33,843 bases of DNA from Acidobacteriaceae bacterium. Lineage in GTDB: Bacteria > Acidobacteriota > Terriglobia > Bryobacterales > Bryobacteraceae. Made by a program: the position numbers and the translations under genes. The notes beneath the pieces are model-generated. The model made no database searches. It was not told where the DNA came from and was given only the letters and a program-made list of their open reading frames with translations. Shown one piece after another: positions 1 through 33,843 of this stretch; within the stretch, counting starts at the first letter, position 1, and each line of letters begins with the position of its first letter. The DNA lies in the NCBI GenBank assembly GCA_020247055.1, contig JADCJL010000116.1:1-33843 (forward strand), given 5' to 3'.

Positions 1-11
1 AGGCGCTTCAT
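1..11 (-). CDS. Start of a further gene in the CobN operon (partial, window edge)
   Basis: On the minus strand the CobN-like gene ends in ATGA at 11-8: TGA (10-8) stops it and ATG (11-9) can start a new frame reading Met-Lys-Arg before the window ends. The same ATGA coupling links the two preceding genes, so a third coupled gene is plausible. Nothing can be said of its product from the sequence. In known CobN/ExbB loci a small ExbD-like or DUF2149 membrane protein is a common partner, so that is the expectation by inference only. Confidence 0.35.
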
Positions 12-3000
12 GAGTTTTTCCTGCGAGTTCCGAAGTAGAAGCGAGCGGCCAGGGAGACAAGCGCCAGGCCGCCGAGAAGAGAGTTGCGCACCGTGGTGGG
101 CACGGCCGGCGCGGCCATTTCGCGGACGAGCTTTTGGCCGGCCACGATGGCGCTGGACTGATTGCCGGTGCTGGCGCGGGCGAGCGCCTCGGCGTAGCGG
201 CGGGAGAGTTGCTGGCCGTTGCCGTTGCCCGGGGCGTTCAACTGTTGCTGCACAAAGGTTGCGAGGGCCTTGTTGCCGGTGGTGCGCTCGCCGCCCGCCG
301 TGCCGTGCGCCGCCACCGACTGCGCATAGGCCTGCGCCAGCGTGGCGAGCACCTGCGCATCGGGCTTCCAGTAGCCTTGGCGAGCGGTTTCGAGCAGCGT
401 GGCCGAGAGGTTTTGGAAGGCGTACGGGTTCTTTTTGTCAAACCATTCTTTGAGGCCGAGGTTGTCGCGGTCCTCGACATAGATGCGGTGGATTTCGTCC
501 CACATGTAGCCCTTCACGGCGTCCGGTTTGGTGACCTGCCAGCCGTAGAGATTGGAGGCGAGTTTGGCGATCTCCGAGGCGCCGGAGAAGTCGTTCTGCT
601 TCATGCCGTCGATCCATTTGCGGTTCCAGTAGAGCGTGCGGAGATCGGCGGCCAGCGCGTCTTCGACGGTTTTGACGCGGGACTTGTTGGCGTCGCGCGT
701 ATCGGCCAAATAGGCGGCGGCGTTCTGCCCGGTGGTGTCGCGGATGGCCATCACCATGCCGCCGGAGTATTCAAAGTAATGGTCGAGCGTGAGGGCCGAA
801 ACGGTGTTCGACGAGTGCGAGATAGAGACCGCATCGGTGCCCTTGAGCGCGGATTGATAGAGCTCCGGCACCTTCCTGCCCCACTCGGCGCCCTGCGTGT
901 AGACGGCGCCCGCGCGGTCCAGATACTCGGCCGTCAGCTCTTTGGTATTGGTGTAGGCGCCGGAGTTGGAGATGCCGCCGGTAAGGCCGGTGCCGTAGCC
1001 GCCGGGTCCGTTCGAGAAGATGCGAGCGTGGGAAAGCTGGCGGGCTTCTTTGGCGGAAAGGCCCGACTGCTTGAGAGACTGCTCCAAAGCCTCCGAACCC
1101 TGCGCCACGTAGTTGTCGCCGTCCTTGGCGAGTACGGCCAGACGGACAGCCTTATCAAGAAGCTCCATGCGATCGGGGAAGGAGTCGCGAAACTGCCCGG
1201 CGGCCTGCAGGACGACGTCGACGCGCGGCCGCTTGAGTTCGCTCATGGGAATCACTTCGAGATCGATGACGATGCCGCGCTGATCCCACACCGGCTTGAC
1301 GCCGAGCAGAAAGAGCGCCTGCGCCAGGTCCGAGCCATATTGGCGAACCAGTTCCGTCGGCCACAGGTTGAAGCCCACCTTCTTCGGCCAGCGCCCCAGG
1401 CGCTTGCGTTCCGCGTCGAGAAGCTGGCCGCCGAGCGCAACGCCGACGTCCCAGGCGGCGCGCGTGGGGATCTCGGCCGGGTTCACGCCGTACAGATTGC
1501 GTCCGGTGGGCAGCGCGGAGGGGGTGCGGACGGGGTCGCCACCGCCGCCGGGGCGGATGTAGCGACCATCGAGCGCCCGGAGGGTCTGGTTGACCTCGTT
1601 GGCGGATTCGGCGAAAGCGGCTTTAAGCATGGCGACGCGGGAGGCGTCGTCCGTGGGCGCGGGCGCGGGGGTGGGGCCGGACGCCGGAGCCGCTGGTCCA
1701 TCGCCGAAGGCCATGGCCACCGGGCTGTTGGCGCGCTGCATGCGGGCCTGCACGTCGGGCGGCGGGGCACCGATTTTGGGGATCCACGCCGGGTGTCCGC
1801 TGGCGATTGGAGCCGGCTTGGCGGGCTGCGTTTCGGGAGCGAACTCGCGCTTGCCGGTGCCGGGGGTGGGAGCGAACGGGCGTTCAAAACCGGCCAGCCG
1901 CACGGGAACAGCCGGGGTGGCGGCCATCAGGGAGCCGACCCGTTCGGCCGCGCGCTGGCGATCGCCGCCGGCTTTGGCCAGGAACTCGGGGCCGAGGATC
2001 TCCACCATGGTTTGGCGCAGCTCCCGTGGGTCGTTCGCCACGCCGTGCGTGTGCATGCCAACGGGGATGCGGGACTCCTCGAGTTCGTCGAGGTAGGCGT
2101 CGAGGGCGGCTACCTGCTCGTCGGTGGGTTTGGCGCGGCGCCAGTCGTAGCGCAGGTCCTGATCGAGTTTCCGGCGCACGGCCACTTCGGCAATGCGTGC
2201 GCGCATCTGCTCCTTCAACAGGCCCGGATCCTGCGCGACGAAGCGCTGCGTTTCGCGGTAGAGGGTGGCGATCTCCTGGTCGGAGGCGGACAGCTGCGCG
2301 GCCTGGATGGGCGGCGTCTGATGGCTGACCAGCACGGCCGAGCCGCGGCGCTTGGCGATCAGGGCCTCGCCCACGTTGTCCATCGTGTAGACGTAGACAT
2401 TCGGCAGCGCGGCGACGACCCGGTCCGACCAGTCGTCCTCCATCTGGCCCACCGGCCGGCCGGGTAGGAACTCATAGGTGCCGTGCGTGCCGTAGTGCAC
2501 CAGCGCATCGGCCCGTAGGCCCTCCTGCAGCCACCAGTAGAGCGCGAGGTATTGATGAGGCGGCGGGACCTTATCGGAGTGTGCCAGCTTGGAGTCCATC
2601 ACCGCGCCGCGGGCCGGCTGGGGCAGCAGAACGACGTTACCGAAGGAAAGCGTGGGCAGCACGAAGAAGCTTTTCCCTTCGCGGCGCACCGTCATGAAGG
2701 CGCCGGGCGGGGGGCCGTAGGCTTCGGTGACGGCGGTCTGCATGGCCGCCGGGAGCTTGGCGAACCAGGCGTTATAACCCTCTACCGGCAGCAGGGTGAC
2801 ACCCGGTTCCGCCACCAGCTTTTCCATCTCGCCCGTTTCGGCCTCGCTCACGTTCCGGCCGCGGGCTTGCATCAAGCGGAGCAACTGTTCGGCGTCCTGC
2901 GGGTTGTTCTCGACGCGGTAACCGGCCGCCTTCATCCGATTGAGAAAGCCCACCAGGCTGCGCGGAACATTCATCCCTTGCGCTGTAAAGTCCGCCTTGC

Positions 3001-4132
3001 CGATGCCGTTGAAGTAGACGACGGCGATCTTCTTTTCCGCGTTCGCCACGCGCCGCAGCCGCACCCACCGCTCGGCGCGGTCCACGAGGCGCTCCACCCG
3101 TTCGGCAATTGGCGCCTCCACGCGGCGCCCGGCGGTGTCCTTCACCATGCCTTCAATCAGCACCGGCTCCACTGTCCCGTCGAGTTCACTCACCACGGTG
3201 CCAATCGAAAGCCCCGGGCCGCGGATGCCGCCCTTGTCTTTTTGATATTCGTCGATGGTCTTCTGCTCAAACATCAACGTAAGGCCGCGCACAATGGGAG
3301 CGTCGATGCGGGCATTCATCAGTTCGACTCCCCGCTCGCCCTGAAAGAAGCGCCCGTGCGACCGGTTGACGATCAGATCCGGCTTGACCTCTTCGAGGAG
3401 TTGGCCGAGCTGCGTGGCGCCGAAGAGCGCCGCCACGTTGAAGTTGCGTTTTTCAAAGGCGTTGATGAGGCCGTCGGTACCCTGGGTGATACCGGTTTTC
3501 CAGCCCTGCGAGAAGTCGAGCGCGACCCAGGGTTGGCCGGGCTTCTCGCGACCGGTCTTGGCGTACCAGGCTTTGTAGGCCGCCGTGGTCGTCATGACAT
3601 CGGCGGCTCCAGGATGATAGAAGCCGCTCTCCGGGAGCGCGGCGGGCGGTTCGACCGGGGCGTTGCCGCCGGCGTAGGTCGCCGTCAGAAAGCGGAGGAG
3701 CCGCGCCCAGTTCTCGACGCCGCCGTTTGAAAAATAGCCGCTGACAAACTTGTCCTTACCCGCAAAGTCCGCATTGCCCAGACGCATCATTTCGGCCTGC
3801 CGGGGCGGCAGGACGATCACCTTCACCCCGGCGCTGACAGCGTTCGCAAAGGCCTGCTGGGCCTCTTTCGAGTACGGCTCGGCGCGTAAGCCGCTGATCA
3901 GAACCACCTTGAAGGGCAGCAGATCAAAGGGTTTGGTGGCGGCATCGACCGTCTCCCGGGACCAGGTCTCTACTTTGATCCCGCTCTTTTCGGCTGCCTT
4001 TTCAGCCAGGATGACGAGCTGATCGGCGAAGCCAAGGAAGAGAATCTTCGGACGCGTCAACGCCCGGAAGGCAAAGTAGCCGCCCGCGAAGAGGGCCAGG
4101 GTGGCAAGGGCAATCGCCAGTTTCTTTTTCAT
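8..4132 (-). CDS. Membrane-anchored CobN/BchH-family chelatase (cobaltochelatase CobN-like, possibly HmuS-type)
   Basis: A 1,374-residue member of the CobN/magnesium-chelatase H family, which inserts metal into, or removes it from, tetrapyrroles. CobN hallmarks are visible: an HYGTHGTYEFLPGR block near residue 547, an AKRR block shortly after, and an SNGPGGYGTG block near residue 1040 leading into the conserved C-terminal region. Residues 5-22 form a transmembrane or signal anchor and another hydrophobic segment lies just before the C-terminus, so the body probably sits outside the cytoplasm, unlike soluble CobN. A proline/alanine-rich stretch of about 80 residues (about 745-830) interrupts the domain. 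I chose the ATG at 4132, which overlaps the upstream stop as ATGA, over a longer open frame to 4216 that lacks a signal-like start. No CobS, CobT or other cobalamin gene is near. The ExbB-type partner recalls Bacteroidetes hmu heme-uptake loci, so dechelation of heme or another porphyrin is as likely as cobalt insertion. The family is certain; the substrate is inferred. Confidence 0.9.
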   Translation of the reverse strand: MKKKLAIALATLALFAGGYFAFRALTRPKILFLGFADQLVILAEKAAEKSGIKVETWSRETVDAATKPFDLLPFKVVLISGLRAEPYSKEAQQAFANAVSAGVKVIVLPPRQAEMMRLGNADFAGKDKFVSGYFSNGGVENWARLLRFLTATYAGGNAPVEPPAALPESGFYHPGAADVMTTTAAYKAWYAKTGREKPGQPWVALDFSQGWKTGITQGTDGLINAFEKRNFNVAALFGATQLGQLLEEVKPDLIVNRSHGRFFQGERGVELMNARIDAPIVRGLTLMFEQKTIDEYQKDKGGIRGPGLSIGTVVSELDGTVEPVLIEGMVKDTAGRRVEAPIAERVERLVDRAERWVRLRRVANAEKKIAVVYFNGIGKADFTAQGMNVPRSLVGFLNRMKAAGYRVENNPQDAEQLLRLMQARGRNVSEAETGEMEKLVAEPGVTLLPVEGYNAWFAKLPAAMQTAVTEAYGPPPGAFMTVRREGKSFFVLPTLSFGNVVLLPQPARGAVMDSKLAHSDKVPPPHQYLALYWWLQEGLRADALVHYGTHGTYEFLPGRPVGQMEDDWSDRVVAALPNVYVYTMDNVGEALIAKRRGSAVLVSHQTPPIQAAQLSASDQEIATLYRETQRFVAQDPGLLKEQMRARIAEVAVRRKLDQDLRYDWRRAKPTDEQVAALDAYLDELEESRIPVGMHTHGVANDPRELRQTMVEILGPEFLAKAGGDRQRAAERVGSLMAATPAVPVRLAGFERPFAPTPGTGKREFAPETQPAKPAPIASGHPAWIPKIGAPPPDVQARMQRANSPVAMAFGDGPAAPASGPTPAPAPTDDASRVAMLKAAFAESANEVNQTLRALDGRYIRPGGGGDPVRTPSALPTGRNLYGVNPAEIPTRAAWDVGVALGGQLLDAERKRLGRWPKKVGFNLWPTELVRQYGSDLAQALFLLGVKPVWDQRGIVIDLEVIPMSELKRPRVDVVLQAAGQFRDSFPDRMELLDKAVRLAVLAKDGDNYVAQGSEALEQSLKQSGLSAKEARQLSHARIFSNGPGGYGTGLTGGISNSGAYTNTKELTAEYLDRAGAVYTQGAEWGRKVPELYQSALKGTDAVSISHSSNTVSALTLDHYFEYSGGMVMAIRDTTGQNAAAYLADTRDANKSRVKTVEDALAADLRTLYWNRKWIDGMKQNDFSGASEIAKLASNLYGWQVTKPDAVKGYMWDEIHRIYVEDRDNLGLKEWFDKKNPYAFQNLSATLLETARQGYWKPDAQVLATLAQAYAQSVAAHGTAGGERTTGNKALATFVQQQLNAPGNGNGQQLSRRYAEALARASTGNQSSAIVAGQKLVREMAAPAVPTTVRNSLLGGLALVSLAARFYFGTRRKNS

Positions 4133-5316
4133 TTCGATTCGAGCCTCACTGGAGTAAGCCGGGACGACTCCCCGGAGTCCCGGGTACCGGGCGCGCCGTT
4201 CTCCTCCGGCAGCCACAACGCCAACAGAAAACTCATGTCAGCGAGGTCCTGTTGATACCAACCGCGCATCACCACACTCACGGCGTAGCAGGCGCCGCCG
4301 ACCAGCAGACCCAGCACCGTAGTGGTGAAGCCGATCTGCAGATTGGACGCCATCGCCTGCATGTCGCCCTTGGCCAGACCGGCCAGCGCCGGCTGCAGGG
4401 GGATCAACGTGCCGACCAGGCCGAGCATCGGCCCCACTTTGGCCATGATCCCCAACCGCTCGACGCGCCCCTGCATCAGGTGTTCGAGGTCCGCCACGGT
4501 CTTGTCGATCATCGCTGGAAAGTCCGCATGCTGGCCTACGGCCCGTTGCAACCGGCGCCAGTCGCCGCGCAGCGGCAGTTCGAGGAAACGCGTCTGTTCC
4601 GGTTCCCCCTGCATCAGGCGGGCGATCGCCGCGGCGTTGTGGCGATGCTCGGCCCGGTCGGCCAGAAACCGTCCAACAACCCAGACGCCGTAGGCGAAAG
4701 CAACCAGGGTGCCGAGGAGCGTCGGCAGCAAAAAGGCATTCGAGAGAACGTAGAGAAGATCGTGAAGGGAGTTCATGGTAAGACCGGTGGTCCCGGCAAA
4801 GGGGACCAGAAGCAGGGCGGACAAATGAGACCCGGCGAGCAGGTCCTGCATCCGCCCAGCCGAAGGGCGGCGCAGCCGGAACAGCACCGCAAAGAGGCCA
4901 ACCAGCAGGCCGTAGACAACCACGGCGGCAACGCCCGCCAGCAGGCCGTTTGGAAGAGGAGCGTGCTGGAGCAGAACGGCGGGAAAGCCAACGGCAAAGG
5001 CCATAAACACGGGGCCGGACCACAGGCTGAGCAGCGGGCGGGGCCGGTCCGGCGCCTGGCGCATCAGCCAGCCGGCCAGCAACGCGTGAACAGCGAGACA
5101 GCCGGCCCAGACCGGCACCGGGCGCAGCAGACTCATCGTCTGCGCCGGAGGCAACCGGTCGGCGGCTTCCCCGCCGACCAGCAGCGCCAGCACCGGCCAG
5201 CCGGCCAGAATCGTCAGACGCGGACGCGTAAGCGCGATCCCGGTCAGCACGCAGGCGTCGCGCAAAGCGGCGAGGAGTGCGAAGGCGAGCAGGAGGCTGA
5301 GGAAGTCGCTATTCAT
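4129..5316 (-). CDS. MotA/TolQ/ExbB proton-channel family protein with an extra N-terminal membrane domain
   Basis: A 395-residue inner-membrane protein. The C-terminal half (from about Met181) has the MotA/TolQ/ExbB plan: a first membrane helix near 184-215, a cytoplasmic helical stretch, then a glycine-rich pair of helices with the motif GPMLGLVGTLIPL and a second one reading LQIGFTTTVLGLLVGG. Such channels use the proton gradient to energise outer-membrane or envelope partners. The first 180 residues are an added hydrophobic domain with about five or six predicted membrane segments, not part of ordinary ExbB (usually 200-250 residues). This looks like a fusion of two membrane proteins. Its stop codon overlaps the CobN-like start (ATGA, 4132-4129), so the two are translationally coupled and probably work together. 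No clear Shine-Dalgarno precedes the ATG at 5316; the predicted start of transcription lies only about 20 bases upstream. Confidence 0.85.
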   Translation of the reverse strand: MNSDFLSLLLAFALLAALRDACVLTGIALTRPRLTILAGWPVLALLVGGEAADRLPPAQTMSLLRPVPVWAGCLAVHALLAGWLMRQAPDRPRPLLSLWSGPVFMAFAVGFPAVLLQHAPLPNGLLAGVAAVVVYGLLVGLFAVLFRLRRPSAGRMQDLLAGSHLSALLLVPFAGTTGLTMNSLHDLLYVLSNAFLLPTLLGTLVAFAYGVWVVGRFLADRAEHRHNAAAIARLMQGEPEQTRFLELPLRGDWRRLQRAVGQHADFPAMIDKTVADLEHLMQGRVERLGIMAKVGPMLGLVGTLIPLQPALAGLAKGDMQAMASNLQIGFTTTVLGLLVGGACYAVSVVMRGWYQQDLADMSFLLALWLPEENGAPGTRDSGESSRLTPVRLESK

Positions 5317-5327
5317 TACGAGATCGC

Positions 5328-5375
5328 ATTCTCATCTGAGAAGATGAGAATAGCGTATCGTATTTGACTTCGCAA
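5328..5375 (-). promoter_or_regulatory. Promoter and operator of the ExbB-CobN operon
   Basis: Reading the minus strand, TTGCGA (5375-5370) and TATTCT (5352-5347) form a sigma70-like -35/-10 pair with a 17-base spacer. A perfect 9-base inverted repeat, ATTCTCATC / GATGAGAAT, separated by 6 bases, covers 5328-5351 and overlaps the -10 box and expected start site. It can also be read as three hexamers on the top strand, TTCTCA-tc-TGAGAA-ga-TGAGAA, with 8-base periodicity. A repressor site at this place would switch the operon. A Fur-like metal or heme regulator is a reasonable guess from gene content, but the sequence is not a canonical Fur box. Confidence 0.6.
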
Positions 5376-5394
5376 CAGAAAAGCGTCAAGGGAG

Positions 5395-6801
5395 CTAGCG
5401 GGCCAACTGCCAGCCGTTTTCGATCTTCAGCGCGAGCGTATAGGGCGCCGGCGCGGCGGGGAGTTCCACCTGCAGGGCCGACCCCTTTTGCGTTGTCTTG
5501 ACCGGGCCGCCGCCCAGCACGCTGACCTTGCCGGCGGCATCCAGGAAGAGGTTCTCGATCGTAACCGGGCCGGTCGTGCGGTCGTGCAGGAAGGCATAGA
5601 GGGTGTCGCCGCGGCGAGTGAAGTTCACTTTGCCGCCGTCGGCGGTCTTGCCGGCCGGGTTGGCGGCGGGAGTACTGCCGTAGATCCCTTCGCCGTTGCG
5701 CGCCATCCATTCGCCGAGTTTGGTGAGGCGATCCTGCTGGATGTCGCTGATCGATCCGTCCGGCCGGGGGCCGACGTTCAACAGCAGGTTGCCGTTGTTG
5801 CTGACGATGTCGACCAGCAGAGCGATGAGCTTGGCAGCGGACATGACGTGCTCCGGCCCCTCCACCTGGTTGTAGCCGAAGCTGAAGCCGAGGCCACGGC
5901 AGGCCTCCCACTTCTTGCCCTGGATGCGGTCCATGACGGCGTACTCCGGGGTCGTGAAGTCGAAATGGTCTTGCGTGAAGCGGTTGTTGATCAGGCCTTC
6001 CGGGAACTTGTTGTAGTAGTCGGCAAAGATTTCGGGAAGCTGGCCCTGGCGGGGGTAGCCGATGTCGTTCCACAGCACCGACGGCTGGTAGCGTTCAATG
6101 AGTTCGCGCCAGTGGGCATCCGCGTAGCGGGCGTACGGTTCGGTATGGATCACGGTGCCGGCCACCTGCGCCATGGAGGTGACGGGGGTCGGGTTGATGC
6201 TCCAATCGAGGCCCCCCGAGTAATAGAGACCCATGCGCAGGCCGGCCGCGCGGACGGCCTGCGTGAGGTCGCCGACGAGGTCCCGCTGCGAGTTCAACCC
6301 CGGGCGCTCGGGATGGGCGACGCGGCTGGGCCAGAGGGTGAAGCCATCGTGGTGTTTGGTGGTGAGTACAACGTAGCGGGCGCCGGCCGCGGCGAAGAGT
6401 TTGGCCCAGGCGGCGGGCTGCCACTTGGCGGTTTCGCGGTTGAAGGTTTCGGCGAAACGGTAGTAGTCGAAGTCCTCGCCGTAGGTCTTGGCGTGATGGC
6501 GCCAGGTCTGCGAGTTCTTGAGGCGGATCGAGTTCAGGTACCACTCGGCGTAGGGGTTGTTGGCAAACCAGGTGGAGAAATCGACCTTGCCGAGTTCGCC
6601 GGTGGGCGGGGCCCACGCCGGTACCGAGTAGAGCCCCCAATGGACGAAGATGCCCAGTTTGGCTTCGTTGAACCAGGCGGGCACCTGATGCCGGCGCAGC
6701 GAATTCCAATCGGCGGTGAAGCGCATCGGGCCGTTCGGACGGCGTTGGGCAAAGGCGGCGGCGGCGCCGAGCGTGCAAACGAAGGTGCGGCGGGTGCTCA
6801 T
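5395..6801 (-). CDS. Alpha-L-fucosidase, GH29 family, secreted
   Basis: A 468-residue retaining glycosidase that removes alpha-L-fucose from glycans. Family GH29 motifs are clear: HWGLYSVPAW near residue 54, TTKHHDGF near 148-154, and WNDIGYP, in which Asp246 is in the position of the catalytic nucleophile. LLLNVGPRPDGSI closes the barrel, followed by a C-terminal beta domain. The N-terminus has twin arginines (STRRTF), a short hydrophobic stretch and an alanine-rich cleavage region, suggesting Tat export to the periplasm. Length is normal for a compact bacterial GH29 enzyme. It stands alone on its strand: 78 bases with a separate promoter lie before the next gene, and the start is 47 bases from the divergent DUF3050 gene. 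With the sulfatase at 13895 it hints at use of fucose-rich or sulfated glycans. Confidence 0.93.
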   Translation of the reverse strand: MSTRRTFVCTLGAAAAFAQRRPNGPMRFTADWNSLRRHQVPAWFNEAKLGIFVHWGLYSVPAWAPPTGELGKVDFSTWFANNPYAEWYLNSIRLKNSQTWRHHAKTYGEDFDYYRFAETFNRETAKWQPAAWAKLFAAAGARYVVLTTKHHDGFTLWPSRVAHPERPGLNSQRDLVGDLTQAVRAAGLRMGLYYSGGLDWSINPTPVTSMAQVAGTVIHTEPYARYADAHWRELIERYQPSVLWNDIGYPRQGQLPEIFADYYNKFPEGLINNRFTQDHFDFTTPEYAVMDRIQGKKWEACRGLGFSFGYNQVEGPEHVMSAAKLIALLVDIVSNNGNLLLNVGPRPDGSISDIQQDRLTKLGEWMARNGEGIYGSTPAANPAGKTADGGKVNFTRRGDTLYAFLHDRTTGPVTIENLFLDAAGKVSVLGGGPVKTTQKGSALQVELPAAPAPYTLALKIENGWQLAR

Positions 6802-6848
6802 GTTGGCCAGTATATGTAATCCTGGGTTCTATATCACTGGCACGACCC
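6802..6848. promoter_or_regulatory. Short divergent intergenic region
   Basis: These 47 bases separate the start codons of the fucosidase and the DUF3050 gene and must hold both starts of transcription unless the promoters lie inside the genes. The stretch is AT-rich relative to its surroundings (TATATG, CTATATC), consistent with -10 elements in both directions, but I could not fix a convincing -35/-10 pair for either. Confidence 0.35.
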
Positions 6849-7637
6849 ATGTCTTCCCCACCCGTTCTCCCCTCCGAACTTTCGCCAGCCCTTGCTGCTC
6901 TCCGGCAAAAAATAGACACCCACGGTGTTTACGCCGCCGTGCGTTCGCCGGCCGCGCTCGCGCTGTTCACCTCCCACCACGTCTTCGCCGTCTGGGACTT
7001 CATGAGTCTGCTCAAACGCCTGCAGCGGGACTTGACGTGCGTTACACTCCCGTGGCTGCCTTCGGCCTATCCGACCGCAGCCCGGCTGATCAACGAAATT
7101 GTGCTCGGCGAGGAGTCGGACGAGACGCCGGACGGCTACCGCAGCCACTACGAACTCTATCGCGGGGCGATGGCTGAGATTGGCGCGCCGACCGAGTGGA
7201 TCGATCGGTTTATCAACGGCCTGCGGAAAGGAGAGGCGGTGCTGCCAGCTCTTCGCGCCTGCGGGGCGCCGCCCTCGGTTGTGCAGTTCGTCGAGACGAC
7301 GTTTTCCATCGTGCTGCACGGAGCGATTCACGAAGTGGCGGCCGTCTTTACGCTGACGCGGGAGGATCTGGTGCCCGAAATGTTCGTCCGCGTGACCGAA
7401 GAGTGCGCCATGCACCGGCAGGATTATCCGCAGTTCTTCTACTACCTCGATCGCCACATCGAAGTCGACTCCGGCTCGCACGGGCCCATGGCGCGGGCGC
7501 TGCTGCAGGAGTTGTGCGGCAACGACGCCAAGCGCTGGCAGGAGGCCGAGGCGGCGGCCTGCCGGGCGCTTGCCTCTCGCGTGGCGCTGTGGGACGGGGT
7601 GGTCGAGGCTCTCAGCGGGCGCGCCGCGGCGGTCTAG
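6849..7637 (+). CDS. DUF3050 family protein, heme-oxygenase-like fold
   Basis: A 262-residue cytoplasmic, all-helical protein with no signal peptide. Recognisable DUF3050 features are the segment HHVFAVWDFMSLLKRLQRDL near residues 43-62, VLHGAIHEVAAVFTLTRED in the middle and YYLDRHIEVDSGSHGPMA near the C-terminus. DUF3050 belongs to the heme-oxygenase/TenA-like helical superfamily. The scattered conserved His, Glu and Asp residues in these segments (HELY-type helix, HGAIHE, DRHIE..SH) are of the kind that bind a di-metal centre in heme-oxygenase-like diiron oxidases. The reaction is unknown. It is a single-gene unit whose stop codon shares four bases (CTAG) with the stop of the convergent secretin gene. 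A functional tie to the CobN operon 2.5 kb away is possible but unproven. Confidence 0.85.
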   Translation: MSSPPVLPSELSPALAALRQKIDTHGVYAAVRSPAALALFTSHHVFAVWDFMSLLKRLQRDLTCVTLPWLPSAYPTAARLINEIVLGEESDETPDGYRSHYELYRGAMAEIGAPTEWIDRFINGLRKGEAVLPALRACGAPPSVVQFVETTFSIVLHGAIHEVAAVFTLTREDLVPEMFVRVTEECAMHRQDYPQFFYYLDRHIEVDSGSHGPMARALLQELCGNDAKRWQEAEAAACRALASRVALWDGVVEALSGRAAAV

Positions 7638-9211
7638 AGCGGGATGCGCGGATAGGTCTCGCTGCCGAGGCGGATCTCCCGCGTCCACTCTTCGCTGGCC
7701 GGCAAGCCCAGCAGGCGCGGCCGGAGCAGAACCACCGTCTCCGATTCGTCGAACTCTACCGTGTTCCGGCGGAACAGACGGCCGATAAGAGGAAGCCGCG
7801 CGAGGCCGGCCGGTCCAGCCGTGGTCAAGGTGCGCGAGGCCGCGCCGACGCCCGAGATCAGCGCCCATTCTCCGTTCGTCAGCCGGACGGTGGAGGCGAA
7901 CTTCCGGTTCGTGAGGATGGGAATCCCGTTGATCTGCGCCCCGGCCAGCAGCTTGAATTCGGCCTCCAGTTCCACCGTCGTCTCCCCCAGACCATGCGCG
8001 TAGGGGGTGGCTTTTAGGGTCAGGCCAAGGTTTTCAAACTGAAACGTTGGCGGGGGCCGGAAGGCGTTGTCCTCAACCTCGCCGCCGAAGAAGCCCGCCG
8101 TGAGGATCGGGTAGCGCTCGCCGATGGCAAACTGCGCCGGCATGCCGTGCAGGGTCCGGACCTCGGACCGCTGCCGCTGGCTACCGGCCGTCTTCAGCAG
8201 GTTGGCCACCAGAGCGGCATCGCCCAGCGTGATGGCGAGGCGGGGTTCCACCATCCGGGCCGAGGAGAGCGGAATGGCCGGGAGGCGCCGGTCGACGCCG
8301 TTGGCCGGGTTCTCCGCCACGGCGAAGATCTCGGTTGCACTCGGCAGCCGCGTTCCCGCGTTGAGCGACCGGTTGCGCCGCAGTTCGTAAACTTCCACCT
8401 CCACGGCGATGGCCGGTCGCGCACCCATCATCTGCTCGAAGATCTGCTGGGCCGGGCGGACCTTCGAAATCCGGTCCCGCATCAGCACCAGGCGCTGCCC
8501 ATTATCGACGGCAAACTTCTGCAGCTCCATCGTTTGCTGGACAGCGCGCGCCAACTCCTGGATCTCCTGCACGCTGAACGGCTCGGGGACCGAAAGCACG
8601 ACCGCGACGGTCGGCTCAAGTTCCTGCCGCTTCCGCTCCGAGTCCTTGGCCGCCAACAGACGTCCCGACTGCAGGGGAACGAAGAAGGCGCCCGTAGCCG
8701 CGGCGACCGCTTCGAGCACCTCGGCTCCGGACGCCGCACTCACCGCAAAGCGCAGCGGTTCGCCGCCCTCCGGGAACTCGTCGTCAAACCGCACGGTCAA
8801 ACCCAGTTGCCGCACCGTTCGCTCCAGCACCTCACGCGGCGTGCCCCGCATCGCGACCGAGTACGGTCCCGGCCCGAGCGAGAGTTCCGGCGGCGGCAGA
8901 AATTGCCGCGCCTCCCGCAACTCGGCGGGCGAGATGACCGGACCGGGGGACGGGGCGGCCTCGGCCGGAGGCACCGGCGCGGGAGCGGGGGGAGCGCTTT
9001 GCGCCAGCGCCCGCGCGGTCAGCATCCGGCTTTTGGCCGCGTACCGCCGGTCGGCCGGCTTGCGGGCCGCCGCCTGATTGTAGAGCAGAATCGCCTCCGC
9101 CAGTTGACCCGCCTTTTCGGCGCGAGCCGCCCGCCGGGCAAGGCTGCGCGCCGATTCCTGGGCCAAGCCCAGCGCGACCCCGCACACGAATACCAGGAGA
9201 AAACGCAGCAC
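7634..9211 (-). CDS. Secretin-like outer-membrane protein (type II/IV pilus secretin family)
   Basis: 525 residues with the secretin plan: a signal peptide (hydrophobic LLVFVCGVALGLA ending at about residue 18), a short TPR-like helical stretch (about 20-60), a proline/alanine linker, periplasmic N-type domains (about 95-250), and a C-terminal secretin core. The core includes FENLGLTLKATP, then a beta segment, TVRLTNGEWALISGV and the closing LPLIGRLFRR pattern. Secretins form large gated pores in the outer membrane for type II secretion or type IV pili. At 525 residues with one TPR-like region it resembles the many solitary secretin-like proteins of Solibacter-type genomes; no GspE, GspF or pilin gene is near. 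I placed the start at a GTG (9211) because it gives a proper signal peptide; longer frames would run into the divergent ATPase gene. Confidence 0.8.
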   Translation of the reverse strand: MLRFLLVFVCGVALGLAQESARSLARRAARAEKAGQLAEAILLYNQAAARKPADRRYAAKSRMLTARALAQSAPPAPAPVPPAEAAPSPGPVISPAELREARQFLPPPELSLGPGPYSVAMRGTPREVLERTVRQLGLTVRFDDEFPEGGEPLRFAVSAASGAEVLEAVAAATGAFFVPLQSGRLLAAKDSERKRQELEPTVAVVLSVPEPFSVQEIQELARAVQQTMELQKFAVDNGQRLVLMRDRISKVRPAQQIFEQMMGARPAIAVEVEVYELRRNRSLNAGTRLPSATEIFAVAENPANGVDRRLPAIPLSSARMVEPRLAITLGDAALVANLLKTAGSQRQRSEVRTLHGMPAQFAIGERYPILTAGFFGGEVEDNAFRPPPTFQFENLGLTLKATPYAHGLGETTVELEAEFKLLAGAQINGIPILTNRKFASTVRLTNGEWALISGVGAASRTLTTAGPAGLARLPLIGRLFRRNTVEFDESETVVLLRPRLLGLPASEEWTREIRLGSETYPRIPL

Positions 9212-9289
9212 TGCTCTGAAACGGTGACGCAGCGAGGGAGCCAAGCGTGGACTAAAGTTCTGCTCCGCACAGCCGATAAACCGAAAAGA

Positions 9290-10564
9290 TTGCAGCCGAA
9301 GCCGCCCACCACAACCAAATCGCACCCGCCCATCGGATTCGCCCCTCCCACGCCCATGGACATCGCCGGGCTGGGCATTCGGGAGAACCTCCTCCTCGAT
9401 CTGGTCCTGCGCCGTCTGCTGCTCGAAGGGTCTAGCAATCTGCGAACCATCGCGCAGAAAATCCGCGTCTCGGCTCCCATTGTCGATCACATCTTCCGCT
9501 TCATGCGGAACCAACAGATGATCGAAGTCAAGAGCATGACCGGCAACGATTACAACTTCGTGCTGTCGGCTCTCGGGCGGCAAACCGCCACGGAACGGTT
9601 CCAAACCAGTCAGTACGCCGGCGCCTGTCCCGTGTCGCTGCGCGATTATCATGCCGCCGTCCGCGCGCAGTCGGCCAAAGTGCAGGTGGACCGTGGCACG
9701 CTGCGCCAGGCTTTCGGGGATCTGGTGGTTCCGGACCGTCTGCTCGACCAGTTGGGACCCGCCCTGATCGCCCAAAGTTCCATCTTCGTCTACGGTCCTT
9801 CCGGCAACGGGAAAACCAGCATCGCCGAGCGGATGCTCCGCGTCTATCAGGACGCGGTCATGATTCCGCACGCCATTGAGGTAGACAACCAGATCATCAG
9901 CGTCTACGATCCGGTTGTCCACCAGGCCCTCGCCACCGAGGAGAGCGACCTCGACCCGCGCTGGGTGATGTGCCGCCGTCCCTGTATCGTCGTGGGCGGC
10001 GAACTGGTCCCTTCCATGCTCGAATTACGTCTGGACGAAGCCAGCGGCATTTACACAGCGCCGCTGCAGATGAAGGCCAACAACGGCCTGTTCATCGTCG
10101 ATGACTTCGGCCGCCAGCTCATGTCGCCCCGCGATCTGCTCAATCGCTGGATTGTCCCGCTCGACCGGCACGTCGACTACCTCACCCTCCGCCACGGCGT
10201 GAAGTTTCAGATCCCGTTTGAACTCCTCGTCGTCTTCTCGACCAACCTCGACCCGAGTGACCTGGCCGACGAAGCCTTTCTCCGCCGCATCCCCAACAAG
10301 ATTTACGTCGAAAGCGTCTCCGACCAGGTCTTTGATCAGATTTTTAACCGCGTGGTCGCCTCCCGCCGCATCCCGTGCGAGGCCGACAGTTCCGAGTACC
10401 TCCGCGAGTTGTGTCTGCGCGAGGGACGCTCGGAGCTCCGCGCCTGCTACCCCATGGACATCTGCAAGATTCTGGCCTCGATCTCGCAGTACGAAAACCG
10501 GCCGATCCGCATGACCAAGGGAGACCTCGAACGCGCAACCTCCCTCTACTTCGCCAAAAGCTAA
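9290..10564 (+). CDS. AAA+ ATPase with N-terminal winged-helix region
   Basis: About 424 residues if begun at TTG 9290; an ATG at 9356 gives 402 residues and is the alternative. I favour the longer form because a proline-rich tail before the first helix (APPTP then the IAGLG segment) is usual in this family, but neither start has a good Shine-Dalgarno. The first 100 residues form a winged-helix-like unit (LLLDLVLRRLL...LRTIAQKIRVS...). A Walker A motif (GPSGNGKTS, about residue 170) and a Walker B-like FIVDDFG (about 270) follow, then sensor-like VVFSTNLDP and an arginine-rich RRIPNKIYV segment. No membrane segment is present. Homologues in Acidobacteria often lie near pilus genes, and the divergent secretin fits that, so a role in assembling or regulating an envelope machine is likely but inferred. 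Confidence 0.85.
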   Translation: MQPKPPTTTKSHPPIGFAPPTPMDIAGLGIRENLLLDLVLRRLLLEGSSNLRTIAQKIRVSAPIVDHIFRFMRNQQMIEVKSMTGNDYNFVLSALGRQTATERFQTSQYAGACPVSLRDYHAAVRAQSAKVQVDRGTLRQAFGDLVVPDRLLDQLGPALIAQSSIFVYGPSGNGKTSIAERMLRVYQDAVMIPHAIEVDNQIISVYDPVVHQALATEESDLDPRWVMCRRPCIVVGGELVPSMLELRLDEASGIYTAPLQMKANNGLFIVDDFGRQLMSPRDLLNRWIVPLDRHVDYLTLRHGVKFQIPFELLVVFSTNLDPSDLADEAFLRRIPNKIYVESVSDQVFDQIFNRVVASRRIPCEADSSEYLRELCLREGRSELRACYPMDICKILASISQYENRPIRMTKGDLERATSLYFAKS

Positions 10565-10581
10565 ACGCGAGTACCGGCCCG

Positions 10582-11424
10582 CTATTGCAGCCCGAGTGAC
10601 CGTAGGTTTTGCGCCCCGATGGCCGGAATATCCTCCGGCTTATCGGCCAGATCCCGCCAGATGCACGCCGCCGCCGCAATCTCCTTGATCGCCGGTCCGA
10701 ACGTCTCGATCACGCACCAGCCGCGATAGTCGATCTCCCGCAGCGCACCCACCACGCCAATCCAGTCGATCGGACCCGTGCCGGGCGTCCCCCGGTCGTT
10801 CTCGCACGTGTGCACATGGAAGATCCGCGACCCCAGCAGCCGGATCGCCTCGGCCTGATTCTTTTCTTCAATGTTGGCGTGAAACGTGTCATAGAGCACC
10901 CCGACCTCCGCCTCGCCCACGGCATCAATCAACGCCTTCGCGTCGGCCGCCGTATTCAGAAAGTAGGTCTCAAACCGGTTCAGCGGCTCGACGGCGAGGC
11001 GCACGCCGTGCTCCCGGCAAACCGGCGCCAACTCCTGCAACCCCTCCACCGCCCGCTGCCACTCCGCCGCGGTCCGCCGCCGGCCCGGCAGCAGCCCCAC
11101 CGCCGAACAGAACGGCCCGGCCACCATGGATATGCCCGCCTCCGCCGCGCCGCGGATCGCGGTGCGCAGAAACTCGAGCGTTGCCGACCGCACCGCCGCA
11201 TCCTCCGTCCCCAGGCTCTGATTTCCGGTCAGCGCCGTGCAGATCAGCCCGGTCATCTCTCGCGCCGCCAACTCCTGCCGGACGGCCTCGGCCGGAAACG
11301 CGGCAAAGTCAAAAACGCCCATCTCAATCCCGTCGAGCCCTAACTCTCCGGCCCGGGCGATCAACGGCAGATGGGAAGCCGTAAAATTGGCCGTCCACAG
11401 AAAAGTATTTACGCCGATTGGCAT
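10582..11424 (-). CDS. D-tagatose/D-allulose 3-epimerase-like sugar isomerase (TIM barrel)
   Basis: A 280-residue cytoplasmic (beta/alpha)8 enzyme of the xylose-isomerase-like superfamily, which interconverts ketoses at C-3 with a divalent metal. The metal and catalytic residues of Pseudomonas cichorii D-tagatose 3-epimerase (E152, D185, H211, E246, with H188, R217 and E158 in the active site) correspond here to E146, D179, H205, E240, H182, R211 and E152, all at the same offset of six residues. They lie in the segments VEPLNRFE, YDTFH, HVHTCENDRG and VIETFG. This makes a ketose 3-epimerase more likely than a generic isomerase, though the true sugar is unknown. The gene starts 5 bases after the PEGA-protein stop, and its Shine-Dalgarno GAGG (11436-11433) lies inside the last codons of that gene, so the two are co-transcribed and probably coupled. 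Confidence 0.85.
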   Translation of the reverse strand: MPIGVNTFLWTANFTASHLPLIARAGELGLDGIEMGVFDFAAFPAEAVRQELAAREMTGLICTALTGNQSLGTEDAAVRSATLEFLRTAIRGAAEAGISMVAGPFCSAVGLLPGRRRTAAEWQRAVEGLQELAPVCREHGVRLAVEPLNRFETYFLNTAADAKALIDAVGEAEVGVLYDTFHANIEEKNQAEAIRLLGSRIFHVHTCENDRGTPGTGPIDWIGVVGALREIDYRGWCVIETFGPAIKEIAAAACIWRDLADKPEDIPAIGAQNLRSLGLQ

Positions 11425-11429
11425 GCTTA

Positions 11430-13784
11430 TTACCTCGGATTAAATCGGAAGTTACTCAAACCAAATACATCGTTGCCCGGAATATACAGCCCGAACTTAC
11501 CGGCGCTCAGGTTGCGGCCGGGCACGGAGAACGCATCGAGATCCACCCATTTGGCGCCGTTGTGCACGGAGTGCCGGACCCCGCCGGGAGCAATATCGAT
11601 CTGCATCGTGTAGCTCTCCTGCTTTTCAAGGTCATGCGCAATCTTATACTCGCTCGACTTCCCGTTCACCACATCCCGGCGGAAGAAGTTCTTCCGGTCT
11701 AACTGATAGAGCACATGGTTCTTGGCGTCGGTGTAGCTCACAAACCACTGCAGCCGCCGGCCCTTGAGCAGCCCGATGTTAAAAGTAAACGTCCCGTTGG
11801 CCGGAGTTATGCCGTACAGAACGAAGTTACCCCCTTTGTGCACCGTCCAGCCCTCCTGCGGCGTCCACTCCCCGGGCTGCTCCCAATCGACCATCGTACC
11901 CAGTTTCTTGGCGACCACCGGCTTCGGAATCTCTTTCAGCGCGATTTCGACGGTCTTGTTCTCGCCCGCCGCCACCTGCACCGTGGCCGTACCCTCGACG
12001 AAATTCGCCGCCCGGGCCACCACCACCCAACTCCCGGCGCCCAGGTTGATCGGGTTGCCGCTGGCCGGACGCAGTTGGGTCTCCTCGCTCTTGCGATAGA
12101 AAACCTGCGCGCCGGCCGGCTTCACATTCACGCGGATCGTCGAGGCCGCCGCCACCAGCGTCACATCCGCCCCGGCCAGCTCCACCGTCTCGCCGGCCCG
12201 GAACTGGCGCGGATGCCGCTTCGGCACAAAGGAATCCTTGCGGAACTCCACGGTATGCTCACCCGGCGGAATCGCCGTCGAGGCGTACCCCCCGTCGGCG
12301 CCAATCACCCCCAGGCTCTGCCCGTCGAGCAGCACCGCCGCACCGGGCGGTGCGCCGGCAATGCGCAGGCTCGCGAGCTTCGGAATCGCTTTCAGCGCGA
12401 ACTCTACCCTGGTCTCCTGTCCCTTGGCCAGCGTCACGGACTTGGCCGCTTCCACCGTGAAGCCCTCCTTGGCCACCCGCACGGTGTACTGCCGCACCGG
12501 CAGACCCAACAGCCTCAGCTGCCCGCCCTTGGTCTTCCGCTTGAGCTCCGTGTTGTTGAGGAACACTGTCACATCATCCAAATCGCCCGCCGCCACATAC
12601 AGGCTGCCCAGGTTCACATCCAGCTTCAAATACGCCGTCAGCGTCGGCTGCGGACCGGCCGACACCAGCAGCTTCCGCTCCACCGAACCATCGTTAATGG
12701 TCAACTCCCGGTCGCCGGCCGCCAGCGCCTCGAGACTCAGTCCGTTCGGCCCCGCGTCACCCGCCGCCTTGCCATCCACCTGCACCTTCACATTGGCCGA
12801 GGCGTGCACCCGGGCCGCATTGCCCGCGTTGGCCACCACAATCGCCAGAACATTGCGGGCCACCACCGGGCCGGTGATCACCGGGGCCTCCCCCAGCCGG
12901 GCCTCGAACGCAAACGCCGCCTCGGTCCCCTGATTGGCCACCTTCACCGCATGCTTGCCCGGCGCCACGCGGTCCAGCACCAACTGTCCATCCTGCAGGT
13001 CGCCGAGCGGATTGCCGTCCAGCGTCACCTTGCCCGCCTGCAGGTCGGTGAACAAGCGCACCGAAAGCGGCATCGGCTGCAGCGTCAGCGCCACTTCGCC
13101 CGGCGCTCCGCTTACCACGCGCAGCGGACTGGTGGCCGTTTCGTAGCCCGGCAGCACCGCCTGCACCTCGTAGGCGCCCGCCGGCAGCATGAGGCTGCAG
13201 TTCGACGTACACTTCAACTCCCCGTTCACCCGGATCGACGCGCCCTCGGGCGCGGTCCGGATGGCGATGCTGGCCGAACCGTCCGGGGCCTGCCGCTGCT
13301 CGGCCGCTTTCTTCTGCGCGTTGCGGATGGTGAAGATACCCGCGGCGGCGATCAGCAGCCCCACCACCCCGCCCACGGCCACGGCCCGTTTCCAGTTGAA
13401 GGCCTGCGGAGGCGGAGCCGCCGGGCCGGGTGGAGGCGCGGGCACCGGGTAGGCCGGTGGCTGCGCCGTCAGCGAACCGCTCGAAAAGACCTGCGTCGGC
13501 ATCTGCACCGGAGGCGCCAGGCCCCCGCCGGGCAGCTTCGCTGCGGCCTCCCGCTCCGCCGTGCTCTGCATCTCCACCAGCCGCTGCCCGAAGGCCACAA
13601 TCCGGCCGCGGACGTCACTGATCGCCGACTGAATGGCCGCATCGCCGGGGCAGGCCCGGCTGATCTCCTCAAGGCGGTAGAAAATCGGCTTCAGCTCGTC
13701 GAGCGCACGCGCCGCCCCAATCTGCCCATCCAAACGGCGGAGTTCGGTGAGGTAGGCGTCACGCTGGGCAGGGTTGATACTCAC
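11430..13784 (-). CDS. Membrane-anchored PEGA-repeat protein with C-terminal lectin-like domain
   Basis: A 784-residue protein in four parts. Residues 1-85 are helical and cytoplasmic; 86-128 are proline-rich; a single membrane helix spans about 134-153. The long outer part contains several PEGA-type beta repeats, seen in segments such as IRTAPEGASIRVNGE, LRIAGAPPGAAVLLDGQ and a repeated APGKHAVKV / PPGEHTVEF pattern. The last 170 residues (WEQPGEWTPQEGWTVHKGG to the end) look like a LamG/DUF1080-type jelly roll that may bind carbohydrate. PEGA domains are common in surface proteins of bacteria and archaea; there is no catalytic motif. The start is a GTG at 13784 with a strong Shine-Dalgarno AGGAG six bases upstream. 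It leads a two-gene unit with the epimerase, an odd pairing with no known precedent to me. Confidence 0.85.
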   Translation of the reverse strand: MSINPAQRDAYLTELRRLDGQIGAARALDELKPIFYRLEEISRACPGDAAIQSAISDVRGRIVAFGQRLVEMQSTAEREAAAKLPGGGLAPPVQMPTQVFSSGSLTAQPPAYPVPAPPPGPAAPPPQAFNWKRAVAVGGVVGLLIAAAGIFTIRNAQKKAAEQRQAPDGSASIAIRTAPEGASIRVNGELKCTSNCSLMLPAGAYEVQAVLPGYETATSPLRVVSGAPGEVALTLQPMPLSVRLFTDLQAGKVTLDGNPLGDLQDGQLVLDRVAPGKHAVKVANQGTEAAFAFEARLGEAPVITGPVVARNVLAIVVANAGNAARVHASANVKVQVDGKAAGDAGPNGLSLEALAAGDRELTINDGSVERKLLVSAGPQPTLTAYLKLDVNLGSLYVAAGDLDDVTVFLNNTELKRKTKGGQLRLLGLPVRQYTVRVAKEGFTVEAAKSVTLAKGQETRVEFALKAIPKLASLRIAGAPPGAAVLLDGQSLGVIGADGGYASTAIPPGEHTVEFRKDSFVPKRHPRQFRAGETVELAGADVTLVAAASTIRVNVKPAGAQVFYRKSEETQLRPASGNPINLGAGSWVVVARAANFVEGTATVQVAAGENKTVEIALKEIPKPVVAKKLGTMVDWEQPGEWTPQEGWTVHKGGNFVLYGITPANGTFTFNIGLLKGRRLQWFVSYTDAKNHVLYQLDRKNFFRRDVVNGKSSEYKIAHDLEKQESYTMQIDIAPGGVRHSVHNGAKWVDLDAFSVPGRNLSAGKFGLYIPGNDVFGLSNFRFNPR

Positions 13785-13894
13785 AAAGCACTCCTTGAGG
13801 CGCGGAACTACTCGACGATTATAATCCAGTAGTGCGACGGCCCCCCGAAGCGTTTCCGCTCGCGGGCCGCCCTCGTGTGATACAACCGAAATTC
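13785..13894. promoter_or_regulatory. Divergent promoter region between PEGA gene and sulfatase
   Basis: A palindromic ATTATAAT at 13818-13825 provides a consensus TATAAT on each strand (13820-13825 plus, 13823-13818 minus). On the plus strand TTGAGG at 13795-13800 could serve as -35 with a long 19-base spacer. On the minus strand no good -35 is visible. AGGAG (13795-13791, minus) is the ribosome-binding site of the PEGA gene, six bases from its GTG. The two -10 elements are superimposed, so the divergent promoters would compete. Confidence 0.5.
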
Positions 13895-15700
13895 ATGCAG
13901 CGCAGGCTCTTTCTCTCTTCAGTAGCCGCCGCCACCGCGGCCGCTCAACCCGCCGCCCGGCCCAATATTCTCTGGATTACCTGCGAGGACATGAGCCCCT
14001 CGCTCGGCTGCTTCGGCGACCGCGTCGCCCACACCCCCCGGCTCGACGCCCTCGCCGCCGAAAGCCTCCGCTACACCTGCTGCTGGTCCAACGCCCCCGT
14101 CTGCGCCCCGGCCCGCACCACCATCATCTCCGGCATGTACCCGCCCTCGCTCGGCGCCGAACACATGCGCTCACAGACCCGCATGGGCGCCGGCCAGAAG
14201 ATGTTCCCGCAGCTGCTGCGCGAGGCCGGCTACTACACCTCGAACAACTCGAAAGAGGACTACAACATCAACCAAACCGGCGTTGTCTGGGACGAATCGA
14301 GCAACAAAGCCCACTGGCGCAAACGCCAACCCGGCCAGCCCTTCTTCGCCGTCTTCAACTTCACCATCACCCACGAAAGCCAGATCCGCACCCGGCCCCA
14401 CCAGCTTCGCCTGGACCCGGCCGAGGTCCGCATCCCCGCCTACCACCCCGACACCCCGGAGGTCCGCCACGACTGGGCCCAGCACTACGACAACGTCAAC
14501 ACCATGGACGGCCTCGCCGGCAAAGTCCTGGACCAACTGAAGGCCGACGGGCTCGCCGGCGACACCATCGTTTTCTTCTACTCCGACCACGGCAGCGGCA
14601 TGCCCCGCAGCAAGCGCTGGCCCTACAACTCCGGTCTCCGCGTCCCGCTCATCGTCCATTTCCCGGAGAAGTGGCGGGCGCTGGCCACCGCCGAATACAA
14701 GCCGGGCGCCGCTACCGACCGCCCGGTCAGCTTCGTCGACCTCGCCCCCACGGTGCTCTCGCTCGCCGGTCTGCCCAAGCCCGCCTACCACCAGGGCTTC
14801 GCCTTTCTCGGCAAGGCCGCCGAGCCGCGCCAGCCCTACGTTTACGGCTTCCGCGGCCGCATGGATGAGCGCTACGACCTCGTCCGCTCGGTCACCGACG
14901 GCCGCTACGTCTATCTGCGCCAGTACATGCCGCACCGCATCTACGCCCAGCACATCGCCTACATGTTCGAAACGCCCACGACGCAGGTCTGGCAGAAGCT
15001 CTTCCGCGAAGGCAAGCTCAACGCCGCCCAGCAGCAGTTCTGGAAAACCAAACCGGCCGAAGAGCTCTACGACCTGCAGGCGGACCGCGACGAGGTGAAC
15101 AACCTCGCCGGCGACGCCCGCATGGCCCCGATCCTGCGGAAAATGCGCGCCGCGCAGCAGAACCTGGCCACCCGGATCCGCGACATCGGCTTCCTGCCCG
15201 AAAACGAGATCCACGAGCGCGCGGGCTCCGGCGCCCCCTACGACGCCGGCCGCCAGCTCACCAGCCTGCCCCGCATCCACGCCATGGCCGGCGAAACCAA
15301 CCCCGCCAAACTCGCCGCCGGCCTCGCCGACCCCGATAGCGCCGTCCGCTACTGGGCCGCCATCCGCCATCTCATCAACCAACAGGCGGGCCCGCTGCTT
15401 CCGCTGCTCAAAGACCCCGCCCCGGCCGTCCGCATCGTCGCCGCCGAAACCGTGGGCCGCTACGGCGCCCCCGCCGATCTGGCGGCCGCGCTCGCCGTCC
15501 TGGTCGACCTGGCCGACATGGAAAAGCACGGCGTCTTCGTCGCCCTGCAGGCGCTCAACGCCCTCGACTATCTTGGCGCCAAAGCCGCGCCCGTCAAAGC
15601 CCCGCTCGAGGCCCTGCCCCGGCAGAAGAAAGGAGCCCCGCAGAAGCTCCGGGAGTACGTGCCCCGGCTGCTCGAGACCGTGCTTGAGGACCTGCCCTAA
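13895..15700 (+). CDS. Type I sulfatase (arylsulfatase family) with C-terminal HEAT-like repeats, exported
   Basis: A 601-residue sulfatase. The formylglycine motif CxPxR is present as C70-A-P-A-R74; Cys70 would be oxidised to formylglycine by a sulfatase-maturating enzyme. The N-terminal metal-binding motif reads RPNILWITCEDMSPSLG, and the second metal/sulfate site is FYSDHGSGMP around residue 230. The N-terminus (QRRLFLSS plus an alanine-rich stretch) looks like a Tat signal, so the enzyme probably acts in the periplasm. The last 130 residues, beyond the usual sulfatase fold, form alpha-helical repeats resembling HEAT units (segments beginning LADPDSAVRYWA and KDPAPAVRIVA). I moved the start to ATG 13895, where the signal peptide begins. 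It ends 3 bases before the first glycosyltransferase gene, so it may be co-transcribed with the glycan cluster. The substrate is unknown. Confidence 0.92.
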   Translation: MQRRLFLSSVAAATAAAQPAARPNILWITCEDMSPSLGCFGDRVAHTPRLDALAAESLRYTCCWSNAPVCAPARTTIISGMYPPSLGAEHMRSQTRMGAGQKMFPQLLREAGYYTSNNSKEDYNINQTGVVWDESSNKAHWRKRQPGQPFFAVFNFTITHESQIRTRPHQLRLDPAEVRIPAYHPDTPEVRHDWAQHYDNVNTMDGLAGKVLDQLKADGLAGDTIVFFYSDHGSGMPRSKRWPYNSGLRVPLIVHFPEKWRALATAEYKPGAATDRPVSFVDLAPTVLSLAGLPKPAYHQGFAFLGKAAEPRQPYVYGFRGRMDERYDLVRSVTDGRYVYLRQYMPHRIYAQHIAYMFETPTTQVWQKLFREGKLNAAQQQFWKTKPAEELYDLQADRDEVNNLAGDARMAPILRKMRAAQQNLATRIRDIGFLPENEIHERAGSGAPYDAGRQLTSLPRIHAMAGETNPAKLAAGLADPDSAVRYWAAIRHLINQQAGPLLPLLKDPAPAVRIVAAETVGRYGAPADLAAALAVLVDLADMEKHGVFVALQALNALDYLGAKAAPVKAPLEALPRQKKGAPQKLREYVPRLLETVLEDLP

Positions 15701-15703
15701 CCG

Positions 15704-16759
15704 ATGCGGGTGGGCCTCGATGCCACGCCGCTCACCGTCCCCACCGGCGGGGTCACCCGCTATCTGGTCGAGCTCCGGCGGGCGCTCGAAGCGGCGTTCC
15801 CGGAGGACGGCTATCAGTTCCTGAGCGATCAGCCCGTGCCCCGGCGGCCCGACTGGCCCGCTTCCTGGACCACGCCGCCGCCGGGCCCGTGGGCATCGAA
15901 ATGGTGGCTGCTCGGGCTGCCGCTCACGCTGCGCCGCCAGCGCCTCGACGTGTTCCACGGCACGGACTTTTCGGTTCCCTATCTCCGCGCCTGCCCGAGC
16001 GTGCTCTCGCTGCATGATCTGTCGCCGTGGCGCGAAGCGGGCTGGCACTGCGGGGCGGACCGGGTGCGGCGCCGGACGCCCTGGCTGCTGCGGCTGGGCC
16101 GGGCTTCGCTGGTGCTCACCCTCAGCGAGGCGGTGCGGCGGGAGGCTATCGAACGGTTTTCGCTGCGGCCCGAGCGGGTGGCGGCCGTGCCGCTGGCGGC
16201 CGATGCCCGCTTCCGGCCGCAGCCGAGGGATCCGGCGGTGGCGCCGTATTTTCTTTACGTCGGGACTCTGGAGCCGCGGAAGAATCTGCCGTTTCTGGTG
16301 GAGGCGTGGCGCGAGGTCTGGCGTCGGCATCGCGTGCCGCTGGTGCTGGCCGGCCGCCGGCGCGAGGACGGGCCGGCGTTCGCCGCCGAAGAGGGACTCG
16401 AGCTGCGCGGCGCGGTGGCCGAGGCCGATCTCCCGGCGCTGTACGCGAACGCCCTCGCCGTGGTCTACCCGACATTGTATGAGGGGTTTGGGCTGCCGGT
16501 GCTCGAAGCGATGCAGTCCGGCGCGCCGGTGCTGACCTCGCGCGACCCGGCGGTGACCGAGGTGGCCGGCGGCGCGGCGTGGCAGGGGGAGGCGTCCGAT
16601 GCGCGCGCGTGGGTAGAGGCGATGGCGGCGTGCGTGACCGAGCCGGAGCGGTTGGCGGAATGGCGCGCGGCGGGGCTGCGGCGGGCGGCGGGGTTTAGCT
16701 GGGAGCGCACGGCCCGGGAGACGCACGCCGTCTATGAGGAAGCGGTGCGGCGGGGGTAG
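15704..16759 (+). CDS. GT4-family glycosyltransferase
   Basis: A 351-residue GT-B retaining glycosyltransferase that transfers a sugar from a nucleotide donor to a growing glycan at the cytoplasmic face of the inner membrane. It shows the GT4 signatures LYVGTLEPRKNLPFLVEA (donor-domain start) and YEGFGLPVLEAM, which contains the E-x7-E motif. There is no signal peptide or membrane segment. It starts 3 bases after the sulfatase stop and ends 9 bases before the DinB-like gene. Donor and acceptor cannot be told from sequence. The composition changes within the gene: the first third is C-rich, the remainder G-rich on the coding strand. Confidence 0.9.
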   Translation: MRVGLDATPLTVPTGGVTRYLVELRRALEAAFPEDGYQFLSDQPVPRRPDWPASWTTPPPGPWASKWWLLGLPLTLRRQRLDVFHGTDFSVPYLRACPSVLSLHDLSPWREAGWHCGADRVRRRTPWLLRLGRASLVLTLSEAVRREAIERFSLRPERVAAVPLAADARFRPQPRDPAVAPYFLYVGTLEPRKNLPFLVEAWREVWRRHRVPLVLAGRRREDGPAFAAEEGLELRGAVAEADLPALYANALAVVYPTLYEGFGLPVLEAMQSGAPVLTSRDPAVTEVAGGAAWQGEASDARAWVEAMAACVTEPERLAEWRAAGLRRAAGFSWERTARETHAVYEEAVRRG

Positions 16760-16768
16760 GCTGGAGAG

Positions 16769-17290
16769 ATGGCGCTTACCGAACAGGAACGGAACACGCT
16801 GCTGCGGGAACTGCGCGAGCAGGAAGCCGCTCTGCGCCAAGCCTGCCAAGCCTGGAATGAGCCGGCCCCACCGGGAGGAGCCTGGTCCGTCGCCGCCATC
16901 GCCGAACACCTCCACAGAACTGACGCCATGGTCCTGCAACTGATCCAAAGCCCGGCGCTGCGCCAGGACGACCTCACGCCGGTGGCACTAACCGACGAAC
17001 AGCTCTTCCGGCGCGTCGCCCGGCGCGGGCGGGCCGTCGAGGCGCCGGAGCGGCTCCGTCCCACCGGCCGCTGGCCGGTCGAGGCCGACTTTCACCGGGC
17101 CGACGCCGCGCAGCGGCAAGCCCTCTACGCTTGGATCGAACAAACCCCGCTGCCCCTGCGCGAAGGCCGCTGCGCGCACCCGTTCCTCGGCATGCTCGAT
17201 GGCTACCAGTGGCTGCTCTTTCTGGCCGCGCACGGCCGGCGGCACATCGCGCAGCTGCTCGAAACTACGACCGGCCAAAGGGAAGAGTAG
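16769..17290 (+). CDS. DinB-family protein
   Basis: A 173-residue four-helix-bundle protein of the DinB/YfiT-like superfamily, whose members are metal-dependent and include thiol-S-transferases and many proteins of unknown activity. Candidate metal ligands are the histidines in AEHLHR (helix 2) and HGRRHIAQL (last helix), in the usual places. A GGAGAG sequence directly precedes the ATG. It sits between two glycosyltransferase genes, 9 and 4 bases from them, which is an unusual place for a DinB protein. Whether it takes part in glycan synthesis is not visible. Confidence 0.85.
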   Translation: MALTEQERNTLLRELREQEAALRQACQAWNEPAPPGGAWSVAAIAEHLHRTDAMVLQLIQSPALRQDDLTPVALTDEQLFRRVARRGRAVEAPERLRPTGRWPVEADFHRADAAQRQALYAWIEQTPLPLREGRCAHPFLGMLDGYQWLLFLAAHGRRHIAQLLETTTGQREE

Positions 17291-17294
17291 AAGC

Positions 17295-18479
17295 TTGCCC
17301 CGCCGCGTGCTCTTCCTCACCCCGGAATCGCCATTCCCCGTCCTCGGCGGCGGCGCCCAGCGCATCGCCTCGCTGATGGAATACGCCGCCGCGCGGGGGG
17401 CCGCCGTCGACCTGCTTACCTTCGCCCCCTGCACCCCCCCACCCGGCGCCGTCGCGCGCTGCCGCCACATCGCGCTGCCGGCCAACGGACGGTCGTTCGC
17501 CGCCCGGGTACTGCGGAACGCGGGGCGGTTCCTCCGCGGGGTCCCGCCGCTCATCGACCGGTTGGCCGGCTTCGAAACGCAAATCGCCGCGGCGCTCGCC
17601 GGCGAGCGCTACGACGTGATCTTCGTTGAGCACTTCTGGCTCGGCCCCTACGTCGACCTGCTCCGCGGCTACGGCGACCGGGTGGTCTGCGACCTGCATA
17701 ACGTCGAAAGCGCGTTCTTCACCAGCCTCAGCCGCGCCGAGCCGTGGCCGGGGCGCCTCGTGCATCAGCGCTTCGCCGGGCTTTCGGAACAGCTCGAACG
17801 CCGCTACCTGCCCCGCTACTCGGCCGCCCTGGTGACGTCGGAACAGGATGCGGCGCGGGTGACGGGTCTGGCGCCGGGCCTGCCGCTCACGGTTTTCCCG
17901 AACACGATCCCGTGGCGCGAGCTGCCGGCCGGGGCGCGGGAGCGAACAGTCGTCTTTTCGGGCAACCTCGAATACCACCCGAATCAGCAGGCCGTTGCCT
18001 GGTTCGCGCGGTCCGTCTGGCCGGCTTTGCAGCGGGCGGAACCGGGCCTGCGCTGGCGCCTCGTCGGGATGAATCCGCAGGCGGTGCAACGAAGCCTGGC
18101 GGGACTCGACGGGGTAGAGTGGACCGGCGCCGTCGACGACGCCTTTGCCGAAATCGCCCGGGGCGCCGTGGCCGTCGTCCCGCTGCTGGCCGGCAGCGGG
18201 ACGCGGGTCAAGATCCTCGAAGCCTGGGCGGCCGGAACGCCGGTGGTCTCCACGCGTATCGGCGCCGAAGGACTGCCCGGAAGGGACGGCGAGCACTATC
18301 TGCTGGCCGACTCGCCGGCGGATCTGCTGGCCGCCGTCCGCCGGGTGCTGGCCGAAGAGGTTCTGGCCGCGCGCCTGCGGGCCGCCGGGCGGCATCTCTA
18401 CGAGCGGACCTTCCACCGCGCCGCGGCCTGGCGGCAACTCGACGAGGCCCGCCTGCTCGACGGCGGCGAGGGGCGTTAG
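17295..18479 (+). CDS. GT4-family glycosyltransferase (sugar transferase type)
   Basis: A 394-residue GT-B glycosyltransferase. The N-terminal domain opens with RRVLFLTPESPFPVLGGGAQR and contains CDLHNVES, a pattern common in glycosyltransferases of exopolysaccharide clusters. The donor domain includes VVFSGNLEYHPNQQA and PLLAGSGTRVKILEAWA, where a lysine-containing GSGTRVKILE replaces the usual EGFGLxxLE, as in TIGR03087-like sugar transferases. I place the start at TTG 17295, 4 bases after the DinB stop, because homologues begin with a basic residue pair just before the first beta strand; GTG 17308 is an alternative. A GGAAGAG sequence upstream could be the ribosome-binding site. Confidence 0.88.
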   Translation: MPRRVLFLTPESPFPVLGGGAQRIASLMEYAAARGAAVDLLTFAPCTPPPGAVARCRHIALPANGRSFAARVLRNAGRFLRGVPPLIDRLAGFETQIAAALAGERYDVIFVEHFWLGPYVDLLRGYGDRVVCDLHNVESAFFTSLSRAEPWPGRLVHQRFAGLSEQLERRYLPRYSAALVTSEQDAARVTGLAPGLPLTVFPNTIPWRELPAGARERTVVFSGNLEYHPNQQAVAWFARSVWPALQRAEPGLRWRLVGMNPQAVQRSLAGLDGVEWTGAVDDAFAEIARGAVAVVPLLAGSGTRVKILEAWAAGTPVVSTRIGAEGLPGRDGEHYLLADSPADLLAAVRRVLAEEVLAARLRAAGRHLYERTFHRAAAWRQLDEARLLDGGEGR

Positions 18480-18493
18480 AGGACCAATTCCTC

Positions 18494-18499
18494 TATACT
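18494..18499 (+). promoter_or_regulatory. Possible internal -10 element before the third glycosyltransferase
   Basis: TATACT lies 13 bases before the ATG at 18512, in a 32-base gap that is the widest inside the glycan cluster and AT-rich against its surroundings. No matching -35 is visible, so an internal promoter is only possible. Confidence 0.25.
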
Positions 18500-18511
18500 G
18501 AGTAAACCAGC

Positions 18512-19651
18512 ATGCGCTTCGGCATTGATGCCCACGCCATCGGACGGCACCTGACGGGGAATGAGGTTTACGTCCGCAATCTTCTCGAACAATACGACGG
18601 CCTCGACCGCGATAATCAGTTTTTCGCCTACGTCTCCATGCCCGGAGCCGACGAGTTAGTCCCGGAGCGTTTTGAGAAGCGCTGGGTCAGCAACAACCCT
18701 TTCCGCCGGTTAGGCTTCGACCTATCCCGCGGCGTAAGGCGGGACCAACCGGACCTGTTGCACGTACAGTACACCGCGCCGCTGCTCTGCCAAGTGCCGG
18801 TGGTGGTGAGCGTGCATGATGTCAGCTATCTCGAACATCCGGAGTTTTTCCCGCGGGCGCGCCGGATCCAACTGCGCTGGACCGTCGAGCGGACCGTGCG
18901 GCGGGCCGCCAAAGTGGTCACGCTCAGTGAGTTCTCGCGCGCCGGCATCGCCCGGGCTTACGGGATGAATCCGGAGAAGATCGCCGTTGTCCCGGCGGCC
19001 TGCTCAGAGATCTTCCGCCCGCAGCCCCGGGCGCAGGCGCAGGCCTTTGTCGATGGCCGCTTCTCTATCCGCTCGCCCTACATCCTCTGCGTCGGCGACC
19101 TGCAGCCGCGGAAAAACCCGATCGGCCTGATTCGCGCCTTCGAGGAATTAGTGGCGAACTATCCGCAACTAACCCACAAACTCGTCTTTGTCGGCAAAGA
19201 TACCTGGTTCGCTCCGCGCGTGCATCAGATTGCGGAAGCGTCGCCGTTCGGAAACCGGATTCACTTCACCGGCTACGTCAACGACGACGAGCTGCTGCAG
19301 CTCTACAACGCCGGCGACCTGTTCGTGTTCCCCTCCTTCTACGAAGGCTTCGGCATTCCCCTGCTCGAAGCCATGGCCTGCGGCGTACCGGTTGCCTGTT
19401 CGAACCGTTCGGCCATGCAGGAGGTGGCCGGCGAGGCGGCGCATCAGTTCAACCCCTACTCGACGCGCGAGATGGTGGTAGCCATGCGGGACCTGCTGCT
19501 CGACCCGGACTACCGCGCCGAGATGGGCCACCGCGGCCGGGAAAACGCCGCCCGCTATTCGTGGCGGCAGACGGCCCGGCAGACGCTGGATCTCTACCAC
19601 GGCGTGGTGGAGCAGGCCAAGCGCCGCGCGCCGGTTAGCCAGCATGCATAA
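18512..19651 (+). CDS. GT4-family glycosyltransferase (mannosyltransferase-like)
   Basis: A 379-residue GT-B enzyme. Typical motifs are GIDAHAIGRHLTGNEVYVRNL at the N-terminus, a VVSVHDVSYLEHPEFF segment, VVTLSEFSR, YILCVGDLQPRKNPIGLI at the donor-domain start, and YEGFGIPLLEAM with the E-x7-E motif. This pattern matches the WbaZ/mannosyltransferase-like branch of GT4, though the donor sugar cannot be assigned. Unlike its neighbours it uses a less extreme G+C codon set and is preceded by a small AT-rich gap, so it may have its own promoter or a different origin. It overlaps the DUF3108 gene by 8 bases. Confidence 0.92.
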   Translation: MRFGIDAHAIGRHLTGNEVYVRNLLEQYDGLDRDNQFFAYVSMPGADELVPERFEKRWVSNNPFRRLGFDLSRGVRRDQPDLLHVQYTAPLLCQVPVVVSVHDVSYLEHPEFFPRARRIQLRWTVERTVRRAAKVVTLSEFSRAGIARAYGMNPEKIAVVPAACSEIFRPQPRAQAQAFVDGRFSIRSPYILCVGDLQPRKNPIGLIRAFEELVANYPQLTHKLVFVGKDTWFAPRVHQIAEASPFGNRIHFTGYVNDDELLQLYNAGDLFVFPSFYEGFGIPLLEAMACGVPVACSNRSAMQEVAGEAAHQFNPYSTREMVVAMRDLLLDPDYRAEMGHRGRENAARYSWRQTARQTLDLYHGVVEQAKRRAPVSQHA

Positions 19652-20297
19652 GTACCTGCTCCTGCTCGCCGCGGCGGCCGCGTGGGGCGCCGAGGAGTCG
19701 ACGCGCTACCAGATCAGCTGGCCGAGCGGCCTGAGCCTGGGCGAAGGCCAGCTAACCACGAAAAAAGAGAGCGGGCGGTGGCAACTCGCCCTGACGCTCG
19801 AAGCGGCGATTCCGGGCTTTCAAGTCGTTGATACCTTCCGCAGCACCGCCAGCGAAGCGCTCTGTTCGGCCGAGTTCTCGCTCGACTCCGTCCACGGCGC
19901 GAAGAAGCGGCGCGAGTCGACCGTGTTCACCGGCGCGACGGCGCGGCGGACGACCGGGTCCGGCGGGGGTGGCACGGAGTTCGCCGTCCCGCCCTGCGCG
20001 CACGATGCGCTGGCCTATCTGTTCCACGCCCGGCGCGAGCTGGCCGCGGGCCGGCTGCCGGCGCCGGAACGCATCTACTTCGGCGCGGCTTACGACATCC
20101 GCCTCACGCGCATCGGCGCCGCGCGGGTGACGGTGGCCGAGGTGCCCACGGACACGGAACACTTCCGGGCGGTGGTAGTGGGGCCGCGGTCGCGCTGGGA
20201 GTTTGATGTCTACTTCGCCACCGATCCGGCGCGCACCCTCGCGCTGGTGAAGGTACCCTTTGTCATGGGAAGCTTTGCTTTGGAATGGGTTCGTTGA
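19644..20297 (+). CDS. DUF3108 domain protein, exported
   Basis: A 217-residue protein with a signal peptide (MHKYLLLLAAAAAWGAEE). The rest is a beta-rich DUF3108 domain: a strand repeat beginning YQISWPSGLSLGEGQLTT, a central segment in which a set amount of product and DALAYLFHARREL is recognisable, and a final region ending in PFVMGSFALEWVR. DUF3108 proteins are periplasmic and of unknown function, often near envelope or polysaccharide genes. The start overlaps the upstream glycosyltransferase by 8 bases and its end overlaps the next gene by 13, so it is firmly within the cluster's transcription unit. A structural role in glycan export is only a guess. Confidence 0.8.
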   Translation: MHKYLLLLAAAAAWGAEESTRYQISWPSGLSLGEGQLTTKKESGRWQLALTLEAAIPGFQVVDTFRSTASEALCSAEFSLDSVHGAKKRRESTVFTGATARRTTGSGGGGTEFAVPPCAHDALAYLFHARRELAAGRLPAPERIYFGAAYDIRLTRIGAARVTVAEVPTDTEHFRAVVVGPRSRWEFDVYFATDPARTLALVKVPFVMGSFALEWVR

Positions 20298-22291
20298 AAG
20301 TCTCCTTCTTCTCTCCAATGCCGCCGGCCAAGAGCGGCATCGCCGACTACTCGGCTGCTCTGGTTGAAACACTCAGCCGGTATGTCGACCTGACGGTGTT
20401 TGACCAGCCCGGCGAGGCACCCCGAGAGGAAGCTACCCTGGGTCTCTATCAGATCGGCAACAACGGCTTCCACGCCTATGTCTATGAAGAGGCGCTGCGG
20501 CGGCCCGGCGTCGTCGTACTGCACGAATCGAACCTGCATCATCTGATCACGGACCTGACGATCTGCCGGCAGGATTGGGACGGCTACGTGCGCGAGTGCG
20601 CCTTCGACGGCGGGCCGGCGGCCCGGGCCTTCGCCGAGCGGGTGCGGCGCCTCGAAGTGGGCCCGGACTACGAAGGCGTCCCGATGCTCAAGCGGATTCT
20701 GGGCGCGAGCCGCGGCGTGATTGTGCACAGCGAGGCGGTGGCGAACGACGTCCGCGCCGCGGGCTACACCGGGCCGCTCGCCAAGATTCCGCACGGCGCC
20801 TGGCTGCCCGAGATGGGCGACCGCATGGGCTTCCGCACGCGGCTGGGGCTGCATGAGACGACGCCGCTGATCGGCATCTTCGGCTTTCTGAAACCGTACA
20901 AGCGCATCGCCGAATCGCTGCGGGCCTTCCGGCGACTGGTGCGGGTGCGGCCCGACGCCCGGCTTGTGCTGGTGGGCGAGCCGCATCCGGAGTTTCCGCT
21001 GGCCGCGCTGATCCGGAGCCTGGGTCTCGACGAGCAGGTACGGATGCTGGGCTATACGCCGATTGCCGACTTCAACGGCTACATCGCCGCCTGCGACGTG
21101 ATTCTGAACCTGCGCTTCCCCACCGTGGGCGAAAGCTCCGGCACGCTACTCCGCAGCCTGGGCATGGGCCGGGCCGTCGTCGTGAGTAACATCGGCAGCT
21201 TTGCCGAGTTCCCGGACTCGATCTGCCTGAAGGCGCCGGTCGATGCGACCGAAGAGGATACGATCTACGAGTATCTGAACCTGCTCGTGAACCGGCCGGA
21301 TTGGGCACGGGAGATGGGGGCGCGGGCCAGGGCGTGGGTGGAGACGGAGTGCAACTGGGACCTTTGCGCGCGGCAGTACGCCGGGTTTCTCGAGGCCGTT
21401 GCGGAGGGAAGGCCGTGGGCGCCGCCCGCCGCTCCCGCGGCCGCGGAACCGAACGAAGAGACGCCCGCGCCCGCGCCGCCGGCGGCGGTAACCGTCGCGC
21501 CGGAGTACATTCAATCCTGGATGGCGGAAACCGAAGAGGCCCGGCAGTACGGCGAGATCCATCTGTCGCGGTTTCAGAAGACGCTCGCCATCACGCCGCC
21601 GGGCACGGCGGAGGACCGGATCCTCGAAATGGGGGCTTACCTCCAGATCACCCCCGCGCTGCGCAGCCAGCTTGGCTACGGCGAGGTCCGCGGCTGCTAC
21701 TACGGCCCGGCCGGGCAGGTGGACCACCGGAAGGTGACCTCCTCCACCGGCGAAGTCTTCTCCTGCGACGTGGACCTGTTCGACGCCGAAAAGGACCCGT
21801 TTCCCTACCCCGACGAGCACTTCTCCACCGTCCTGTGCTGCGAGCTGATCGAGCACCTGCCCACCGACCCGATGCACATGATGGCCGAGGTGAACCGGAT
21901 TCTCCGGCCGGGCGGCCACTTCGTACTGACCACGCCCAACATCGCCAGCCTGCGCGCGCTGCGGGCGATTCTTGACGGCTACCACCCCGGCTTCTTCCCC
22001 GCCTACATCAAGCCGGCGCAGCCGGGCGCCGAAGTCGAGGCGCGGCACGCCCGCGAGTATACGGCCAAGGAGATCTACCACTTACTGCTCGATAGCGGCT
22101 TCTCGGTGGAGTTACTCGAAACCGGGGAGTTCCGCGACCTGCCGCGGCCGGAAGACCAGTGGATCTACCATCTGCTCGACCGCTACCTGCTGCCGAAGGA
22201 GTTGCGCGGCGACGGCATCTACGCCGTGGGCCGCAAGACCGGGCCGCTCGGCAAGCGCTACCCGGCGTGGCTGTACGAGGGCGGCGAGTGA
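20285..22291 (+). CDS. Fusion protein: GT4 glycosyltransferase plus SAM-dependent methyltransferase
   Basis: A 668-residue two-domain protein. Residues 1 to about 375 are a GT4-like glycosyltransferase (opening SFFSPMPPAKSGIADYSA; donor domain IGIFGFLKPYKRIAESL; later FPTVGESSGTLLRSLGMG). An Ala/Pro/Glu linker covers about 378-410. The C-terminal 255 residues are a Methyltransf_11-like class I domain with CELIEHLPTDPMHMM and RILRPGGHFVLTTPN. The SAM-binding motif I is degenerate (ILEMGAYLQ in place of D/ExGxGxG). Such a fusion could add and then methylate a terminal sugar. It starts by overlapping the DUF3108 gene by 13 bases, with GGAAG upstream of its ATG, and its stop overlaps the permease start as GTGA. 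No frameshift is needed to read the fusion as one chain. Confidence 0.9.
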   Translation: MGSLKVSFFSPMPPAKSGIADYSAALVETLSRYVDLTVFDQPGEAPREEATLGLYQIGNNGFHAYVYEEALRRPGVVVLHESNLHHLITDLTICRQDWDGYVRECAFDGGPAARAFAERVRRLEVGPDYEGVPMLKRILGASRGVIVHSEAVANDVRAAGYTGPLAKIPHGAWLPEMGDRMGFRTRLGLHETTPLIGIFGFLKPYKRIAESLRAFRRLVRVRPDARLVLVGEPHPEFPLAALIRSLGLDEQVRMLGYTPIADFNGYIAACDVILNLRFPTVGESSGTLLRSLGMGRAVVVSNIGSFAEFPDSICLKAPVDATEEDTIYEYLNLLVNRPDWAREMGARARAWVETECNWDLCARQYAGFLEAVAEGRPWAPPAAPAAAEPNEETPAPAPPAAVTVAPEYIQSWMAETEEARQYGEIHLSRFQKTLAITPPGTAEDRILEMGAYLQITPALRSQLGYGEVRGCYYGPAGQVDHRKVTSSTGEVFSCDVDLFDAEKDPFPYPDEHFSTVLCCELIEHLPTDPMHMMAEVNRILRPGGHFVLTTPNIASLRALRAILDGYHPGFFPAYIKPAQPGAEVEARHAREYTAKEIYHLLLDSGFSVELLETGEFRDLPRPEDQWIYHLLDRYLLPKELRGDGIYAVGRKTGPLGKRYPAWLYEGGE

Positions 22292-23403
22292 CCACGGTGG
22301 TTGAGTTCACGCCCGGCGCCGGGCGTAACGCCGGCTGGCAGGTGTTCGAGACCGGCAGCGGCCTCTGCGTGGCCGAGGGGCCGTGGGGGCCGGGCGGGAG
22401 CCTCGAAGTCACGCTGCCCGAGGCCGATGGAGACTACCGGGTGCTCGTCTCCTCGATCGATACCGAACACGGTTGGGGCTACGACCGCGGCGAGAGCTTT
22501 CTGCTGCTCGAAGCGGCCATCCGCAATGGCCGGGCCGAGATACGGCAGCGCCGGACCACCATGCGGCAGTTGCGCTGGCGGATGCTGCCGCGGCAGGCTT
22601 GGCAGCTGCTGATCGAGCCGTGGCAGGTGCTCTACCGGCAGCGGGGATTAATTGCCTCGATGGTGGAGCGGGATATTCGCGGGCGGTACCGCGGCTCGTT
22701 CGGCAACATGGCGTGGACGATTCTGAACCCGCTGCTGCTGATGGTGACTTACTACTTCGTCTTCGGCCTGGTGCTGCAGACGCGTTTTCCGGGCCAGGAC
22801 GGCATGGCCGGGTTTCCGCTGTATTTCCTGTGCGGCATGCTGCCGTGGCTCGCCTTCAGCGAGGCGGTGGGCCGGGCGCCGGGGGTGATTTGGGAGCACC
22901 GGAACTTCGTCAAGAAGCTGGTTTTTCCGGTGGAGATTCTGCCGGTGAACCTGGCGTTCGCCGGGCTGTGCACGAGCGGTCTGGCGCTGATTGTCTACTT
23001 GTTTCTGCTGATGGCCACGCGGGAGCGGATTCCGCCCGAGGCGCTCTGGCTGCCGGTGTACGTGGCGCCGCAGCTGCTGCTGACGATGGGCGTGGCGTGG
23101 CTGTTCGCGGCGGTGGGGGTCTATGTACGGGATCTCATTCAGGTGAACGGATTTCTGCTGACGCTGCTGTTCTTCCTGACGCCGATCTGCTACCCGCAAT
23201 CTGCGGTACCGGAGTGGGCCTGGACGGTGCTGCGGCGGAGCACGATGCTCAAGCTGGTGACCGGCTACCGGCAACTGTTCTTAGAAAACACGGCGCCGGC
23301 GTGGCCGGAGGTGGTGCGTATCTGGGTGTGGTCGCTGTTCTTTTTCTACCTGGGCTACGCCGTGTTCCGGAAGCTGCGCAAGGGCTTCATCGACGTTATG
23401 TAG
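22288..23403 (+). CDS. ABC-2 polysaccharide export permease (Wzm-like) with N-terminal beta-rich extension
   Basis: 371 residues from a GTG at 22288 that overlaps the previous TGA stop (GTGA). From about residue 125 it is a Wzm/KpsM-type permease: a LIASMVERDIRGRYRGSF amphipathic approach, six membrane helices (LLLMVTYYFVFGLVL, FPLYFLCGMLPWLAF, a long one near NLAFAGLCTSGLALIVYLF, VAPQLLLTMGVAWLFAAVGV, FLLTLLFFLTPICY and WSLFFFYLGYAVF). It would move lipid-linked glycan across the inner membrane. The first 95 residues are an extra soluble domain, beta-strand rich by eye (EVTLPEADGDYRVLVSSID), not seen in ordinary Wzm, which start near the amphipathic helix. The ATP-binding partner Wzt is not in the window. 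It ends 6 bases from the convergent PPC gene. Confidence 0.9.
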   Translation: MTTVVEFTPGAGRNAGWQVFETGSGLCVAEGPWGPGGSLEVTLPEADGDYRVLVSSIDTEHGWGYDRGESFLLLEAAIRNGRAEIRQRRTTMRQLRWRMLPRQAWQLLIEPWQVLYRQRGLIASMVERDIRGRYRGSFGNMAWTILNPLLLMVTYYFVFGLVLQTRFPGQDGMAGFPLYFLCGMLPWLAFSEAVGRAPGVIWEHRNFVKKLVFPVEILPVNLAFAGLCTSGLALIVYLFLLMATRERIPPEALWLPVYVAPQLLLTMGVAWLFAAVGVYVRDLIQVNGFLLTLLFFLTPICYPQSAVPEWAWTVLRRSTMLKLVTGYRQLFLENTAPAWPEVVRIWVWSLFFFYLGYAVFRKLRKGFIDVM

Positions 23404-23409
23404 CGCGGG

Positions 23410-25689
23410 CTATTTGGCCTTGATGCGAACGGCGATCGTCTCCGGCGCGGCGGAGAGATTCTGCTGCGTGCTGCGGGTTTCGACACGCCCGGCCACGGCG
23501 ATGGTGTAGTCGCCGGGTTCGGCCGCGGGGGTCGCCTCGATGTAGAAGGTCCGCTCCGTTTCGCCTTCGTTGAGCAGGACGCCGTTCAGGCCAAAGTCCG
23601 GCAGCTTGACGCGGGGCGGGAGGTTGACGACATCCACCGGGACGCGGCCCGCGAAGCCGTTCTGGCGGCTGATTTTGACCTGAATCGCGGCGGTTTCGCC
23701 GGGGGCGAGTTCGACGCGGCGGGTGGGGCTGGTCATGAGGACGTCGGGCTGGGAGCCGATGGCGATGAGCTTGAGGCGATCTTCGGGGTTGGCCTGCCGC
23801 GTGAGACCGAGCGCGGAGCCGGTGACGGTGAAGGGGAAGGCGGCCGTCTGCGGCGCCTCGGCGGCGGCGGACAGCAGGAGGACGCCGGTGTTCTGGTTGG
23901 GTTCGATGCGGCCGCGGGTGGCGGTGAAGCCGGGCGGGAGGCCGGAGAGAGAAAGGTCGATCGGCCCGGCGTAGCCGTCGAGGCGCGTGGCGGTGACGGT
24001 GAGCGGAATGGAGCCGCCGCGGGGCACGTTGGGGTTGCGGGGGTTGACGGCGAGGCGGAAGTCCGGACGGGGCTCGCGGATATTGAGGCGGTAGGGGCCG
24101 GCGGCGCCGGTGACGTCGCGGACGGTGAGCTGGTAGGCGCCGTCGGCCGGGGCGGTGAAGGTGAGGTAGGAGTCTTTGTCGAAGCCGGGGCCGCCGTCGT
24201 CGTTCTGGGCGTAGAGCCGGGTGACGGGCAGGCCGTTGGCGGCGAACTGGGCGCCGGGGGGATGGATCTGGACTTTGTAGACCGCTTTGTCGATGGCGTG
24301 GGCTTCGGCGGCGGTATTGAAGAAGGTCAGGCGCTGGCCGTTGAGCTGTTCGTAGCGGATGTCTTCGTCGGGGCCGCGCGGGAGTTCGGCGACGCGGACG
24401 ATTTCGCGGCCGAGCAGCATGTAGTCGCCGGCGTTGATGTTGTTCCAGTGGGTGATGCGGACGCCGGGCGAGGCGGAGTCGTGGTCGCGGAGGGTGGTGA
24501 AGGTCTCGACCACGGGGCGGACGGCGGCGACTTCGATGGGTTTGCCGTCGGCGGTGAGGATTTCGAGGGTCGAGTCGAGATCGGAGCCGAGGCGGCGGGC
24601 CATGACTTCAAAGACCAGGGTCTGGCCCTTTTTGGCCTGGAAGGGGAAGCGGTGAACCGGCTTCGCTTTGTCGAGACGGCCGTTGAGGGTGACGGGCAGG
24701 GTGAGTAGGGGCGAAGGCTGGGTGACGGTGAGTTCGGGGTCGCTGCCGAGGGCGAGCTTGACGCGGTTGTAGGCGCCTTCCGGGCGGAGCTGGGCGGAGA
24801 AGGGGTCTTCCGGGAGCGGCGTGCCCTTCAGCTGGACGGTGGCGGGGACGTTGTGGCCGGTGAGCTGGATGGGGGCGACGGCGTCGCGCCGGAGGCCGAG
24901 AGGGAAGATTTGCGAAACGAAGCCAAACTCGCCGACCTTGATGCGGTACTGGTGCGAGGCGCGGCCGGAGCGTTCGTAGTCGGTGATGCGGAGGTAGTGG
25001 ACGCCGGCGCTGGTAACTTTATGAATAAAGTTTAATGAACTTCCGTCTTCGCCGAAGGTGCGGAGGACGGCGCCGCTGGCGTCGAGGATGGCGATGACCG
25101 GTTGGAGGGTGGAGCCGACCTTGGCGGAGGAGTTTTCGATGACGATGGTTTGTCCGGCGCGGGCGGTGAACTTGAAGTGATCGAGGTCGCCCGCTTTCGC
25201 GATGACGCCGGTGAGGACGGCGGGGAGATGGGTTTCAAAAGCGCCGGCGAGGGTGTCGTTGGGTTCCTGGTCCGGGGCTTCGCCGACGTAGGGTTCGATG
25301 AGGAAGGTGCCTTCGGGCGAGGTGCCGAGCGGGGTCTGGAGGCGGAAGGAGACGTCGCCGATTTCGGCTTCCGGGGCGATTTCGACTTCGACGGTGACCT
25401 GGTTGCGGGGCGGGAGCGGGCCGACGTCGATGGAGGACTGGGTGCCGTTGGCGCCGATGCGGACGTCGGGGAGGTCGGGAAGCTCTTTGACGCGGAGGAT
25501 TTTGCCGGTGACGCGGGGATCGGAGAAGAAGATGGCGGAGGCCTTGGCGAGGTTGAAGCCTTCGATGACGAGTTCGGCCGTCATGCCGCGGGCGATGCCG
25601 CGGGGGACGATGGACTGCACGGTGGGGGGCGTCGTGCGGGGGGACTGGGCGTAGAGGGTGACGGCGAGGAGCGGGACGAGGTAGCGCAT
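23410..25689 (-). CDS. Exported PPC-domain (pre-peptidase C-terminal) beta protein
   Basis: A 759-residue secreted protein with a signal peptide (MRYLVPLLAVTLYAQS). An IPT/TIG-like segment (about 25-100, with SIVPRGIARGMTAELVIEGFN) precedes at least two PPC-type domains; the first has EAPDQEPNDTLAGAFE and DLDHFKFTARAGQTIVIE (about 140-200), and similar FQAKKGQTLVFEV and FTAPADGAYQLTVRD segments recur later. The C-terminal 190 residues carry Ig-like segments such as PLTVTATRLDGYAGPIDLSLSGLPPG. There is no catalytic motif. Proteins of this plan accompany DUF1501 and PSCyt genes in planctomycete-type operons and may bind ligand or polymer at the cell surface. It is the last gene of the operon, 9 bases after the WD40-cytochrome gene. 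Confidence 0.85.
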   Translation of the reverse strand: MRYLVPLLAVTLYAQSPRTTPPTVQSIVPRGIARGMTAELVIEGFNLAKASAIFFSDPRVTGKILRVKELPDLPDVRIGANGTQSSIDVGPLPPRNQVTVEVEIAPEAEIGDVSFRLQTPLGTSPEGTFLIEPYVGEAPDQEPNDTLAGAFETHLPAVLTGVIAKAGDLDHFKFTARAGQTIVIENSSAKVGSTLQPVIAILDASGAVLRTFGEDGSSLNFIHKVTSAGVHYLRITDYERSGRASHQYRIKVGEFGFVSQIFPLGLRRDAVAPIQLTGHNVPATVQLKGTPLPEDPFSAQLRPEGAYNRVKLALGSDPELTVTQPSPLLTLPVTLNGRLDKAKPVHRFPFQAKKGQTLVFEVMARRLGSDLDSTLEILTADGKPIEVAAVRPVVETFTTLRDHDSASPGVRITHWNNINAGDYMLLGREIVRVAELPRGPDEDIRYEQLNGQRLTFFNTAAEAHAIDKAVYKVQIHPPGAQFAANGLPVTRLYAQNDDGGPGFDKDSYLTFTAPADGAYQLTVRDVTGAAGPYRLNIREPRPDFRLAVNPRNPNVPRGGSIPLTVTATRLDGYAGPIDLSLSGLPPGFTATRGRIEPNQNTGVLLLSAAAEAPQTAAFPFTVTGSALGLTRQANPEDRLKLIAIGSQPDVLMTSPTRRVELAPGETAAIQVKISRQNGFAGRVPVDVVNLPPRVKLPDFGLNGVLLNEGETERTFYIEATPAAEPGDYTIAVAGRVETRSTQQNLSAAPETIAVRIKAK

Positions 25690-25698
25690 GGGTGCTCT

Positions 25699-26934
25699 TT
25701 AGGGGATCGGATAGGTTTGGGTTGTGCCATCGAGACGGGCGACGCGGAGCGTTTTGCCGTTGGGCGAGAAATGGAGACCGGTGGGCCAGTCGGATTGACC
25801 GGCGAAGGTTTTGAGTTCGGTGAGATCGGCGGTGCGGAAGAGCTTGACGGTGCGGTCGGCGGCGCCGGTGGCGAGGGTACGGCCGTCGGGGGAGAAGGCG
25901 ATTTGGAGGATCGCGTCTTCGTGGGCGATCAGCGAGTTTTTGAGGGCGCCGGCTTTGGGGGAGAGCTCCCAGAGGCGGATGGACTTGTCGTTGCCGCCGG
26001 CGGCGACGAGTTTGCCGTCGGCGGAGATGGCCACGGCCTGCAGGGCGTCGGTGGGTTCGGAGAGGGTGAAGAGGCGTTCGCCGGTGGCGGGGTCCCAGAC
26101 TTTGACGGAGCGGTCGGCGGAAGCCGAGAGGAGGCGGGAGCCGTCGGGGGAGAAGGTAAGGGCGTAGACGGCGTCGACGTGATCTTTGAGAGGCCGGAGC
26201 TGTTGGCCGGTGGCGGTGTCCCAGAGGTAGATCATTTTGTCGTAGGAGGCGGTGGCGAGGGTTTTGCCGTCGGGGGAGAAGGCGACGGCGTAGATGCAGT
26301 CCTTGTGGCCGGTGAGGGTGAGGCGGACGGTTTTGGCGGCGAGGTCCCAGATTTTCACTTCGCCTTTCTGGGCGGGCAGGCCGCCGGCGGCGGCGAGCAG
26401 GGCGCCGTCCTTTGAGAAGGCGACGGCGCGGACGGTGGATTGATGGCCGGCGAGGGGGGCGCCGTTGAGGGTGACGACTTTGTGGCCGGCGTAGGCGGTG
26501 AGCGAGCCGTCGGCCGATTGAGCGGCGGCGAAGATCTGGGGCTTGGGGGCGAGGCGGGGGGCGATGTCGGGGATGGCGTTGGCGGAGCGGGGGGCGGCTT
26601 CGACGGCCGGGCCTTTGGCGCCGGCGTTGATCCAGTTTTTGATGACGTCGAGTTCGGCGGCGGCGAGGCTGCGGCCGTCCATGGGCATGAAGGGCTCTTT
26701 CTTGCCGGCGGCCATGAGATACAAGCGGCTCTCGTCGGCCTTGCCGGGGGTGACGATCTGGCCGTGGTTGCCGCCGGCGCGGATGCCGCCGATGGTTTCA
26801 AGGTCGAGCGAACCCATCTTGACGCCGTGGGCGTGGCAATCGAGGCAGTACTTGCGGAAGACGGGCTGCAGGTCCGCTTCGAAGTCCTGGGCGCGGCAGA
26901 GGGTGGCAGCAAGCAAGAGCAGGGTGGCGCGCAT
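25699..26934 (-). CDS. Planctomycete-type cytochrome c with WD40 beta-propeller
   Basis: A 411-residue exported protein with a signal peptide (to about residue 15). A PSCyt1-type cytochrome domain carries the heme motif C30-L-D-C33-H34 and extends to about residue 110, ending in the usual LDVIKNWINAGAKGP. A WD40 propeller of about six to seven blades follows, with typical GH...D and IWD/LWD/VWD ends (EVKIWDLAAKT, MIYLWDTATG, SVKVWDPATG). Fusion of a heme domain to a propeller is typical of these operons. It is assumed to pass electrons or organise partner proteins in the periplasm; the role is unknown. It lies one base after the PSCyt/PSD1 stop codon. Confidence 0.92.
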   Translation of the reverse strand: MRATLLLLAATLCRAQDFEADLQPVFRKYCLDCHAHGVKMGSLDLETIGGIRAGGNHGQIVTPGKADESRLYLMAAGKKEPFMPMDGRSLAAAELDVIKNWINAGAKGPAVEAAPRSANAIPDIAPRLAPKPQIFAAAQSADGSLTAYAGHKVVTLNGAPLAGHQSTVRAVAFSKDGALLAAAGGLPAQKGEVKIWDLAAKTVRLTLTGHKDCIYAVAFSPDGKTLATASYDKMIYLWDTATGQQLRPLKDHVDAVYALTFSPDGSRLLSASADRSVKVWDPATGERLFTLSEPTDALQAVAISADGKLVAAGGNDKSIRLWELSPKAGALKNSLIAHEDAILQIAFSPDGRTLATGAADRTVKLFRTADLTELKTFAGQSDWPTGLHFSPNGKTLRVARLDGTTQTYPIP

Positions 26935-26935
26935 G

Positions 26936-29338
26936 TCAGTAGTTGAAGAGGAACTCTTTGCTGGTGAGGAGGCTCCAGACGAGATCTTCGAGGCCTTCCT
27001 GTTTGGCGGCTTTGGCTTCGGCCCAGAGTTTGCTCATCTGCGCGGTTTCGTCGGGGCGGGGTGGGCGGGAGTAGGCGGTGAGATAGAGGTGTTCGATCAC
27101 CTTTTTCTCCGCGAGGCCGAGCTTGAGCAGCAGGGCGATGTTGCCCTGCGGGTCGGCGAGTTTCTTGTTGAGGGTGTCGCCGTTGATGACGTGGAGGGCC
27201 TGGGAGATGGACGGGTCGGAGCTGCGTTCGGCGGCGTCGCAGAGGATGCGTTCCGGGCGGCCGAAGGAGGTGAGGAACTGGCTCTGGACGCGGACGTCGG
27301 GCAGCTGCATGGCGCGGGTGCCGGCCGGGTAGCCGGCGAAGGCGGTGGGCACGCCGGTGACCTGGGACATGGCGTCGAGGAGGACTTCGGCGGGCAGGCG
27401 CTTGATGATGTACTTCGAGTAGAAGACGTTATCGGCCTGGTTGGTGGCGTTCGATTCTGAAGACAGCTGATAGGTGGCGCTGTTCATGATGGTGCGCATG
27501 AGGTGCTTCAGGTCGTAGCCGTGTTTGACGAAGTCGGCCGCGACGGCGGCGAAGAGCTCTTCGTTCGAAGCGGGGTTGGTGGCGCGGACGTCGTCGTAGG
27601 GGTGGACGATGCCGCGGCCGAGGAAGTTGGCCCAGACGCGGTTGACGATGTTGCGGGTGAAGTAGTCGTTGTCTTTGGTGAGCCAGTTGGCGAAGTGGAC
27701 GCGGCGGTCGGCGGTGGAGTCGAGCGGCATGGGCTGGCCGTCGAGGGGGGTGGGGGAGAGGGGGCGGAGGAGGCGGGGGTGGTTGATATCGCCGGAGGTT
27801 TTGGCGAAGACGACGTTGTCGGCGGCGGTGCTGCCGTTTTTGATACCGACACGGGCGAAGAGGTTGGCGAACTGATAGTACTGGCGCTGGGTCCACTTTT
27901 CCATGGGATGGTTGTGGCAGCGGGCGCAGGTGAGGCGCTGGCCGAGGAAGGCCTGCGTCACGTTTTCGGCCATTTCGATGGTGTCTTTGTGGAGGACGAA
28001 GTAGTTGAGCGCGCCGTTCTGGCGGGTGGAGCCGGCGCCGGTGAAGATATCGCGGGCGAACTGGTCCCAGGGTTTGTTGGCCTGGACGGAGTCGCGGATC
28101 CAGTTATAGAAGGCCCACATGGCCGGGGTGCGGAGTTTGCGGGAGCTGACGAGGAGGAGGTCGGAGAACTTATAGGCCCAGTAGTCGGCGTATTCGTCGC
28201 GGTTGAGGAGTTGGTCGATGACTTTGGCGCGTTTGTCGGGGGCGGGGTCGGCGAGGAAGGTTTCGACTTCACTGGCGGTGGGGAGGATGCCGGCGGCGTC
28301 GAGGTAGGCGCGGCGGAGGAAGGTGGAATCGTCGGCGAGTTGGGAGGGGGTAAGGTTGAGAGACTTCCACTTGGCGGCGGCGAGATGGTCGATGAAGTTG
28401 CGGGGCCGGAAATCGGAGACGGCGGGAGAGGGGTTGACGAAGGGGACGGTGACGCGGGCGTAGAGGACCTTGGAGGCGTACCAGAGCGTGATGGCGGATT
28501 CGCCGTGGCCGGTGAGTTTGACGAGGCCGGAGTCGTCGACGGTGGCGACGCCTTCGTTGGCGGAGGAGAACTTGACCCAGTTGGTGACGTCTTCGGTGCG
28601 GCCGTCGGAGTAGCGGGCGCGGACGATGAGCTGTTGCGTCGCGTTGGGGGCGAGGATGGAGGCGGGCGGGAAGACTTCGAGGCCGGTGACTTCGGGATCT
28701 TTTTCGGCGGGGGGCGGGGCGCCGGCGGCGATCCATTCGGCGAGGACGCGGTATTCGCGGGTATCCGTTTTGAAGCGGAGGCCGCCCATGTGGGGGATGG
28801 CGAAGGTGGGTTTGAGCAGGAGGAGGGAGCGGGCGGGTTCGGCGAGGTTGACGCGGCGGGCGGCGGATTGGCGGGTGAGAGCGTCGTAGTCGAGTTCGGG
28901 GTCGTAGCCGCGGAGGGTGAGTTTGAAGCCGTTTTTGCCGGCGAGCGCGCCGTGGCAGGCGCCCTGGTTGCAGCCGGTTTTGGTGAGGACCGGCATGACG
29001 TGATTTTTGAACGACCAGGTGAAGGGCGCGGTGGCGTTGCGGACGCGGACGGTGACCGAGGCCGAGAGGTTGTTGTGGCGGGCGGTGATGGTGGCTTCGC
29101 CGTCGGCTTTGGGGGTGACGAGGCCGGTGAGCGAGACGGCGGCGACGGCGGGATTGGAAGACGACCAGGCGGCGTGGCGGGTCCAGTCGGAGTGGACGCC
29201 GCCGTCGAGGAGGGCTTCGGCGAGCAGTTGCTGGCGGGATTCGGGGGTGGCGAGGGTCACCTCCTTCGGCAGAATGGAGAGCGACGGCGCGGCGGGCAGC
29301 AGGGCCGCGCTACAGCAGAGCAGAAGGATGAGGCGCAT
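26936..29338 (-). CDS. PSCyt1-PSCyt2(DUF1549)-PSD1(DUF1553) multidomain cytochrome protein with Ig-like domains
   Basis: An 800-residue exported protein (signal peptide about 1-17). Order: a Big_2-like domain (about 20-100), a PSCyt1-type segment with the heme-like motif C123-N-Q-G-A-C128-H129 (a CX4CH spacing), a second Big_2-like domain (about 225-305), DUF1549/PSCyt2 (about 315-520) holding CARCHNHP near 473, and DUF1553/PSD1 (about 535-790). This set is a hallmark of Planctomycetes, Verrucomicrobia and Solibacter-type Acidobacteria. The function is unknown; heme attachment suggests periplasmic redox work, and the genes often accompany sulfatases and glycan enzymes. It starts 3 bases after the DUF1501 stop and is followed one base later by the cytochrome-WD40 gene. 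Confidence 0.93.
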   Translation of the reverse strand: MRLILLLCCSAALLPAAPSLSILPKEVTLATPESRQQLLAEALLDGGVHSDWTRHAAWSSSNPAVAAVSLTGLVTPKADGEATITARHNNLSASVTVRVRNATAPFTWSFKNHVMPVLTKTGCNQGACHGALAGKNGFKLTLRGYDPELDYDALTRQSAARRVNLAEPARSLLLLKPTFAIPHMGGLRFKTDTREYRVLAEWIAAGAPPPAEKDPEVTGLEVFPPASILAPNATQQLIVRARYSDGRTEDVTNWVKFSSANEGVATVDDSGLVKLTGHGESAITLWYASKVLYARVTVPFVNPSPAVSDFRPRNFIDHLAAAKWKSLNLTPSQLADDSTFLRRAYLDAAGILPTASEVETFLADPAPDKRAKVIDQLLNRDEYADYWAYKFSDLLLVSSRKLRTPAMWAFYNWIRDSVQANKPWDQFARDIFTGAGSTRQNGALNYFVLHKDTIEMAENVTQAFLGQRLTCARCHNHPMEKWTQRQYYQFANLFARVGIKNGSTAADNVVFAKTSGDINHPRLLRPLSPTPLDGQPMPLDSTADRRVHFANWLTKDNDYFTRNIVNRVWANFLGRGIVHPYDDVRATNPASNEELFAAVAADFVKHGYDLKHLMRTIMNSATYQLSSESNATNQADNVFYSKYIIKRLPAEVLLDAMSQVTGVPTAFAGYPAGTRAMQLPDVRVQSQFLTSFGRPERILCDAAERSSDPSISQALHVINGDTLNKKLADPQGNIALLLKLGLAEKKVIEHLYLTAYSRPPRPDETAQMSKLWAEAKAAKQEGLEDLVWSLLTSKEFLFNY

Positions 29339-29341
29339 GGC

Positions 29342-30718
29342 TTAGGCGAAGAGTTCTTTGATGGGTTCGGTGCCGCGGTCGACGACGGGGATGGGGCGTC
29401 CCTGCGCGCCGGGCAGTTCGGTTTCAAGATCGATGCCGAGGCCTTTATAGATGGTCGCGGCGACTTCGGCCGGGGTGGTGGGACGGTCCTTGGGCATGGC
29501 GCCGATTTCGTCCGAGGCGCCGATGATGGTGCCGCCCTTGAGCGGGCCGCCGCCGGCGAGGATGGACCAGCACTGGGGCCAGTGGTCGCGGCCGCCGGCG
29601 GGATTGACCTTGGGGGTGCGGCCGAATTCGCCGGTGCCGATGACCATCGTGTTCGCGAGGAGGCCGCGCTGGGAGAGGTCTTCGAGCAGGGAGCTATAGG
29701 CCATGTCGAACATGGGGCCGACGAGGTCTTTGTAACAGGAGATGGGGGAGAAGGGCTTGGAGCCGTGGATGTCCCAGGTGATTTCGTCGAAGACCGTTTC
29801 GAACATGTTGATGGTGACGAAGCGGACGCCGGCTTCGACGAGGCGGCGGGCGAGGAGGCAGCTTTGGCCGAAGCGGTTGAGGCCGTACTTTTCGCGGACG
29901 GCTTCCGGTTCGCGATGGAGTTCGAAGGCGGCGCGGGCTTTGGCCGAGGACATGAGGGTGTAGGCCTGCTGGAAGCTGGAATCGAGCAGGCGGGCGTCCT
30001 GGGAGGTTTCAAACTTGCTGACGGATTTGTCGATGGCTTCGCGCCAGTTCTTCCGCCGGTCGACGCGGCTGGCCGAGAGGTAGTCGGGCGGAAGCATGTC
30101 GGGGACGCGGAAGTTGGGATCGGAGGGGTCGGCGTTGAGGATGAAGGGGTCGTAGGCTTTGCCGAGGTAGCCGGCGGCGTGACCGTGGGGCATGTTGCCG
30201 CCGGTGGCGCCGATGGGCCGGGGCAGGAGGATATTGGGCGGGACGTCGCCTTTCGAGCCGCGGAGTTTGCCGACGACGCAGCCGAAGTGGGGGTGTTCGA
30301 CGCCGCCCTGGAAGAGGCGGCCGGTCTGCATCATCTGGTGGCCGGTGTCGTGGACGGCGGCGGCGGTGTGGTACATGGACCGGACGATGGAGAACTTGTC
30401 GGCATGTTTGGCCATGCGGGGGAAGTTCTCGGAGATTTCGATGCCGGGGACGTTGGTTTTGATGGGCTTGTAGGGGCCGCGGATCTCGATGGGGGCGTTG
30501 GGTTTCATGTCCCAGGTGTCGAGCTGGGAAGGGCCGCCGACGAGCATCAGGAGGATGCAGTTGACGTCCTTTTTGGGGTCGACGGCGCCGTGGGCTTTGA
30601 GGCCGGCGAACTGGGCGAGGCCGAGGCCGAGGGTGGAAAGCGCTCCGGCGTGGAGGAAGTCCCGGCGCCGGGTTCCGTCGCAGAATTCAACAGGGCGATC
30701 CGCATCGAGGCGAAACAT
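29342..30718 (-). CDS. DUF1501 family protein, Tat-exported
   Basis: A 458-residue protein of the DUF1501 family, which has an alkaline-phosphatase/sulfatase-like fold and no assigned reaction. The Tat signal TRRRDFLHAG followed by a hydrophobic stretch lies in residues 16-40. Family segments include LMLVGGPSQLDTWDMKP, HDTGHQMMQTGR, VIGTGEFGRTPKVNPAGGRDHWPQ and a final ATIYKGLGID. I chose ATG 30718 over a GTG at 30724 because the Shine-Dalgarno AGGAG (30728-30724) stands 5 bases before the ATG but abuts the GTG. It is first in the operon with the PSCyt/PSD1, WD40-cytochrome and PPC genes. Confidence 0.94.
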   Translation of the reverse strand: MFRLDADRPVEFCDGTRRRDFLHAGALSTLGLGLAQFAGLKAHGAVDPKKDVNCILLMLVGGPSQLDTWDMKPNAPIEIRGPYKPIKTNVPGIEISENFPRMAKHADKFSIVRSMYHTAAAVHDTGHQMMQTGRLFQGGVEHPHFGCVVGKLRGSKGDVPPNILLPRPIGATGGNMPHGHAAGYLGKAYDPFILNADPSDPNFRVPDMLPPDYLSASRVDRRKNWREAIDKSVSKFETSQDARLLDSSFQQAYTLMSSAKARAAFELHREPEAVREKYGLNRFGQSCLLARRLVEAGVRFVTINMFETVFDEITWDIHGSKPFSPISCYKDLVGPMFDMAYSSLLEDLSQRGLLANTMVIGTGEFGRTPKVNPAGGRDHWPQCWSILAGGGPLKGGTIIGASDEIGAMPKDRPTTPAEVAATIYKGLGIDLETELPGAQGRPIPVVDRGTEPIKELFA

Positions 30719-30751
30719 AGGCACTCCTAAACCGAGTTCGGTGACTTGATT
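30719..30751 (-). promoter_or_regulatory. Ribosome-binding site and gap before the DUF1501 operon
   Basis: AGGAG at 30728-30724 (minus) decides the DUF1501 start at 30718. The 33-base gap to the upstream membrane-protein gene contains a TAGAAT that could be a -10 element, but no -35 is visible, so the operon may also be read through from the upstream gene. Confidence 0.4.
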
Positions 30752-31615
30752 CTATCGTAGCGCGGTAACCTGAACCGGGGCGGTAAACGCGGCGGTCTGG
30801 TTGCTTTCGTTGGCGAGCTGGAACGACACTTGTGCCCGGTTGGCGACGGGCATGACGCTGAGGAAGACGTCGGCCCACTGGCCGTTGGGATCGACTTCAA
30901 CGGGGTGCTGATCGGAGTCGCGGGATAGCGAACTGCCGACGAAGGAGGGCGCGTCGAGGGTGATGGAGAGGTCTTTGGTGAGGCCCGCGCCATGCAGGCG
31001 GTAGCGGCGGATGTGGTTGGCTTCGATGACGGGCGGTTCGAGCCGGTCGATGCGCAGGGTGGCGCGGGAGGGAGAGTTGCGGCAGGCGATGGCGGGCCCG
31101 ATCTCGCTGGCGGCGGGGTAGAGCGCACCGGCCGCATCGACACAGGAGACGCGATCTTTGGCGAAATCGAGGGTGCGAAAGGGTTGATAGAGTTGGACGG
31201 TGGCGCGCTGTTCGGCGCAAGGAATGCGCACGATGCGGCCGAGAAAGCCGGCGGCAGAGACGGCCGGGGCGCTTTGGCAGTTGACCTCCAAGCGGAAGAT
31301 GGCGCGGGGGACGGTGAGCCAGAGGGTGGCGAGGAGCAGCAGCAGGCCGAGGAAGTGAGCCGAGAACCGGCTGGCGCGATTGGGAGCCCAAAGCAGGTAG
31401 CCCATCACGGCGCGGTAGGGCCGGGTGTAACGGGATCCGGCCGTGACTAAGAGGCCCGTTACGGCGATGGCGAGGAGCGCCAGGACCAACAAGAGCAGAA
31501 ACAGAGAAGCGGCGATCGGCTCAAACAGCAGCCAATCGATAGAAAGGATCAGAAGCAGGAGATTGACCACAATCAATCCGGCGAGGAGAGTCTGCCTAAC
31601 AAGGAAACCGGGCAT
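30752..31615 (-). CDS. Unrecognised membrane protein with C-terminal beta domain
   Basis: 287 residues from ATG 31615, with a GGAG ten bases upstream; a TTG at 31672 would add 19 residues and is less likely. Three hydrophobic segments lie in the first half: LLAGLIVVNLLLLILSI, a long IAASLFLLLLVLALLAIAV run, and FLGLLLLLATLWLTV after a basic loop (RYTRPYR). The last 160 residues have four or five cysteines (NCQSAP, IPCAEQ, VSCVDA, ACRNSP) that could form disulfides in the periplasm, and then a beta-rich region. I recognise no family. It lies directly upstream of the DUF1501 operon on the same strand, so co-transcription is possible. Confidence 0.7.
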   Translation of the reverse strand: MPGFLVRQTLLAGLIVVNLLLLILSIDWLLFEPIAASLFLLLLVLALLAIAVTGLLVTAGSRYTRPYRAVMGYLLWAPNRASRFSAHFLGLLLLLATLWLTVPRAIFRLEVNCQSAPAVSAAGFLGRIVRIPCAEQRATVQLYQPFRTLDFAKDRVSCVDAAGALYPAASEIGPAIACRNSPSRATLRIDRLEPPVIEANHIRRYRLHGAGLTKDLSITLDAPSFVGSSLSRDSDQHPVEVDPNGQWADVFLSVMPVANRAQVSFQLANESNQTAAFTAPVQVTALR

Positions 31616-31838
31616 AGGACCGTAACTCCAAGCGGCGACCAATGCTGAGTGCGCCGCGGCGGGGATTCGCAAGGATCTTTTCTATGGGACCGTTACCCAC
31701 CGCACCAACGAGGCGACTAACGGCTTGTAAATTCCCAAGATAGCAAGAAAGCGGCGCGGCCACCGCCGCCGGATGTTACTATCTCGGCTGCCCGGCACGG
31801 AGAAGTCCCGCGAGGCGGGAGGCTTTGCGCGCGGGGGA
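31616..31838 (-). other. 223-base intergenic region
   Basis: The longest gene-free stretch of the window. It lies between the KASIII gene (ending 31839, minus) and the start of the membrane-protein gene. It holds the terminator described separately, a second GC hairpin (TCCCGC-GAG-GCGGGA, 31806-31820) without a T-run, and a weak promoter candidate on the minus strand, TTGGTG (31708-31703) and CATAGA (31686-31681) with a 16-base spacer. No open reading frame with a family match is seen in it. Confidence 0.5.
31744..31769 (-). terminator. Probable rho-independent terminator of the SGNH-ACP-KASIII operon
   Basis: On the minus strand a perfect six-base GC stem, GCGGCG / CGCCGC (31769-31764 with 31756-31751) and a seven-base loop, is followed at once by TTTCTT. 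It sits about 70 bases past the KASIII stop. The T-run is short and broken by a C, so efficiency is uncertain. Confidence 0.45.
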
Positions 31839-32765
31839 TCAGGCCTCGGCGAGGAGGGCGCCCCAGTGGAAGCCCGCGCCGAAGGCGGTGAAGCAGACAG
31901 GGGCGCCGGGGGGCCAGCCGCGTTCAGCCCATTCGGCGGCGGCGATGAGCATGCTGGCCGAGCTCGTGTTGCCGTAGCGGGCGATGTTCGAGTAAAAGCG
32001 TTCGGCGGGGACTTCGAGGGCCTGGGCCACGCGGTCGATGAGGTTCTGATTGGCCTGGTGCATCAGAAACGTACTGACATCGGCGGCCTGGCGGCCGTGG
32101 CGGGCGAGGAGTTCGCCGATGGCGCGCGGGACCTTGCGGGAGGCCTGCAGGATGACCGAACGGCCGTTCATCTCAAGGGGCCGGTCGAAGCTGAGCTTGA
32201 GATCTTCGGCAAAGGCGCCGTCGGAGTGGAGGGTGCTGCCGAGGACGCGAGCTTTGCCTTCGGTGGGGCTGACAAGACAGGCTCCGGCGCCATCGCCGAA
32301 CAGGATGGCGACCCCGCGTTCCATGGGCGGGCGGAGGACGACGCTGGACATCTTTTCGGCGCCGACGACGAGGATTTCGCCGATGCTGTCGCACAGGCGG
32401 GAGGCGAGGGCCATGGCGTAGAGGGTGCCGGCGCTGGCCATGGGGACGTCGAGAGCGGGAGTCGAGTCGAGGCCGAGGCGATGTGCGACAGTGGAGGCGG
32501 GTCCGGGGAACTGGCGGTCGGCGGTTCCGCTGGCGATCATGATCATGCCAAGGCTGGAGGCGGAGAGCCGAGCCTTATCGAGGCAGGCCTGGGCGGCGCG
32601 GAGGGCGAGGTCGGCGACCGATTCCTCGGGGGCGGCGAAGCGGCGCTGTTCGATGCCGCTTACGTTCTTGATCCATTCGGCGTCGCAGCCGACGTGGGCG
32701 CCGATTTCGGCGTTGGAGACAACGCGTTCCGGGAGGTAGGAGGCAAATTCGCGGAGAAAGGGCAA
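31839..32765 (-). CDS. KASIII (FabH-like) homologue with serine in place of the catalytic cysteine
   Basis: A 308-residue thiolase-fold protein of the 3-oxoacyl-ACP synthase III family. The His (H236, in MHQAN) and Asn (N266, in YGNTSS) of the Cys-His-Asn triad are present, as is the FGDGAGA motif. The nucleophile is not: the DVxxACxG motif reads DVPMASAG, with Ser111 (codon AGC at 32435-32433) where E. coli FabH has Cys112. A serine in this place is known in DpsC-type KASIII proteins, which act as acyl-transferring or unusual priming enzymes. It is therefore unlikely to be the housekeeping FabH. The start is a TTG at 32765, 5 bases after the ACP stop, with GGGAAG upstream. Confidence 0.88.
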   Translation of the reverse strand: MPFLREFASYLPERVVSNAEIGAHVGCDAEWIKNVSGIEQRRFAAPEESVADLALRAAQACLDKARLSASSLGMIMIASGTADRQFPGPASTVAHRLGLDSTPALDVPMASAGTLYAMALASRLCDSIGEILVVGAEKMSSVVLRPPMERGVAILFGDGAGACLVSPTEGKARVLGSTLHSDGAFAEDLKLSFDRPLEMNGRSVILQASRKVPRAIGELLARHGRQAADVSTFLMHQANQNLIDRVAQALEVPAERFYSNIARYGNTSSASMLIAAAEWAERGWPPGAPVCFTAFGAGFHWGALLAEA

Positions 32766-32770
32766 TGCGA

Positions 32771-33007
32771 TTACTTCCCGTGGTCCTCGAGATAGGACTC
32801 AATGCGCTCGATGGAGTCGAACTTCCGGGGGTTCAGGTCGGCGTCGGGGATCTTGAGGTCGAAGGCCTTTTCGAGGGCGGCGACGAGGTCGGCGAGGGCG
32901 AACGAGTCGAGCAGGCCGGAGTCGAACAGCGACTCGTCGGCTGCGGGGGCGATGGGTTTGCCGGCGATGCCGTTCAGGATTTCATTGATTTTCGTTCGTT
33001 TGTCCAT
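32771..33007 (-). CDS. Acyl carrier protein
   Basis: A 78-residue acidic helical protein with the acyl carrier plan. Ser35 in GLLDSFALADL is the 4'-phosphopantetheine attachment site (D-S-F in place of the usual D-S-L). The acidic helix 2 region and a final acidic IERIESYLEDHG are typical. It overlaps the SGNH gene upstream by 26 bases and precedes the Ser-KASIII gene by 5, so it is probably the dedicated carrier of this operon and not the fatty-acid synthesis ACP (which would sit with fabD/fabG/fabF). Confidence 0.9.
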   Translation of the reverse strand: MDKRTKINEILNGIAGKPIAPAADESLFDSGLLDSFALADLVAALEKAFDLKIPDADLNPRKFDSIERIESYLEDHGK

Positions 33008-33843
33008 TGATGATTCGTACCGCTGTGGGGATGACCGTAGAATCGCTCGCCGTGCGAGCGGGGAGGGCCTCGCTGCGCACGCGCTGATAGGTGGCGTATT
33101 GGGCCATCAATTCCTTATACAATGCCGCACCGAGAAGACGGTAGCCGTCCGCGGTGAAATGTACGTAATCTCTTTGGGCGAGGCCGGCGGTGACCCAGCG
33201 GCCCATGGCGCCTTTGCCGCCCGTGCGCTCGCGGAGATCCCAGAAGGCGGCGCCGGCGGCGCCGGCGGCGGCGCGCTGGGCTTCGAGGATGAGGTCGATT
33301 TTCGGGTGGGATTCCAGGCGGCCACCGGAGCGATAGAAGTGGTCCGGGGGGCCGATGACGAGGAGGGAGGCGGTGGGGGCGAGGCGGCGGAAGCGGGCGA
33401 GGAGCTGCGTGAACATGTCGCGGTAGGATGCAAAGGTCCAATCGCGGTTGCGGGCTTCGTTGGTGCCGTAGGCAAGGATGATGAGGGCCGGAGGGCGGCG
33501 GTGGAAGTAGCCGGCGAGGACGGTCTCTTCCCAGCGGAGGCCGATGCTGGCCTGGGCGCCGTTCATGCCGAGCATGTCGTAGGTGAGGCCGCGGGTGTTT
33601 TCGGCGACCCAGCCGAACAGGCGCACGGGACCGCCGTGGGTGCGGGCGGTGAAGCGGTGGGGGCCGGGCTGGACGGGGAGAGAATAGACGCCGGGGCCGG
33701 GTTCGCCCTCGGTGGAGATCGTCTCGAGGACCGTCCCATTATCGGAGATTTCGACGCGGCCGCCGCCGGGTTGGCGGAGGAAGTGGAGTTCGGCCGAGGC
33801 GCAATCGGCTTCGAGGGTGACGGATTCGCCGGCGCGGCGGGTG
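32982..33843 (-). CDS. SGNH/GDSL hydrolase, Ape-like (5' end outside window)
   Basis: The open frame continues past the window edge, so the N-terminus is missing; 286 residues are visible. About 70 residues of beta-rich sequence come first (segments such as SVTLEADCASAELHFLRQ), followed by SGNH blocks: DMLGMNGAQAS (block II), LAYGTNEA (block III, GTNE) and DYVHFTADGY (block V, Asp-x-x-His). The nucleophile block I (GDS-type) is not in view. Peptidoglycan O-acetylesterases of the Ape1 type have a beta domain inserted between block I and the rest, and this protein matches that plan. It overlaps the ACP gene by 26 bases. Release or transfer of an acyl group on a cell-wall or surface glycan is the inferred role. 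Confidence 0.82.
   Translation of the reverse strand, partial: TRRAGESVTLEADCASAELHFLRQPGGGRVEISDNGTVLETISTEGEPGPGVYSLPVQPGPHRFTARTHGGPVRLFGWVAENTRGLTYDMLGMNGAQASIGLRWEETVLAGYFHRRPPALIILAYGTNEARNRDWTFASYRDMFTQLLARFRRLAPTASLLVIGPPDHFYRSGGRLESHPKIDLILEAQRAAAGAAGAAFWDLRERTGGKGAMGRWVTAGLAQRDYVHFTADGYRLLGAALYKELMAQYATYQRVRSEALPARTASDSTVIPTAVRIINGQTNENQ

Follow-up and report, generated by a model that had tools for sequence, protein, structure and literature searches.

Soil Acidobacteriota appear to carry a five-gene operon for acyl carrier protein-fed acylation of envelope sugars

The window, by which we mean the whole 33,843-nucleotide stretch of Acidobacteriaceae DNA analysed, carries near its end three closely packed genes on the minus strand. 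The last of these to be transcribed (31839..32765; 308 residues, TTG start) encodes a KASIII homologue, with Pfam E-values of 4.6e-24 and 1.9e-16 for its C and N domains, respectively: Ser111 (codon AGC, 32433..32435) occupies the position of the catalytic Cys of FabH, and His236 in an HQAN motif (32058..32060) and Asn266 in an NTSS motif (31968..31970) are retained. Five bases before it lies the gene for a dedicated, DltC-like acyl carrier protein (ACP; 32771..33007, 78 residues; PP-binding, 5.8e-9), with its predicted phosphopantetheine site, Ser35 (codon TCG, 32903..32905), in a DSF motif; this gene in turn overlaps by 26 bases the 3' part of that for an Ape1-like SGNH protein, SGNH-B (32982..33843; Lipase_GDSL_2, 5e-13), within which both the window and the contig end. 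The continuation is provided by another contig of the same genome (C348, locus L009), which overlaps the last 366 bases of the window with 3 mismatches, and supplies the rest of SGNH-B (470 residues at full length), a second SGNH gene (SGNH-A) and an MBOAT gene (Pfam E-value 3.4e-24), all in the same direction. The operon thus reads MBOAT–SGNH-A–SGNH-B–ACP–KASIII, with gaps of 3, 4 and 5 bases at the junctions, in addition to the single overlap. A terminator-like stem with a T-rich tail follows the KASIII gene (31750..31770, minus strand), albeit as a weak signal, since the region yielded two such sites and shuffles 1.3; no sigma-70-like promoters were found in 31600-33843, and no RNA elements exceeded the threshold in L009 8300-12965. 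An earlier note on this DNA had described the three KASIII residues, the 5-base spacing and the ACP/SGNH overlap, all of which are confirmed, and had predicted that an MBOAT and a second SGNH protein would lie upstream, where both were indeed found.

Relatives were collected by a contig scan (590 stretches from 589 relatives), of which the best 80 of 590 were used. Ser111 proved to be invariant within its clade, as the earlier note had anticipated: it is present in 61/61 sequences in one set and in 74/74 in a larger alignment, where His is likewise found in all 74 rows and Asn in 73, the remaining row having a gap. The KASIII of L099 (212 residues), which also has Ser, was left out of the 75-row set for its length. 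A sequencing error or chance occurrence is ruled out by the 74/74 count; moreover, an arrangement that recurs in dozens of genomes, beyond the one in which it was first noticed, with Ser111 in all 61 sequences is not a matter of chance. The Ser codon is AGC/AGT in 70 of the sequences and TCG/TCC in four, and such a change of codon family, without a change of residue, is expected if Ser itself is kept. The Ser-type proteins (Ser-KASIII) are monophyletic (FastTree support 0.997; SH-aLRT 99.8), and their two closest relatives beyond the clade carry Cys. One of this sister pair (L220) sits in an operon of the same type; therefore, Ser is not needed by the system everywhere, and the Cys-bearing homologue of the operon, which the earlier note had named as telling against its reading, exists outside the clade and not inside it. 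Whole-genome searches across the Acidobacteriota, with up to five candidates scored per genome, gave 13 places above 350 bits and the next best at 273 bits; five weaker places below the Ser clade were inspected, and all have Cys. The possibility that Ser-KASIII is the sole FabH of its genome is ruled out by a separate Cys FabH elsewhere in that genome. The protein scores 226.5 bits against the NCBIfam fabH model TIGR00747 (cut-off 292.1) and 257.4 bits against the broader NF006829 (cut-off 249), falling below the former and above the latter; its profile is closest to an ordinary FabH (2ebd, 264 bits), and no DpsC entries were recognized among the best 60 of 169 matches listed.

The retained His and Asn are the decarboxylation residues of KAS enzymes, and would suit a malonyl-ACP decarboxylase: a general transacylase would charge the ACP with malonyl, the Ser protein would convert this to acetyl-ACP for the MBOAT, and the rest of the pathway that we propose below would be unchanged. 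Decarboxylase KS domains of polyketide synthases have Gln, however, and the replacement of Cys by a nucleophilic Ser, kept through a change of codon family, points instead to a covalent acyl-Ser. We regard decarboxylation as unlikely, albeit with a precedent, in that a malonyl-ACP decarboxylase with a supporting role in the synthesis of fatty acids and the envelope is described from Proteobacteria (PMC8666670).

Beyond the nucleophile, three Arg positions set the Ser clade apart. Position 35 is Arg in 78/80 Cys-type sequences and in 0/74 of the Ser clade; position 150, Arg in 80/80 Cys-type sequences, is Arg in 38/74 and Lys in 19/74; and an Arg five residues after the catalytic His, again present in 80/80 Cys-type sequences, corresponds in the Ser clade to position 241, which is Asn in 73/74 and His in 1/74. 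We take the Arg at position 35 to lie near CoA in Escherichia coli FabH. These alterations suggest that the binding of CoA or of ACP may differ, and that the donor may not be CoA. The loss of Arg35 and of the strictly kept Arg after the His would accord with an exchange between carrier proteins, whereby Ser-KASIII would move a chain from the ACP of fatty acid synthesis, rather than from CoA, to the dedicated ACP, and the decoration could then be longer. Set against this is a Phe at the pocket-cap position of E. coli FabH in 67/74 Ser-clade sequences, which would favour short chains, although a review describes this residue as a poor predictor of chain length (PMC12664062); on balance, we find such an exchange quite improbable.

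The residue counts for the ACP, SGNH, MBOAT and KASIII proteins refer to rows longer than 85% of the query, from 75 loci and the genome itself. The DSF motif of the ACP is kept in 75/75 rows, and the best PDB match to its profile is the DltC of DltB complexes; against the NCBIfam DltC equivalog, it scores 40.5 bits, below the cut-off of 68. Similarly, the MBOAT profile matches only DltB in the PDB (E up to 0.01); the protein itself scores 167.4 bits against the DltB equivalog, below the cut-off of 375. His288 and His327 of the MBOAT are present in 55/55, as is the acyl-shuttle motif FxYxxF, which forms the last six residues of the protein; here the C terminus is FIYTNF, containing Tyr468. In the SGNH proteins, the catalytic Ser, Asn and Asp-x-x-His are conserved in 58/58 (SGNH-A) and 63/63 (SGNH-B). 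Both are closest to Ape1, which has been described as an SGNH domain with an inserted carbohydrate-binding-like module (PMC6174289), and their profiles match the Ape1 structures 4k3u, 8gkd and 8gld; at the level of sequence, the alignment to 4k3u spans the inserted part, with 185 bits for SGNH-B, the closer of the pair to Ape1, and 114 bits for SGNH-A. PatB entries are absent from the 14 and 16 PDB profile matches of the two proteins at E 0.1, in a copy of the PDB that may not hold them, and DltD is not among the families reported for either. SGNH-A has an N-terminal hydrophobic segment in most cases. The Gly of block II was considered as a sign of esterase versus transferase activity and dropped, because two published accounts disagree over PatB.

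The full order MBOAT–SGNH-A–SGNH-B–ACP–KASIII is found in 41/60 family loci, and in one more where the KASIII match is broken in two; the remaining 18 have it in part. The ACP adjoins KASIII in 59/60 of these loci and is in trans in the 60th; in G058, the ACP gene lies outside the operon. In six genomes with split operons (G032, G083, G024, G089, G119 and G104), the MBOAT and SGNH-A genes remain adjacent elsewhere in the genome, with SGNH-B also beside them in five. Across 121 family genomes, 58 contain both Ser-KASIII (E <1e-80) and SGNH-A (E up to 1e-60), three contain KASIII only, two SGNH-A only and 58 neither (Fisher 3.5e-28, without correction for kinship); in six genera that show both states, the two change together, and the five exceptions fall in five other genera. 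In G019, MBOAT, SGNH-A, SGNH-B and ACP are followed some 1 kb on by a transposase gene, and no Ser-KASIII was found. This co-occurrence, close even for unlinked parts, bears on whether the set might be catabolic or functionally unrelated, with SGNH-A and SGNH-B as esterases that strip acyl groups, as their proximity to Ape1 esterases could suggest, and the ACP–KASIII pair serving lipid metabolism. Given also an MBOAT with FxYxxF, a DltC-like ACP and the separate Cys FabH of the genome, we consider this extremely unlikely.

Besides the five genes, none recurs in more than 11 of 73 loci, according to a clustering of 904 predicted genes produced by an in-house gene finder that ignored anything shorter than 60 residues. 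A metallo-β-lactamase-fold gene occurs at 11 loci, a small zinc-ribbon-like gene (labelled by eye) at eight, an unnamed gene at six (L210-L215), a short-chain dehydrogenase-like gene (also labelled by eye) at four and the rest at four or fewer; AMP ligase, dehydratase and glycosyltransferase are absent among the families present at more than two of the 73 loci. The AMP ligase that the earlier note had listed as a possible upstream partner is thus the one that did not materialize: the operon holds no gene for a DltA-type ligase, and 0/8 genomes exceed the TIGR01734 cut-off, compared with 2/14 control genomes, weaker AMP-binding relatives being present in all eight examined. The short-chain dehydrogenase-like gene makes a reductase possible, and with it a condensing KASIII and a decoration of 3-oxoacyl or 3-hydroxyacyl type, along the lines suggested for flagellin viosamine with VioS, VioR and an ACP; the Pseudomonas viosamine island is reported to contain an ACP and a KASIII (PMC3927599). 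Moreover, ACP/Ser-KASIII pairs adjoin flagellin genes at L065 and L084 and lie in a nonulosonic-acid sugar cluster at L217, and the sister KASIII proteins retain Cys. Nevertheless, a Ser enzyme should perform Claisen condensation poorly, and no reductase recurs beyond those 4/73 loci, such that condensation seems very unlikely. The ACP and Ser-KASIII are also seen with other MBOATs (L069 and L217).

Taken together, the operon is probably a system for MBOAT-SGNH O-acylation of a cell-envelope glycan, in which a dedicated ACP would act as the donor and be loaded through transacylation by Ser-KASIII in place of DltA. The content of the operon thereby supports the proposal of the earlier note that an acyl group passes from ACP to an envelope glycan, the transfer itself being conjectural. 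From the observed gene order, conservation, catalytic residues, family relations and co-occurrence, we infer the following reactions. First, a thioester, probably a short acyl-CoA, would acylate Ser-KASIII at Ser111, and the enzyme would hand the group, without condensation, to the dedicated ACP on its phosphopantetheine; as a review describes it, the Ser-type KASIII DpsC acylates itself and passes acyl groups to its ACP (PMC12664062). The MBOAT, via His327, would then move the acyl group from the ACP across the membrane onto its own Tyr468 in the C-terminal FIYTNF, from which SGNH-A would accept it on its Ser for transfer to the glycan. SGNH-B may edit the glycan by de-acylation or may be a second transferase; this division of labour between the two SGNH proteins is presumed. 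We would guess that the acyl group is short-chain, from the Phe at the pocket-cap position, which is a weak guide, and, by analogy with Ape1, that the glycan is peptidoglycan.

Somewhat more speculatively, and with a slight leaning in its favour, we suggest that this constitutes a third charging route for MBOAT-SGNH acylation: a KASIII turned acyl-CoA:ACP transacylase (Ser-His-Asn), in place of direct use of acyl-CoA (PatA) or an ATP-dependent ligase with a carrier (DltA/DltC). The ACP and Ser-KASIII would then form a portable cassette for the supply of acyl-ACP, and would have arisen a single time, from a Cys ancestor by then already associated with these partners. No description of the five-part combination was found in the literature searched, and a carrier-protein donor for an MBOAT-SGNH pathway is, in the account of PMC12148441, described for D-alanine only. 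Should this reading hold, carrier-fed acylation of the envelope would extend beyond Dlt, a Cys-to-Ser change would have accompanied the recruitment of a KASIII as its loader, and some bacteria of a phylum common in soil would be placing an acyl group on their envelope. Additionally, the Cys-type sister, found in an operon of the same type, would offer a natural before-and-after pair for the conversion of a condensing enzyme into a transacylase.

Among known systems, PatA-PatB-Ape1 resembles the operon in having three such genes in a row: an MBOAT with a catalytic His and a C-terminal FxYxxF, and SGNH partners with the look of exported proteins, at least one of them Ape1-like. PatA, however, takes acetyl-CoA directly, whereas the operon adds a dedicated ACP and Ser-KASIII, and both of its SGNH proteins are Ape1-like, neither being PatB-like. 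Since MBOAT/SGNH pathways other than Dlt are described in PMC12148441 as being without a carrier protein, the operon would differ from PatA-type systems in the kind of donor. With Dlt, it shares a presumed carrier-protein donor and a DltB-family MBOAT, DltC and DltB being the solved structures nearest to the ACP and the MBOAT, respectively. It departs from Dlt in that the proposed loader is a KASIII rather than a DltA-type ligase, and in that the FxYxxF shuttle motif belongs to the MBOAT itself and not to a separate microprotein, DltX, for which the 3-5 base gaps of the operon leave no room; furthermore, the MBOAT and ACP fall under the NCBIfam DltB and DltC cut-offs, and DltD does not figure among the families reported for the SGNH proteins.

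The DpsC-like priming ketosynthases likewise place a Ser nucleophile and a His on a KASIII sequence and work with a cognate ACP, but their triad is given as S118-H297-D302 (PMC12664062), compared with Ser-His-Asn here: the Asp five residues after the His is absent, position 241 being Asn in 73/74 when matched by counting along the DpsC numbering rather than by alignment. No polyketide genes were apparent in the loci inspected. FabH is homologous to Ser-KASIII over the whole length and has the same His and Asn; Ser-KASIII differs in having Ser for Cys, and in the loss of two Arg residues found in 78/80 and 80/80 Cys-type sequences. Finally, VioS and its ACP, from the viosamine island of flagellin glycosylation, also represent a dedicated KASIII and ACP for the acyl decoration of a sugar, although that system is reported to include the reductase VioR and to yield a nucleotide sugar that bears a 3-hydroxy-1-oxobutyl group (PMC3927599), whereas the operon described here generally has no reductase, but possesses a membrane export module.

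The trio of the earlier note, namely, a KASIII gene (31839–32765), an acyl carrier protein (ACP) gene (32771–33007) and an SGNH gene, here SGNH-B, of which the window includes the 3' part (32982 to the window end), is present on the minus strand as described: the genes, their Pfam domains (all above cut-off) and, by sequence comparison, the KASIII residues Ser111, His236 and Asn266 are all confirmed. The ACP and KASIII genes lie 5 bases apart, and SGNH-B overlaps the ACP gene by 26 bases. A DNA search of the same genome showed that the window is a part of contig C20, beginning where that contig begins, and found the window's final 366 bases (33478–33843) again, with 3 mismatches, at the end of contig C348 (12965 bases; locus L009, 12600–12965); the mismatches suggest strain variation at the contig end. 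On the plus strand of L009, the operon continues upstream with an MBOAT gene (9240–10655; conserved start MLLSSS at 9258), SGNH-A (10659–12044) and SGNH-B (from 12049; 470 residues once joined to the window), with spacings of 3 and 4 bases, respectively. We infer that C20 and C348 adjoin, a view supported by the identical gene order on single contigs of other genomes. Elsewhere in the window, 25699–30724 contains three genes in a row: one product is WD40-repeat-like, another is large and has an Ig-like start, and the third, judged by eye, looks like the DUF1501 type; such sets are frequent in related soil bacteria.

Within the family, 61 of the 121 genomes encode a KASIII orthologue (E below 1e-80), and the 60 loci other than the window itself were compared. 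Ser111 is invariant (61/61), as are His236 (60/60 sequences reaching that position) and Asn266 (59/59). All five genes occur in order at 41 loci, plus one where the KASIII match is in two pieces; MBOAT is absent at four, MBOAT and SGNH-A are not alongside at seven (some of the loci without them being at contig ends), ACP–KASIII stands alone at five and ACP–KASIII–MBOAT at one. A single locus (L044) has no ACP in the operon, a copy being encoded elsewhere in that genome. Two-piece KASIII matches are seen in two draft genomes (L094 and L100), apparently reflecting interrupted frames or assembly errors.

SGNH-A orthologues (E up to 1e-60) are found in 60 of the 121 genomes: 58 have both SGNH-A and KASIII, 58 have neither, three have KASIII only (G067, G073 and G103) and two SGNH-A only (G019 and G059). 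The Fisher value for this co-occurrence, 3.5e-28, is only a guide, because related genomes are not independent. In six genera with both states, the two genes were gained or lost together; each of the five exceptions comes from a different genus outside these six. The G059 locus is interrupted by a contig end, those of G103 and G067 (L070 and L091) stop shortly upstream of SGNH-B, and in G073 a different MBOAT adjoins ACP–KASIII. G019 retains MBOAT, SGNH-A, SGNH-B and ACP; no KASIII was found in this genome, and a transposase gene lies where it would be expected, ~1 kb after the ACP (L235, 3130–5808). In six further genomes the operon is split, with MBOAT and SGNH-A adjacent elsewhere, accompanied by SGNH-B in five; in the sixth (G104), SGNH-B remained beside ACP–KASIII. 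As SGNH-A stays with MBOAT in all six, it is the likelier transferase of the two SGNH proteins. A metallo-beta-lactamase-fold gene occurs at L235 (10036–11046), where alone its Pfam domain was checked, and also at 11 of 73 clustered loci, accompanied by a small zinc-ribbon-like gene at eight of the 73.

Across 396 searched genomes of the phylum, 13 places scored above 350 bits, and the family itself accounts for three of these; the next score was 273. All ten places outside the family carry Ser; six, from the same class, have identical gene order and four are more distant. At L218 and L219, the ACP–KASIII pair is convergent with SGNH-B, MBOAT and SGNH-A on the opposite strand, and at L216 the contig ends after SGNH-A. 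At L217 (1–14918), ACP and Ser-KASIII sit in a nonulosonic-acid type sugar cluster with NeuC, WbuX, HisH, a sugar nucleotidyltransferase-like protein, a different MBOAT and one further protein; its PseF-like enzyme scores below cut-off. In a scan of species genomes, from which the best 80 of 589 relatives were taken as loci, Ser and an ACP occur together in four (L101–L104: Acidobacteriales bin_225, Bryobacterales bog_224, Acidobacteriaceae bog_226 and Bryobacter CoA8). The other 76 have Cys, and gave no ACP, SGNH or MBOAT match at E 1e-3 in the DNA compared, some stretches of which were short. Judged from these relatives, the window comes from an acidobacterium, probably a member of Bryobacterales.

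Two trees built from 74 KASIII sequences with Ser and 82 with Cys both recover the former as one clade (FastTree 0.997; SH-aLRT 99.8). Its nearest relatives in each tree are L220 and L222, which have Cys (support for the resulting group of 76, 0.998 and 99.4). Judged from these sequences, the Ser-KASIII has a single origin, from Cys. The L220 operon comprises SGNH-B, MBOAT, SGNH-A, ACP and KASIII, and the L222 genome carries the first four at a separate place (L236); thus, the partnership seems older than Ser. The Ser codons are AGC/AGT in 70 cases and TCG/TCC in four, and the L220 Cys codon is TGC; read from the codons, TGC to Ser is a one-step change, with Ser kept through later codon-family changes. 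Position 35 is Arg in 78 of 80 Cys-type FabH versus none of the 74 Ser sequences, and position 241 is Arg in all 80 versus Asn in 73 of the 74; these features set the clade and its sisters apart from the 80. We take the two arginines to be E. coli Arg36, which lies near the CoA, and Arg249, which belongs to the docking site for ACP.

Some pairs have other partners. Stand-alone ACP/Ser-KASIII pairs lie beside flagellin frames at L065 (4934–9058) and L084 (5234–10903), and a possible use is flagellin glycan acylation. These frames are very large (917 and 1231 residues, respectively); L084 also has FliW and CsrA, and L065 a GDP-fucose synthase-like gene. At L069 (8989–13688), a methyltransferase-like gene, ACP and Ser-KASIII are found with a divergent MBOAT, ending FLYYFF, and a protein without a Pfam match.

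Both SGNH proteins conserve Ser, Asn and Asp-x-x-His, and most of their length aligns to Neisseria Ape1 (4k3u and sister entries, of which 4k7j is named NmApe in a passage of PMC6174289) and to the Campylobacter O-acetylesterase (8gkd, so described in an excerpt of PMC12115436; 8gld bears an identical title). The respective scores are 185 and 127 bits for SGNH-B, and 114 and 73 bits for SGNH-A. On a simple scale, 48 of 58 SGNH-A and 46 of 63 SGNH-B rows have a hydrophobic N-terminal segment, so both are probably exported; the SGNH-A of this genome barely passes (1.63 against a threshold of 1.6). From the likeness to Ape1, our guess is that the target glycan would be peptidoglycan.

As anatomy, this is a conserved, self-contained, carrier-dependent MBOAT–SGNH system with a Ser-KASIII; that the five genes form a pathway is likely, and the chemistry proposed for it is a prediction. 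Open full texts (subscription papers and preprints lying outside) yielded no publication on MBOAT, SGNH and acyl carrier protein together, and further searches of them listed no operon of this type; for MBOAT, SGNH and carrier protein they yielded PMC12148441, PMC9558356 and PMC12419801. In PatA, according to a passage of PMC12148441, the Tyr of FxYxxF is acetylated before the group is handed to the SGNH partner. This motif ends the MBOAT in 55 of 55 sequences, the divergent L069 protein included, and both MBOAT His residues are invariant in the aligned rows. The ACP, of 78 residues with DSF in 75 of 75, finds its best match among solved structures in DltC of DltB–DltC complexes. MBOAT/SGNH pathways apart from Dlt have no carrier protein according to PMC12148441. 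This operon does have one, but is without DltA. Gene clustering around 73 loci revealed no recurrent ligase, and DltA exceeded its cut-off in none of eight genomes examined; weaker AMP-binding relatives in all eight mean that a ligase may exist elsewhere in the genome. The gene occupying the place of DltA is the Ser-KASIII. DpsC, another KASIII of Ser type, acylates itself and passes acyl groups on to its ACP according to a review (PMC12664062), so the role of the Ser-KASIII is most likely acyl-CoA:ACP transacylation. Phe at its pocket-cap position (67 of 74 Ser sequences; also 55 of 80 Cys-type) hints at a short acyl group, but this residue is a misleading guide to acyl length according to the same review. 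The Ser-His-Asn triad of the Ser-KASIII differs from both that of FabH and that of DpsC.
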